A stretch of 64,000 nt of DNA from Opisthocomus hoazin (taxonomy: Eukaryota; Chordata; Aves; Opisthocomiformes; Opisthocomidae): positions 11,927,001-11,991,000 of the forward strand of contig NC_134427.1 of the NCBI RefSeq assembly GCF_030867145.1, given 5' to 3'. The position numbers and the translations under genes were made by a program. Positions 1 through 64,000 of this stretch are shown here, in pieces (positions within the stretch are counted from its first letter, which is position 1; each line of letters opens with the position of its first letter). Below the pieces are notes generated by a model. The model did no database searches. It was not told where the DNA came from and was given only the letters and a program-made list of their open reading frames with translations.

Positions 1-2345
<2,345 letters not shown>

Positions 2346-4110
2346 CGGGTCTGCCTCCCTCCTGCCTCTTCACACACTCACGCTCACCCACCCACCCTCC
2401 CTTCGCTGTGCCCGGGACCCCTGTCAGGTGCCCGTCTCACCTGTACGAGCTGGTGCCATCACACAACAGCCTTACCCTCCTAACCAAACCCAGCTTTCCC
2501 CGAGCGGGGTGAGGCTGGGCTGCGGGGACGGCTCCGGAGCCAGCCAGCCGTCTCCTGCCCCTCACTCCCTCCTCACAGAAGTGCTGTAGCAGCCGGAGCA
2601 GAGCGGCAGCTTGTTCTGGCTCAACGTGGGGGTCTCCCCATGGTGCACTGGATTTCCTCACTTCCCCTTGAGTAGACAGAACATTTCCCATGATTAAAAT
2701 GGCCTCGCTGCCTCCCTGGGCCTTACCCCGTGTCCTCTCCAGGCCCCCTTTTGCTGCTCGAGGCTCTGAGTAGGAGATGGAGATGCAGGAGGGGTGCAGC
2801 GAATTTCTGTCCTTCCCCACAGTCGGTGTCCACGCTCTGTGCTTGGGGAGATCTGTGTGGATTTGCTGCCAGGTGGGAGTGGGGAGCCTGGTCCATCCGC
2901 TGGTGCCTGTAGCGATATTCGCTGTCCGGAGATCAGGGAGAAGCAGTCGGGGAGGTGCTCTCTGATCTCCTAGATCCCTTTGGAAAAGGGAGAGGGATCG
3001 TGATGGTCTTGTACGTGAGGTAAGTGACTTTGGAGTAGCAGGGCCTTTTGCTGATGCTCTCCGCTTTCCCCCTGCGGGGTGCCGGGCGGGCGGAGGTCTG
3101 GCTGTGGCAGAGCTGGCCGATGGGGTCAGTTCTGACCTCGAACCAGGATGGTCCCATGGCTTTAAGCGGTGGGGATGCTCCGCTTTCCTGGAGTGTGGCC
3201 TGTCTGGTGTCTGCCCCAGAGGTGGGGTGCCAGCACAGGCAGACTGTGGATGGGCTAAATGTCCCCTCTCCTGACCCCAGCCCTCTCCGTCACACCTGGC
3301 CCCTGATTTTGGGCCTCTTTGTCCTCCAGAGCAGGCGGAGGGGAATGTGAGACCCTGCTGTCCCCCAGGCCCCTCCGGTGGGCAGGGTGCTTGGTGGCCG
3401 TGGCCGTGGCGGGCCTCCGGACAGAGGCGGCTGCGGGGGTGGGAGCTGACTCCTACCATGACCTGGCGATGCCGGGGGATTGGGAGCAGGGCCGAACCCA
3501 AACCCTGCTGCGCCTGACCGCCAGGTGGTTGTGTGCCAGGGCAGGGCAGAGCCAGAGCGTCCCCTTTTCCTGGGCAGCTGCTTTTGGGGTCCATGCGATG
3601 GGGCTGGCCTTTCTCAGTCACATCTGATGGGTTAAAAAGGGGGTTGTGCTCACCGACCAGCAAAAACTCGCAGCACTGCCAACCCCTTGGTGTCCAGCCC
3701 AGCACCAGTCTCTCCACCAGCACCAAAAGGCTGTTGTACGTCCAGTGGCTGCCTGCACCCTGCACGGTCCTGGCGATGCTCCCGCAGCCGGCGCCCTCAG
3801 CCCGGAGCTGGGGTTTGCCCAGCGTGGCCGTTCCTGACAGGACGCGCAGGGTTTGCAGCCACTGGCACCTTGTCTGTCCCCTCCCAGGCCTTTATTCTGC
3901 CTCTTGGCCTTAGCAAATGGGGGCTGTGGGAAGACCTGACAGCGAGTGTCGGGGTCAGAGCCTGGAAAAGACCGGAGGGAGACAGAAGGGCACTTTGCAT
4001 CCTCTGTCTTTGATGCGCGGTCATTGTCCCTGCAGTTTGTATTCTGTAAAACTTCGTATATTTCTGTGCAAAAAAACAAGTATTTATTAAAAAACCCTCG
4101 CTGTCTGAGT
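2346..4110 (+). other. PRRG3: PRRG3 3' UTR
   Basis: GC-rich sequence from the stop codon to a poly(A) signal at 4086, giving a 3' UTR of about 1.75 kb. Its last part turns abruptly AT-rich (around 4030-4091), typical of a conserved vertebrate 3' end. A weaker candidate signal (gattaaaatgg near 2695) could give a short isoform. The antisense strand has a long open frame (2437-3765) with no domain; I consider it a composition effect. Confidence 0.7.
4086..4091 (+). terminator. PRRG3: PRRG3 poly(A) signal (ATTAAA)
   Basis: An ATTAAA hexamer sits in an AT-rich island at the end of the PRRG3 UTR and is followed by sequence with GT-rich patches (gtggcacagggtggct). It is the best 3' end candidate before the next gene's CpG island. 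Confidence 0.6.
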
Positions 4111-4640
4111 GGCACAGGGTGGCTTTTTCCCACAGGGGGGATGTCTCACTGGGCGCAGCTGGATTTCCATCTCGTGGGGGTGCTGGGGCTCAGCTCTGCG
4201 GGGCAATGGAGGCAGCTGTGGGACGCCGGCACCGATACCCCCCAGCCCGGGCACGGCTGCAGCGCAGTGCCCGGTGAGGAGGGGCCCGTCCCTGGAGATG
4301 GGGAGTATGCTGCTGTGGGGCTGGGAACGGGCCCCACACATCCCCTGGGCATGCGGGGCAGCTCGGTGAGAGCTGGAGGGTGTCCTGCCAGCCCGGACCG
4401 CCCGGCAAGTGACGTGTGGGGGGATTTCCTAAGGTCTTTGAGGGGATTTAGGTGCACAAGTTGTCCTGCGTTCCTCTGCGTGCTCCTAAACCTCTTAGAT
4501 AATCCCCTTTAAATAGCAAGACTAGGGCAGCGTGGGATTTATTTTAAGCCCTTTCAAAACCAGATTTTATGGTCGGGTCTTGGACTCTGTCCTCATTCAG
4601 AAGCGTTTAAAGCTGTCGTTCTTCCCAAAGGGATCATTTT
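4111..4640. other. Intergenic spacer PRRG3 - FATE1-like
   Basis: About 0.5 kb between the PRRG3 poly(A) signal and the CpG island. A TATA-like string (tttaaatag near 4508) lies about 0.5 kb before the candidate first-exon donor, but nothing ties it to a start site. No repeat or coding sequence was recognised. Confidence 0.5.
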
Positions 4641-5620
4641 ATCGCTGCCGGCTCCGCCGAGAGGCAGGAGGACGGGGGTGCGCTGAGCCCCCGCATCGGG
4701 GCGTGGGCTGGTCCCCGGGCTGCGGGGGGGGACCTGGGGCCGCTCCGCGGTGGGCTTCTGCCCCCCGGTCTTGCCCCTGGCAGGAGCAGTCCTTTCCCTC
4801 GGGCCAGCTTCTTACCCCGGGGAGCAGTGCTGGGGGAGCCGACCTGCGGGCGGGGGGTGCCCGCTGCCCCCGGGGGGGGGGATGGGCCGCGCTGGTGAGT
4901 CGCAGCTCGTTAATTACCGGGCTGCGGCTTTAAGCGCGGCGGGCGGGCTGCCGGGAGGGCGGGTGTCCCGGGCGTGGCTGTTTACGGGTCCGGCAGCGGC
5001 CTCGGACTGCAAAAAAACAGAAGTAAGTGCCCCCCTCAGTCCCGCGCTTTGCGAGCCGCACAGCCGGTGGGTGCGGGGCCGGGGCTCTGCGGGCAGCCTC
5101 GGCGGGGGAGCGCGTCCCGGGGTTGGAGACGGGCCGGGGGCCTCCCCGGGAGGGCGTGGGGCCCTCCGCGCCCTGGGGCCGCCCCCCGCCCTGCTCCCGC
5201 CCCGCTCCCACCCCGCGGGTGGCCGGCTCCTCTCGTTTCTCAGCCCCGCCGCGATGACCGGAGCCGGGGAGCCGTGTGCGGGACCCCAGTGCATCCCTGA
5301 GCGGGGGTCGCGGGGGGCAGGGGGGCCGCCCGGGCTCTGCCCCCCCCCCCCCCCCCGGCTTGGCTGTGGCAGGCGGCAGGACCCGAGCCGGGTGACCAGA
5401 CCCGTTCCCCGCTCTGCCGAGCCCAGCGACAGCCGAAGCCGAAGGGCAGAGCTCCTCCAGCGAGGGCTGCTCACGCCGGCACCCCGGCCGGGGCGAGGGG
5501 GGGTCCTGGGCCCGGCTGGTCCCCCCCAGCCTGGCGTGGAGCACCCTGGGCTGCGGGTCTCCTTCGCCAGGGCACGTTTTGTCGCCTTGCGGGACTGAAA
5601 CCGACCCTCAGGCGGGGTGT
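4641..5620 (+). promoter_or_regulatory. FATE1: CpG island, likely promoter and first exon of the FATE1-like gene
   Basis: About 1 kb of very GC- and CpG-rich DNA with several GC-box-like strings (gagggcgggtgtc), long G runs able to form quadruplexes near 4720-4880, and a 17-C tract at 5340-5356. A consensus donor (cagaa|gtaagtgc) at 5023 is a good candidate end for a noncoding first exon. The next coding exon on the + strand begins at 8122 and belongs to the MFF/FATE1-like gene, so the island most likely drives it. Initiation sites cannot be read from sequence alone. Confidence 0.6.
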
Positions 5621-8088
5621 GCTGGAAATCCCCTGTCGCTGCAAATCCCCGGAGAAGTGCCAGAGCGGAGGCTGAGACGCAGTCTTCTTCCGCCGGCGAG
5701 GGGGGGTGGCTTGGACCTGGCTAGAGAAAGCCCTAAAGAAAGTTAAAGGAGGAAATCCAGCCACTTAAGCGATTTGTTCTTACGGGTTTTGACAGCTGAT
5801 TTTTTTTTTTTTTCTTAATAGCTGAGTCTCTCAGAGCCTGCTGCTCGTTCCCCTCCCAACCCTCTGCTCTTTGGGAGCTGTGGAAGTTTCATAGGTGATT
5901 AGAAAGTGAACTGATCTGCCCTTTCCAGATTTATTGTTATTAATATATGCTGGTTTCCCGGAGAGCAGGCTGAGGAAGCAGCACAGGGTGTTCGTTCACC
6001 TAAAGCACCAAAAATATGAAGGAGGAACCTGGTGTTCTCCATGGTTGTGGACCGTGGGGCTGGAAGTCTGACGCAGGTTTCTCCTCTGGGACCAACACCA
6101 CTTTGGGACCGTCCCAGGATGTATTGCCCCACTCCCGAGTGGGGGGGTTCCTGCAATAATCCACTTTATTTGAGGTTTTGGGGGAGAAGCAGGGCACTTG
6201 TGCTGTGACACCCATGGGCTGGTGTCACCTGTGCCAGTCCTGAGCCTGGGCAGGATGGTGGAGAGAGTGTGGGGCAGCTGGGGGCTGCTGTGCCCCTGCA
6301 TGCCATGCCTGTGGGGCAGACGTGGCTGCAGAGCCGGGGATCTCGTCTCTGTGTGGCTGAAAGCAGGAAATCACCGCATCTGATGCCGGGCAAATTTCTG
6401 TCTCTTTTAATTAAAATGCTTTTAATGACAGAGGAGGAGAGAGCAGCGCGAGGCGGCTGATCACTGGAAATGCTGGTTATTGCAGACGTGGAGCTGGTTC
6501 TGCCACCCTCGTGTACCTGGAGTTACAGGGCCTGGCTGCTGCAGGGGATGGGATCGGTGGCTCTGGGGCCGCGTCTCTGGTGGTGCTGCTCCCTGGGGAT
6601 TCCTCTCTGCTCCTCTCCCTGGGGTGATATCGCAGGGGGCTGGTGCAGATGAGAGGGTCCAGAGCGCCCCGAGAAGCAGCAGCAAGGGTGGTGGTGGGCA
6701 GCCATGGCTGCTGCTGGGTGGGAGCAGCCTGGTGGGCTGGAAATGCAGTGTCAGACAGCTGGCTGCTAAATATAGTCCCCAGACGTGATCAAAGAAGTCA
6801 GGGCCCCTGCACACTCCCACTCACTCGCCTCCTCCCATTTCACCCGCTTGAGCTTTGAAAAGGAAAACCTCTCCTTCCCCCGGCTGTTTGGGCTGTGCTG
6901 TACCCAACAGCCCCTCTTACGGTGGAGATTTTGACCTGGAAGCCAAAGGGGACCTTTTTGGGCATGGCGAGCTCAAAGGGCGCAGCAGGGAGGGTGCAGG
7001 GGGGCTGTGCATGCATGCGGGACGCTGGGGTCTGGCTGGGGTCTGCAGCCTCAGCAGCCCTCGCTTGTTGGGGTTGTCTCCTTGGCTGCAGCTTTCTGAG
7101 AAAGAATAAAGAGTGCACATGCTAGGAGTGAGCAAGGTGTTTTTTGGGGCTCCTCTCCCAAAAATGTACGTGGTTTGCCCTCTGCTCACATCGCTCAGTG
7201 AAAGTGTTGGGACATTGTGGCCCCAGAGCACTTCTTAAAGCCCTGGGGCTGGGCAAAGGGGAAACTGAGGCACGGGGCTGTTGTGCGCCCTGAGAAGCTG
7301 CAAAGCCCCAGAGAATGTCCATGTCCTGCTCCTGCTGTCGGCTGCGCTGGGAGCAGTGACAGCTGGGGACTGTGTCCCTCCTCGTGCCAGTCCCCTCCTG
7401 GGAGAAAGCCAAGCTGGCGCTGGCCTGGGGGAGCGGACGTGTGCTTTTCCCTCGGCTGTGGGAGGAAGGGTCAGTATCTGGCAGCCCTGCTTGGGGCGAA
7501 GTCCATCTTGTTCAGCCTGGTGTGAGTCACTTGAGGAGATCGGGTGGGGAATTGCCTTCGGGGTATTGCCCTGTGGGACACTGCAGCAAAAGTGTGTGTG
7601 GAGAAAGAGCTTATTGCTCAGCTTTTCCTGTGTTAACCTGGAATCTTATTGCCAAAACCTCTGTTTTGTTTTTCAAAAACTTCATTTTTCCTATATCAAC
7701 AGAAAAATATGCTCCCAACCCTCCAAAAAACTTTACTTCTGGATAGAAAAGAATTTTTTTTTTTCATTAGTTCTAGGGTATACTGAATTGCTCTTCTCCC
7801 ACTAAGCTCATGCTTTGCTCCCAGGGCAGGTAGGACCTTTCTCTTTTCTCACCCTGCTGAGTAGGGGTTCCCACCTGCAGCGGCCCCATGCCCTTGTCCC
7901 CACCAGCCAGGCTTCGTGGGACACCCCGTTCTCTGGGACACCTCCAACGGTGTCTGTCTTTTGGGTTGTTTCTGCCTGTATTTCAGCTGTCGTATAGCGC
8001 TTGTGTTGTCCCTGTGCAGGTTCCACTTTGGAAGAGCTGCTTGCTACCGCTTTCGCTCAGCTTTCTTTTCCTCTGTGTGAAACCCCAG
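5023..8088 (+). other. FATE1: FATE1-like intron 1 (candidate)
   Basis: Stretch between the candidate first-exon donor in the CpG island and the acceptor before the first coding exon (tttcttttcctctgtgtgaaaccccag, exon from 8089; an alternative acceptor opens at 7987). It contains a T13 tract at 5801-5813 and an AT-rich patch around 6400-6430, but no coding exon or clear transposon. Confidence 0.45.
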
Positions 8089-8121
8089 GGTGCTCAAGCC
8101 ATCTGAGGAAATCCCCAAAAA

Positions 8122-8314
8122 ATGTGGCCATTTTGGGGACTGGACCTGAACCGAGCCCGCTGTGACCTGCTCTTCACAGAAGCCATCAACCAAAGGATGC
8201 AGGTTCCCAACAGGCTGAAGGTAGCAGATAGCTTCAGCCCTGTGGATGAGGAGCTGACGGAGGATGTCCCTCCTTCCCTTCAGATGCACATCCCTGATAG
8301 GATTTCTCTTGCAG
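8122..8314 (+). CDS. FATE1: FATE1-like coding exon 1 (two DRP1-receptor-type repeats)
   Basis: The ATG sits in an A-rich context with A at -3 and an in-frame stop at 8104. The exon codes residues 1-64 and ends in phase 1 at gcag|gtaatg. It holds both MFF-type repeats, each with an M-x-(V/I)-P-x-R core. This half is missing or unrecognisable in mammalian FATE1. Confidence 0.88.
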
Positions 8315-11300
8315 GTAATGTCCTGGGTTGTCTTTTGGGGTGACTGAAGGTTGGTGGGGCTCTACAGCATCCTAGGGAGTAGGATCCCTTTAGAACGTCC
8401 GCAGTGGTTTGCTTTTCAAGAGGAGAGGGCAGGGACAGATTATGTAGTCAGCTTTCTTCTGGAGGTAGGACAGGATGGTGGAGAGATGCTTGGGGAGAGG
8501 TGGGCAAAGGTGACCAACAGAAGGCAGGAGGGGTCTTGGCTCTGGAAGGTGAGGAGCAAAATGTGGAGGCATCTCCCTCCACATCTCTTACAGTTTCTTG
8601 GCCTTTGGTAGGCTCCCTGCTCTGGGACGCAGAGACATATGGCCCTGTCTCTTTGATAAACAGCTCCCAAACCTCACTTTCCTGGAGCATTGCATCCAGT
8701 TGCCTTCCACTCCATGCCTCTCTGGGCTATCCCACTGCTCACACCTGCAGGACATGGTTTTTGATGCACATCTGGTAATACTAGACATGGGGTTGGCTCT
8801 CTTATGTGGGTGGATCTCTTGTCTCCTGTCCTGAGGTCATTCAGGTTAGTCTTTCTCTCCTCTCTGTAGAAATATCAGATGCCAGTTTGAGGCCCATCCT
8901 GCTGAACCAGCAAAGGAAGGTCCCCTCTGTCGTGGTGCACATGTCCCCGGACTCCTCTGTGCAGCCAGCCTGCCTCGGGGAGCTCCCTTTCCTGCACGTA
9001 CCCACCAGATCAAGCTCCCAGAAACGCAAGCGATTGGTATGGTATAGAGAGCGGATGGGGCTGCCTGTGGTGGGAAGGGGGAGTAATCCCAGCGTTTGGT
9101 TTCTCTGGAGGTTTGTTATCAGCCCAAGCCATGATTCATCTTCCAGCATTCCACCTCCTCATAGGAGGTTCTAGGAGTCCTAGGAGCGTGGGTGTAAGGG
9201 TGGTGGGATCTTTTTCTGGCCCCTAACCAGTACACACCTGCATGCTAGGACATCGATTCAGCCAGATCTCCTACTGCATTTTGTGAGCAGGAGATAGGCT
9301 GAGGTAGTTGCAGTCCCCCCATGACTTCCTTCTGCTGCTTTTAAAATCCCTTTTCAACCCGTTTCTCCTGGATGAAGTACGAGACGGAACTGTTTCATCA
9401 TTGCAGCGTAAAGGGTTCTGCTGTCAGGGCTGAAAGCAGATTTTAACCTTGTGTGAACCTAGTTCGAAGAGAGGCCCATGACACGGGCAGGCAAAGGCTT
9501 GGCTTGGCTGTGGGAGCTGCTGATCTGCCTTCTCAAGAGCTTTCACCTCTCTGAGGTTCAAGAGCTGTTCCCGGATGCGTTAGGTTCAGGAGTTTTGATC
9601 CGAATAGAGATCGGATTGGCAGGCTCCTTGCTGGTGACCCTTGCCCTGCCCCGAGCATGTCTCCCTGCCTGCTCCAGCATCAGCTCACCAGGTTTGGCAC
9701 TGATGTAAGGCTCCCACACGGAGTGCTTTCCCCATGCTGACGGGCCACTGGCACTGCAGATCACGCAGGGCACTGGGCTGGGCTCACCCTTTGCAGGGTC
9801 TCTGCACTAACACCGTTGTGTTTGGTGCCAACAGGGCCATCACAGCAGCAGGTCGCGGCGGGAGAGGATTTCAAGTGACTGTGCCCAGCTGGCCTTGCAC
9901 AGCCTGGGCCAGCACCACAAGCGGTGAGCACGAACCCCGAGCTGTCTGGGGTGGGTGGGATCAGCATCTGCTGTCGTCTGTGCTGCTTTGATACTCCCTG
10001 GTGTCAGTGCCCCGAGGTGGGGATACCCAGCTCAGGGCAAGGCAGCGCCTCGCAAGCCCTACTCTTGCACGAGAGGAACGGGGCTTCTGGTGTCAGGGAG
10101 GTTTGTGCCAGGCAGCACTGAAGGCAGCTGGTGATGAGCTCTCTGCGAAGATGCGTGTGGGAGAGCACGTCCCCTCTTGCAGCAGGCTGGGAGGGCTGTC
10201 AGTCCCTGCCTGGCCTTCGGGCCAAGGGGACCTTGCTGGCCACTCTGGCTTGTCTCGGTCTCTCTGGCTCTGCCCGTCTTCCTCTCGGTACTGTGCTCTC
10301 CTGCACCAGCACAGCAGAGTGCTGGGGGTATGGGTGGGTGGCCACTCGCAAACGAGGCACCAGGGCTTAATTGGGTTTCTACAAGCGTTATTGAAACTTG
10401 GGCTGCCTTGCAGACAGGGTGGGCTGAGAGCACGCTTGGTTTTCAGCTTTTTGAGCATAGCCTGTGAGCAGAAACACGGTGATAGTGCTCTGGTAGATCA
10501 TCTCATCATGAGATGATCTGCTCATGGCCTTGGGCTCCAGAGTCTCTCCAGTGGAGAAATTGTCTCTAACTTAATCCCCCGGCAGAGCCACTTTTCCCAC
10601 TGAAAGTCCAGGGTTGTCCTGGGTGGCAGGAGAGCTGCCTCCTGCAACCCCTGTGGGAGCAGCTGGTGAAGGTCTGGTTATGCCACAGCCATGGCTGGCT
10701 TCGGAGGAGTCGGGTGACTGCCTGTGAGCCTGTGAGCTGCTGGCGGAGGTTCTCCCACCTGGTGACATGGGAGTTTGGGTGCTGATGACATTGCCCAGAG
10801 GCGCTTGGAGCTGCTGAAGGGATGAAGGGCACCTCCAAATGCCAGGCTATGTCCATGCTGTACGAGGCCAGGAAGTAACAGGCGTGACTGTGTGTGCATC
10901 CCAGGCCGGACGCGTGCCCCCTGCCCGCCCGCAGTGCCCCGCTCCCCCTGCTTGCGGAGACGGGCAGGATCTACTCCATGCAGAACATCTTCCAGACCAT
11001 GTACCACCTGGGCCAGGTGCTCTTCCACCGCGTCCAGGACTCTCTGCAAGACCCGGTGCCATCCAGGTGACTTCAGCTCGCCGTGAGCCACCTCCCTGTC
11101 ACTCTGCAAGGACTTGGCTTTGCCTTGCTAAGGTGTCAGCTGGGCACGAGCTCTGCAAGCTGCACGGTGCAGCAGCAGGGTGGTCCTGCGTGGCTGCCTC
11201 AGACTCTCCTCCTCACTTGGCGTGTCAGGAGCGCCTGGCACAGCCAGCCTGGGTGCACCCTGCTAACCCAGCCCAGCTCGTCTCTCCTGCTTAACTTAAC

Positions 11301-14300
11301 ACCGGTCCCCCGGGTGCTCCGAGTGATTGAACACCGCCTGCGATGCTGCTGGGGTTTCAGCTGGTCCTCACTGCTAAGCAAGTGCTGGTTTTTATGCGTG
11401 CCTTGATAGCTTGATGGAGAGAAATGTGTGAAGGGAATCAAAACCCAGAACAGATGGCCTGACGCGGGACCTGTCCCCGAGACCCCGTCTCCTGCAGGCT
11501 CACAGCACCCTTGGCTCTTAATTAACCTTTTCCACTAACTGGCTGCACTGAGTTACTCATGCTGTAGCTGGTGCCCCTGGCCAGGGTGCAGTATGCCTGT
11601 GTGCTCACCGGAACAGGTATGCAATGACCTCAGTCTCTCTGGAGCAGCTATCTCCACTACGCTCTTATCTGTGCAAGTGCAGTAAAATTTTAACATGTTC
11701 AAAGACATCATTGCAGCCTTAAGGTGTCCCCACTGCTCTAAGGCTGCTGAGCACCCGGAGGAGCTTCCGAATGCTTCTAATTCTCCCTGAGCAAAGCCTG
11801 CAGGCAGAAAGGGAGGAGAGTGAGCATCCATCACTGGTGCCATCAGCGGCAAGTCCTGCCTTCCCTCCCCAGCTGGCTGGAGGTGCGGGCAGCAGAGCTG
11901 CCTTCTGCCTGCGGACGATGCAGGGACGATGTCCCTGCTTTTAACCAAAGCAGGCTGACTGATCATGAGGAAGAACTTCTTCCCTCTGAGGGTGACGGAG
12001 CCCTGGAACAGGCTGCCCAGGGAGGCTGTGGAGTCTCCTTCTCTGGAGATATTCAAGACCCGCCTGGACGCGGTCCTGTGCAGCCTGCTCTGGGTGACCC
12101 TGCTTTGGCAGGGGCGTTGGACTGGGTGACCCACAGAGGTCCCTTCCAACCCCGAACATTCTGTGATTCTGTGTCTTCAAATGTCGCTTGTTTTTTTAAT
12201 GAAGTCTGGGCGTGCCAACAGATCTGGTTAGTGGCTACGTAAGACCTTCTCCCTCCTCCCATCAGCAGTAGAGGAGGTTTAGGCCATGGTACAGTGAGAG
12301 GTGGTAGCTTGCAGAGCTGCTGTAACACAGTCTGGTGAGTCCCGGGTCTCGATCTCCCTTTGAGGCCAGCCACCTTGAAACACCTCTGCTTGGTATTTTG
12401 CATCATATCAGATGCATACGGTATCTCTTTGATGTGACAACTTTATACCCATATGCAACATTAGAAAGTTGACTGAGCTGACTTGTTTGTCCTGCAACTT
12501 TATTAAAGTCTGGTCTTGGATAGAGACTGGAATAACTGCCTGACAGTGACCTCTTGAAGGTTATGAGTCATCGAAAGGTAATTTCTAGTTTCTACTCTAA
12601 AGGTTCACCTGTATCAACTGGGATTTTTCAGTTAAAAGCTGCAGGATGTGTCCCTTTTTAATGGTTCTGTGCTGGGGGAAATTGGATTTTCTTTCTGTTG
12701 CAGCTTTCGTTTTACACTGCAGCTACATTACGTGGAGGTTTTATCTCACAGATGTATTTTCAGACAGAGATTTGCTGAATCTCCACGCGCTGTTCTGGCT
12801 TGTCCTCAGTGAGATCAACATCATGTTGCAAACAGGAATAAATACCCTCCCCTCCCCAAGGTCTCTAAAGGAGCTGTGTTAGACACTCGTTAACCCGGAT
12901 GGTGTCCGTGAGGGCCCATGCGAGTTACTGGTCTGCACAGGGGAGTTTTGATTATAGAAGAACTGATGTAGGGCTGGCCTATGATGATAAGAACAACAGA
13001 GACCGAACGTGGTAATTTTGATTTTTTTTTTTTTTTTTTTTTTTTTTCTCACTATGGATCTATTTTATTTTGTGGCTTGGTGCTGTGGGCCCTGCAGCAA
13101 GGCTGTGTCTCTGGGGGATGCCCTGGAGACCCATGGTCTGTGTTGCCTCTGCCAGTGCAGCAGCTAGTCCCAGTGGTGGCCCCTTTGTTTCCAGGGATGG
13201 AAGAAAGTAATGTGTGCTTGGGTTGCTTGTTTGTGTTTCGAGCTGTGGGTAAAATTTGCTGTAAGAGCAAAAAGTGATACTTTTTTTTTGTTGAGGGGGG
13301 TGGGGAAAGTAAGCTTGTGGTATCTGGAGATACTAGAGGGGAACAAATCCTTGTCTCAGCAAACATGGAACCCTTTTCCGCTGGCTGATGCGCTTGCTCA
13401 GACAGCTTGCCCAGTTGATGGCTGCTTCCCACCAGTGGGATTCTCACCTGCTGATGTAAATGAGATCATCCCTCCATTTTGGCATTGGTCCTGTGATATG
13501 TATTTTCCTGACTGGCTCTAAAGATGATTTATCCAACCCTCAGTGAATTCCTCTGACTACAGCAAATGGATGGTCAGTAAATAACATGTTTTCTCTCCGT
13601 TGGACCTCTAAAGAAATGCAAGCACGCATTTTCCCTGTTGTCTGTCATGGCATGTGCTGCATGTTTTGTTGTGATCACTACGGGGTGCATGGTGGAGGGG
13701 TATAAATATTCATGACGGGGGTTAAGAAGAATGAGTAGGTGCTGTGCAGGTGCTGTTTCCTCTCTCGTGATGCTGCATCCGGACAGCACATCCTGGGCAT
13801 GCACACACTACCTGCATGGCTCGGCTGCCCATGGCAGTGCCGTGTGTGCAGGAAGGCAGTTGCACCTTTTGAGCACTGTTTGTCCGTCTGCATCTCTGTT
13901 TCTCTTCCCAGCTCCCAGGAGGCTGGCCCAGCCCCAGACAGTGCCTTGGAGGAGGTCGGGGTGGCTGAGATGGCAGCAATGAGAAAGCAGGTGAGATGGG
14001 GGTGAAGAGCTGCAGATGTTTGCTGGGAAAGCCAGGGGAAGGTGGGTGAGGAGGCTCCAGGGGTCCGTTGCTCAGTCCTGATGGGCTGGCATTGCCAGGC
14101 TAGTCCTGGCTGATGCTGCTAACAGGGAAGCAAGGGGGAACTTGCATGTGTGTTGACCCATCAGTCTTCTACCCTAAGGGGCTGTCGGGCTGCAGGAGAC
14201 AGCCAGAGCCCTCCATCTGCTGGCAGTAAAGGGCTCAGATGCTCTTCTGATGGCGAGGACCTTTTCCTGAAGCATCTGCTCAGGAGCTGAGGTAGTGCTG

Positions 14301-14569
14301 CTAATTCTTGCGCACAAAGATAGCTGCTGCTCTGGGAATGGAGGACCTGAAGGAGACGGCAGCTCCCATCCCTTGCTGTCCCATGCCTCTGGGGTGTAGC
14401 CAGTGTCCTGACAGTGGTCCCACTGCTTCCCTTGCAGCTGACGAGGATCTCGGGGCGGCTCCGCGTGCTGGAGGAGCAGTGTCATGCCTGGCAGCAGAAG
14501 GAGGCCCTGGTCTACTCTGTGCTGATCTCCGCCTGCCTCATCAACACATGGCTCTGGCTGAGGAGATGA
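8122..14569 (+). CDS. FATE1: FATE1 counterpart with full MFF-like architecture
   Basis: Six coding exons (8122-8314, 8870-9036, 9835-9923, 10905-11066, 13912-13990, 14438-14569) join with matching phases into 822 bases, giving 273 residues plus stop. Seen: residues 18-35 (FTEAINQRMQVPNRLKVA) and 54-64 (QMHIPDRISLA) repeat the two N-terminal motifs of mitochondrial fission factor. There is a basic patch (QKRKR) near 115-119, an RRERISS site near 129, a predicted coiled coil at about 213-250 and a C-terminal membrane anchor at about 253-270 ending LWLRR. Known: MFF is a tail-anchored outer-membrane receptor that recruits the fission GTPase DRP1 through its N-terminal repeats. FATE1 is a shorter mammalian relative at ER-mitochondria contacts. 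The coiled-coil/anchor block resembles human FATE1, and the position between PRRG3 and CNGA2 is that of FATE1. An in-frame TGA 18 bases upstream fixes the start. Role in fission is inferred. Confidence 0.85.
8870..9036 (+). CDS. FATE1: FATE1-like coding exon 2
   Basis: Acceptor ttctctcctctctgtag and donor ttg|gtatgg bound 167 bases, phase 1 in and phase 0 out. It encodes residues 65-120: a linker with ISDASLRPILLN followed by a Ser-rich stretch that ends in the basic patch SSSQKRKRL. It corresponds to the MFF segment before the AMPK-site region. Sequence identity to MFF is weak here. Confidence 0.8.
9835..9923 (+). CDS. FATE1: FATE1-like coding exon 3 (RERxSS segment)
   Basis: An 89-base exon (acceptor ttggtgccaacag, donor gcg|gtgagc), phase 0 in and phase 2 out. 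It encodes SRSRRERISSDCAQLALHSL followed by GQHHKR. It aligns with the MFF region around RERSMSENAV and a later Trp-His-Arg stretch, which carry the AMPK phosphorylation sites of mammalian MFF. Whether the Ser pair here is phosphorylated is inference. Confidence 0.8.
10495..10519. repeat. Perfect 12-bp inverted repeat, 1-nt spacer
   Basis: AGATCATCTCAT and its exact reverse complement ATGAGATGATCT flank a single C. It lies in the intron between coding exons 3 and 4 of the FATE1-like gene and has no known function. Confidence 0.9.
10905..11066 (+). CDS. FATE1: FATE1-like coding exon 4 (no long ORF around it)
   Basis: This exon is too short for ordinary ORF listing and was found by phase: it must begin by completing CG| and end in AG|. 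Acceptor gtgtgcatcccag and donor ccag|gtgact bound 162 open bases. It codes residues 150-203, including ETGRIYSMQNIFQTMYHLGQ, reminiscent of the MFF segment around GILSLIQSSTRRAYQQ. The total coding length is divisible by three only with this exon included. Confidence 0.78.
11963..12173 (+). mobile_element. CR1 LINE 3' end
   Basis: About 210 bases match the conserved CR1 3' terminus. It runs gaggaagaacttcttccctc, gagccctggaacaggctgcc and gtcccttccaacc, and closes with two tandem ATTCTGTG octamers at 12158-12173. The copy is 5'-truncated, as almost all CR1 insertions are, and keeps no reverse transcriptase. Its low divergence makes it the youngest transposon seen in the window. It lies in sense orientation in an intron of the FATE1-like gene. 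Confidence 0.93.
13022..13047. repeat. T26 homopolymer tract
   Basis: Twenty-six consecutive T in the last long intron of the FATE1-like gene. It could be a simple repeat or the tail of an antisense retro-insertion, though nothing recognisable adjoins it. Confidence 0.9.
13912..13990 (+). CDS. FATE1: FATE1-like coding exon 5 (coiled-coil start)
   Basis: A 79-base exon behind a strong acceptor (ctgtttctcttcccag) with a consensus donor (cag|gtgaga). It encodes residues 204-230, ending ALEEVGVAEMAAMRKQ. This matches the FATE1 segment SLEEFNVLEMEVMRRQ and the MFF segment DAASLRRQ, the beginning of the coiled coil. Confidence 0.85.
14438..14569 (+). CDS. FATE1: FATE1-like terminal coding exon (coiled coil and tail anchor)
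   Basis: Residues 231-273: LTRISGRLRVLEEQCHAWQQ, then the hydrophobic anchor ALVYSVLISACLINTWLW and LRR-stop. Human FATE1 has RRLRALEEQ with an anchor ending LWLW, and MFF ends LWFRR, so the bird tail combines features of both. The short basic C-terminus after the anchor is typical of mitochondrial tail-anchored proteins. Confidence 0.92.
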   Translation: MTRISGRLRVLEEQCHAWQQKEALVYSVLISACLINTWLWLRR

Positions 14570-14646
14570 CTTCTGTGCCATGACCTCCTCTGCCCAACCC
14601 TGGGGGTGAAGGCAGGGAGAGAATCCTTGCTCGCGTACTTGCAAAC

Positions 14647-14652
14647 AGTAAA
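14647..14652 (+). terminator. FATE1: Proximal poly(A) signal candidate (AGTAAA)
   Basis: AGTAAA, a known weaker variant hexamer, lies 78 bases after the stop codon and is followed by a GT/T-rich stretch (ctgtgtgtttcttcttag), as expected for a downstream element. Confidence 0.45.
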
Positions 14653-15981
14653 ACTGTGTGTTTCTTCTTAGCTTGACCTGCTTTTTTTGCACTGTAGGCT
14701 CTTGAGGATCTGTGTCCTTTAGGCCCTGATGACAATGAAGGTGCCATCCCTCTCCCATTCTCTAGCATCAGAGGTGGGTGAGGGAAGCGATGAAGCTGCA
14801 CCTCGTGCCACAGCAGCTGGAGATGGGCGTCAGGGAGAGGTGGGGTACAAGCAGTATGGCCTGACAGGTGTATCCTAGGGCTGGGCTGTGGCTGCAAATG
14901 ACCTGTGTACACTAGCAACCACCTTGTGTGTTTGATGGGGTCAGTGTGTGGCAAGCTGCTCTGAAGAACCCAGGTCTCTTAAGAAATTGGTGGCTGATAC
15001 GGGAGATGTCTGTCCTGCACAAAGCAATGGGTGACCCTCTGTCCCTTGGGCTGTCTGCCAGAGGAGATGCAAAACCAAGGCGTTGGGTGTTTGTGGACAT
15101 GGGGTCCTGTTACAGTCTTAGATGGCGGTGGGCGCAGTCCCCTGACCACATCCCAGCTTGGATAACTCAATTCTGACCCCATAGAAGTCCTCAGCCAGCT
15201 GCTGTGGTCTGTTCCTCATCTTCCACCCCAAAAGCTTGTGTAGAGTGGTTGAGTGTTTTTAAACTGCTGATGGGTTTTGTTTTCTTCCTTGCACAACTGC
15301 TTTTTGGTGGAGGTAGTACTTCCAGTTCTTCTGTACCGTAGCCCCTGCTCTAGGAGGTATGGAGCTGGAGGGGCCAGGAGCTCCCATCCCTGTAGCCGCT
15401 GCTGTGCCACCGTCTCCTCGACTCCCAACATGCTCGAGGCAGTTCAGCAAGGTTTGCAAATATGCAGATCCAGAGTGACTGTAAGAGCGTTGCTGAGGTC
15501 TGGGCTTATCCAGGAGCCTGGCTCTTTCCCAGAGAGATTGGCATGGGAAACCTCCCCATGGTGACTCTTTGCTTTATAAGACTGCATGCTAACAGTGATA
15601 GCACCAGACGTGCTATGGAAAGTTGCCCATTTGGGCAGCAGTAGATGTTTGTTAGGTTGCCAGTGCCAGAGGACAGGATCGTTCCCAGGCCTGCTGTCAA
15701 GCTGTAACTTAAGCTATGGTGCAAGAACACAGGTGAGGGGAATTCTTGGCCCAGCTGCCCTTTAGCAAAAAACAAGCCCAGTTCAACAGCTCTACTGTTT
15801 CTTTCCGTTTGTGGAGTTTAGTAACACTTGGATCTGAGGTGACTTTGAGACGCTTTTGGTGGTTCATCCAGCACAGATGCTGGAGGTGTACTTGCAGGCT
15901 CTGGGGGCAGGTTTTGTCATGGCCTAACAGGACCTCTCTGTTGACCTGTGAGTAATTGTAGCTGGATCTGCAGGTCATCCA

Positions 15982-16079
15982 GATGTCCTGATAGCCTATT
16001 TACAGACATGGATGCTTGGGTGTCTTCTGCCTGCAACTGCATCAAGCATCCATGGCTGTAAATCTGGCAGGTGGACATC
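15982..16079 (+). ncRNA. Candidate microRNA-like hairpin
   Basis: A 22-base arm (15998-16019, atttacagacatggatgctt and gg) pairs with 16042-16063: 20 Watson-Crick pairs, one G-U and one mismatch, around a loop of about 22 bases. After an internal loop the stem resumes with gatgtcc/ggacatc, giving a pre-miRNA-sized structure of about 98 bases. I do not recognise the arms as a known miRNA. It may be transcribed in the long 3' UTR of the FATE1-like gene. A short inverted-repeat transposon relic is the main alternative. The pairing is seen; any RNA function is inference. Confidence 0.4.
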
Positions 16080-16628
16080 GACTAATAAATAACTGTCCCA
16101 CAAGTAATTGCAGGTCTGAACCTGTGCCTGGTAGCTGAGCTGAGGAGGGCGCTGAGATTTATTGCAGATGAGAGCCAGGATGGTGTGGCAGGCTTGGCAT
16201 GCCGTGCCGTGGCAGGGTGTATGTAGGGGATGGGAGCACTGGTGCCGGGGTGATTCCTGTGGCTTCTGGCTCCAGGATGTGGTCAGGGTTACCTTACATA
16301 ACGGGTCTGTATAAGGGGGCTGCCACTGTGTGACTTGTGCCAGGAAAGCAGGTAAATCTTTTGGCTGGTTTCCTCTGAGAGATGCAAACAGGTTTTGGAG
16401 GAAGCTTGTGGCTGGTGTTTTTTAAGCTGTACTTTAGGGTGAGAAGGGCTGACCCTTTGCCGGGGCACACCACCTTCAAAGTGTGGGTTGAAGATGTTTG
16501 GAGGAGAGGTGATGAAACTGTATGTGTTCTCACAGGCTAATTATTGGCACGTTGTAGGGGATACAGTATGACTTGTATGGAAGGCATAAATCCTATCTGG
16601 AAACAATGATCCATAAAATGCATATTTT

Positions 16629-16634
16629 AATAAA
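16629..16634 (+). terminator. FATE1: Distal poly(A) signal candidate (AATAAA)
   Basis: A canonical AATAAA followed by ctctttgtgttctgg, a T/GT-rich downstream element. It could end a roughly 2-kb 3' UTR of the FATE1-like gene or an unrelated transcript. Confidence 0.4.
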
Positions 16635-16971
16635 CTCTTTGTGTTCTGGACATGTTTCTTCTACCAACCATGGAGTCTGATCTTGGTATCCCAGTGGATG
16701 GGAACGGGCAAGTGTTATTCCCTTGGCAGCAGGACTCTCACCTGGCGCTGGATGTCTCAGCCACGCATGCTTATTTAACCAGACACTGGATTTTTGACTT
16801 CTCTAGAGCTACAGGCTGTTTGGCCCGCAAGCGTAAAACATGCGTGCCAGCCGCCCTGGCCAGGGGGGATCTGGAGGAGGAGAGTTTCTGGTTAATGTTG
16901 TCCCTGTTGGGGTGTGAGACTTTTATTTATTTACTTTCTATCTTCCCTGCCTCCTCCTCCTGGCTCTTCCT

Positions 16972-16983
16972 CTCCCCAAGGAA
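16972..16983 (+). promoter_or_regulatory. CNGA2: EBF/Olf-1-like site upstream of CNGA2
   Basis: CTCCCCAAGGAA fits the Olf-1/EBF consensus YTCCCYRGGGAR at 11 of 12 positions. Olf-1/EBF sites are established promoter elements of olfactory transduction genes including mammalian CNGA2. The distance of 2.7 kb to the start codon and the single short match keep this tentative. Confidence 0.25.
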
Positions 16984-18255
16984 ACACATGTGGCAGGGCT
17001 GGGTGTCTCCTAGGGTGTCTGCCACAGTAGCATGTACGGAAAATAAAGTGTCTTGTGCAATACGGTGCTCAAGAGAGCTGCGAGGGAGCAGCTCCTGGGG
17101 CTCCCGTGTTGCTTTTGAAGGCAGCTGCAGGCAGGGAGCAAAAGGAGAGGTGGAAGGGGGACATGTGCTGCTGCCGGTGCTCCTGGTCTGTGATCTGTCC
17201 CCAGTGCTGGGGACTGTGGCATGGGGACAGCAGCAGGGTGATGCGTCCCTCACTGCTGGATGCTCACCCAGGCAGCACCCAATGCCACCAGCAGCCCCAG
17301 CCAAGGCTGCAAAAATTCTCATTCTTCCTTTGGGCTCCCTGCTGTCCAGGTTTTCAGCGAGATCAGCGCAAGTGGTATTTAAGGCTTTGAACGAAAAAAA
17401 AGGTAAACATTTGATAGCGAAGGGACTCCTGATGCCGGTGCTTTCAGATCAGCCCTGCACACATTGCAGGACTTCATACACACAGCAGGGACTGACCCAG
17501 CCTCAGCCACTGCAAGTGGCTAGGTGCTGGAGGAAGGGGGTAAAAATGAATCTCTTCCTTATTGCTTTGGGGATGCACATCTTTTGCTAACTGGCTATTA
17601 GAATGGCTTTGTGAAAAAAATATGGGGGCAGAAATTGGTGAAAGATGCATTTTGTGATCATGTTCAAACTCTGCAGCTCTCTTCACCGGGACTCCAGAGC
17701 ATCTCCTGCTCCCTGAGCATGAGAAGAAGTCACTGGATGGGAGGGTGTTAAAATGTGGCTACTTCTGCAAATTTTCCATTGTAGCAGTAGCTGTGGCACA
17801 GCCTGTGAAGCAGGCAAACAGTCATCGCCTTTGTTATTCCCAAAGGCAGAGGGCTGGGAGGGGAGCAGAAGCAGTCCTGGTGCATCCCCTCGTGCAGCAA
17901 AACCTGAGCCCAGCTGTGTGTCCGCTGGCTGTGCCTGTCCCCGGGTGGGCAGGGACCCTTCCCCGAGGTTTGCTGGGGACTTGGGAGCCACTGGACCCAG
18001 AGCTGCTCAGGACGGCTGCGATCTCCAGCAGGGCTCTACCCTGAGAGATGTCTGGGGTCCCTCCAGCCGCCGAGGAGGTGGCAGGGGGAGAAGGGGATGT
18101 TCGGGTAGGGAAATGGAGCATCCCCGAGCAGCACATTTCCCTCCTCCCCTTTCATCCCCCAGACGCAAAGCTGGCTGCTGTTACCTCTTCTGAAGTGCGC
18201 CCTGCTGCTGAGAGCATCGAGGATGCTCAGGGGATGGGCGTGCTGTGGTGACGAG

Positions 18256-18277
18256 ACACACGCACACGCGTGTGCAC
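18256..18277. repeat. Alternating purine-pyrimidine run (Z-DNA-prone)
   Basis: Twenty-two bases of strict alternation (acacacgcacacgcgtgtgc and on) stand at the edge of a small CpG-rich patch 1.4 kb before CNGA2. Such runs can adopt Z-form DNA and sometimes mark promoters. Confidence 0.6.
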
Positions 18278-19705
18278 CCTCCCCACGCGCCGCGGGGGCC
18301 CCTCTGCCACAGCCAGCGTGCTGCCCGCCGCCTCGCTGGCTTCTCTGCTCGGGCAGGGGAGAAGGGCCGGGGCGCAGGCAGCGCTGCGCGTGCTGGCTTG
18401 GCTTTGCAGCTCAACACATGTTTTAAAAGCCTGAGTGCTCTGGAGACAGCCCGGGAGGCTCCTGGGGAAGGGATGCTCCCCAGCCACACCTGCTAGACCG
18501 CCTTAGGCTGCAGCCAAGTGTTGAAGGCTTCGGGGGACGCCAGGATTGTAAGTGGACACTGGTGGCTTCTCGGCAGCAGCTTTGCTGCCCTGGGGAGGTG
18601 GCTCACCTGGGCGTGTGTGACTGTCCCTGTGTGTGCATCGTGGATGTAGGCTTTGTGGGTGCTGGTAGAGGGGTACCTGCCTTCCCCCAAGCAGAGCCTC
18701 TGCTGTGGGCTGCACCGTGTGAGAACATGAGTGGGTTGTCTCCGGGAACCTGCTCATCCGTGCATTGCGGTGTGGAGGGTGTGCGGTGCTCGGGGGCGAG
18801 TAGGCAGGGCAGCTGGACTGGGAACGCATGGCGTAGGCAGGGCCGGGCAATGGCTGTGTGCCTTTGTGTCTGTGTAAGTCTGTGTTTCGATGAGGTGCTT
18901 TTGCACGGTGTGGTCTGTACTAGGGAGCAGCAGAACAGTGATGGCTGCACGTGATGCTGGGGCTGGGCAAGCCCCATGGGCATCTCTCACTTTTTAGATA
19001 AACAAACCCCAGTGAAATCCCATGCTTTACAGCTCCACAGCAGCCTCTGCTTACTAATGTAGGGCCTTATCTGCTGCTGCTTACCAGATGGTAGCTCATG
19101 CCAGCAGGAACCTCAGCAAGTCTCTTTTAAAATAGCAAACCTTAATTTCCAATGCAGGGGATATTTCTGTGGTGAGAGAGGTGGGGCTCGCTGGGCAGAC
19201 CATCAGCAGGTTGCAGTGACCTGGGGAAGGAGGGTGGTTGCTTGGGTGCAAACACGTTTGTACATTTAAAGTCTACCCCGTGCTGCTGCACGACAGCATC
19301 TCCCTGCCAGGGCTGGCCTTGCGCTTACATCCCTTATGAGTCCATTTTCTTGTCCTTGGGCAGGCAGTGGTGCCGAGAGCTGTGGGCTCGTTGTTATGGC
19401 ACGGCTTGCTGGGGTTGCTGTTGCCCCAGCAATGGCTGAGGAGCCTGAACGAGGAGGAGAGCATCTTTCACAGGCCATGGGCAGATGTGGGATCTCATGG
19501 GGATGGCAAAATGCTCTGCAGGACTCTTACGGCAGCATCAGTGATGGCACGTTCCATGGTGTCTGACCCTCTCACTTCCTGTGCTGTGCTGTATTGCTGT
19601 GTTCAAACCACCTGATGTGTCCTGCATGGCTCTTCTTGCGGCTGCTTTCTGCTCTTTGCAGGTGTCTGGGGCAGGGTGTGTGCCCGTGAGCTCCTCACAT
19701 GGAGG

Positions 19706-19784
19706 ATGACGGCCAAGAGTAATGGTCTGCACAGCTCACCGGCCAACCGCCACCCTTGCCCACTCGCCCAAGCCCGAGTGGAGG
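19706..19784 (+). CDS. CNGA2: CNGA2 first coding exon
   Basis: [16 protein letters not shown] matches the mammalian start MTEKxNGVKSSPANNH. The exon probably opens at 19662 after acceptor gctttctgctctttgcag and ends in phase 1 (gag g|gtgatg). An out-of-frame upstream ATG at 19699 overlaps the start. The main ATG has A at -3, a stronger context than the upstream one. Confidence 0.85.
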
Positions 19785-22700
19785 GTGATGCAGAGGGGAC
19801 AAGGCTCAGCACCAGGAGGTCAGGCTGTTCCCCGGTTTGGTTGAGGGAGGCAGCGGTGGGGCAGGGGAGGGGAGGGCGAGCTGGGTGTCTCTGCTGAGAC
19901 CTGGCGTTGGCAGGGCTGCGGTGACACACCTCAGCTGCCTGCTTCCTCCAGTTCGTCTGGCTGCGGGCAGGTGCCATGATGGTGTGGTGTGGATGTGACC
20001 CCCCCCTTTTCCTGACTGCAGGACCTGCTCAACCCGGGATGACACCTCCTCAGAGCTGCAGAGCCGGGGTCCCCTGGATCGGGGGGAGCAGCCGGCTGCC
20101 TCTGCTTTCCAAGGCAGGCAAGCCTTGGCCAGGTACCTCTGTGTGCTGCTGGCTCGGGGTGAGCCTGAGCCTTTTGTGCCTGGGGGTCACACTGGGGACT
20201 GGTGTGGGGTCACAGTCCCCTTCTGCTGTGTATTCCTCTGTCATTCAGGGATTGCAGGGACCAGTGTCTGTGAATGCTGCTCTGCATGCCCCCGTGCCCA
20301 TGGAGAGGGCGGCAGGAGGGGACGGCTCCATCACCTCTGGGGCCCTGGGAGGGCTCAGGAGCTCCTTTCTCTTGCAGGCAGCCAGGCTCTACCCCAGTCA
20401 CCCCCACATTCCGCATGTCCCTGTGGGAATGCCAGCAGGAGCTGGGAAGGAGCTGTGGGACTCTGCCAGGGTGGACTCTCTTGCTTGTATAGCCTTGGTC
20501 CCACACCATCACTACAAGGGGGGGGAAAAGGAAATGTTTGGTCTTGAGAGGGAACTGTGAGAGTTTTCTTCTCAGCTGTAGCCCCGCTGCTTGCTCTCAA
20601 GCTTTTGCTTTCTCCATGCTCCGCAGACACCTCCTGACTCTGCCTTTCTTCCCCATCCAGGATAGTCCGGCTGGTGCTGGTGCTGAGGGACTGGGCCAGC
20701 AAGAGCTTGCATGAAGAGCAGCAAAGGCCAGACCCCTTCCTTGAGCGCTTCCAGGGCCCCGAGCTCCAGACAGTGGCCGCAGGCGTTGGCAACAATCTAG
20801 AGGATGAGGAGATCGAGGAGGAAAACAAAAAGTAGGGTCCGTTCCCTGTGGCCCCAGCCATTCTTGGCTGGAGGTCAGCCTTACATGGTACTTGGGGGCT
20901 CCCAGCAGTGATGGCTGAGGGAGATGGGTGGGGATGGCAAAGGGGAAGGTGGGATGAAGTGGTGGGAGGGGTCCTCCCTGCCGTCTCCAGCCCCTGTCCT
21001 TGCAGCCAGCCTGCAGGCACACAGGACCTGGCAGTCTGTCCCTGTGGAAAAGACCTGGCCTGTCCCTCACCTGTGGAGTCTTCTCTCCCCTGGACCACGC
21101 CCTGGTAGCAAACACATTGCATGGCTCGTGACAGCTAGCAGACCTCCCCAGGTTCAGAGCAGTTCAACACGAGGTCTTTTGGACCACAGGGCATTTGGAG
21201 CCAGCCCTGCGTCTGTAAAGAGATGCACCTTCAACTTCTGCGTATGAGGAGCTGGGGACAAGCCGAGGGATGGGGTTCTCCATGCAGGAGACCACAGCAA
21301 GCACAAATGCATGGGATTTGCCAGTCTCATTCATCATCTGCAGGATGAATGGAGATGAAGGGAGTGCTTTTGCTGCCCATGCCCCCCCCCAGGAGCAGAC
21401 ACTGTGATGGCAGCTTGCTGAAAAAGCTCTTTCAAATCCAGCCCTTTCATCTCCTCAGCTCACACTCCCAGTGAAAAGCAATAACCTGGCTTTGCTTCTG
21501 CTGCTAATTAAAGGGCAAAGTTCATGGACTACTCTGGACCCTACTATTATACATGGTAATTAAAACATCAAAAATGATTGTCTTCTGTAAGAGAAAAGTA
21601 TCTGAGCCTTGTATCTAGGTCTTTACTAGTCATGGAAAAAACTTTCTGCCCTGCGAGGTTAAGGGGAGCTTGTTAATTATCAGCGGGAGCTGAAGTGTGC
21701 TGTGAAATGGCTGCGTGGTGCCAGTGGGCTGCTGGGGAGATGGTGGTAACTTCTGCTGTTTTCTAGGTCCTAGCTCCACAGGTAAGAAGGGCCCCCAAGT
21801 CTGGTAACTCTGAATGTGAGCTGTTGTTCACAGCTGTGGGAGCCTCCACATGTTCCAAGTTTGGGTGCAAAGCCTTCGGGAAGAGGCAGATGATTATTCC
21901 CTTTCCCTGGGTTACCCCAGGACCCTGGTTTTCCAGCCCTGGCCCTGTGATGCCAGTGACTCTGACCACCTGCTGTTGGCAGTACTGGTGATTTAAAGCT
22001 CAGATTGCCAACATAATTAACACTATTCCCGAGGTTATTAGTGCTTGTGGGTGTTAGAACAGTGCTGGCTGGCTGCAGGTGAGTCAGTACTTCCCATGTG
22101 TTGGTGCTCTGTGTCCCAGGGAGCAGAGAGTCCCTTTCTCAAAAAACATTGAAGTCGCAGTTTCTGAGCAAATGATAAGCCCTTTTCATGGGGAAGCTGG
22201 ACCACCTGCTTGTCTATGGCTGTACCTAGACTGAATGTGCAGGACCGCCGCTGGCTTCGCGCCGAGTGCCTGTCCCCACGCTCTGGGCACTGCGGATGCT
22301 GCTGCCTGTGCAGCTGGGGAGGGAGGCTTCAAGGCAGAGGTTTTGCTTTTGAAGCTGTCGGAAGCAGTGGGGTGGGCACGGGGAATCTGTTGGCAAGTGG
22401 GTTGTTTTTTTCCTATCACTAGAGGGAGTTTTGCACGTTCAAAAGCTGGAAGGGAGGGAAAGAGGGAGGGGGAGAGAGAGTTTTGCCCTACCAGGCTGCA
22501 GCAGCTAAGCCTATCAGCCCAGACGCAGAGTTTCTCTTCCCCGTCTTCTCCACTGAGATCTGGCGACTGGAGCATACACATCTTATCTCAGAGTCCCAAG
22601 ACGAGCAGGATCAAACACTTGGGAGCAGTTCAAAGGCTGGACCCAGGACTGAGCAGACTGCAGGCAGGCAGCTGTGAGCAGCATGGTGATGGCAGCCTTG

Positions 22701-25700
22701 CAATGCCAGCCACCCCCTGCGTCGCTGCTCTGGGCTTGGGCATCCCCTCCCGGCGCTCCCACTGATTTGCAGCACACTTTACTTCCTGGTCTAATTAATC
22801 TTCTGTTAGAATCTGTCTGGCACCAAACCATACCTCATCTGGGAGAGGCAATGTTGTGTAACAAGATGTTTTCTGATCACCCTCTTCCATACATCTGTTT
22901 CTGGCTCTGCTATTGGGGTGCTGTGTCTATGTAGGACACCTGCTTTGCCTTACCATTCTACAGTTTCCTCTTCTGGTATATTACCAAACGCAGTTTTGGG
23001 GATAAAGGAGTTTAGACGACGTCCAGCAGTGCAGGGATTTGTTTTAGCTTACAGACTGGCACTCAAGCTGCAGCTATGTTTGAGCCAGTCTGGTGCAAGG
23101 GATGAAGGATGTGACTTGGATGGTTTCTTCCAACCCTGTTTTCTATGTTTAGCTCTTTATTCATACGTTTCCAGCTGTGGCTTCTCTCTGCTTCCAGGAA
23201 GAAGTGGCAGATCTTTGTGGTGGACCCTGCAGGGGACTGGTATTACCGTTGGCTGGCTGTCATTGCAGTTCCTGTCCTCTATAACTGGTGCTTGCTCGTA
23301 GCCAGGTGAGCTGGAAGGCTGTAGGGTCCCTGTCTCCTCTAATCCTCCTGTTCAGCTGGTTGTCATGGCTCAGCCAGGATCAGGCAACTGACCCTGGTGG
23401 TTCTGGGGCTGGTGGGAACCTAAAGGAAAGCGACTCCCACTAGCACTGCGACTTCTGTGGTTCAAAGGCAGAGCATCCATCCTCTGGCCTCAGTTGGAAA
23501 GGACCATGATTTTGGGGTAAAGCGGCAAGATGCATTTGGGGAGCTGGTTTCAAGACATTGCTTAACCTCGGTCAAGAGAGGGCAGATTTTTCAGAGAAGG
23601 GGGTTTTAATTTCTAGGAGAAGAGGGTCAAGCGGCCAAGCTCTGTTGCAGAGTTAGGAGCCTCAGAATCAGCCTATATTCAGCTGTAATAGTTGGAGACG
23701 ATATGGAGATTTGTTGGTCTCACTACCGTATTATATGACCTTCCTCTAGGGCTTGCTTCAGTGACCTGCAAAAGACCTATGTTGTCCTCTGGCTGGTGTT
23801 AGACTACATCTCGGACTCTATTTACATTGGGGACATAGTGATCCGCCTGCGCACAGGTAAGCAGAAGCAGCATCCCGGCTTGTGAGTGCTTTGCTTTAAT
23901 CGCCTAAAAGCGGAGATGAGCTGCAAGGGGGACGCCTAATCTACAGCTCCGTAAGAAGGAGGGTTTTGTCTACCTTGGCACTCACTAGTACGAAGCAGTC
24001 TCCAGCGAAAGAATCTAATTGAAAGATCTGAGAAACAGAGTAAGTTTCAGAATGAAAGATTAATCATCCAAGCTTTCAACTTCACCTTTGAATAATTGTA
24101 CAAAATTACCCGCGTTACTGTTAGTATTTGGGCATAGTTGAAGGTCTGTATCTCTGATTTTGCATCAGTTCAGATAATGAATTATCTGCATGGAAAAACG
24201 GTAGAATTTAATGTTCTCAGAATGTGGCAGGTGGCTGTATGTTTTCTGTTGAAACTGCAATAATTCATGATCTGGAGGATGGAAACCTTTGTGTCCCCAT
24301 TTCTTCGTGGCAACAGAGTAAATCCCTAAGTGATATCTTTAGGTGGCTTTTGTTGGATGAAGGGCTTGAGTGATGAAAAAAATCTTGTAAACTGAGTAGA
24401 TCAGGTGGAACTGGTAATATTTGGATGACCCTGTGTATATATGCACACACATGCATGGCATACCATAAAATGTTTCTCAGAAGTGCTTACAAAACCCGCA
24501 GAAGAATTGAACACAAGCCAAGATAATTCTATCATTTGCTTCTCTGTTAGGTTTCTTGGAACAGGGCCTCCTGGTTAAGAACCTGAAGAAGTTACGAGAT
24601 AACTACATTCACACCTTGCAGTTCAAGCTGGATGTTCTCTCTATCCTGCCCACAGACCTGGCATACTTTGCTGTGGGATTGCACTACCCTGAATTGCGTT
24701 TCAACAGGCTGCTGCACTTCTCCCGCATGTTTGAGTTCTTTGATAGGACTGAGACTAGAACCAGCCACCCCAACATCTTCCGCATCAGCAACTTGGTTCT
24801 TTACATCCTGGTCATTATCCACTGGAATGCATGCATTTATTATGCCATTTCCAAGGCCATAGGCTTTGGAGAGGACAGTTGGGTCTATCCCAATGTCACA
24901 GACCCTGAGTATGGGTATCTGACCCGGGAGTACGTCTACTGTCTCTACTGGTCTACACTGACTTTGACTACCATCGGAGAGACCCCTCCCCCTGTGAGTG
25001 ATGAAGAGTATCTCTTTGTGATCTTTGATTTCCTCATTGGCGTCCTCATCTTTGCCACCATTGTGGGGAATGTGGGATCCATGATATCCAACATGAATGC
25101 CACCAGGGCAGAGTTCCAGGCAAAAGTTGATGCCATCAAACACTACATGCAGTTTCGCAAGGTGAGCAAAGACATGGAAACCAAAGTCATCAAGTGGTTT
25201 GACTACCTGTGGACCAACAAGAAGGCAGTAGATGAAAGGGAAGTCCTCAAGAATCTCCCTGATAAGTTAAGGGCAGAGATTGCCATCAATGTTCACCTGG
25301 AGACACTGAAAAAGGTGAGGATTTTTCAGGACTGTGAGGCGGGTCTACTGGAGGAGCTGGTGCTGAAACTTCGCCCTCAGGTGTTCAGCCCAGGGGATTA
25401 CGTTTGCCGGAAAGGAGACATTGGGAAAGAGATGTACATCATCAAGGAGGGGAAGCTGGCCGTGGTGGCGGATGACGGAACGACACAGTATGCTTTGCTC
25501 ACTGCAGGAGGCTGCTTTGGTGAGATCAGCATCCTCAACATTAAAGGGAGCAAAATGGGCAACAGGCGCACAGCTAACATCCGTAGCCTGGGCTACTCTG
25601 ATCTCTTCTGCCTGTCAAAGGAAGACCTTATGGAAGCAGTCACAGAGTATCCTGATGCCAAAAAGGTCTTGGAGGAGCGTGGCCGGGAGATTCTCATCAA

Positions 25701-25974
25701 GGAAGGGCTGCTGGATGAGTCAGCTGCAGAGGCAAGCACGGAAGGGCAGAGTGTGGAGGAGAAGATGGACAGGCTGGCCTTGAACCTGGAGACACTGCAC
25801 ACCCGCTTTGGCCGGCTCCTGACAGAATACAATGATGCCCAGATGAAGCTCAAGCAGCGCATCACTGTTCTGGAGTCCAAGATGAGGCAGCAGGATCTGG
25901 AGGACTTCTTCTCTGATAGCTCAGACAGTCTGCTTGAGGATGAGGAGAAAGCTTTACCTGGTGGGATGCAATGA
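19706..25974 (+). CDS. CNGA2: CNGA2, olfactory cyclic nucleotide-gated channel alpha subunit
   Basis: Seven coding exons (19706-19784, 19952-19970, 20022-20132, 20661-20831, 23198-23305, 23750-23856, 24551-25974) give 2019 bases and 672 residues (664 in human). Seen: an N-terminal calmodulin-site region ([15 protein letters not shown], residues 70-84); S1 after [10 protein letters not shown]4 region [17 protein letters not shown]; pore [11 protein letters not shown] with Glu342; S6 and C-linker [13 protein letters not shown]; a cyclic-nucleotide-binding domain at about 461-575 with FGEIS and RRTAN (Thr539); and a C-terminal coiled coil at about 599-645. Known: CNGA2 is the principal subunit of the olfactory transduction channel in sensory cilia, passing Na+ and Ca2+ when cAMP binds. 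The text ([40 protein letters not shown]) is closer to CNGA2 than CNGA1 or CNGA3. No frameshift or premature stop is seen, so the gene looks functional. Confidence 0.96.
19952..19970 (+). CDS. CNGA2: CNGA2 19-nt microexon (inferred)
   Basis: The first exon ends in phase 1 but the next homologous exon opens in phase 2, so a connecting exon is needed. The 19 bases between acceptor cctgcttcctccag and donor gcag|gtgcca have the right phases and encode VRLAAGR across their junctions. With them the calmodulin-site Trp falls at residue 81, the number it has in rat. An alternative donor in exon 1 is possible. Confidence 0.5.
20022..20132 (+). CDS. CNGA2: CNGA2 exon with DDTSSELQ
   Basis: Acceptor tttcctgactgcag and donor ccag|gtacct bound 111 bases, phase 2 in and out. 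It contains DDTSSELQ, identical to mammals, then a low-conservation linker rich in Gly, Gln and Ala. It lies in the cytoplasmic N-terminus. Confidence 0.85.
20661..20831 (+). CDS. CNGA2: CNGA2 calmodulin-site exon
   Basis: It encodes [14 protein letters not shown], then [16 protein letters not shown], which is nearly identical to mammals, and an acidic run [12 protein letters not shown] before S1. It ends in phase 2 (aaaaa|gtaggg). The acidic/Lys run replaces the mammalian Gly/Asp/Lys-rich linker. Confidence 0.93.
23090..23150 (+). mobile_element. Degraded CR1 3'-end remnant
   Basis: The string gacttggatggtttcttcca followed by accctgttttctatg resembles the CR1 terminus (ttggatgatct, ccttccaaccc, ttctatg). 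It is short, lacks the octamer pair, and is only suggestive. Confidence 0.35.
23198..23305 (+). CDS. CNGA2: CNGA2 S1 exon
   Basis: [20 protein letters not shown] followed by [15 protein letters not shown] is the first membrane segment and its lead-in. Acceptor ctctgcttccag, donor ccag|gtgagc, phase 2 in and out, no gaps against mammalian CNGA2. Confidence 0.95.
23750..23856 (+). CDS. CNGA2: CNGA2 S2 exon
   Basis: [20 protein letters not shown] and [15 protein letters not shown] form the S1-S2 link and S2. Acceptor ccttcctctag, donor acag|gtaagc, phase 2 in and phase 1 out. Confidence 0.95.
24551..25974 (+). CDS. CNGA2: CNGA2 large terminal exon (S3 to C-terminus)
   Basis: One 1424-base exon carries S3-S6, pore, C-linker, nucleotide-binding domain and coiled coil, as in all CNGA genes. 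It starts in phase 1 (G|GT) after acceptor gcttctctgttag; the first in-frame codons are Gly-Phe-Leu-Glu and not an initiator. The pore GET motif, Cys460 in the C-linker and Thr539 in the binding site are conserved. The end, [20 protein letters not shown] and two more residues, is more acidic than in mammals. Confidence 0.97.
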
Positions 25975-27944
25975 GGGAGTGTGGAGGTCAGCTAGATGAT
26001 GTCTGGCCTTGTGCTGAGACAGTGTTTGCTATTTCACAAGGCAGTTCTTGTGGCTTCTTTGCCAGGGACTTCTCTCAGGTCCTTAGTGTTGCTTCTGCCA
26101 CTGCCCTGATGACAGTTGCTGAGTTGGCTCCAGATCAGGTGATTGCCCTACCTCCTCCTCCACCCTGTCCCTTTTCTCATTGCCTTGATCTGAGACCTTG
26201 GACTTGGATCACTAAAAAGAGGAGAATGGCTAATGCCACCGCTAACTTTTCCTTCCAGCTTCTGCAAAAGGTCTGTGCCCATCACACTATCTTCCTCCTA
26301 TTTGCCTGTAATTTCTATTTAGAAGGTGGGACATGAACCTTGCGTGAAGGGGTACCTGGACATGCTGATCTCCCATGTATGTTGAGGAGATGCAGAGTCA
26401 CGGTGGACAGAGCCTGCCGTGTGCCACCTACCCATCCACACAGAGACCAAGGAGGAGAAGGGCTTTGGAAGATGCCGCATTCCTTGCGGATAACAAAACC
26501 GCCCTGATAAGAGGGACCAAAACACAAACCATATAGTTATAGATGCATTTTGGCTTCATTTTAGGTAAATAGTCTCCGCTGAGTCTTTGCGGACACCCAG
26601 TCTGTGCTGAGAGACTCCTTACCTGCCAGATACCAAAACTCAACTAAGACAGCCCAGTCTGTGCCTCTTATTTCTGCAAATGGAGAGGCTTGTCTGGGTC
26701 CTGAGGCTGGCCGTCTAGCTGGAAGGGCCGGCAGCTGCCGTCCTCCTGTCTGCCTCTCTTTTCCCTTCTGCTATATTTGGTGCTGTCAAATGGCACCTGG
26801 GATGGGTGGCTCAGTACCCTGAGCACCGCACCTTCCTGGGGGATGGTGTTCCCAAGCCCACCCACTGTGGGCGCAGTGTGACTTCCATTTGGGCTATGGC
26901 TGTCTCAGGTGACAAGTACAGAGGTAAAGACCACGGCTCGCTGGCCCAGCAGCTCATGTTGTGCTGTGTGCAGAATGCAGGCAGTACTGCCTGTCTCCTC
27001 TATCTATGATGGCCAGGAAGGGTTTGACTGAAGTGACGTGTTTTTAAGGAACAAAGCAGTGGTGGGACCCAGCTGTGCCCATATTTGCTTTGCTGTGGGT
27101 GGCTCGGAGAGAGCACAGAACACATTTGTTTTCTTAGGTGGGAGGTTTTCTTGTACTCGATGGCAGTTTTGGGGCTTTGCCAGTTGCCTTCTGGAGCAGA
27201 AGCAAGTGACAGAGCCACGGGAAGACGTGTGAGGGTGAAAACGTGGCACCATCACATGCAGCAGGAAAGCTCTGCCAGCCTGTGTTGCAGCCCGGTGGGT
27301 TCCACGGTGCGAGTGGCTTGTTGGTGAGGGGTGCGGTGCAGGAAAGGCCACCAAAACCCTACAAGCAACAGCAACCTCCACACAAGCAGTAATGCTGCCC
27401 GTGCCTAACGGTACTGTGCGGGTGCTGGGACTGGGGGCTGCAATCTCATTTCTTGCTTCTGTTGCGTAGCTTACCCTAAACTGCATGTAGGCATCTGGGA
27501 CCTCCTGCTCCTACCCACTGGGTCCATGGGGTGGGTTGGGGATGGCTTCCAAGGAAGAGAATGTTCGGTGGAGAAAGGAATTTTGGAGGAATTCATGTTC
27601 TGGGTCAAATTCAGCCAATCGTTTGGCTAAAATAATGGGAAGACACATGCAAGGTTCATCGTGGAAAACTGTGGGTATTTGCTTTGTTCTTTCTTTTTCC
27701 TCCAGCGTAAGACTGCCTCTCTTAATTTTGTATGAGAACATTCCACTTAAAAATAACGGCCTTGCTTTTTTAGGATTGGTGGGGGAGGGAGGGTTAAATT
27801 ACCAAGATTCGAATTTGGGGTAAAATACAAAGTTTTCTGGCATCTCAATTAAATTGCAGGGTTTCTGGGTGGGTGGTTTTTTGTGGGTGTTTTTTATTTT
27901 TTTTTTATTACAAAGATGATTTTGGTTGAGGGTGAGGTGGCTTC
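25975..27944 (+). other. CNGA2: CNGA2 3' UTR and downstream
   Basis: No canonical AATAAA follows closely after the stop. An ATTAAA at 27848 precedes T/GT-rich sequence and is one candidate 3' end, which would make a 1.9-kb UTR. Sequence is of mixed composition and turns AT-rich after about 27560. No coding exon was recognised. Confidence 0.45.
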
Positions 27945-28450
27945 TGTTCTGCTTTTTCTTACAGCAAGAGCCCCGGCTCCCAGCTTTCCTCTTTCCTGTG
28001 ATTTATCGCTCCAGGGGAGCCGAGGCAGGTGAGCCCCCACCTTGGCCCCTGTCCCTGCGGACGAGGGGCGGGAGCGGGTGCTGCGGAGGAGCTGGATGTG
28101 GCCTCGCAGCCGGCAGCCTCCGTGCGGGCCGTGGGTTCACAGGGTGCGGCGAGCCGAGCGTTTGGCAACGCAACCCTGAATTTTTCCCGATGGAGCTGCA
28201 GCTCCTTGGATGGCGAGTTGGAGCCTCTTCCACCATCCCGGCGCTTCTCAGTTCCCTTCTGCCTGCCCCACGCACCTAATCCGTGCCCTCTCCGTGGGCA
28301 GCAGGTGGTGGGCTCTGCTTCTCTGCTACTGCAGAGCAGGGCTGGCCAGGGGGTACAGTGGGTGCCTGGGCTCTTGCCTGGCCCTGCCCGTCTGTGGGAC
28401 GAGGAGCTCCTGCCTCTGGGCTGGGGAGCCGCTGGCAGCTGAGGGGATAC
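27945..28450 (+). promoter_or_regulatory. Orphan CpG-rich block with exon-like interval
   Basis: About 2 kb past CNGA2, roughly 28000-28200 is CpG-rich (gacgaggggcgggagcgggt). Just inside lies a 64-base interval (27965-28028) between a good acceptor (ctgctttttcttacag) and a consensus donor (aggcag|gtgagc). This could be a noncoding exon or an unannotated promoter. No protein match was recognised. Confidence 0.3.
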
Positions 28451-28468
28451 TCTGGTTTATTCCAGGGG

Positions 28469-28485
28469 AAAAAAAAAAAAAAAAA
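28469..28485. repeat. A17 homopolymer tract
   Basis: Seventeen consecutive A after the CpG-rich block. No adjoining retroposon body was recognised. Confidence 0.9.
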
Positions 28486-28550
28486 GCAGCAAAACCACTG
28501 CGTCTCCAGTTTTAACCCGAGACAATAATCCACTCAGGAAATTTTAAGCC

Positions 28551-31500
28551 TTCAGACAAATTACCCCAGAGGATGGCACCGTGAATTCAGAGCAGATCCC
28601 GCTTGTTTCCTCACAGCAGCAAGCCAGGAAATCATAGACTGATGAACCGCTTGATGGCCCTGCTAATGAAATTAGCAGCAGCTCCATGATTTTTTCAGTG
28701 AGCAGGTCAGGCAGATGTTGGAGAGAAGCAGACAATGGCACAGCTGCACTTGCGGGCTGCCTAATTTCCCGGTGGAGCGGACACAGCAGATACAGATTTG
28801 GCTGCTGCCCATTTCACAGGTAGTTGAGGTACATACTGTTGCCCCATAAGGTTCTCCTGGAGATGGGGAGCAGAGGGCTGCCAAAGGCAGCTCCTGAGGG
28901 CTGGCATCGAGGAGGAAAAGCTGAGGGTCCTCACTGTAAGCGTCTGCTCAGTGCCCTGCACGATACGTTAAACTGCTTTGTCTGTAGATTATCAATTGGT
29001 TCCTTCTTTTAGATTTCTCCCATTGCAAAAAATAATCCCCTATACAACAGAAGCCTTCTCAGCTGGGTGTTGTGTGTGGGAGACATCAAATATGGAGCAA
29101 ATATATTGACCTCTAGAGTGGTCAGACCAGGAGGAAACATGTGTGCCTCATCAGGCACCCCTTCCAGCACCATCAAGCCAGGGAAGCCCCCTGACTTCTG
29201 TGGCAGAGATTTTCTGCAAATCTGGTGCTACCAAAGGGGCATCTTCAGACCTCACCTGCCTCTACCAGAGCTGCAGGGAAAGGGCTGGAATTCTTGGGTG
29301 AATCAGCCATAAATGCATTGTGTGGTACTGGGTTGTCCTCCATCTCTCTGAGCACCACTCCTAGGAATGAAATAATCATCGCTGGATGATACCCAGAAAA
29401 AGCTCTCATCAGCCTCTGGGAAATACAAGTACCCATTTCACAGCTGGGGGAGATGGAGAGAGCTTGCCAGGACACAGCAGTGGTAACTCCTGCATCCTGG
29501 CTGCCTGTTTTTTATTTTTCTAAAGATGTCCATTAAGAGGCCATTTTGGTGATTGTGAGCAAGTCCCAAAATAACCTCTTCTCCTTAGGCTGTGGACAGT
29601 AGGGCTGGAGACTGCAGCACAGGATACCATCTTGCTTTGCCCCTCCTCCAGAGGTAAGTTGGGTCAGCAAGCTGCAAGCAGGATTCACGTGAGTTTCGAC
29701 CACTGGATTTGGGGATTGCAGACTGGGCCTGGCTTTGAGCCCAGGGTTTGGCATGAAGTCTGAAGCCTCTGAGTCTTGCAGCACAGCAGGCTTACCCTGG
29801 TGAGAAGATCTGTTGTGCATGCGGTGCCAGGGGCAAGGTGTGAAATGCAGAGGTTGTGGGGGTGGTTGGCTCATGGCTCATCATGAGAACAGTGGTTGTG
29901 GCATGGCAGGGGCAGCAGTACAGCTGCTCTTGGTGCTGTTGAACTTGGTGATGGTCTTCTCCATAGTGATGTGCTGCTGTGATAGTCTGCTCCACACTGC
30001 TGAGATGGGGTTTGGCTGTCCAAGCCACGACCTCAGCAGGGTGAAGCACTGGGCAAGCTCCAGTCTTGCTCTGTCTTCATGACCGCATTGTGCCTCTCCT
30101 ATGGACTCAGCTGGACCTAAGTGTCTTGAAAATCAGGAAAACTTGGAGGCAGCTCCAAGCCCTCCAGCATGGGCCCCTCTGAGTGCTCCTGAGGTGGCTT
30201 TGCCTCCGCCAGCTCCTGCCTTCTCTGCACCCAAGGAAGCCAGGACTGCCTGTGTGCTGCTGGTGCTGCCTTCCCAGGAGCAAGGCACTGCATGTAGAGG
30301 GCTGCCGTGAGCAAGATTTTCACCCGTTCTCCAGGGGCTGGGATGTGGGGGTGATGTAGAAGGTCACCAGACTGCTATGCAGATGCTACCTGGAGAGGAG
30401 ATGCCTTGCTCATGATCATTTGGATTCAACAGCTCTGAAATCAAAGCACTGCCTGTTTATCTTGCAGGTATGAGTGAGGTTTCAAAGAAAAGGCTCTACG
30501 CTCACCTTGTTCTCATGGTCCACTGGCCATGCTGGATGTGCTGTGTCCTGGGGCTGCTTCTGGGAAATGGCTGGAGAGGACAGCCACCACCTACCAGCAT
30601 AGGAGCTACTGCCAAAGGGGTTTTGGTGGTGCTAGGCAATGTGTGTTTTCTTTGCAGCCCCTGATGAGTATCTGAGGACCTTTCTGAGGTGTTTCAGTGA
30701 GCCTTAACTCACTGAGGTGTGGTCTGCCCTTTGGAGGAGAAGGTTGATGCCGAGCACCCAGCACATCATACAGACTGGTGGGTGCCCAGTCACAGTTTTG
30801 TTCTGTGCAGCTCAAGCCCTCTGTCACCCCTGTTTCCATGTGGGGTCTCAGTGTGGTGTGGGGGGAGTATCACCATCCCCATGAGCGTGTTTCCCAGCCA
30901 TGAAGAGCGGAGTTGAAGTGGCTGACCATTGCACCCCTCTTGCAGGTGATAGGAGGCTGCAGACCTAAACATTGTGCAGGTCCAGATCAGCCTCTCTGTG
31001 AGCTCTTGTGTGGACTGCCTCACTTGCTCCCCTCCTCCTTCCCTGTTCAAAATGCCAGGGTGCTGCCTCCTCCTTGGTTAAACAAGCAGAAGTACCCATT
31101 CCTTTCTGAATTGGAGCATGTGTTGCTATGACAGCAGCTCAGGGCGATGGGTGAGCAGGAGGAGAAGCCACCTCGGCCATCTCCCTTGGAGGGATGGAGG
31201 GAAAAACCTGGGATGCCTTGCCAACACCCCTTCTCCTCCTGACCCACCAGCCTGTGGCTCCTGAGGATGGAGGCCTCCTCGCCCTATCACGGGGCTCTCG
31301 CTGGTGCCCTCCTCAGTCCAGCCCTGTAGGTGGTCTCCTAAGAGAAACTCTCCGGCCTGGTGGTCCACGGGGCAAAGTCTCAAGCCGAGATGGTGGTCAG
31401 TAAATCAGCTGGCACAAGGTGGGGTTTTGGAGCGCCTGGCAGGCTCTGCCAATTGCTAGGAGCTCCATGGTGCAGATAAGCTGTGCCAGGGCAGCAGAGG

Positions 31501-34500
31501 GTGTTGGAGCCAGGCAGCCTTGGCAGGGTTGCAGTGGTAGGGTCTGAACTGGGTCTTGAAGCCGGGATCCTGACTTGGACTGGGTGATGTTGGCACAGGA
31601 CTGGTTACCTGTAAGCTTGCCACCTCCTGTGGGGACATCTGCCTTGGCTGGTTCCTCCAGCCTCTGGGATGGGAGACATGTCTTCTCCATGCAGTTGGTT
31701 TAGGGTGAGAGCCTGAAGAGCCAGGGTCTGCAAGGAGGGATGTTTGTGGACTGCAGGTCTCCCCTCTCCTTCCTCTGAGACTTCAGTTGCTCTTGTCCCC
31801 TCCCTGCCCCAAGCAACACGTTTTGCCTGAGTCGGTTCCTAAACAGTGCCTTTTGGTCTCGGCCACGTGTCACATTACATCTTCTGGACTAGAGGTTGGA
31901 GGGGAGGGAGGGGAAGTTCAATAGAGAATTTAGGCTTATTCTTCTTGAAGCCACATAAAGTCTGCAACAGAGTGAATTCCTGCCTGGCCGGATTACCTTC
32001 AGTTGTAGCAGGACCTCTGATCTCCTCCAGTGCTGTGATCCCTTTGTGTGGTGGTGGGGGCACCCAGGGAGTGGCTGCTGGCCCTCTGGCTGTGCTCTAG
32101 GCAGAACTGCCTGGGTGTCTTGCTAGGTGGGATGGTCTGCAAGAGCTTGGGTAACTTCGGCAGTTTGCCAAAAACAAGATAGGCTGGAGGAAGCAGAGAA
32201 GAAGGAGCTTAAGTGTGTGCCTGCAATCCCCCATGGCTTTCCCTGGAGCTCAGAGGAAGCCCTGGTAACACACTGGGCAGAGGATGAAGATCCTCTCAGG
32301 GCCTATGCCCGTCATGTGGATTATAAACCTTGCTGAGGAGGCTGCCAGGGTAGTTTTGAAGGTACTCTGGAACTTCTCTGAGAAGCTTTTGGAGCATGTC
32401 CAGACCAAAAGTCCTTGCCTGCAGGATCATCCTTGCTTCTGAGTCCTCAGATGGTGATGCTTCACTTGGCTATCCTGCTCACTTTGTAATCTAGGCCATG
32501 GTGGCATCTGCTTGGTGTGTGTGATCAGAGGGATAGGGAAGCAAGCCTTCAGTCCCAGTGTCTGGCTCTTTTCCAACCCTGTGAGGACAGCTGTCAGCAG
32601 CTACACAAGACAGAGGGATAGGGAGATGGTGACATGGGTAATGCGGAGCAAGAGAGCAGTAGTTTCTCACCTCATGGATGGCTGTGTGTGCTTCCGAGCC
32701 TATTCATAGCTCTATCACTGGCAGAATGCTCTCTAGATGCTCTTCACTTGGCTTGTCTCGAGACACAAAGTTTTTGGTGTTGTTAAGAAGTGAGGATTCA
32801 GCAGCCACCTTCCCCTCCAGACAGACCCATGCCAGCCAGGCACAGCCATTCTCAGCTCCCATCTTGTTGCAAGCACCTTCCTCATCTAATGAACTGGGTG
32901 TTTCTACTGAGAGAAACTTAGCCACGGCAGGGACCCGAGTCCCTGGTAATGGCCTCCATCTCCCTCGCTCCCATTCCCATGCGAGCTATAGGCACGGAAT
33001 TTGGTGCAAAAACCTATCTTTTTGTAGCAGGGAGGATTCAGTGGTGTTGCAGAGCAGATGAGCTGTGGATCATCTAGACTGGAAGTTGTCTGGATTTGCC
33101 AGCCCCAAGCACTCTCCTAGTCCTGCATGTACCTGAGTCACAAAGACAACATTTTCTCTGTGTTTGCGTATGGCTTCGCAGATGTGAAGGTCAGAGGCGA
33201 CTGCAAGCGGTAACCTTTGAGTGTGCTGTGCCATTGCTGTAGAAACACATCCCAACTGTGCTTTTCCGCCATTTCAGAGCTTTTGTTTGCCTACCATCAG
33301 CTAGTCTTCAAAATGCACGGGGCATGCCAAGCTTCAGTGAGGGTTCACACAGAGCTGATGTAACGGGAATCTTGAAGACATCTCTGGTAAAGAAAAGACC
33401 CAGTGTCTTGGGGACAGTGCATTGTGGGAGCAGGAGTGCCAGAGCAGAAGAGTCTTCCCCATGGTAAGAAATCACAGGGAGCAAGGATACACCCATCTGG
33501 AGCATTGCAGCCCTGCTCTCTCTCCTCTTCTTCCAGACTCCTATCTCTCCTTCCCCTCTGGGTTTCTCTGGATAGCTTTGAATGCCACATGAATCGATAC
33601 TTTTAATTAGCTGCCATTCCTCATTTCTGCTTTATTGCTTGGATAAGCAAATTAAAAGTGAGCATGTTGTGGTGAACTGTTACCCTGGGTGGGCTGTAAG
33701 CACAGGCTGTTTCTTGTCCGTGGGAGGACTGGGAGGCTGCCAGGCATTGGGACAGGGGGTGAGAGAAGGGATGTGGGGGCCATGCAAAGGAGCTGGATAA
33801 ATGCCTGGCTTGTTTGGGATGCTGGGGGAAGCTGGGTAAAGTGCCCGTGCTTGAGACAAGGGACCTGGGGCCATCAGCTCTCTGCCAGGTGGCCAAGCTC
33901 CTCTGTATCCCTCCATCTGGTTTTCATGGTGGGGAAAGCCTCTGGACTGAGAAGGTGCAGGTGGCGCGGGCACACAGAGGGGTTTTGCCAGGGTTAAGCA
34001 GCCCCACACAGCGCCAAGTTTTGGTGTTGCCCAGTGGAGCAGAGTTCGGGGGGCTGTCAGCCCCATGCCAGCCTTCAGGACAGTACCTGTCACATCTGCC
34101 CCCAGGAGCATCCTGGGGGAGGCTGCAGGAGATGAGCAAACAGGGATGGACCCTGCTCAGGGCTGGTATGGGGCTGAGAACGTGCTTGCTGGCAGATACC
34201 CTGAACTCAGCTCTTTCTCAGCCCCTCATCATCCTTCCAGCCCTGCTCAGAGCCAAGTTAATGCTGTGGTCAGATCTGTGTTGTCTGCAGGTGGGAAGCC
34301 CCAGGGGAACGTCCTCTGCCCACAAAAGGGATCCTGTGATGCCCATGTGTGGAACCAAAGGGCTCCCTGCTGCTACAGGGGCTCAGCGTGGTGTAATGCT
34401 CTCAGGAGCTTATATGAACCGGTAACAGCGCGCTGTCTGCATTAGTACAGAGATGCTTTCCTGTGGGCAGACGTGTCCTTTGCAGAGATTTAAAGTCTCT

Positions 34501-34964
34501 CTTTGCTGCCTCTGACCTGGGCTGCTCCTGGGGATGTGCTCAGCTACCTGGAGCACGGCTGATGTCACCAAGTCACTGCTGTCCCCTTAACCTACTCCCC
34601 CAAAGCTCTGTGCTTTGCTGCTATGCCTTAATGTGCCAAAGCCTTTGAGGCAAGGCAGGGACTGGTTGCTGAAGGGGCTTTCTGAAGTCACAACGGCCGT
34701 GGCAGGCCACTGTGCAAGGTGGAGGCGGTGAGTTAGTCTGTGCCCTGACCCACAAATGTTGCTTTGCAAGGGGGAGAGCTGCAAGTCTTTAGGTCTCACT
34801 GCCCCGAGAAGGGTCTCTGTGAAGCGGGTGGTGTTGAGCCGTCGGGAGGATGGCAGCCCCCTGCATCCCATCCACCCCGGGAGGCAGGGCAGGACAGAGA
34901 TGTGTTAACTGAGCTGGGGGATGTTACCCACCAAAAGCCAAACACACCTTCTTATGCCAAACCA
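28551..34964. other. Gene-free stretch
   Basis: About 6.4 kb of mostly unique, moderately GC-rich DNA. The block at 28540-28690 is AT-richer and contains an inverted motif (gctaatgaaattagc), possibly a conserved element. A MIR-like fragment lies at 29425-29490. The many open frames are short and unlike known families. Confidence 0.5.
29425..29490 (-). mobile_element. MIR-like SINE fragment (antisense)
   Basis: The + strand reads acccatttcacagctggggg then agagcttgccaggacacagc. This follows the reverse complement of the MIR core (cccattttacagatgaggaa, cttgcccaaggtcacacagc). It is short and diverged. Confidence 0.4.
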
Positions 34965-35095
34965 AGGATTTGTTGTTAGTCTAATTAAAGCTTTTAACAA
35001 TATAACCAAAAATGCAATGAACAGTTAGTATTAGTCTGGTTAAAATGATGCTAACACTGACAGCTATCGATTCTGCAATCGATACTTAACAAATG
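34965..35095. promoter_or_regulatory. AT-rich block with ATCGAT inverted repeat
   Basis: An AT-rich island in GC-richer surroundings, with ctaattaaagc, gtctggttaaaatgatg and a perfect inverted repeat TATCGATT-CTGC-AATCGATA at 35065-35084. ATCGAT is the core of ONECUT/CUX binding sites. It resembles a conserved noncoding element; regulatory function is inferred. Confidence 0.35.
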
Positions 35096-38000
35096 CCATC
35101 ACCAGCGCTGCAGTTACAAGCTGCTGTGCAAGTAAAAGCCGGTACTTCTCCCGTGCCCCCGGCGCTGGGCCCCCCAGGTACCTCGGAGTGCAGGCAGTGG
35201 GGGCAACGAGCCATCACCCTCCTCAGCTCTTTGCCAGGAGCAATGTGCCATTCACTGCGGGGGTTTCTTCCTCCTCTTGCTTGAGTCCACTTGGGGCTGG
35301 TTTTATGTGTTTTCCAACCAGCCTAACGTGCTGCTCTTTCTGCCCTGGTCTGCGAGTCTGTGTTGCATTGACTTAACTAATCTGGTGCCTTGCACATGCA
35401 CAGGACATCTGCTCTCTGACGTTTGGTACCCCTGGGAGGGATTTTGCTCAGCTCCCAAGTTTGCATTGCCATCTTTGAGATGTGGGTAGCCCTGGGGTCT
35501 TCTGCATCATCTGTGCCCACATCTTCGAGGCTCGGGCTCGTAATGCTGCCACTGCAGCTTATTCTAGGGCCTTCAGTAGTTCACCCTACCCCAACTAAGG
35601 ACTTTTTAATAATTTATCTGCATCACAGCTACAAACAACAGGTGTTACACCCCACAATGAGCCTTCTCTGCTCCCCTCCTGCCCTGGTGGTCCCTTCTCC
35701 TGGTCTCCGGTCCTGGGCTGATGGCTGTCCCGAGCAGATGTCCCTGAGCCACCCCTTGCATCCTCAGTGGACTCATGAATCTGGGCTGGTGTTAGTAGCA
35801 GAACCCAGGCATGGCTTGTGCCTGCCTCCTAGCCCCCTCAGTGAAAGAGAAGTGTAAATGATTTTTCTTAATAACTTGTGCTGATACAAACTCTTCTTGG
35901 AGCTAGACACCCATGAAGCTGGCTTGCGCAGGGTTTGGTCTGGGTCACATCAGCTGTGGTCCCTGCTCAGGTGCCATGCTCCAGAAAGACTGTCAGGAGC
36001 AGAACAAGTTCCTCATGGAGTTTCTTCACTGTGCTCAGGGCTGGAGTAGGACCCTGTACCCAGCGACCAGGCTCTCCTGCCTGCTCTGCAGTCTGCAGGT
36101 GATGCAGAGATACGGCCTCCTTGAGAAAAGGCTTCCGGAGCCCTGCCATTTCACGATGCTCTGCCCTGCCTGCTCACCAGGGACACAGTGAGTCTTATTT
36201 TTATTCAGTCTCCTGTGATCCCTGCAAATCTCACCATTATCTGGATGCTCCTAAATTCAGGACTGTTCTGTATTCTTCTACCTGGATAATGTCTGCTTTG
36301 AGACTTTCTACTGTGGCCACCTACTGCAGCATGTCCCCGGCAGTAAATTGAATTGTAAGACTTCTCCTGCATGAAGTTCTGCCTTGTGCTAGTGCTTTCT
36401 GGTTTCTGATAGTGCACTGGCCTTGGAGGGGGAAAACTCCATTAGGAAAATAAACATGTTGAATGCAAAACCTTGAATGTAGCTGGGAGGCAGAATGTCG
36501 TCTGACAGTTCCTTTGGCTTGTCAAAGCCTCTGAGTGATGGGTGCCAGTGGGCTGCTGTCTTTAAAAATGACCTTTTGTGAAAAACAAATTGAGGGAAAA
36601 TGTCTCATAAAAAAAAAAAACCCAAAAAACAAACACCCAGCAGTTTATGGAAATCTTTCTACTGCAAAGCAACAGCGAAGGTTCCCTGTAAGCTGGCCTT
36701 GGCTTGATTGCCTTCTGTCAGACATGAAGGGCATAGCTTGTGCTTTCTGTGAGAACTCCAACTTATGGACCTGTTTGCCTGGAGTAGTTGGCTGTTATTC
36801 CTTTTCCCTTCTCCAACCTTGATCCTAGAGCAGGAGCATGGCGAGGCTCTGCTGCTGATAGACCCTACCTGAGATGATTCCTAGCTGCTCATCAACACAG
36901 GCCATGTTATCTCAGGACCCAAGCAACAGCTCAGAAAATTTCTTAGCTGCCACCTCCAGACCCAGGTCTGGCCAGGACTGGTAAGCACTCCAGTGACCTG
37001 CCCAAGCTGGCTGCCATGCACTGACCCACCAAGCTCTCCCTCTTGTTCCAGTATGGGATATTCTGCATTGCTTTCTGCCATGGCAGCTTGTGACTTTGCC
37101 ATGCAGTGTTATGCTGGGTGCTACCATGGTCCCCAGTTGCTGGCTGGTCCTGTGTCCTCATGGCTCCGTGTCCCTCTGTGCCTGCCACAGCTGGGGTGCA
37201 GGGGAGGGGTGTCGTGACAGCTGAAGGGCCCCAAGCTAAGCTCGGCATCTCCAAAGGCCCTGCCAAAGCAAATCCCACTGCCTGGGGCCTCCGATCCCCA
37301 TGGCCTTTCACTGCCTGCTTAAACCCGTGCCCTTCCTTCCCAGTCTCTTCACTCTTTTTGGAGTGGGATGGCTTTACGCTGTGGGATCTTCAAGGAGTCA
37401 ATGAATCGTATTGATGTTGTTCACATTCTCTGTAAATTCAGAGAAATTACCAGATGAATATTTGATGAGGCTAATTAAGACTGAATTACTGCCACACTCC
37501 TGCTTCCCTTCCCTCTGTTCTCTCTGGAGTGTGGATGGGCGTTTAGTTCCATAATGTGTCCTGCCCCAAAGCCTGGGTCTTCTGGTTGTCACGAACCAGC
37601 CATGGCCTGGGTTGGAGCACTGGGGGCAGGGGGGCAAGTGTCTGTGCCTCCTTGCTCTGTTCCTATTCTCATCCCATTTTTCTCCTGCTTTTTTCCTGGG
37701 GCTGGTTACAAAGCAACAGACTTTTGGGGTCCTGGTACTGCCTTGGTCAGACTTATGGCTGTTTTGGCCTTTGGCTGCTGCAGTGGTTAGTTCAGACAAG
37801 AGCTGGTATATTTGGGGGTTCCTGGAAGAATTTCCCTACCACAGTAAAACCTGAGATTACTTGTGACAACCATGGCATTTAACAGTGTGAAGTTGGGAGG
37901 CAGGAGAGTGAAGAAGAGCTGCTGGGACCATTTCACTGAAGGTGAGATGTGTCTGAGAAAGTAAGACTCATGGCCCAAGGCTGTAGAGCTTTTCCACTGC

Positions 38001-40903
38001 AGCACACGGCAACGTTGGAGGTGCCAATGAGCTTAAAGCAGAAAAGTGCAATAACAAGATGCTCAGTGTCAGGTAAGGAAGGAGAGCCTGAACTTGTGCG
38101 TGGCAAGATCTGGCTCCTCTCACCACACTCTGATGCTGGAGGTGGGGGAAGGACATATGAGAAGAGGGATCTGGTGACTGCCTGGCTCCTGCTGGAGGTA
38201 CTGGGAGTACCTGTTGCTGTCTAGTCCACGGCAGCCTGGATGGAGCATCGCTCTGGGACAGTGATGAACTGCAGTCACCATTACCCAGCCAGGCCTCAGT
38301 TTCCCTGCCCAGGAGCATGTCAGAGAGCACCAAGCAGTGCTGTGGTGAGATTCTTGCATGGGAAGCACGAGTGTTGACTTTCAAAGCCCACCAGCTTGCA
38401 AAGAACATGGGAAGAATTTCAACCACTGATTTTGAAGCCCTGGACTGCAGTCTTACACTAGAGTACTCAAAACCAGAGCATAAACCTTCTATGCATCCTA
38501 TCCCTTTTTTTGACCTTCTCAATAACCCAACAGGGCTTTTTAATTAAGGACATACCCTCATAGCCTTACTGTTATTGTGTTTTTTCTGTGAAAGAAATTT
38601 CCAGCTGAAGTGCTGGGACTACAACATGGGGACAGTTTTTATTTGAGACATGAATCTTCTCCAATCTCTGCTGCTGGAGGTTGTTTCCTCAGCTCTCATT
38701 CCTGGCTCTGGCAGGAGGGCAAAAAATGGTCTTTGCATCAGTGTCTTGGTTGTTGCTGGCCCAAGCAAGGGCAGTCTGGTAGTTCAAACAGAGAAATGGA
38801 AGTAGCAGATTTTCTGTCCCTGAGCTGCTATGGGCCATGAAGTAAACCAAGGCTTAGCCCCAGGATTTCTACTGCTCAAGACTGTTGTGACTCAGGACAC
38901 GTCTACAGTGCTTTGTCCTCCTGGATACTATCCTGCAGGAAAACCTTCAGTGAAAACCCATGAAGTTTTCCTTTGGCCATATTTCATGGAGCTGCATGTT
39001 CCCACTTTTCTTCAGCCTTTATCAGTACTCCTGGGAGCAATTATGTCACAGTGCTTGATGGGGTCAGGATTCGGGAATTTCCTGAGGCCTCAGCCTCACT
39101 GAGAAAGGGCATGAGTCTTTCTGCTGGCTTTCCAGGTGAGTCCATGCTCTGTACGTGCATGAGCATTTGTACTTGCTTAGATTTGCTTGAAGAACAACAG
39201 GGTGCTTTACAGTTAGGAGCCATCCCTAGGAAAGCTGTGATAGACACTGAGTACACACTCGCTGAGGATCCAGATGTACCTTCTGGCCACGGTCTGGTTT
39301 CCAACCCCACCTCATCCACCGTGATTAGCTGTGGTGGCTGTTGATGAATTTGAGCCTCTGTTAGTGCTCCAACCCCAGTTCCTCAGCAGAGGGTAAGCCA
39401 GTCCCTGATGGCCCTCATGAGAGTCGGATGTCACAATGGTTTTCGTGTCACTCTCGATTTCCTACATGCACACTAAATATGTGTGAGAATATGGACCAGA
39501 CCCTTTGCGAGGGTTTCAGCCCTGCCAAGCCCTGGGGAGCGATGGCCAAGCAATCTGGGCACCCATCAGCTCAAGTCCTCTGAGAAGTGGCTGCCTGCTG
39601 AGTAAGGAGGGACTTTATTCACCTGCTCTGAGACAGAAAATCCTTCTCCTTCCCCTTGTTCTGCTTGCCATAGCATGGCCCACATTAACGATAATGAGTT
39701 AACGAACCAGGGTAAGTAATAGGGCTTTGTTCTTGGCCTCTCTCTTTCCCAATTCACCTTTAAAGACATGAAAGGCAAAAATAGAACAAGAGCACCTCTG
39801 TGGGCATGCTTCCATCCTCCCCCTTTTCTCAGTCTTTCTTTTCTCCTTTCACCTGCCTTTCCCTGTTCCCTGCTATGCCCTGATCCAGCCAGCGCAGAGA
39901 GCTGCTGCTGCTGTCAAAGATGCCCTTATCTCCAAGGTGTGGCTGGTATTTCAGATTCAGAGGCAGCATTGGGATCCCTGCTTGGAGTCCCTCCTCACTG
40001 GGGAAGGGGAGACACAAAAAAGGAGGCTGACATGAGCTGCCCATTGTAAAACAGGGCAGGTGTGCTGCAGTAAATTGAGTGATAGGCAGAAATAAGCACA
40101 AAAGAATCAGAAGGACAGATAGGAATGAGGGATCAATAAACCGAGACTAAAGATAGCAAAAGAGCTATACTGAGGGTTGTTGACAGAGAAATAGATGTTG
40201 CAGCCAGAAAGATCCTCAAACCAGAGAAACATCGAATGAGAGAGATGAAATTTGAAGAAGGGTCATTTTAAGTGCACTTTACTGCAGGACCAGGATTAGC
40301 CCAGACAATACATGTCTCATGCTTCGTTTTTCTCTGCTCATTTTAACACCCCTGAGTGGTGGGATGGGAGCCGCTTCAGTGGCCCCACTCTCGGCTACTG
40401 GATTCAGACCTCCATGTTAGAGTCAGTCCATTGTATGTTTCAAAATAATTATTTCTCATGCACCAGCTGAGCCTGTCTTTACCCTGTCCTCCCAGCCCAA
40501 GCCAGGGATGCTGGTTTGGTCCTGTGTGCTGGTGAAAGGCTGCTCGGAGCATTCTTGTGGAGCCGGGCTGTATAACTGCTGCTCTTAAGATCTCTTGACC
40601 GAATTTATGTGCTGCATAGCCAGATTCCAGGTTTAAATCAAACTTTGCCATAATTGAATCCTGCCTTTCTCTCCAGCCTGTCACTCCCAACTAGGACTGG
40701 CAGTTTTCAAAAAGGTAAAAAAGTGTAGAACAAGCAGCACTGGGGTGCTCAGGTACAGGATGACCTGGAGGACACAATTTGGTGGGGTGAGGAGTAAAGG
40801 TTTTCCAGGTGTTGATCCCTGGCACTTGTTGCACTAAGCCTGGATTTTACTGGCTTTGGTTGTTTTTCACCAATCTAATGACCAGTGAGCTTGTTAGGGA
40901 GTC

Positions 40904-40952
40904 CCTATAATACCTATATTACCTACTATATATACTACCTACCCTATAATAC
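40904..40952 (+). repeat. Short imperfect direct repeat (ccctataatacct)
   Basis: Two exact copies of ccctataatacct flank degenerate ctatattacctactatatat units. Probably a small slippage-derived simple repeat. Confidence 0.7.
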
Positions 40953-42149
40953 CTGTCCTTAGGGGAGCCTATTCCCCAGGTATTCCCAGCATGGCTCTCT
41001 GCCTAAAAGCCGACTGAGTTAGAGGAAGCCTCATACTCTGGAATTGCTTTACTTCTTATGGGCTGGTCTGAGAAAGGAGCGAAAGTGTTCAGCAGTGTTT
41101 ATTTCCTCTTATTGTTATTAATTAGGTGACATGCTCCACATACCCTCCTTCTTTCTGGGCATTTGATTAAACCCTGTGAAACTCCTGAGGGCAACTGAAG
41201 TCCACCCTTCTCTTCATGCATCCTGGGAGGCCCAGCCAGAGCAGACATTCCTCTCCAGGGGATGTGATGGAGGCATCTTCTCTGGCTCTGCAGGCTCCTT
41301 TCTCAATCATTTCCTCCTCAGCAGAAGACCCAGAGCCTCCAGCTCTGCTGACCTGCAGCCTGCCCACTAGGCAGAAGAGAATGGCTATGGATGGGGACAA
41401 GTGACAGCGGACCTCGCTCTGCAGAGGTGGGCTTGTCTGTACTACCCTATGGCTGGCTGGAGGGCAAGAAGCGGTGGAGCAACTGGCACTGATGCTACTC
41501 TGGGAGCACCTGAGTCCCCTGTGACAGTGGATGAGGGAATGGCAGGCCAAAATCCTCTCTTATGCCAATGAAGTGTTTGCAGAGGCGCTTGGGAGTGATG
41601 ATAAAGGGAAGTGGCTGCAAGTCCTTCTCTGCCGAGGCTTAGGAGGTTTGGGAAGCCTCCAGCTCCTCCCACCTGCTGCAGGCTCGGGCACCTTCCCAGA
41701 GCATGCCGGTGTCTGATGGTCACTGTCACTGATGGTCACTTGCAGGGCTGCAAAGCAAGGAGGACTTGAAGGGGTTCGTCTGCTCCAAACCTGACCTCAA
41801 AAGAAAGAGCATAGACATGAAGCAAGAGCCCGAGGGGACTGATTTGTCCGAGCACGGCTGAGATGATAGCATCTCCAGGAAGGTGTAACCATTCGGTGGT
41901 AAGAGCAGAGGATGGGATGAGCTACGAGAGGGGAGCAAGCCTGTCCTGCCTGGGAGATGCTTCCCTTCCCAGCTGCCTCTGGTTTACCCCAGCATGGCCC
42001 TTCCTGAGGGAGGTATCCACGCTCAGAGCGCTTTGTTCAACAGGCTTGCAGTGATCAGTGCACTGGAGCCATTTATCAGTCCTGATGCATATTTAATGCT
42101 GAAATGGTGAGCAGAAGTGGAGCAGTGTTTGCAGACAGGCGAGCTGGGG

Positions 42150-42242
42150 AGCTTTGCCATGGCCGTTAACGGTCCTGCATTAATTATGATAGAATAAATA
42201 ATTTACAGGGCTAATAACAAAGGCTTATTTTTAACGGTTATG
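42150..42242. promoter_or_regulatory. AT-rich block with clustered AACGG motifs
   Basis: A palindrome CCGTTAACGG is followed within 65 bases by taattatgat, aataaataattta, acaaagg and ttaacggttatgg. The AACGG units fit MYB cores and the others homeodomain or SOX/TCF cores. Composition differs sharply from the flanks. This is a candidate enhancer by appearance only. Confidence 0.3.
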
Positions 42243-43117
42243 GAAATCCCAGCTTGCTCCTGGAAGGGGGAGTGAGAAAGCTCTGCTTCTGAACCAAGTG
42301 GACAGCAGAGCACATGGGATCTGCTGGGGATGCTGTGCTGGCTGGTGACATTTTGGGGGATCAATACCCCTGGCTGAGACATGCAAAACCCTAAGGCATT
42401 GTGGCTTTCCCCAGCACCTGCCAGTGTGTATGGAAAGCCTGTGGGGACGGGGACTGGAGGAATCGGCCTCTTCTGGGGGCCCAGGCAGTTGTTTTCCTGC
42501 TGCTCATGTTGGGGAGCAGGGCAGCAGCCAGCTTGTTTCCCCAGTGCTCCCTGAGCACCCTGCTCAGGTCCTGCATTGAGCATTTCTGCCACGATGCCTC
42601 CATAACCCCCCTCCTGCCCTTCCCTCCTTCTCTCATCTGGTGCCAAGGATTTTCTGATTTTTCCTCTCCATTTAACCTTGTCAGGCGAGAAGCATGTAGA
42701 CCTCGAGCTCTGCAAGGGCATTGATTGCATGGGAATTGTCCCCAGTGAAAGTCAGCTCCAGCTCGGCCCCTGCCTGGCAGCTCTGTGGTTTGTTCTGCCT
42801 GTATCTCTCTCTTTCCTTCAAGGCGTTCATTCCTTCCTTCCTTCTCTCCACAACCAGCTCTTTTACTTCTTCAAGCATTAATATGGATGTTTTCTTGTGC
42901 TGCTGTTGTCCTTCAGCTTAAATAGCTTTTTCTCCCTCCCTGGTGTTTACTCTCTAGATGTATTTATAGCGAAAAAAATCAGATCACTGCCAGTTTGCTT
43001 TACCGAGGCTAAGCATGCTATATTCTTCTATACTGCTTTCATACCATGTTCCCTCCATTCACCAGCTCATGCAGGAGCCCTTCTCTGCTCGTTTCTAACC
43101 TTTTTTACTGTGGATAG

Positions 43118-43285
43118 CCCTCTGGCTTAGCTACCATGTAGTGAGTGACCCTGGGCAAATGATTTCACTTATCCTGCCTCAGCTTCCCCACCTATAAAGA
43201 GAAAACAGTGACCCCATCCTACGGCATGGGGTGGGTTAGATGCTGTAGGAAGTACAGGAGCTTTCTCCTTCCCAGCCCTGGTCCT
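43118..43285 (+). mobile_element. MIR SINE
   Basis: The order agtgagtgaccctgggcaaa, tgatttcacttatcctgcct, cagcttccccacctataaag, then gggtgggttagatgctgtag follows the MIR core and 3' half (tgtgaccttgggcaagtcac, cctcagtttcctcatctgta, aaatgggg). It is an ancient amniote-age copy, diverged but collinear. Confidence 0.65.
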
Positions 43286-46200
43286 TTATGGGCGCTCATT
43301 TCAATACTCTGTAAATTTAGATCTCAACAGAAACACACACTGAAGTTATATGGGACATGAGTCCTGTCGCAGACCACTGCAGGCAGCCTCAGAACAGCCA
43401 AGTAGTCCAAAGGAGCATCCATAGTAGGCTGAATGCTGGTGACTCACCCACACATCACCAAACACATCCTAGGTCCTGCCATTAAACCTAAAACAGGGGG
43501 AAGAAGTCATGATGATAAAGTTTTCCAGGGAAAGCAACAGCAGCTGGGAACTTGTGTGATGCCTCTTCTCTGATCTGTTGATGCAAACCCTGAAAACCTC
43601 GTGGTTTTCTTGAGTGTCTAACCAGTGCCCCATAGATGGCTGCGAGTGGGATTGTAACGCCTCCCCTAGACTCACATTTGTCTCTTCTGGGGTCCCATCA
43701 CACTCACAGGTTTTCAAGACTTCCCTGGACTCACAGACTTAGATAATTTTCTTCCTTGGCCCTTCCCAACTGATGACCCTTGATGGGTGGTGGAAACAGC
43801 TGTTCCTAACCCCATGCTCATGAGCCTGAGCCCTGCACGCTGCACCCCTTGTTCCCCCTCACAATGGGCTCCAAGCTGTCTTTGCTGGGTGATGGGCTGC
43901 GCACCCTCCACCTGCGCCTGCTGCCTCCTGTCTTTGTACCAGTGTCAAATGTCATCAGCATGAGGTCACGAATGACAAATTTGTATGGGTCACAAACCCG
44001 CCCTGCAGGGAGCTCTGCTGGTACCTTTCTTCCAGCCTCATTCTTCCCTTTCCAGGACTCACTTTTGGCTGTTTTGTGTTCTCCCACTCCCCACATGTTC
44101 CTGCTTTGGGCACCATCACCCATGGAGCACCAGCACTAAGACCAGAGAAGTGAGACTGCGCTGTTCCCTTTGCCTTTCTCTTTCAACACAGTTACCACAT
44201 TAGCCTGGCAGCATAAACCCACTATGTGTTTCAACCCCTTTTTCTTTGGTGTCCATGCAGTTCATTGCCCTTTTCTTCCTACTCTTGCTTTGCAGCCCCA
44301 TCTGCTGAGGCACAAGGAACAGAGTGCAACTCAAAACTGCCCATACAGAGGATGCATTTGAATGTATAAGTAGCCACCCTTGGACTGTTCCCATGCAAGA
44401 CAAGAGACATTTTAGAGGAGACCAGGACAGCCCCAAGCACTGACTCTGCTGACACAGGAGAATGCAGCAGATTTCACCTAGAAAGTGGCTGTTTGAACAG
44501 AGGAGTGTAGCACAGCTCAGAAGTGCTTGTGTCTGGAGAGTGGATGTTTACACAAGGGAATAGTGAGTTCGCCTTGCTGTTAGAGCACAAAACAAATGTT
44601 TCCCCAGGTAAGTGCAGATCCCAAGCTCAGCTTTTGCATTGGGCGTGTGGCTTTGGAGCGTACAGACGGGCAGGCACTGCCTGTGCAAGGGTAGCAGGTT
44701 AAGTGTCCCGCTATGGACATCTAAAGGCAAAGCAGCACCTTGAAGAGCTGCTCCTGGTCTCTCCCTGGACACTTGCTGTGCAGATGGAGCAGGTTGAAGG
44801 GCTGGGCCTGGCCAGCTGCATACACAACCAAAGCAGGGCTGGGCGAGACAGGACCTAATCTCATTTCTCAAGAATTAAAAGCCCTAGAGTATACACAGGT
44901 GAAAAATTGCTTTTAATATTATTTTTGTTAGACAAATTCTCTCCCTCTCTTTTTTTTTTTTTTGTTCCAAGAGGACTTGGTAAACAAAGCCACTGACAGA
45001 TTTCCTCTCTTCTCCATTTTAATCAATTGAATATGTTTTCACGCCACCAAATTCCTATCACACTTGCCTGAGTCTTTGGAGAAAGTTTTGAGGGTGGCAC
45101 TTGGGATTAATCGCAGTGCTTCTTGTGAACCTCTGGGAAGTGGCTGGTCGTGCCTCTTTGCATTCATGATAAGACACAGCAGCAGATTCTCTGATAATTA
45201 AAGATACATCCCCATCCTCCCCAAACCTCTCACACATCGCGGTACAGGTACTGCGGCTGCCATGGCGGAGAGCAGCTCTGGTGGCTGAGCACTTCTCCCA
45301 TGGCATGGGAAGCAGGAAAAGAGGAAGAGACTGGAAAGTGGGGTGACTTGTGGCTTGGGGTGGGCTGGGGGACGTGTTGTGTGGGGTAAGGGCAGGACTT
45401 GCCGCAGTGGGGATGCATCCCGGGGAGGTGCTCTGCTGCTGATGGGAAGGGCTTGTATTGGGAATGCTGCGAGGCAGCGCTGCTGGCGAGGTGGACTGGC
45501 TCCCCATTGCATAGCAGCCCTTGTTTTAATTTCAGGGCAAGCACTAGTTTTTGGGCTGTTAACAGGAAAGGGAGTGGACTCAGCTCTTTTCTATGATGGG
45601 GAAAGCAGGAACAAAAAGTACCAAACAGCATTATGAGAGCTGGTGGTGTTGCAAGGCAGCCTGCCATCTCCTTGGCCCTAGATGTGGTAATTGCTGTGGT
45701 CCTTAGGGGGATCAGCACCCTCCAGGAGCCAAAAGCCCCCCTCCACTCTGCCAGGAGCCCCTCTGCTTCACGGCAGTGCCTGGGAGGTGTGTGGGCCTTT
45801 GCAGGCAGTGGGGGTCACACGTCGGGTTGGGGATTTCTGCCCCAGCCAGCCAGGTGAGTTTGCATAGGCTTTTGTTGCAGCAAACATCAGTTACTGCGGG
45901 GATCAGAGGGAACCGATTGCCAAAACGGCTGCGATGAGGGCTGCTGTTGTGGTTTCCATGCTGGAGCTTGTGGGCTGGGGAGGAGGAGGCAAACCAAAAT
46001 ATTTATACCATAAAATGTGCACTTTTTTTGAGCTGAAGCTTGGGCAGCATCCCAGCCCCTCCATATGGGCTTGTAGACATTGCTTACCTGATTTCTTTCT
46101 CTCTCAGGGAGAGCATGACGTGGCTGCTTGGTTGCAGAGGGGGAGGCAGGCAACTTCCATGGCCGGACTCTGGGGATATGGGGGCTGCCGTGGCTGTGGC

Positions 46201-49200
46201 TGCACTTCCCCAGTCCCCTTGTGCCCCGGTGTCCCTGGCTGGAGCCCAGGGCTTCCTTCCTTGCTGTTGGTGGTGGCCCACAGGAGGTGGCAGCAACCCA
46301 TCTTATGTGGATCCCAGGCCTGGGGGAAGGCTCTTGGGTTTGCCCTGTTGATGCCGAGTTCACGCTCTGCAAGTCCGTTGCTTGAAAGCCCTACCCACCA
46401 GGCACGTCTGCCCAGCCTGTGGTTTTGCCAAGCTGTGTAAGGACCTGAGGGATGGGATGGAGGGGAGGGCAAGTGCGGGGTGCAGGCAGAGCAGTGTGCG
46501 TGCACCCCAATGTGGGATATGCTCGGTGGCACCCATGTGGTTCAGAGAGACATGACTGGCTCAGGGGGTGGGGAGGGCAGAGGTTTTGTACACCTTGTGC
46601 TGGTGCAGAAATGACCTTCTCAGAATCTTGCACTCTGCAGCCCTGGGAAGCTGCTGTGGGGCTGTCCTCTCTTTCCTGTGGCTGGGACGAGGGGTACTGC
46701 AGTGGCTGGGCTGGAGATGCAGCACTATTAATCAAGGCTGCAGGAACAGGGATGTGTGGGGCTGCCAGTGTGTGCCACTGGATGGGACCAGCGTGATGTC
46801 CTCGGTGGCTGAGTCTTCTGAGCCTTTGAGCAGAGCCTTTAGGTGCATCCTGCACTTGGGCTGCAGCAGCCTGGCAGTGTCCTGACCCTCCTTGGTCTTT
46901 GTGAGAGATGCTGAGCCTCTCCACAGTGACTCCTGTGTTATTTAACCTCCCTCCCTTTGTGGCTGGCTGAGAGCTGGATGTCTCTGACTGCAGTGGCCAG
47001 CGCTCAGCCCTAACCAGCTCTGAAATCATGGGCAGGAGCGTGAGCCCCTTCCCATGGAGCAGCAGCCAGTGTGGGGCAGGCTCATTTTGCAATTATGCTG
47101 TGGAACAGTGGTGTTAAATCTTCCAACCTGTCCGCTGGAGACGGCCCCTCTCATGCTCCCTCTGACAAGATTTAAGATGGTCATGGATAACTGGCTTACA
47201 TTAGCGCTGTGCTCATAAATCCTTCCATTATCCCCTTTCAGGCGGTCCCCCGCCGTCAGCCACACAGAGGCTGCTCTTTGTCCCCAGCTGTGGCAACCTC
47301 CCCATGCTCCCCTCATCCCCAGTCCCTGCCCAGCCCCGCTGTCTCCCACTCCTGGCTGTTGTGCACTTGGTATCTTGTCACTCCCACACATTTCTCCTGT
47401 GACAGGGCCAAACTCTGCAGGTGAAAGAGCGCTGGCTGGGCAATTTTCCCTGTTGTTGCTCCTATGGTTTCCCATTGCTTCTCCACCCTTGCATCTAATG
47501 TCCGACTCAGATGAATTCCCCTCTCCCAGGCACTGGTCCCACAGCTCCCATCCTGCTGGTGTGGTTCAGCCAGGCAGGGCACGATTCAGCCCTTCAACAC
47601 GTCTTGAGGTTTTGAATGACATCTGTTACTTTCTTCTCATTCCCGACTCATTTTTGACATGTTTTTGGCTCTGGCTGCCCAGTGGTATTGATTAGACTTT
47701 TTATGGAGTGAGTGCTCTTCCAGTGTTTAGTTATCATGCAGAATGCATTGCTGTGCTACAAGAGCTATGTGATTAAAAAAAAGCCTCCACATAAAACCAG
47801 GCCTTACGTCCTACTCCTCTAATTGCCTGTATAGGAGAGATGGCAAATAAAAATTCTTCATTTCAAGAGGATTGTTTTTTGCAGACCTCTGGTCCTAAAC
47901 ACAGGCTGATAAAGGTTTAATTTGGGTATATAGGGAAGACTATAATAGTTTCCTCATCCCTTGAGAGCATGGTAACCCCACTGCTTTCTTTTCTCTAGGA
48001 AGGGGAGCAGTATGGACTACTGATGGGAGTTTTACTGCCACAGGGACTGGGTGTGTGTGAAGCATATCACAGGTTTGTGTAGGGGAAGACTCTGATTTTG
48101 GTTCCTAGACATAGAGATTTAAAGGTGGCAGCAAAACCCCTGCAGCCCCTCTAAAACCCAGCTTTGGAAAAGCAGCAATGATCAGGGTGCTGCTGCATCT
48201 CAGCTGCCGCTTGACCTTGAAGCAGGATGGGAGTGCTTGGGGGGGCTTCCCTCTCAGGACACTGAGGAGAGCACATGCGGTGGGACCCCTCAGCCCCGAT
48301 ACCTTGCATTGAAGCAAAGCTTGTTCCCCATGAGAGCACCTGGGTCACCAGTTTGCACCCAGTTTTAATGGCTAGCTCTTGTGATGGGATGGGGATGCAT
48401 AGGGCTGCAACCCTGCAGGTGCTTGTCCATGCAAGGAGCTGTCAGATTTATAAGAGGGGGTGAAGGAGGCACTGAAGGCATCAAAATGAAAGACAGCACA
48501 GCAGAAAAAGCCATAAAACACACAGCTTTATGAATGGCAGCCAGGAATCGATTAGCACTGACTGCTAGCTATGGACCATAGCGAGACCCTGGAGCTCTGG
48601 GGTCACTGGGGGAGGAGATGAGGTGAAGCAGCCATAAATCAAAGAAAATGGTTTCAAAGAGGGACCGGTGGGGGAAATGCAGAGAGCCACAGCCGATGCT
48701 TTGGGATGCTGCCCTGGGAACAAGTCTGGGGCCACAGATACCCGAAATGCAGCTGAGGATGGGAGCCAATGGAGGGAAGTGATGCTGAGCATCAGATTTG
48801 GCGCATCCAGGTGAGGAAATCCCAAAAGCTTTTGTGGGGCAGACCCCCAGTCCCTGGCCTTGATGGGGAATGCAGAGTCTCATCCACTCGGCGCACAGGC
48901 ACTCCTGCCAAAATATTTGCATTTCGGGTACAGACACCTGCCAGCCAAATTTGGGTTGGCCTCAACAGCTCTCTGTGGTGGCCAAACAGTGACAGGAGAT
49001 GGAGCCAGGCTGGAGCACCATCTGTCTAAACTAGTGGCAGGGCTGTGATGCCGGCTCCGAAGGGAGCTGACCCTCGTGCCTGTGCCGGGGCAGAGCCCCT
49101 GGGTGTGGGTGTCCCCCCCGGACAGCTGTGCCAGACCATGGGGCAGCAGGGATGCCCTGTCCCACCACCAGCGGCACAGGTACAGGCAACCGTGTCTGGC

Positions 49201-50489
49201 ACTGCTGCTCTCTCCGGCTATCGCAAGCGGAGCAGGGGGCTAGTTGGGATGCCAGGCTGAAAATGGAGAGGAGTCCTGTGTTTCGTGGGTGCCAGTTTGG
49301 AAGGAAAGCACTGATCCTGGGCCAGTTTTCCAGTCCATTTGGTTTCTCTGTGGCTTGATGGGGACATTAAATGGCAGGCATTATGTGCCAAGCTTGGGCA
49401 TCATATCCCCGTGTGGAATGGCCAATGATGAGCACTTCTTGGGCATGAACACAGCAATAAGCATTAGCAGAGATGACTGTAGTCATAGCGAGGAGTCTAT
49501 CTGCAGTGAGAAACAGAGCCAGTGCTCACTGCAGGAGCTCACGGTCCAGTCCTTCTGCAGCCCTGGCCCGGGTTGTTTGGGCTCGAGACAGAGGATTTGA
49601 TTTGTGGACTGCAGCAGTTGGGGGAGAAGACGCTTCTGCAAATGGACTCTGCCTTGCTGAGCTCCAGGTGGGCCATCGCCTTCAGATGCACATCCCCAGG
49701 ACGATGGTGAGTAACCCGGGGATAGCAGAGTAAGGACTGCACATCTCTGGTCTGCCTCAGCCCAGCTCCAGGCTCTCTCTGCTCCCAGCAACTGAACTTT
49801 AAAGAAGGTATGTTTTTCCCCTGTACTTGCCTGCTCGTTGACTAGATTTCCAATAAGATCACTGCAGGTCTTAAGCAAAGTTTCCTAAGTTAATCCCCCT
49901 GAACATAATCATCAGAGAAAGCCTTGTTTTTGTAAGGCTGTGCCTTACTCTTGTTAGGAGGTGAGCAGCAGCAGCTGTCACTGAATAATCATTCTCATTA
50001 ACTCATCTTTGTACCTTTCTTTTGCCTGATGAAACTCTCTCTCCAAAACACAGCCTTGAGGGCTGCTCAAAAACAAAGCAGACAAACAAAATGTGCTAAC
50101 AAAGCAGACAAGGAAAGACAAGACCAGGGAGGCTGGAAACTCTTCCATCTCCTTATCCCATAGAGAAAATTTAGAGGGAGAACGTGCCTTAGTTCCTGGT
50201 CCCTGTTTTGCCTGAGAGGACACACCTAGCCAGCTGCACAAGCTCCTGGGGCATGGCCAAGGTCACCATCTCTCCCATCCCTTCATCCTTCCACCTGCTG
50301 CCAGTGACTCCAGTGGAGACCTTGTCACCACTGCCCCTATGCTGGCCTGCTTCCATCCTCTGATGAAAAACTGCCTACATCACCTGAGGCTGTTTTTTTT
50401 AAAGAGAACTCTCATAAATCAAACATGAGCTTAATTTTCAGGATATGATGTTTTGTGATACTTTTTGCAATCCCAGAACCCAAAGCCAC
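43286..50489. other. Gene-free stretch
   Basis: About 7 kb without a recognisable gene. It contains a T14 tract at 44950-44963 in an AT-rich patch and an AT-rich piece at about 47720-47900 with a canonical AATAAA near 47847. The piece could be a transcript end or a conserved element. The open frames show no family-like sequence. Confidence 0.5.
44950..44963. repeat. T14 homopolymer tract
   Basis: Fourteen consecutive T following a ctccctctc pyrimidine run. Confidence 0.9.
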
Positions 50490-50575
50490 TGGAATGGCAC
50501 CTTAGACTCTGGTACCAGCTGTGGGTCAGCAGGTCAGGGTTGTAGTCCTGGCTCTGCTAGTGGTTTCAGTGACAT
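50490..50575 (+). mobile_element. MIR-like SINE fragment
   Basis: The strings ccttagactctggtaccagc, gtcagggttgtagtcctggc and tctgctagtggtttcagtga track the MIR 5' half (gactctggagccagactgcc, tcgaatcccggctctgccac, ttactagctgtgtga). The downstream words tttcaaactcagacctcaaa suggest more eroded SINE sequence. Confidence 0.45.
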
Positions 50576-53500
50576 AAATGATGTGGGGATTCCAAGTCCC
50601 ACTGAATCCTGCAAACTACAGAGACCATTTGCTTGGCTATGCTTAGAGATGCCACCAAGTAAACAACCATGAGGAAATAACTTTAGGCCAAGAGTTTCAA
50701 ACTCAGACCTCAAAGTTAGCTCCTGAATCCAGGTTTTAGTATACTCAGCATGGCACGGGGGTCTGTCAGGCATCTGGAGCTCTCCCAGACCTGCTGGGAC
50801 CTCTCCCTACCTTTGTGTCTCCACTTTCCAACAGCCCTTCTTTGCCTCCTGCTGTCCCCAAGACCCAGCCTCCTCCCAGCCTGCCCTGAGCTCCTCCAGC
50901 TCCAGCATTCAAAGGGGTCTGCTGTCATCTCTGCCTGCAAATGGTGAAATACTCAAAAAAGCAGATGCAGAGGGAGACTCAGGGCAGGAAGGAGTAGTCC
51001 TTCCTCTGAGGAAGTCTTCAGGGGCCATGAGCAGAGAAGGTAACAGAGAGGCTACAGGCAGGACAGGGAAGGTGGGGCAGTGGGCTGTATTTCTGGTTGT
51101 GAGCCCATGATGCAGCACTCAAGGTTGAAGGAGATATGGTCATATGAGATTGATGGAGGGACTTGGGTGATAGAGAGATCCCCATTAGATCTGTGGGAAC
51201 GGTGCTGTGACAGAAGTTGTGAGGTGTTGTTGGGGTTGTTTTGTAACACAGCCAGAAGGACTCTCTCCTGTCCCCATGCTGCAAATTGTGCCTAGGTGTT
51301 TATATCACTCTGTGGACCTTCGCACTCTGCCAGTCCTCAGCCTTTCAGAGAAGCAGGATCCCTGGGAGCTCATCATGAAATGAAGAGCTATCTGACTTCT
51401 ACTGCTCTTCTCGCTGTGTATCTCTGGGACATTGAGCAGTTCTGACTTTTATTTGACCAATGGTCTCCTGCTGACAAGGAGCATACAGCCAGGGAGGGTG
51501 CAGAGGGCGAAGCAATAGATTATTCTTAATTGACTAGAACAGACGAAGCTGACCTTCAGAGAACGAAGCCATGAATCTTCGTACAATGGAATGAGTGCCA
51601 TGTGGATTTACTGTCCTCTGGCTTTAAAGGCCTGACCTCCACCACACCTGTCCTGCTCTTGCAAAAGAAGAAGGACTAAGAGGATCTGCTGGGCAAAGCC
51701 CTGATTTACAGGTGTCTCCCAGCTACAAGTCATGGGCACACATGAGTTTTCAGGCATGGTTTCCCTGCAAGCTGCTCACAGCTAATGGACAAGAGGGAGA
51801 GCAGACAGACAGATAGATGTGGAAATAGCACAGCAACAGATGGAGGGACACAGTCTTCACCAAGGTTTTCTCTAGCCTTCTCTGGAGAAAGAAAATCTTC
51901 TCTCAGAGACCAGGAACCTCATTAAAGAGCTGTAGAGGAACCTGTTATTTTTCTGTTGGTGATGGTGCCTTGATAGTTCAGCCTGGGGGAAGGCAATACA
52001 CCTTCCAAAATAGGAGTGAGATGTTGAACAGGAAGATTTGTTTAGCCTTGTGTTTTTGAGGGGAAACTACCTTACAAACCTTGCAGGGCTCCATCACTGA
52101 GGCAGCAGGGACCAGTTGAGCTTGGGGGTGTGTCACCTCCAGAGTGACCTGAAGGATCCCAAATCTCTTGCTGTCTTTGAAACAGGGTACTGTGCTCCTG
52201 CCAGGACAGAGGGAGATGGTACAGCATCCGCCTTTCCCTCTGGTCAATCCAACCTCATCCTTGATGTGGCTGGGAGTGGTGGGCATAACTGCCTGTCGCT
52301 GTGGCTCCACAAGGTTCGAGCTGTACAAAGACGGATGAAAAGTCGAATGTGACGGTAGGGTCTTTCTGTGTGGTTTCCACTTCTGCAGTGCCAGTAGTCA
52401 CCAAGCATACACTGATGATGTGGGAGGATTCCTATTAGATACTTGGTCACTGAATCAGCAAGGCTGTGTTGATGTGTACCAGCTGCAGCCTGGCCCCTCC
52501 TGCAGACTCCTGGTTGTGCTCAGTACCGGCCAAGAACCAAATGAAGATGATACAAGTAGAAAAGAGGGGATAAAAAGCTGTGCTGCCTGAGAGCAGCTCT
52601 GTGAATATCAGCCAGGTTTTTGTGGGCAAAGCCAGAAGCACAGCCAGAGTTTGTTTGACTAGATCAGCTTTTCCAGGGAAGAGCCAGGGTTTTGTATCTG
52701 ACAGGACCTAGGAAAGGCATGTCAGGGCCCTGAGCATCTCACAGGGGCTGACAGGGCCAGGAAAGCAAGTGGCAAGAGGGGACAGTGTGTCGACTAGGGA
52801 CAAATCAGTATCTTAGCTGCAGTCTGAGCATGATAGTCTCTCTGGGAGCTGTGTGTGCATGTGGTTTCCTCACTCCTGTACTGCTGTGTCTTGGCGTTCG
52901 TCTTTCTGCTGTTCCTTGGGGCAGGAACAGATCCCATGGAATAAGGGAGAGAAACTGTCACCATGCTGCTTGGTGTCAGTGCGCGGACAAAACACATCTC
53001 CTGCAGAAGGAAGGCAAGGTTTCCAGAGGGCGGCACTGCTGGCTTTTCTAGTAGGCAAGCTTCTGCCTGGCAGCTCCATCGTTTGCCATCTGCAGAGTGT
53101 TAGGGAGAGAGAGGAGATGGGGAGTGACAGGTCAGCTCTCTGGGTGGTATCTCCGTACAGAGAAGACACCAGGAGAGAGCCAAGGAAAACTTGGGGTGAC
53201 CTGCAGTGCTGCAGGGTCTTCTTATTGCAGCAGGTCCCCTCCTAACTCTCTCTTGCCTTGGAGTGCTCCATGAGATGCCTCAAGACAGATGTGGAAGTCT
53301 TAGGGGATGATTTTAATGGCCACTGAAGCTGTGTTTCAACTGATGTGCCCAGATGTCCCCTGTGGACCGCCTGCTCACACCCACATTTCCAGTGAGCCCA
53401 TGACACCTGCAGCTTAGTGGTGCTCAAAGCCACCCCCACTTGCAAGCTGTACAGCCCCCTTTCCATCATTGTCTTTGCTACAGCAGGCTCGTTGCTGGGC

Positions 53501-53752
53501 TGCTCTCCTGCCCTTACAACTCTTTTCCTAAGCAGATCTTCCTCCCTCCCTCACAGGATCACAGCCCTTCCCGTCCTTATGATGTGATTCTGCACACTGT
53601 GGCCCCAGCTGCCGGTCCTCAGCTTTGGGGAGCAGCACCTCACTCTCACCGAGTAAAGGGGTTCATCTGAATGATGGGTGTCCCTGAAGCATTTGAGCAT
53701 GCGAACACAGAGATGTCTCTGAGTGTCATTTGCCTCAGTGGGGCAAGGTGAG
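50576..53752. other. Gene-free stretch
   Basis: About 3.2 kb of unique sequence of even composition. No exon, repeat or RNA gene was recognised. Confidence 0.5.
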
Positions 53753-53849
53753 CTTTGATCATAACCAATTTGGCTACGTGATCATACCGAGTGTGTACAG
53801 GCTCAGGCTGTGCATCAAAGAGGCTAATTAAAATCCAGAGCCTTTGATG
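53753..53849. promoter_or_regulatory. TCF/LEF motif cluster around a homeodomain core
   Basis: Three full TCF/LEF consensus octamers lie within 97 bases: CTTTGATC (53753), CATCAAAG (53813) and CTTTGATG (53842). The last two are inverted and flank TAATTA at 53825, and the flanks form a 12-bp stem with a bulge (gcatcaaa and ggct). Such spacing is known from Wnt-responsive enhancers; activity here is inference. Confidence 0.35.
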
Positions 53850-56800
53850 CGGGGTGGTGGGACAGAGCGTGACTCCCACTGGCACTGGGGACCAGCATGC
53901 TCTGAGGGGCTGCTCCCTGCAAGGCTGCCTGCAGTCCTGGCTGGCTTGGAATTGTGCCGGAGGGAGTGCTTAGGAGAAGCAACGCTGGCAAGGGCTGGGG
54001 CAGGAAAAGCAAAGCTGTGCAGTGCCTTGGGGTAGCACAAAATCTGTGCACTTCCCTAGCTGATGGGGTGCAAAGGTTCTTTTGGGTACTGTCATGCTGA
54101 TTCCTTTTTACTCTGCAGCCTCTCTAGGAAAAAGCCAAAATTCTACCATGGACTTGGAGCAGCTGGGCTGAATGGATCCATCCAACAGCAGCTGCTGTCT
54201 TGTGGCTTCTTCACAGAGATCAAGTTGGTACCATAAAGAGATGAGGGCAGGAAACTCCTCTCCTAAAGCAGGAGGATCTACACACAGTGGATCTGCACTG
54301 ACTGTCAGTATGGCCTGGATCACCTTGAGGTGCAAAGCAAGCCATGGTGGCTGGCTTGTCTAGAGTCACCTGTGTGCAGGCACCTGACACCAGGGGACAT
54401 GAGTCCCACCTCCCGCGTTTCCTCTGCAGTGGAAAAGCAGCCTCCGCGGCAGATGTGGGTGCAGAGGCCGTATCCACAGCTGCCACTTCTGTGGTTGTGT
54501 ACTGTGAAAACCCACTCTGTGGTCACAGACATGCTGACCAGATCTCAGGATGCAAAGCAGGTGGGGGACGTCTTGAGGAGGCAACCAGACATGCTGAACT
54601 GGTAGAGCTGACAGAACAGCAAGAGCTTTGGAGTAAGACATCAGCCCTTCACTGCTGCAGCCTTAGCTGGATCACCACTGCGGTGGGCTTGGTCTGGGGT
54701 CTCTGGGGAAGCTGCCCTAGGACAGGACTCTCCTTCCCTAGCCATATTTTGATGTAAGTAGTTCTGGCTGCAGGGAAACTGCATGTAGTCTCCCAAGAAA
54801 GATCACTAAGGGTTTTTTTTCCTTGGTCCTAGATAGAGATAGAGGGTAAACCTACAGGGTTCAATCTCTTGCACTACATTAGGGTGGTATAACGGGGAGG
54901 GAGAGAAGTGGAGCTGTTACAGCATGACACAGCCTCTTCACTGGCTGGACGACACTGTTCCTGTGTTATCAAACAGCTGGTGTTGCAACTGGCAGAGGAC
55001 AGTGTCCATAGAAGGCACGTTGTCTGGCAGCGCACGGAGCAGAGAAAGCAATTTTGCAGAAAGGTCAGTGAAGGGATCAGCCCTTCTAGAGATGAACTCT
55101 GGATCCTGGGGTTCCAGCTCCATCCAGATAATTGCACCAGAGTTGCTGGGACTGGCTGTATGGGTACCTTTCTGTCACTTTTGTAATCGTTATATTCTGA
55201 TCCTGCAACACCTAGTGCTCAGAGGGAGCTGCTGTCCCCTGGTAGGCAGAGCTGCAGTGGTCAGCAGGGTGCTGCAGAGGCTTCTGGCATCTGGACAGAG
55301 GTCCAAGCTCAGGCACTAACTGGCTCTTTTCTCCTGCTGTCACGTCTCAGGTCCTGCTTATGCTGCCAGGCACAGCTCTGCCTTTGCAAACTGATTTAAT
55401 GCTGCAGTACCTGGGGCTCATGCAAAGCACGGCTCTGGGGAAAAAAAACATCTGTAAATCACCTCGGTGGTGTTGGATTCCCAGGGTGGGCAGCTCCAAG
55501 GACTGCAGCAGGGGGGGCCGGCAGGCTCAGACCTGGCTGATGGCGCTGCTCTGCAGCAGCCAGGTAGACAGCAGCTCTGTGGTGTTTGCTCTTTATGTGT
55601 GTCTTGGGGATCTGACACAGCTATCTATACATGCTCAGCTACAACCTGCAAGTGGGACTAGCAAAGGTTGTCTGCTCCAAACGCACTGGAGCATCGTGAG
55701 GATGGCTGGGAACCAAGACTGGTAGGTGCTGAGAGCTCTCCTAGGGAGTGGAGTGATGAAATCCATCTGAGAAACTTGAACCCTGCTGCTCTGTTTGGAG
55801 ATCATTCAAGATCTTGTTGATCCTCAAATGCCAGGCTGCGTTTTCCTTGGCAGCATGCTTTCGAAATCCAGCTCTGTGTCACAGGGACCCCTTTGTCATC
55901 ATCCCCGCCACGTTGCACATTGAATTGTGCACAAAGGGTGATCACAAGGGCAAGCCCTTTGTGAGAAGGAAGAGTGTCATCTTCAAAAGGGGTCCAAGAG
56001 AAACATGTCTTGGATCCTTCTGCAAGTTACTCCTCTTCCAGTAGTTCCAGCAGTGGCTACTGCTTATGTATTTTCCCCAGGCTTTCCATAGGTTTATACA
56101 AACTTTATATTACAAATATGAATTAAACTGGGGACTTCCGCGTTAAATCCTTCAAGTGGTTGTTATTTTACTTCCTCCACCTGGGATTTCTGGAAGAATG
56201 CAGTCCCTAGCACACATTTAAAGGAGAAGAAAGTGCAGAAAATGTTAAAATCTTTTCTACCTGATTTTCTTAATCTCTTTGCTTTCTGAAGACTGGCAGC
56301 ATCATAAGAGAGCAGATTTTCACAGTACAGGATACTGTTGTCATGCCTGTCAGGAAGTCCTACCAGAATTCAAAGACTCTGCTTCTACTTTTCATGTCCT
56401 AAATACTTTTTTTTTCAATTATTGGTAGGCCCAGCCACCTTTTCATTCATTTCTTCCACTTTCAATTGATGCTTCCCACTGAAGAAATAACCAGAGAGTA
56501 GACCTTCTCCCTCTCAATTTCTGACCCCCCAACAAACCCTGCAGCACATCCACTAATGTCTGAAGGGTCCCTCAGAGTTATTGCTCTGTGGTTTCCTTTG
56601 CCTAGTCAGTGGTGGGCATATTTATCCCTTATTTGTATCCCATTCTTCCCTGCACAGCCTCAGCAGTCTTGCCACACTTGAGGTTTACCCTCATTGTTAG
56701 CGCTATTATGTTTATGGTTATACCTGTTCATATAGGTTTCTTTTTCTCCCAGATCTTGCGAAGGAGCAGATGTGATCTCACGAGTGCAATCTTCTTGCAA

Positions 56801-57795
56801 GCGAATAAGGTATTGTTATTCTCATTCCTGTTATGCTTTTTGCCTGTTATCTTTGTGCTGTACAAACTTGTTAAGTCAGGCTTCCCTGAAGAGTTTCCCT
56901 ACTAAGCAAGCGCAGCAAAGGAAGGCTAGGAAGGAGGATGCAGCACGCCTAAGTGAGGATTTTATATTTTATGGGGGGTGGAAGTTCATTGAAGATGATG
57001 AACGATCGGGAGTAATGCTGCATTTTCAATTATCTGCCACCTTTTTCAAAACATGCATATAAAATAACAAACTCACAGCAGTGTTGGCTGGGCTTGGAAA
57101 GAGTTATTAATTCTTAATCACCTGCACCATGTAATAAGCCTCACAACTGCTTGCTTTATTCGAGGTGGATGAGATAGCAGGCAGTAAGACAGCATGAGAA
57201 GTGTGCCCGCAACAGCAGATACTGCAAGCTGCTGTGCCATGCTGAATTTGGGAGGATAAAGCTTCACAGCAGAGGTAAAAGGGAAATACTGATAGGGAAA
57301 CACTGATTAGACTAAGCTATTCTGGAAGCAGCAAAATGTGTGCAGCTTGCTGGCTTCAGGGCTCCTCATGCCATGGGGCTTCTCCAGGGTCTGCAAGGGG
57401 GATTATGCCCAGGTTCTGAGATTGGTCTGGGGTGGGAAAGTGCAAAGTCGGGTCTCTCCTCCCTCTGCCCAGCCGCTCTTTGTTCATTGTACGCGTGGGA
57501 CAGCTCTTAGCTGCTGCCTCTCCCACGGGTTCACCCACACACAGCTTGGCACACGCTCCCTGAGACAGAGGAGAGGATGGAGGAGCAAAGGGAGGTAAGA
57601 GGAGTTGGAGAAGTTTTCCAGTTTGGAAAATTGTTTTAAAGCTAAAAAATGTAAAGCTAAAACCCCCCACTGGGAAATCCCTTGGAGGATATCCGAAAAC
57701 GAGGCTGAGTAGTTTCTTTGGATCCTATGTAACGTAACACAGAATTGTCATCTCGCTGTCAAACCCACTAGAAATGTCTCATTCTCTATTAATAG
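53850..57795. other. Gene-free stretch
   Basis: About 4 kb without a recognisable gene. From about 56050 the sequence becomes AT-rich. A 98-codon hydrophobic frame at 56609-56905 reflects T-rich sequence. The piece at 56930-57130 is AT-rich and looks conserved-element-like, but nothing in it is diagnostic. Confidence 0.45.
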
Positions 57796-58075
57796 TTTCA
57801 TAGATTCTACAGATTTTCTGGCTCAAAAGACCATTCTGTTCATCTCTTCTTGCATAAAATGGGCTATTCCTGTATCAAGCCCATCCAGCCTGGCCAAACA
57901 GAAGCTTATCTTTCCAAAGGATCTCCGCTGAGATTTAAACACTCCCAGGCACAGAGAATCCATCATGTACTTGGTGAATTCTCACAGAGGCTAATTGGTC
58001 TCACAATTAACTGTGTCTTTCTGAACATATCAAGCCTTCCAGCTGCTGCCTTTCATTGTACAGGCAGGGATTCAG
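57796..58075 (-). mobile_element. Ancient CR1 LINE 3' region (antisense)
   Basis: The + strand reads as the reverse complement of an old amniote CR1 3' region: tttcatagattctacagatt, agaccattctgttcatctct, cagagaatccatcatgtact, tggtgaattctcacagaggc, taattggtctcacaattaac, and catatcaagccttccagctg. The landmark order matches throughout about 280 bases. Divergence is high, far older than the copy at 11963. Confidence 0.75.
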
Positions 58076-59582
58076 CTGGGTTAAATAGCTCTTAATCATG
58101 AGGTTCCCTGTCTAGGGACTTGTTCACTTCAGCAGCGTTTAGTCTGTGGTCTGCTGACCTGTGGGACCTTTCTCAAAGGGTCATGACAAGCAACCTGGGA
58201 GCAGCTGGCATGTCAGGAAGCTTCAATTAATTGTATACGGGCCACCACCAGAAGAATATCAGAGGTCTGCTAAAGGGAAAGAGCTGAAACCATTGGCTTG
58301 TGGGTCTTTGGAGAAATAGAAATAGGATGCAGTTGTTGCAGTGTCTGCACCCATGTATGGGGTGGTGTGGGAGCAGTGGGGAGCTGCTGCTGGAGCTGGT
58401 GGCACAGTGCTGGAGTGCTCCTCCTTGCCATTTTCTGGAGAATCAGCTGGAGAGAGTTGTGCCAAACCTCATAATTAAGACCCAGTAAAACCTTCCCCTT
58501 GCTGCCACAGCTTCTCTATGTGGCTTGTTACAGCTGCATCCCGAGAAGCTGATTTAGAAGTGTTATTGGCATGGGGACATTTTTATGAGGTGCTGCTTTC
58601 ACACCCCACTGCTTGGGAAGCCCAAGCTACCTTAATTAAAGACCTGGAGGGACACAGCTACAGGGTTAGCCAGGGATACCTCTGCAGCATCTGTGACCTG
58701 GCTCCCAAAGTGGGATGAATGCTGGTCCAGGACCCCCTGATCCCCCAGCTCTGCCCTGAGGGGTCCACGAACAGGGAAAGAAGGACACATTTGTAATGCA
58801 GGGTTATTTTTCAGGTCTTGTCTTCTCAAAGCCCCTGTAGCGTCATGCTGCTTCTGCCTGGGGATAATACATCATGAGACAAGTCTCTTTTCTGCACTGG
58901 GCTGTATTGTGCAGTGATTGCCCTTGGAACCTACAGAGTTTGGATGTATAACTCCAGCAAATGTGAGACCCAATCAATGAATGGAGCTATGGGCTGGAGT
59001 GGAACTGGTCAGCCTTTTGGTTAGATGTAGCAGCTATATTTTCTCCAAATTAAAACATATTCCACTGTCTGCCATACAGCTATCTGTTCTGCAAGCTGAA
59101 TGTTCTGATTCATAAAAATCTGCACATGGTCTGTACTTAATAAACGATAACAAAATCATGTGTTAATTTAGTTAAATTTCTTGAGACAGGCAGCCCAGAT
59201 AGACATTTTCAATGCACAGATGATGACAGAAATGTGTATTTTTCAAAAAGAGCAGCAAATCTAATCTGTCCTTTCTGATGGAAAGCTTCATGAATTGCAC
59301 AATCTCCAAATGCTCTTTAGTCATTCCCCCTAATTACTGGAGCTAGTTACATACAAATTTACATTTGCAACTAGGAAAGCAGGAAATCTAGATATTTAAA
59401 TAAGTATGTAGATCTGTCAATTTTATTATCCCTTTATCTCCTCGCAGAGAGTGGTGTCATCTCAAAGGAAGAAAGTCCAAGAAGCCTCACATGTGTGATG
59501 TACCCTGGTTTCTAACTGCCAAGCAGGTATAAGCTGCGGAGCTTGGTTTCAGTAATGAAGCATCTTCTTTTAGTTTATTAAG
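58076..59582. other. Gene-free, AT-rich stretch
   Basis: About 1.5 kb; 59030-59420 is strongly AT-rich (taaaacatattccactgtct, ttaatttagttaaatttctt). It resembles a conserved noncoding element more than a transposon. No exon was recognised. Confidence 0.4.
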
Positions 59583-59775
59583 AGGAGGTTAGAGGTGATG
59601 TGATAATGGTCTGGAAGTACCTACATCCAGGGGGAGATTCTGGGAGGCTCTTTAATCTCTTAGACAAGAGCATTGTGAGGCTGGAGGAGTTAGCCAGAAA
59701 AAAGGTTAAAGGTGTGGCATGCAATGTGAGTTTAATTATCCAGAGGAACAGTTCCCTGAGGGTGATGTGTGCTGC
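59583..59775 (+). mobile_element. Ancient CR1 LINE fragment
   Basis: The sequence tagaggtgatgtgataatgg, tctggaagtacctacatcca, aggctctttaatctcttaga and cagaggaacagttccctgag follows the old CR1 3' region (gaggtgacttgataa, aagtacctacat, ggctctttaatct, attggaacaatttacc). It continues the amniote-age CR1 layer seen on the other strand at 57796. Confidence 0.7.
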
Positions 59776-62700
59776 TTTCAAACAGGCTTATTTCGGAAGA
59801 GTGACAAAGAACTGCCAGTGGGATCCTGTGGGAAGCAGCTCCTGCCGCCTGCCCCCACTGCGCTGCCTGGGCAGAGCGAGCGCGTTTACCTGGGAGCTCA
59901 TCTCGATTCCCAGGCTTCCAGGTGGGACTGGCATGTTGTATATTTGTCCCAGGATTTTGGACAATTTCTTTCTTTTCAGCTTACTGCTTGATGCATGGTG
60001 CGCAGCCGTTCCTGGGAATTTATGATAGCCTGGGAAGAGCTGGTGAGTCAGGAGGCAAGCAGTCATTAATTCCCAGTAATGCCTTGGACTGAGTTCATTA
60101 CTGTTATCAGAAGACAAAATGATGTGAAGAGTAGATTTATTTATTTTTTCTGAGGCTGATGCAGTTTGCTTTTGGAAGACACTGTGCTCTGGGGAAAAGC
60201 AGTCCCAGTGCATTGGGAAGCGAGGATCCTGAATCCTCTCGCAGTAGTTTGTTCGATGCAGAACTGTTTGCTGTGTGTTTGAAGCAAGAGGTTGTATCAA
60301 GGTCACTCCACTGAGATTCAGCTTTGCAGTCTCTGTGAAAGGAGAGCTCTCACTGTCCTTGTAGATCTCTTTTTACTCCCCTCCACACGTAAAAGGCTGG
60401 TTTTGCAAGCTCTTGCAGAAAAAAAATAAAAGGTTTGCAGAATGGGACTCTTACAAAGTGTCCTGCCATAAAGGCCTGCTCTGAATCAGAAACTGCATCT
60501 GTTCCAGAAACTGTCTCTGTCTTTCTCACACCGTCCCTCCGGGTTCAGTCTGCGCCTCTTCCTCATTGCCAGGAGAGCAGTTTAGAGGTTGCAGAGATGA
60601 TTCAGGGCTGTTCTTCCCATACTTCCCACTGCAGGGTGCCGAGGAGGAAATGGAGAGGTACCCTTTTGAAAAGCACTTAGCAGATTACAATAAAATTAAT
60701 CTGGCAGTTGCCGTAAAACCTTCAAGAACCGTCCTCCCAGAGTGTTTCCATTCTCTTTTTTAACGTTGCATGGAGGATGCACAGACAGCGAGACCAGCAG
60801 CATTTCCCACTGCCCTCCCAACCCATGCCGGAGCGGCAACACCATTTAATTCCTCTGCTCTGTGTGCTGTCACACTGGGCTCGGGAAGTCAATCTTGGTT
60901 TGAATTGCATTCCTTTCCAGCAACCTAACGCAGGTGGGGTGTGTCACGGCCACCCTCCTATTCCCAGTTAGCGCCATGTTGATGCCACAGGGCGGGAAGA
61001 AGGGAAGAAGCCCAGGATGGACTGAGCCCGGGAGCGCAGCCCCTGCTCATGACAGGGAGGGCAGTGGGGTTGTCCGTACACTGACGGGGGGATGTGGATA
61101 AATTCAGACCCTGCCAGCACTGAAAGAGAGACGAAAGCACCCATCCAGGCTGGAGGCTGAGCAAATAGAGACACTGATCGCTGGAAAGTTTTATGAGGAT
61201 AATAAAAAAGTCATAATAAATAGCGATGAATATTTCATGGCGGGTGTAGAGTTGATATGATGTATCATAGAAGAGTCATGGGGTTTTTCAACACTCGGAT
61301 GCAAATGGGGAATGTGTTCTATATTTTGCAGGTTTCTCCCCAGACACGTTATGTTTTCTAAAAATCAGATTGACTGGGAGCTTTTGATATGAGAAACAAC
61401 TTCAGGGCTCTGGTTAGAGTAAAAATAAAAGTACAGGCAGTATCAGAGGATTGTTGGTGCTAAAGATGAAAATATCCCACGCAGATGAAGTAGCCCATCT
61501 CCCTAAACGTCAGAGGAAGCTAGATAGGAGTTACCAAAGAGAAATCACGCACTGTGCTGTCCTTGGAGCTGAGTTCTCTACCTGATAACAGCAGCCCCTC
61601 TGTGCTGGGCACTCCGGAACATGGGGTGGCTGCTGCACAACACAGCCGCTGGTACCTGGGAGAGGAGATGAAAGCTGGGGGCCAAGTCCTCCTTCCTCAC
61701 TTACTGCTAGGTGGCAGATGTTTGAGCTTGCCTGGGATCAGCCTGGGGCAGACAGCGAAAGAATCCCCTTTCTGGAGGGGACCAGAGTTTTTGAGGTTTG
61801 GGGTTTTTGAGTTTCACCCAAACTTGCACACTAGGTTTGCTTTGGCGGAGTCCTCTATTCAAAGCCATCAGCTGGCAAGATGCCTGCCCTGATGTCCTCA
61901 CCTGAGCAGGTTCCTCTGCGGGGACACTCGGCCCACCTCGTCCTTGCCATGCCACGGGCGCTGCACAACTGCACAGCACAGACGGGCTCTGCCCTGGGAG
62001 CCGCACCCTCCCCTACCGCAAGCCCCGCAGGAGTCGGCCCCAGGCTTTGTCCCGCAGCCAGGGGAAACTGGATTTCTGGGGTGTTATTTCCTGCTCTCTA
62101 CTGGCATATGCTTCTGCGTGGGCACGAGCATGTTTCAGGGCACGAGCTTGCTGATACATAGTCCCTTGATAGCCAAACTTCTGTATGCCATCGCACACAG
62201 GAACACATGTACAGATGAGCACAGGCAAGTGCTTACAGCTGCCAGGGCCGAGTACCAGCCTGTGCCCAGAGAAGACAGCAACGGTAGGACTGATAGCCCC
62301 GTTCCCTTCCCACGGCTCTCTCTACCCTTTGCTGATGCATACTGCACTAAGACTGGCCCACTCCTCTTCACAAGCACCTTTCACATACTTGTCCTGTCTC
62401 CCTCTCTTTTAATTAATTCTGCCAGAATTCCAGACATCTATCAAAGTGCAATGCATATTGTGTATTCACAGGTTTGGGTGTTGCAGAACAGTTTCTAACA
62501 AGCCACGTGTGTGCCATCCCTCCCCTCCCTACACTGTCTGGTTTGGCATGGGTGGCAAGGCCAGTGTTTGAAAAGAGAGATGGGACAAGAGGAAAACAGG
62601 CTTTGCAGGCACCTGCCTGGGCAGAGGAACAGGTATGAAGTGGAATGAGCTGAAGGAGACAGCCCGCAGGCGTCTGCTCTGCTTCATCAGCCACAGGAGA

Positions 62701-64000
62701 AACCTGACTGTTTTCACCCATTGCTGCTTCTCTCTCCGCTTCTGTTTTCCCATTTCTAAGGCAGGATGAGGAGCGCCCTGATCCCCCCGAGTGAGGCATT
62801 GGTGAGGAGGACCTGCAGATACGCACCTTGTAACAATAAGAGCCAACAAATTACCAGCTACTGCCACCTTCAAAGCCTGCTTTCCCACCCAGCGTGGGCT
62901 GGGGATCATCCCTCCTGCCTCATCTGTCTGTGGGGAGCCCCTCCATCCTTCTGGGGACATCAGTACTGATACTCCACCAGGGACTATTTCTTCTCTCTGC
63001 TTAGCAAGTTGCTGGTGAACCCACAGTGATTCCTTTGGACTGCTCACTTAGTTCCTCCTTGTGGTGTTGCTGAACTGATGGCACCAGCGATGCTTACTCT
63101 GATTGCTTGTTCCCAAAACAGTTGCCCTATGTTTTTGCCTTCCATGCTGTGTTGGTGGGCCTGGGTGGCCCAGGGCCCTGCTACTTAGTGCCTTCTCAGG
63201 GGATTGTTCCAGCTTCCTGATCACTGTGACCAAGGTCTCCTTCTCCTCATTTAAATTTCATTCCCGACTACGCTGGTCGGGACACAGCCCTAGCACACAG
63301 GTGTGGATGCCGCTCACGGGAGCACTTCTGCAGAGCACCACTTTCACCAACACATCAGTGAATAAACGGGTCACAGCCATTAGCGGAGGGAACCTTTGTT
63401 GATATGTTCAGCCAGATGGCATCTCAGTGGAGTTGGGCCCATCAAACTGCAAGTACCTTTCCAGAAAAGACAAAAAAAAAAGGACAAAGGGGAAAAAAAA
63501 AAAAAGAAAAAAAATGCACTTTCTGTAGAGGTCTGCACCTGAGTGATGCTGTGAGCTAACTTTTCCCAAAATGGGTGCTGTCAGTTGATGAAAACTCTTC
63601 CGCAAAGGTGTTAAGCTCACTTGCTGGATCAGAAGATTTCTTTTTGGACAGTGCTGATGAGGTTGTGCCTTGATGAGCCAAAATGGGGCTGATCTGAAGG
63701 TGCTTTACGACAAAGCAGTCATTACATTTCTCTTTAGGATTCAAATGAACATTTCCTTCATATTTCAGCTGTGCTGAACTGGCTTTGCAAAGACCCCTCC
63801 AGGCATTTGCTTAGGAACTGGTGAAATTACCCTGCCTAATGGCTTCCAGACGTTAAGTTACCCAAGCAGAAACTGTGCCACGGAGGTCCCAGGAGCTGCG
63901 TGAAGCAAACGGCACGTTGGTTTCTATGCCAGTCTCAAGGTAGCAGCTGAAGCATAAACTGGGGATGGAAAAGGACATAAAACGCTCACACTCTTTGTTG
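59776..64000. other. Gene-free stretch
   Basis: About 4.2 kb. AT-rich pieces lie at 60100-60160 (gattaatt-like words, tttatttattttttctga) and 61190-61300 (aataaaaaagtcataataaa). No GABA-A receptor exon, the expected next gene by human synteny, was seen on either strand. Confidence 0.45.
63462..63515. repeat. A-rich simple repeat
   Basis: Runs of 9 to 13 A separated by single G or short ggac/ggg breaks. Read on the other strand it is a T-rich tract that inflates hydrophobic open frames. Confidence 0.9.

Follow-up and report, generated by a model that had tools for sequence, protein, structure and literature searches.

A gene at the FATE1 position of Opisthocomus hoazin has the whole MFF layout: a probable FATE1 orthologue and proposed second fission receptor

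The membrane-cutting protein DRP1 is recruited by the front part of MFF, whose N-terminal repeats R1 and R2 are needed for DRP1 binding. The regulatory residues of MFF are the AMPK sites Ser155 and Ser172 and the SUMO site Lys151; these sites regulate MFF and are not defining for the Pfam Miff family. Mammalian FATE1 is a short testis/cancer gene placed between PRRG3 and CNGA2. FATE1 has been described as a spacer between ER and mitochondria (PMC5832420) and as anti-apoptotic on mitochondria (PMC4660212), and a third MFF repeat, R3, has been named besides R1 and R2 (PMC10057413). A literature search found neither a full-length MFF-like FATE1 nor FATE1 as an MFF paralogue; automatic database annotation may exist.

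Here we describe a gene (the ‘window gene’) from a window of O. hoazin DNA, i.e. the whole analysed stretch of 64,000 nt. It is quite probably a FATE1 orthologue with the whole layout of MFF, FATE1 itself being most likely an ohnologue of MFF, and we propose it as a second fission receptor. Its features are listed in Table 1.

Table 1. Features of the FATE1 locus of O. hoazin (positions in the window)
Feature	Position	Strand	Comment
PRRG3, two exons seen	1107..2342	+	upstream neighbour; Gla domain, tblastn with PRRG3
CpG-rich stretch, possible promoter	4551..5800	.	upstream of exon 1; putative tie to window gene
Coding exon 1	8122..8314	+	start, R1, R2; GT donor; same intron place and phase 1 as MFF exon 1
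R1 INQRMQVPNRLKVA	8185..8226	+	residues 22-35
R2 core MHIPDR	8284..8301	+	residues 55-60; opposite MFF MQVPER in exon 1 alignment
Coding exon 2	8870..9036	+	GT-AG; phases 1 to 0, like MFF exon 2
Coding exon 3	9835..9923	+	89 nt and phases 0 to 2, like MFF exon 3; contains RRERISS
RRERISS	9856..9876	+	residues 128-134; opposite MFF Lys151/Ser155 in gapless exon alignment
Coding exon 4	10905..11066	+	counterpart of MFF exon 5; phases 2 to 2
Coding exon 5	13912..13990	+	coiled coil begins; counterpart of MFF exon 7; phases 2 to 0
Coding exon 6	14438..14569	+	coiled coil, tail anchor, stop; 132 nt, like MFF exon 8
Tail anchor ALVYSVLISACLINTWLWL and final RR	14504..14566	+	highest hydropathy of the protein
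CNGA2	23235..25971	+	downstream neighbour

Both neighbours were identified within the window. The PRRG3 pieces are 84% and 69% identical to human PRRG3 versus 69% and 28% to PRRG1, and the large last exon of CNGA2 scored 899.7 bits against a solved CNGA2, 787 against CNGA3 and 764 against CNGA1. The window gene thus occupies the position of mammalian FATE1, as the sequence-only reading of this DNA had claimed. Three GABA-receptor fragments, used as an extra synteny check, did not hit the window at E 1e-3. A simple scan of the window found four SF-1-type sites (24851, 48212, 50257 and 60297), none of them near the window gene.

The six exons (8122-14569, forward strand) splice into a single open frame of 273 residues, with GT at 5/5 donors and AG at 5/5 acceptors, which confirms the six-exon model proposed earlier. 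All four motifs named in that reading (QRMQVPNRLKV, MHIPDR, RRERISS and terminal LWLRR) are present in the product. Hydropathy peaks at residues 253-271 (value 1.77) and the peak is followed by RR, as in MFF; the coiled coil was assigned by homology to MFF. The CpG-rich stretch was called in overlapping 200-base windows with GC > 0.55 and CpG o/e > 0.6. No matches were obtained with Rfam over the whole window or in a PDB sequence search with the 273-aa protein. A pattern search for relatives of this protein hit 2 viral-contig and 66 genome-contig stretches, none of which was confirmed by tblastn.

Membership in the Miff family (Pfam PF05644) is clear: the product scored 100.5 bits (E 1.9e-28) against a curated cut-off of 23 bits, with residues 8-273 covering profile positions 3-291 (of 291). 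Taken separately, residues 1-171 gave E 2e-12 and the last 59 residues 1e-13. Among single exons, exon 1 (the first 65 residues) matched the profile at 4.5e-12 and exon 6 at 2.3e-8, while exons 2-5 alone had no match. A whole-genome Miff search found one locus besides the window gene, the true MFF on contig C4, which is identical to human MFF at 278/328 positions.

Comparison with MFF extends to gene structure. Each of the five introns of the window gene has a same-phase counterpart in MFF (phases 1, 0, 2, 2, 0), and the exons of 89 and 132 nt are equal in length in the two genes; MFF differs by two additional phase-2 exons (75 and 63 nt), which have no counterpart in the window gene. The R1 repeat, the R2 core, the coiled coil and the tail anchor ending RR are common to both, whereas overall identity is only 25-31% and the two are separate genes on different contigs. 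In local alignments of single exons to human MFF, no shuffled sequence did as well for exons 1 and 6 (0/1000 each), as compared with 597, 256, 156 and 182 of 1000 for exons 2, 3, 4 and 5. Against their counterparts in the bird's own MFF, shuffles were as good in 4/1000 cases for exon 4, 6/1000 for exon 5 and 0/1000 for exon 6; exons 2 and 3 were not individually recognisable (354/1000 and 89/1000). The exon 6 result, together with the terminal hydropathy peak and RR, bears out the coiled coil and LWLRR anchor that had been claimed.

The part of the protein that would bind DRP1 is unevenly preserved. R1 is identical to human MFF R1 at 10 of 14 positions (0/5000 shuffles as good). R2 is weaker: a scan of the product with human R2 picks R1 first and does not find R2 independently; the pairing of MHIPDR with MFF MQVPER comes from the exon 1 alignment. 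With that qualification on R2, both repeats named in the earlier claim are there. Judged by its sequence, the product may well act as a DRP1 receptor.

Human FATE1, represented by a single sequence, shares with the window gene the PRRG3-CNGA2 position and a tail in which 28/60 residues are identical; it differs in its length of 183 aa and in ending NQ rather than RR. Only this tail matches Miff (profile 222-290, with no match before 222), and neither R1 nor R2 was found in this sequence. Its residues 1-123 resemble the N-terminal part of the bird protein at chance level (346/2000 shuffles as good), as they do the N-terminal part of MFF (1306/2000). The proposed loss of the DRP1-recruiting half in mammals stands to this extent, its scope being one human sequence.

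The regulatory residues of MFF are replaced in the window gene product: Ser155, Ser172 and Lys151 align with Ile132, Lys149 and Arg128, respectively. The RRERISS stretch does lie where it had been placed, opposite the Lys151/Ser155 region, but the acceptor serines are gone, with Ile and Lys aligned to them. Conservation of the AMPK sites was accordingly rejected; a simple AMPK pattern fits the product at residue 37 only, which corresponds to no MFF site. MFF's own sites fit that pattern only partly, so more weight goes to the alignment of residues.

These replacements, the modest overall identity to MFF and the unrecognisable exon 2 would also suit a history in which the gene has the same origin, yet its protein no longer usefully recruits DRP1 and works as a FATE1-like spacer on the mitochondrial surface and survival factor, with R1 and R2 as a fading relic. 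The spacer and anti-apoptotic roles described for FATE1 (PMC5832420, PMC4660212) point the same way. We consider this unlikely. R1 was kept at 10/14 since the split from MFF while exon 2 drifted past recognition, a contrast indicative of selection on the part that would bind DRP1. The MFF/FATE1 split is older than the bird-mammal split.

We place that split most likely in the early vertebrate genome duplications. All COL4 matches (24/24) and all glypican matches (31/31) in the genome lie on contigs C1, C4 and C14, the last being the contig of the window; the three IRS open frames longer than 1200 codons are on C1, C4 and C14 as well, the other 17 IRS-domain matches being spread over many contigs. 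MFF is located 11 kb from the COL4 pair of C4. Such recurrence of COL4, IRS and glypican relatives is as expected for a genome-duplication pair. Two further block markers were uninformative, having no three-contig pattern: BRICHOS (four matches: C28, C4, C28 and C1) and the CNGA (CLZ) family (four matches: C1, C5, C14 and C1).

The parting of MFF and FATE1 could also go back to an ancient duplication that was tandem or segmental and did not involve the whole genome. The window gene does not adjoin the COL4/IRS block of C14 but is separated from it by 7.7 Mb, and a third Miff match, on C1, was not found in the whole-genome search; both facts fit such an event. Against them stands the sharing of COL4, large IRS genes and glypicans by three contigs, one of which, C14, comprises just 27.1 of 1482 Mb (1.8% of the assembly). 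On balance we assign a low probability to this origin and retain genome duplication as the source of the pair.

A decayed pseudogene, with exons that align through ancestry, is very improbable in view of six intact exons, canonical splice dinucleotides and 273 codons without stop or frameshift.

Orthology was assessed in the C-terminal 60 columns, where the window gene is identical to human FATE1 at 28/60 positions versus 19/60 for own MFF and 19/60 for human MFF; own and human MFF agree at 57/60. The quartet ((window gene, human FATE1),(own MFF, human MFF)), unrooted and built on these 60 columns with two human sequences, was preferred; the AU test gave p of about 0.0001 for each of the two alternatives. 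Pairing of the window gene with own or human MFF as an orthologue is thereby rejected. A search of the whole genome with human FATE1 gave four matches in total (E up to 10): the window gene was best, with 33.5 bits against 19.4 for the next, and the others (16-19 bits) were MFF and two unrelated-looking places. Of the three findings that the sequence-only reading had named as fatal, two, a placement within MFF proper as a recent copy and a separate FATE1 elsewhere, were thus looked for and not encountered. That the gene is an MFF duplicate of the bird or sauropsid line only, inserted beside CNGA2, is scarcely credible: its Miff match and MFF-type intron plan would fit such an origin, but the quartet, the equal 19/60 to two MFF proteins that are themselves 57/60 identical and the FATE1 position all speak against it.

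FATE1 has most likely descended, as had been claimed, from a second MFF gene that is complete in this bird; the Miff match, the common intron plan, the quartet and the paralogous blocks are the grounds for this. If expressed, the product would be seated by its tail anchor and final RR in the outer mitochondrial membrane, perhaps in the peroxisomal one too; its coiled coil would pair with itself or with MFF, and N-terminal R1/R2 would bind assembled DRP1, making it a second fission receptor. It would probably not respond to the AMPK/SUMO stress switch of MFF, since the acceptor residues are replaced.

More tentatively, early vertebrates may have had two MFF-type DRP1 receptors, of which the second lost the AMPK/SUMO switch, became stress-independent and, headless in mammals, became FATE1, a possible fission antagonist. 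Headless FATE1 would keep the membrane seat and coiled-coil pairing and may hence be a natural antagonist of fission receptors; if true, such antagonism could account for its reported anti-apoptotic and spacing effects.

For FATE1, a cancer-testis protein whose origin has been unclear, the finding provides an ancestry as the sister gene of MFF; it also offers a candidate second DRP1 receptor that can be tested. For human FATE1 it predicts that DRP1 recruitment is lost and that anchor and coil are kept, so that what this protein does in cancer cells could be examined as interference with MFF.

On the + strand, the six exons of the window gene, our candidate counterpart of FATE1, form a continuous 273-residue reading frame, every intron starting with GT and ending with AG. 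The gene has PRRG3 (window 1107-2342) as upstream and CNGA2 as downstream neighbor; the large last exon of CNGA2 scored 899.7 bits against a solved CNGA2, 787 against CNGA3 and 764 against CNGA1. In mammals, the position between PRRG3 and CNGA2 is that of FATE1. The window occupies 11927001-11991000 of contig C14 (27.1 Mb, 1.8% of the 1.48 Gb assembly).

Coordinates of window-gene exons (window positions) and of COL4 pairs (contigs of the same assembly)
Feature	Location	Strand	Basis
exon 1	8122-8314	+	open frame, splice dinucleotides
exon 2	8870-9036	+	open frame, splice dinucleotides
exon 3	9835-9923	+	open frame, splice dinucleotides
exon 4	10905-11066	+	open frame, splice dinucleotides
exon 5	13912-13990	+	open frame, splice dinucleotides
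exon 6	14438-14569	+	open frame, splice dinucleotides
COL4 pair	C1 69.88-70.16 Mb		C-terminal domain search
COL4 pair	C4 10.45-10.60 Mb		C-terminal domain search
COL4 pair	C14 19.61-19.83 Mb		C-terminal domain search

A CpG-rich stretch between PRRG3 and the window gene (window 4551-5800) may be the promoter of the latter; a credible splice acceptor, whose end is at 8088 and thus ahead of the ATG at 8122, could join to the gene an untranslated first exon from this stretch. A site scan found no SF-1-type site near the gene. Intron 4 contains what we take to be the end of a CR1-like retroelement (11940-12175). Three GABA-receptor fragments used as queries revealed no GABA-receptor exon in window 26000-64000; thus, the CNGA2-GABRE order of mammals is not seen within 38 kb.

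Judged by sequence, the window protein is of MFF type over its whole length. The Pfam Miff profile (PF05644) aligns residues 8-273 with positions 3-291 of 291 (E 1.9e-28); exon 1 (E 4.5e-12) and exon 6 (E 2.3e-8) each clear the cut-off when searched singly, while exons 2-5 by themselves give no Miff match. The N-terminal repeat R1, INQRMQVPNRLKVA, is identical to human MFF, ISQRMRVPEKLKVA, at 10 of 14 positions, a score equaled by none of 5000 shuffles of the window protein. Human R2 as a scan query brings up R1 first, so the assignment of R2 (MHIPDR) rests on position in the exon alignment. Also kept are the coil, a hydrophobic anchor at residues 253-271 and the terminal RR. Unlike the window protein, human FATE1 has its Miff match confined to profile positions 222-290, and scans for R1 and R2 did not recover either repeat there, 1000 and 3935 of 5000 shuffles scoring equally well. 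The MFF layout at the FATE1 position, claimed by the sequence-only reading, is borne out, and the loss of the N-terminal half in mammals is seen in this one human sequence, the sole mammal compared.

The window gene is not MFF itself, which is a separate gene on contig C4. A whole-genome Miff search (counts are lower bounds) gave at least seven exon matches, five on C4 (10612901-10632008) and two in the window gene, and none outside these two loci. The hoazin MFF model covers eight coding exons and 330 residues counted from an internal ATG; 278 of 328 residues are identical to human MFF. Nor did a separate FATE1 appear elsewhere: the best genome match of human FATE1 is the window gene (33.5 bits), followed by MFF and two other places (16-19 bits). 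Compared over their last 60 residues, the window protein and human FATE1 are identical at 28 positions, the window protein and each MFF at 19, and the two MFFs at 57. Of the three quartets, which are small, unrooted and include the human sequences, the one pairing the window gene with FATE1 is favored, its log-likelihood being 28.7 units higher (AU p about 0.0001 against each alternative), so that the window gene does not fall within MFF proper; the human FATE1 branch (0.64) is longer than that of the window gene (0.19). If the two MFFs are orthologues, the MFF/window-gene split is placed before the bird-mammal split.

A retrocopy origin is excluded by the intron plan common with MFF. The six window-gene exons correspond to MFF exons 1, 2, 3, 5, 7 and 8, and each of the five window-gene introns (phases 1, 0, 2, 2, 0) is matched in phase by an MFF intron; introns 1 (after VVA/SLA) and 5 (after LRRQ/MRKQ) are placed exactly by sequence, the others by their order and phase and by the lengths of the exons. 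The two genes agree in the length of exon 3 (89 nt) and of the last exon (132 nt). MFF differs in having two additional exons of 75 and 63 nt; each begins and ends in phase 2 and is hence skippable without frame change. Shuffles as good as the exon comparisons numbered 0, 354, 89, 4, 6 and 0 per 1000 for exons 1 to 6, and in free local alignment to human MFF exons 1 and 6 alone stand out; accordingly, the placement of exons 2 and 3 relies on the plan rather than on sequence. In our single gene model, MFF intron 2 on C4 (exon 2 end at 10614161) seems to begin with GC (GCTAGT) rather than GT.

All 24 matches of COL4 C-terminal domains fall in three pairs on C1, C4 and C14. Next to these pairs are three IRS open frames longer than 1200 codons (C1 69.72, C4 10.36 and C14 19.86 Mb), the remaining 17 IRS-domain matches being scattered across many contigs; all 31 glypican exon matches are on the same three contigs, and MFF starts 11 kb past the C4 COL4 pair. 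The C4 glypican exons (1522619-2160700) form two clusters, at 1.52-1.58 and 1.97-2.16 Mb, like those of C1 and C14, which hints at a second glypican gene on C4. The layout of these families would be expected of a pair born of whole-genome duplication. Arguing against such a pair are the 7.7 Mb between the window gene and the C14 COL4/IRS block, the lack of a third Miff match on C1 in the whole-genome search, and the BRICHOS and CNGA families, which do not follow the C1/C4/C14 pattern. Together, the quartet, the intron plan, the separate MFF and these blocks favor descent of FATE1 from a second MFF gene, and the evolutionary part of the sequence-only reading holds.

Its AMPK detail does not. 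Exon 3 and its MFF counterpart give a gap-free alignment, and the RRERISS stretch does lie in the right region; human MFF Lys151, Ser155 and Ser172, SUMO and AMPK sites according to PMC11451547, stand opposite Arg128, Ile132 and Lys149, both AMPK acceptor serines thus being replaced, and Ser134 faces MFF Ser157. The same paper gives LKRE at MFF 150-153, consistent with the numbering used here. By this alignment RRERISS is the MFF regulatory region without its acceptor residues.

The N-terminal part with R1 and R2, described in PMC10057413 as the minimal DRP1-binding part of MFF, is present in the window protein. PMC7658986 reports that MFF lacking its N-terminal 100 residues is still at mitochondria and leaves MAVS distribution and antiviral signaling unrestored in MFF-null cells; its authors conclude that fission, too, depends critically on this region. 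A DRP1-receptor function is plausible for the window protein, which would be a second receptor free of the AMPK/SUMO control of MFF. Human FATE1 is described as reaching mitochondria via coil and anchor and suppressing apoptosis (PMC4660212), and as an ER-mitochondria spacer (PMC5832420). The 29% identity of FATE1 and MFF tails was already reported (PMC4660212); the present analysis adds the full-length sister gene, the common intron plan and the block evidence.
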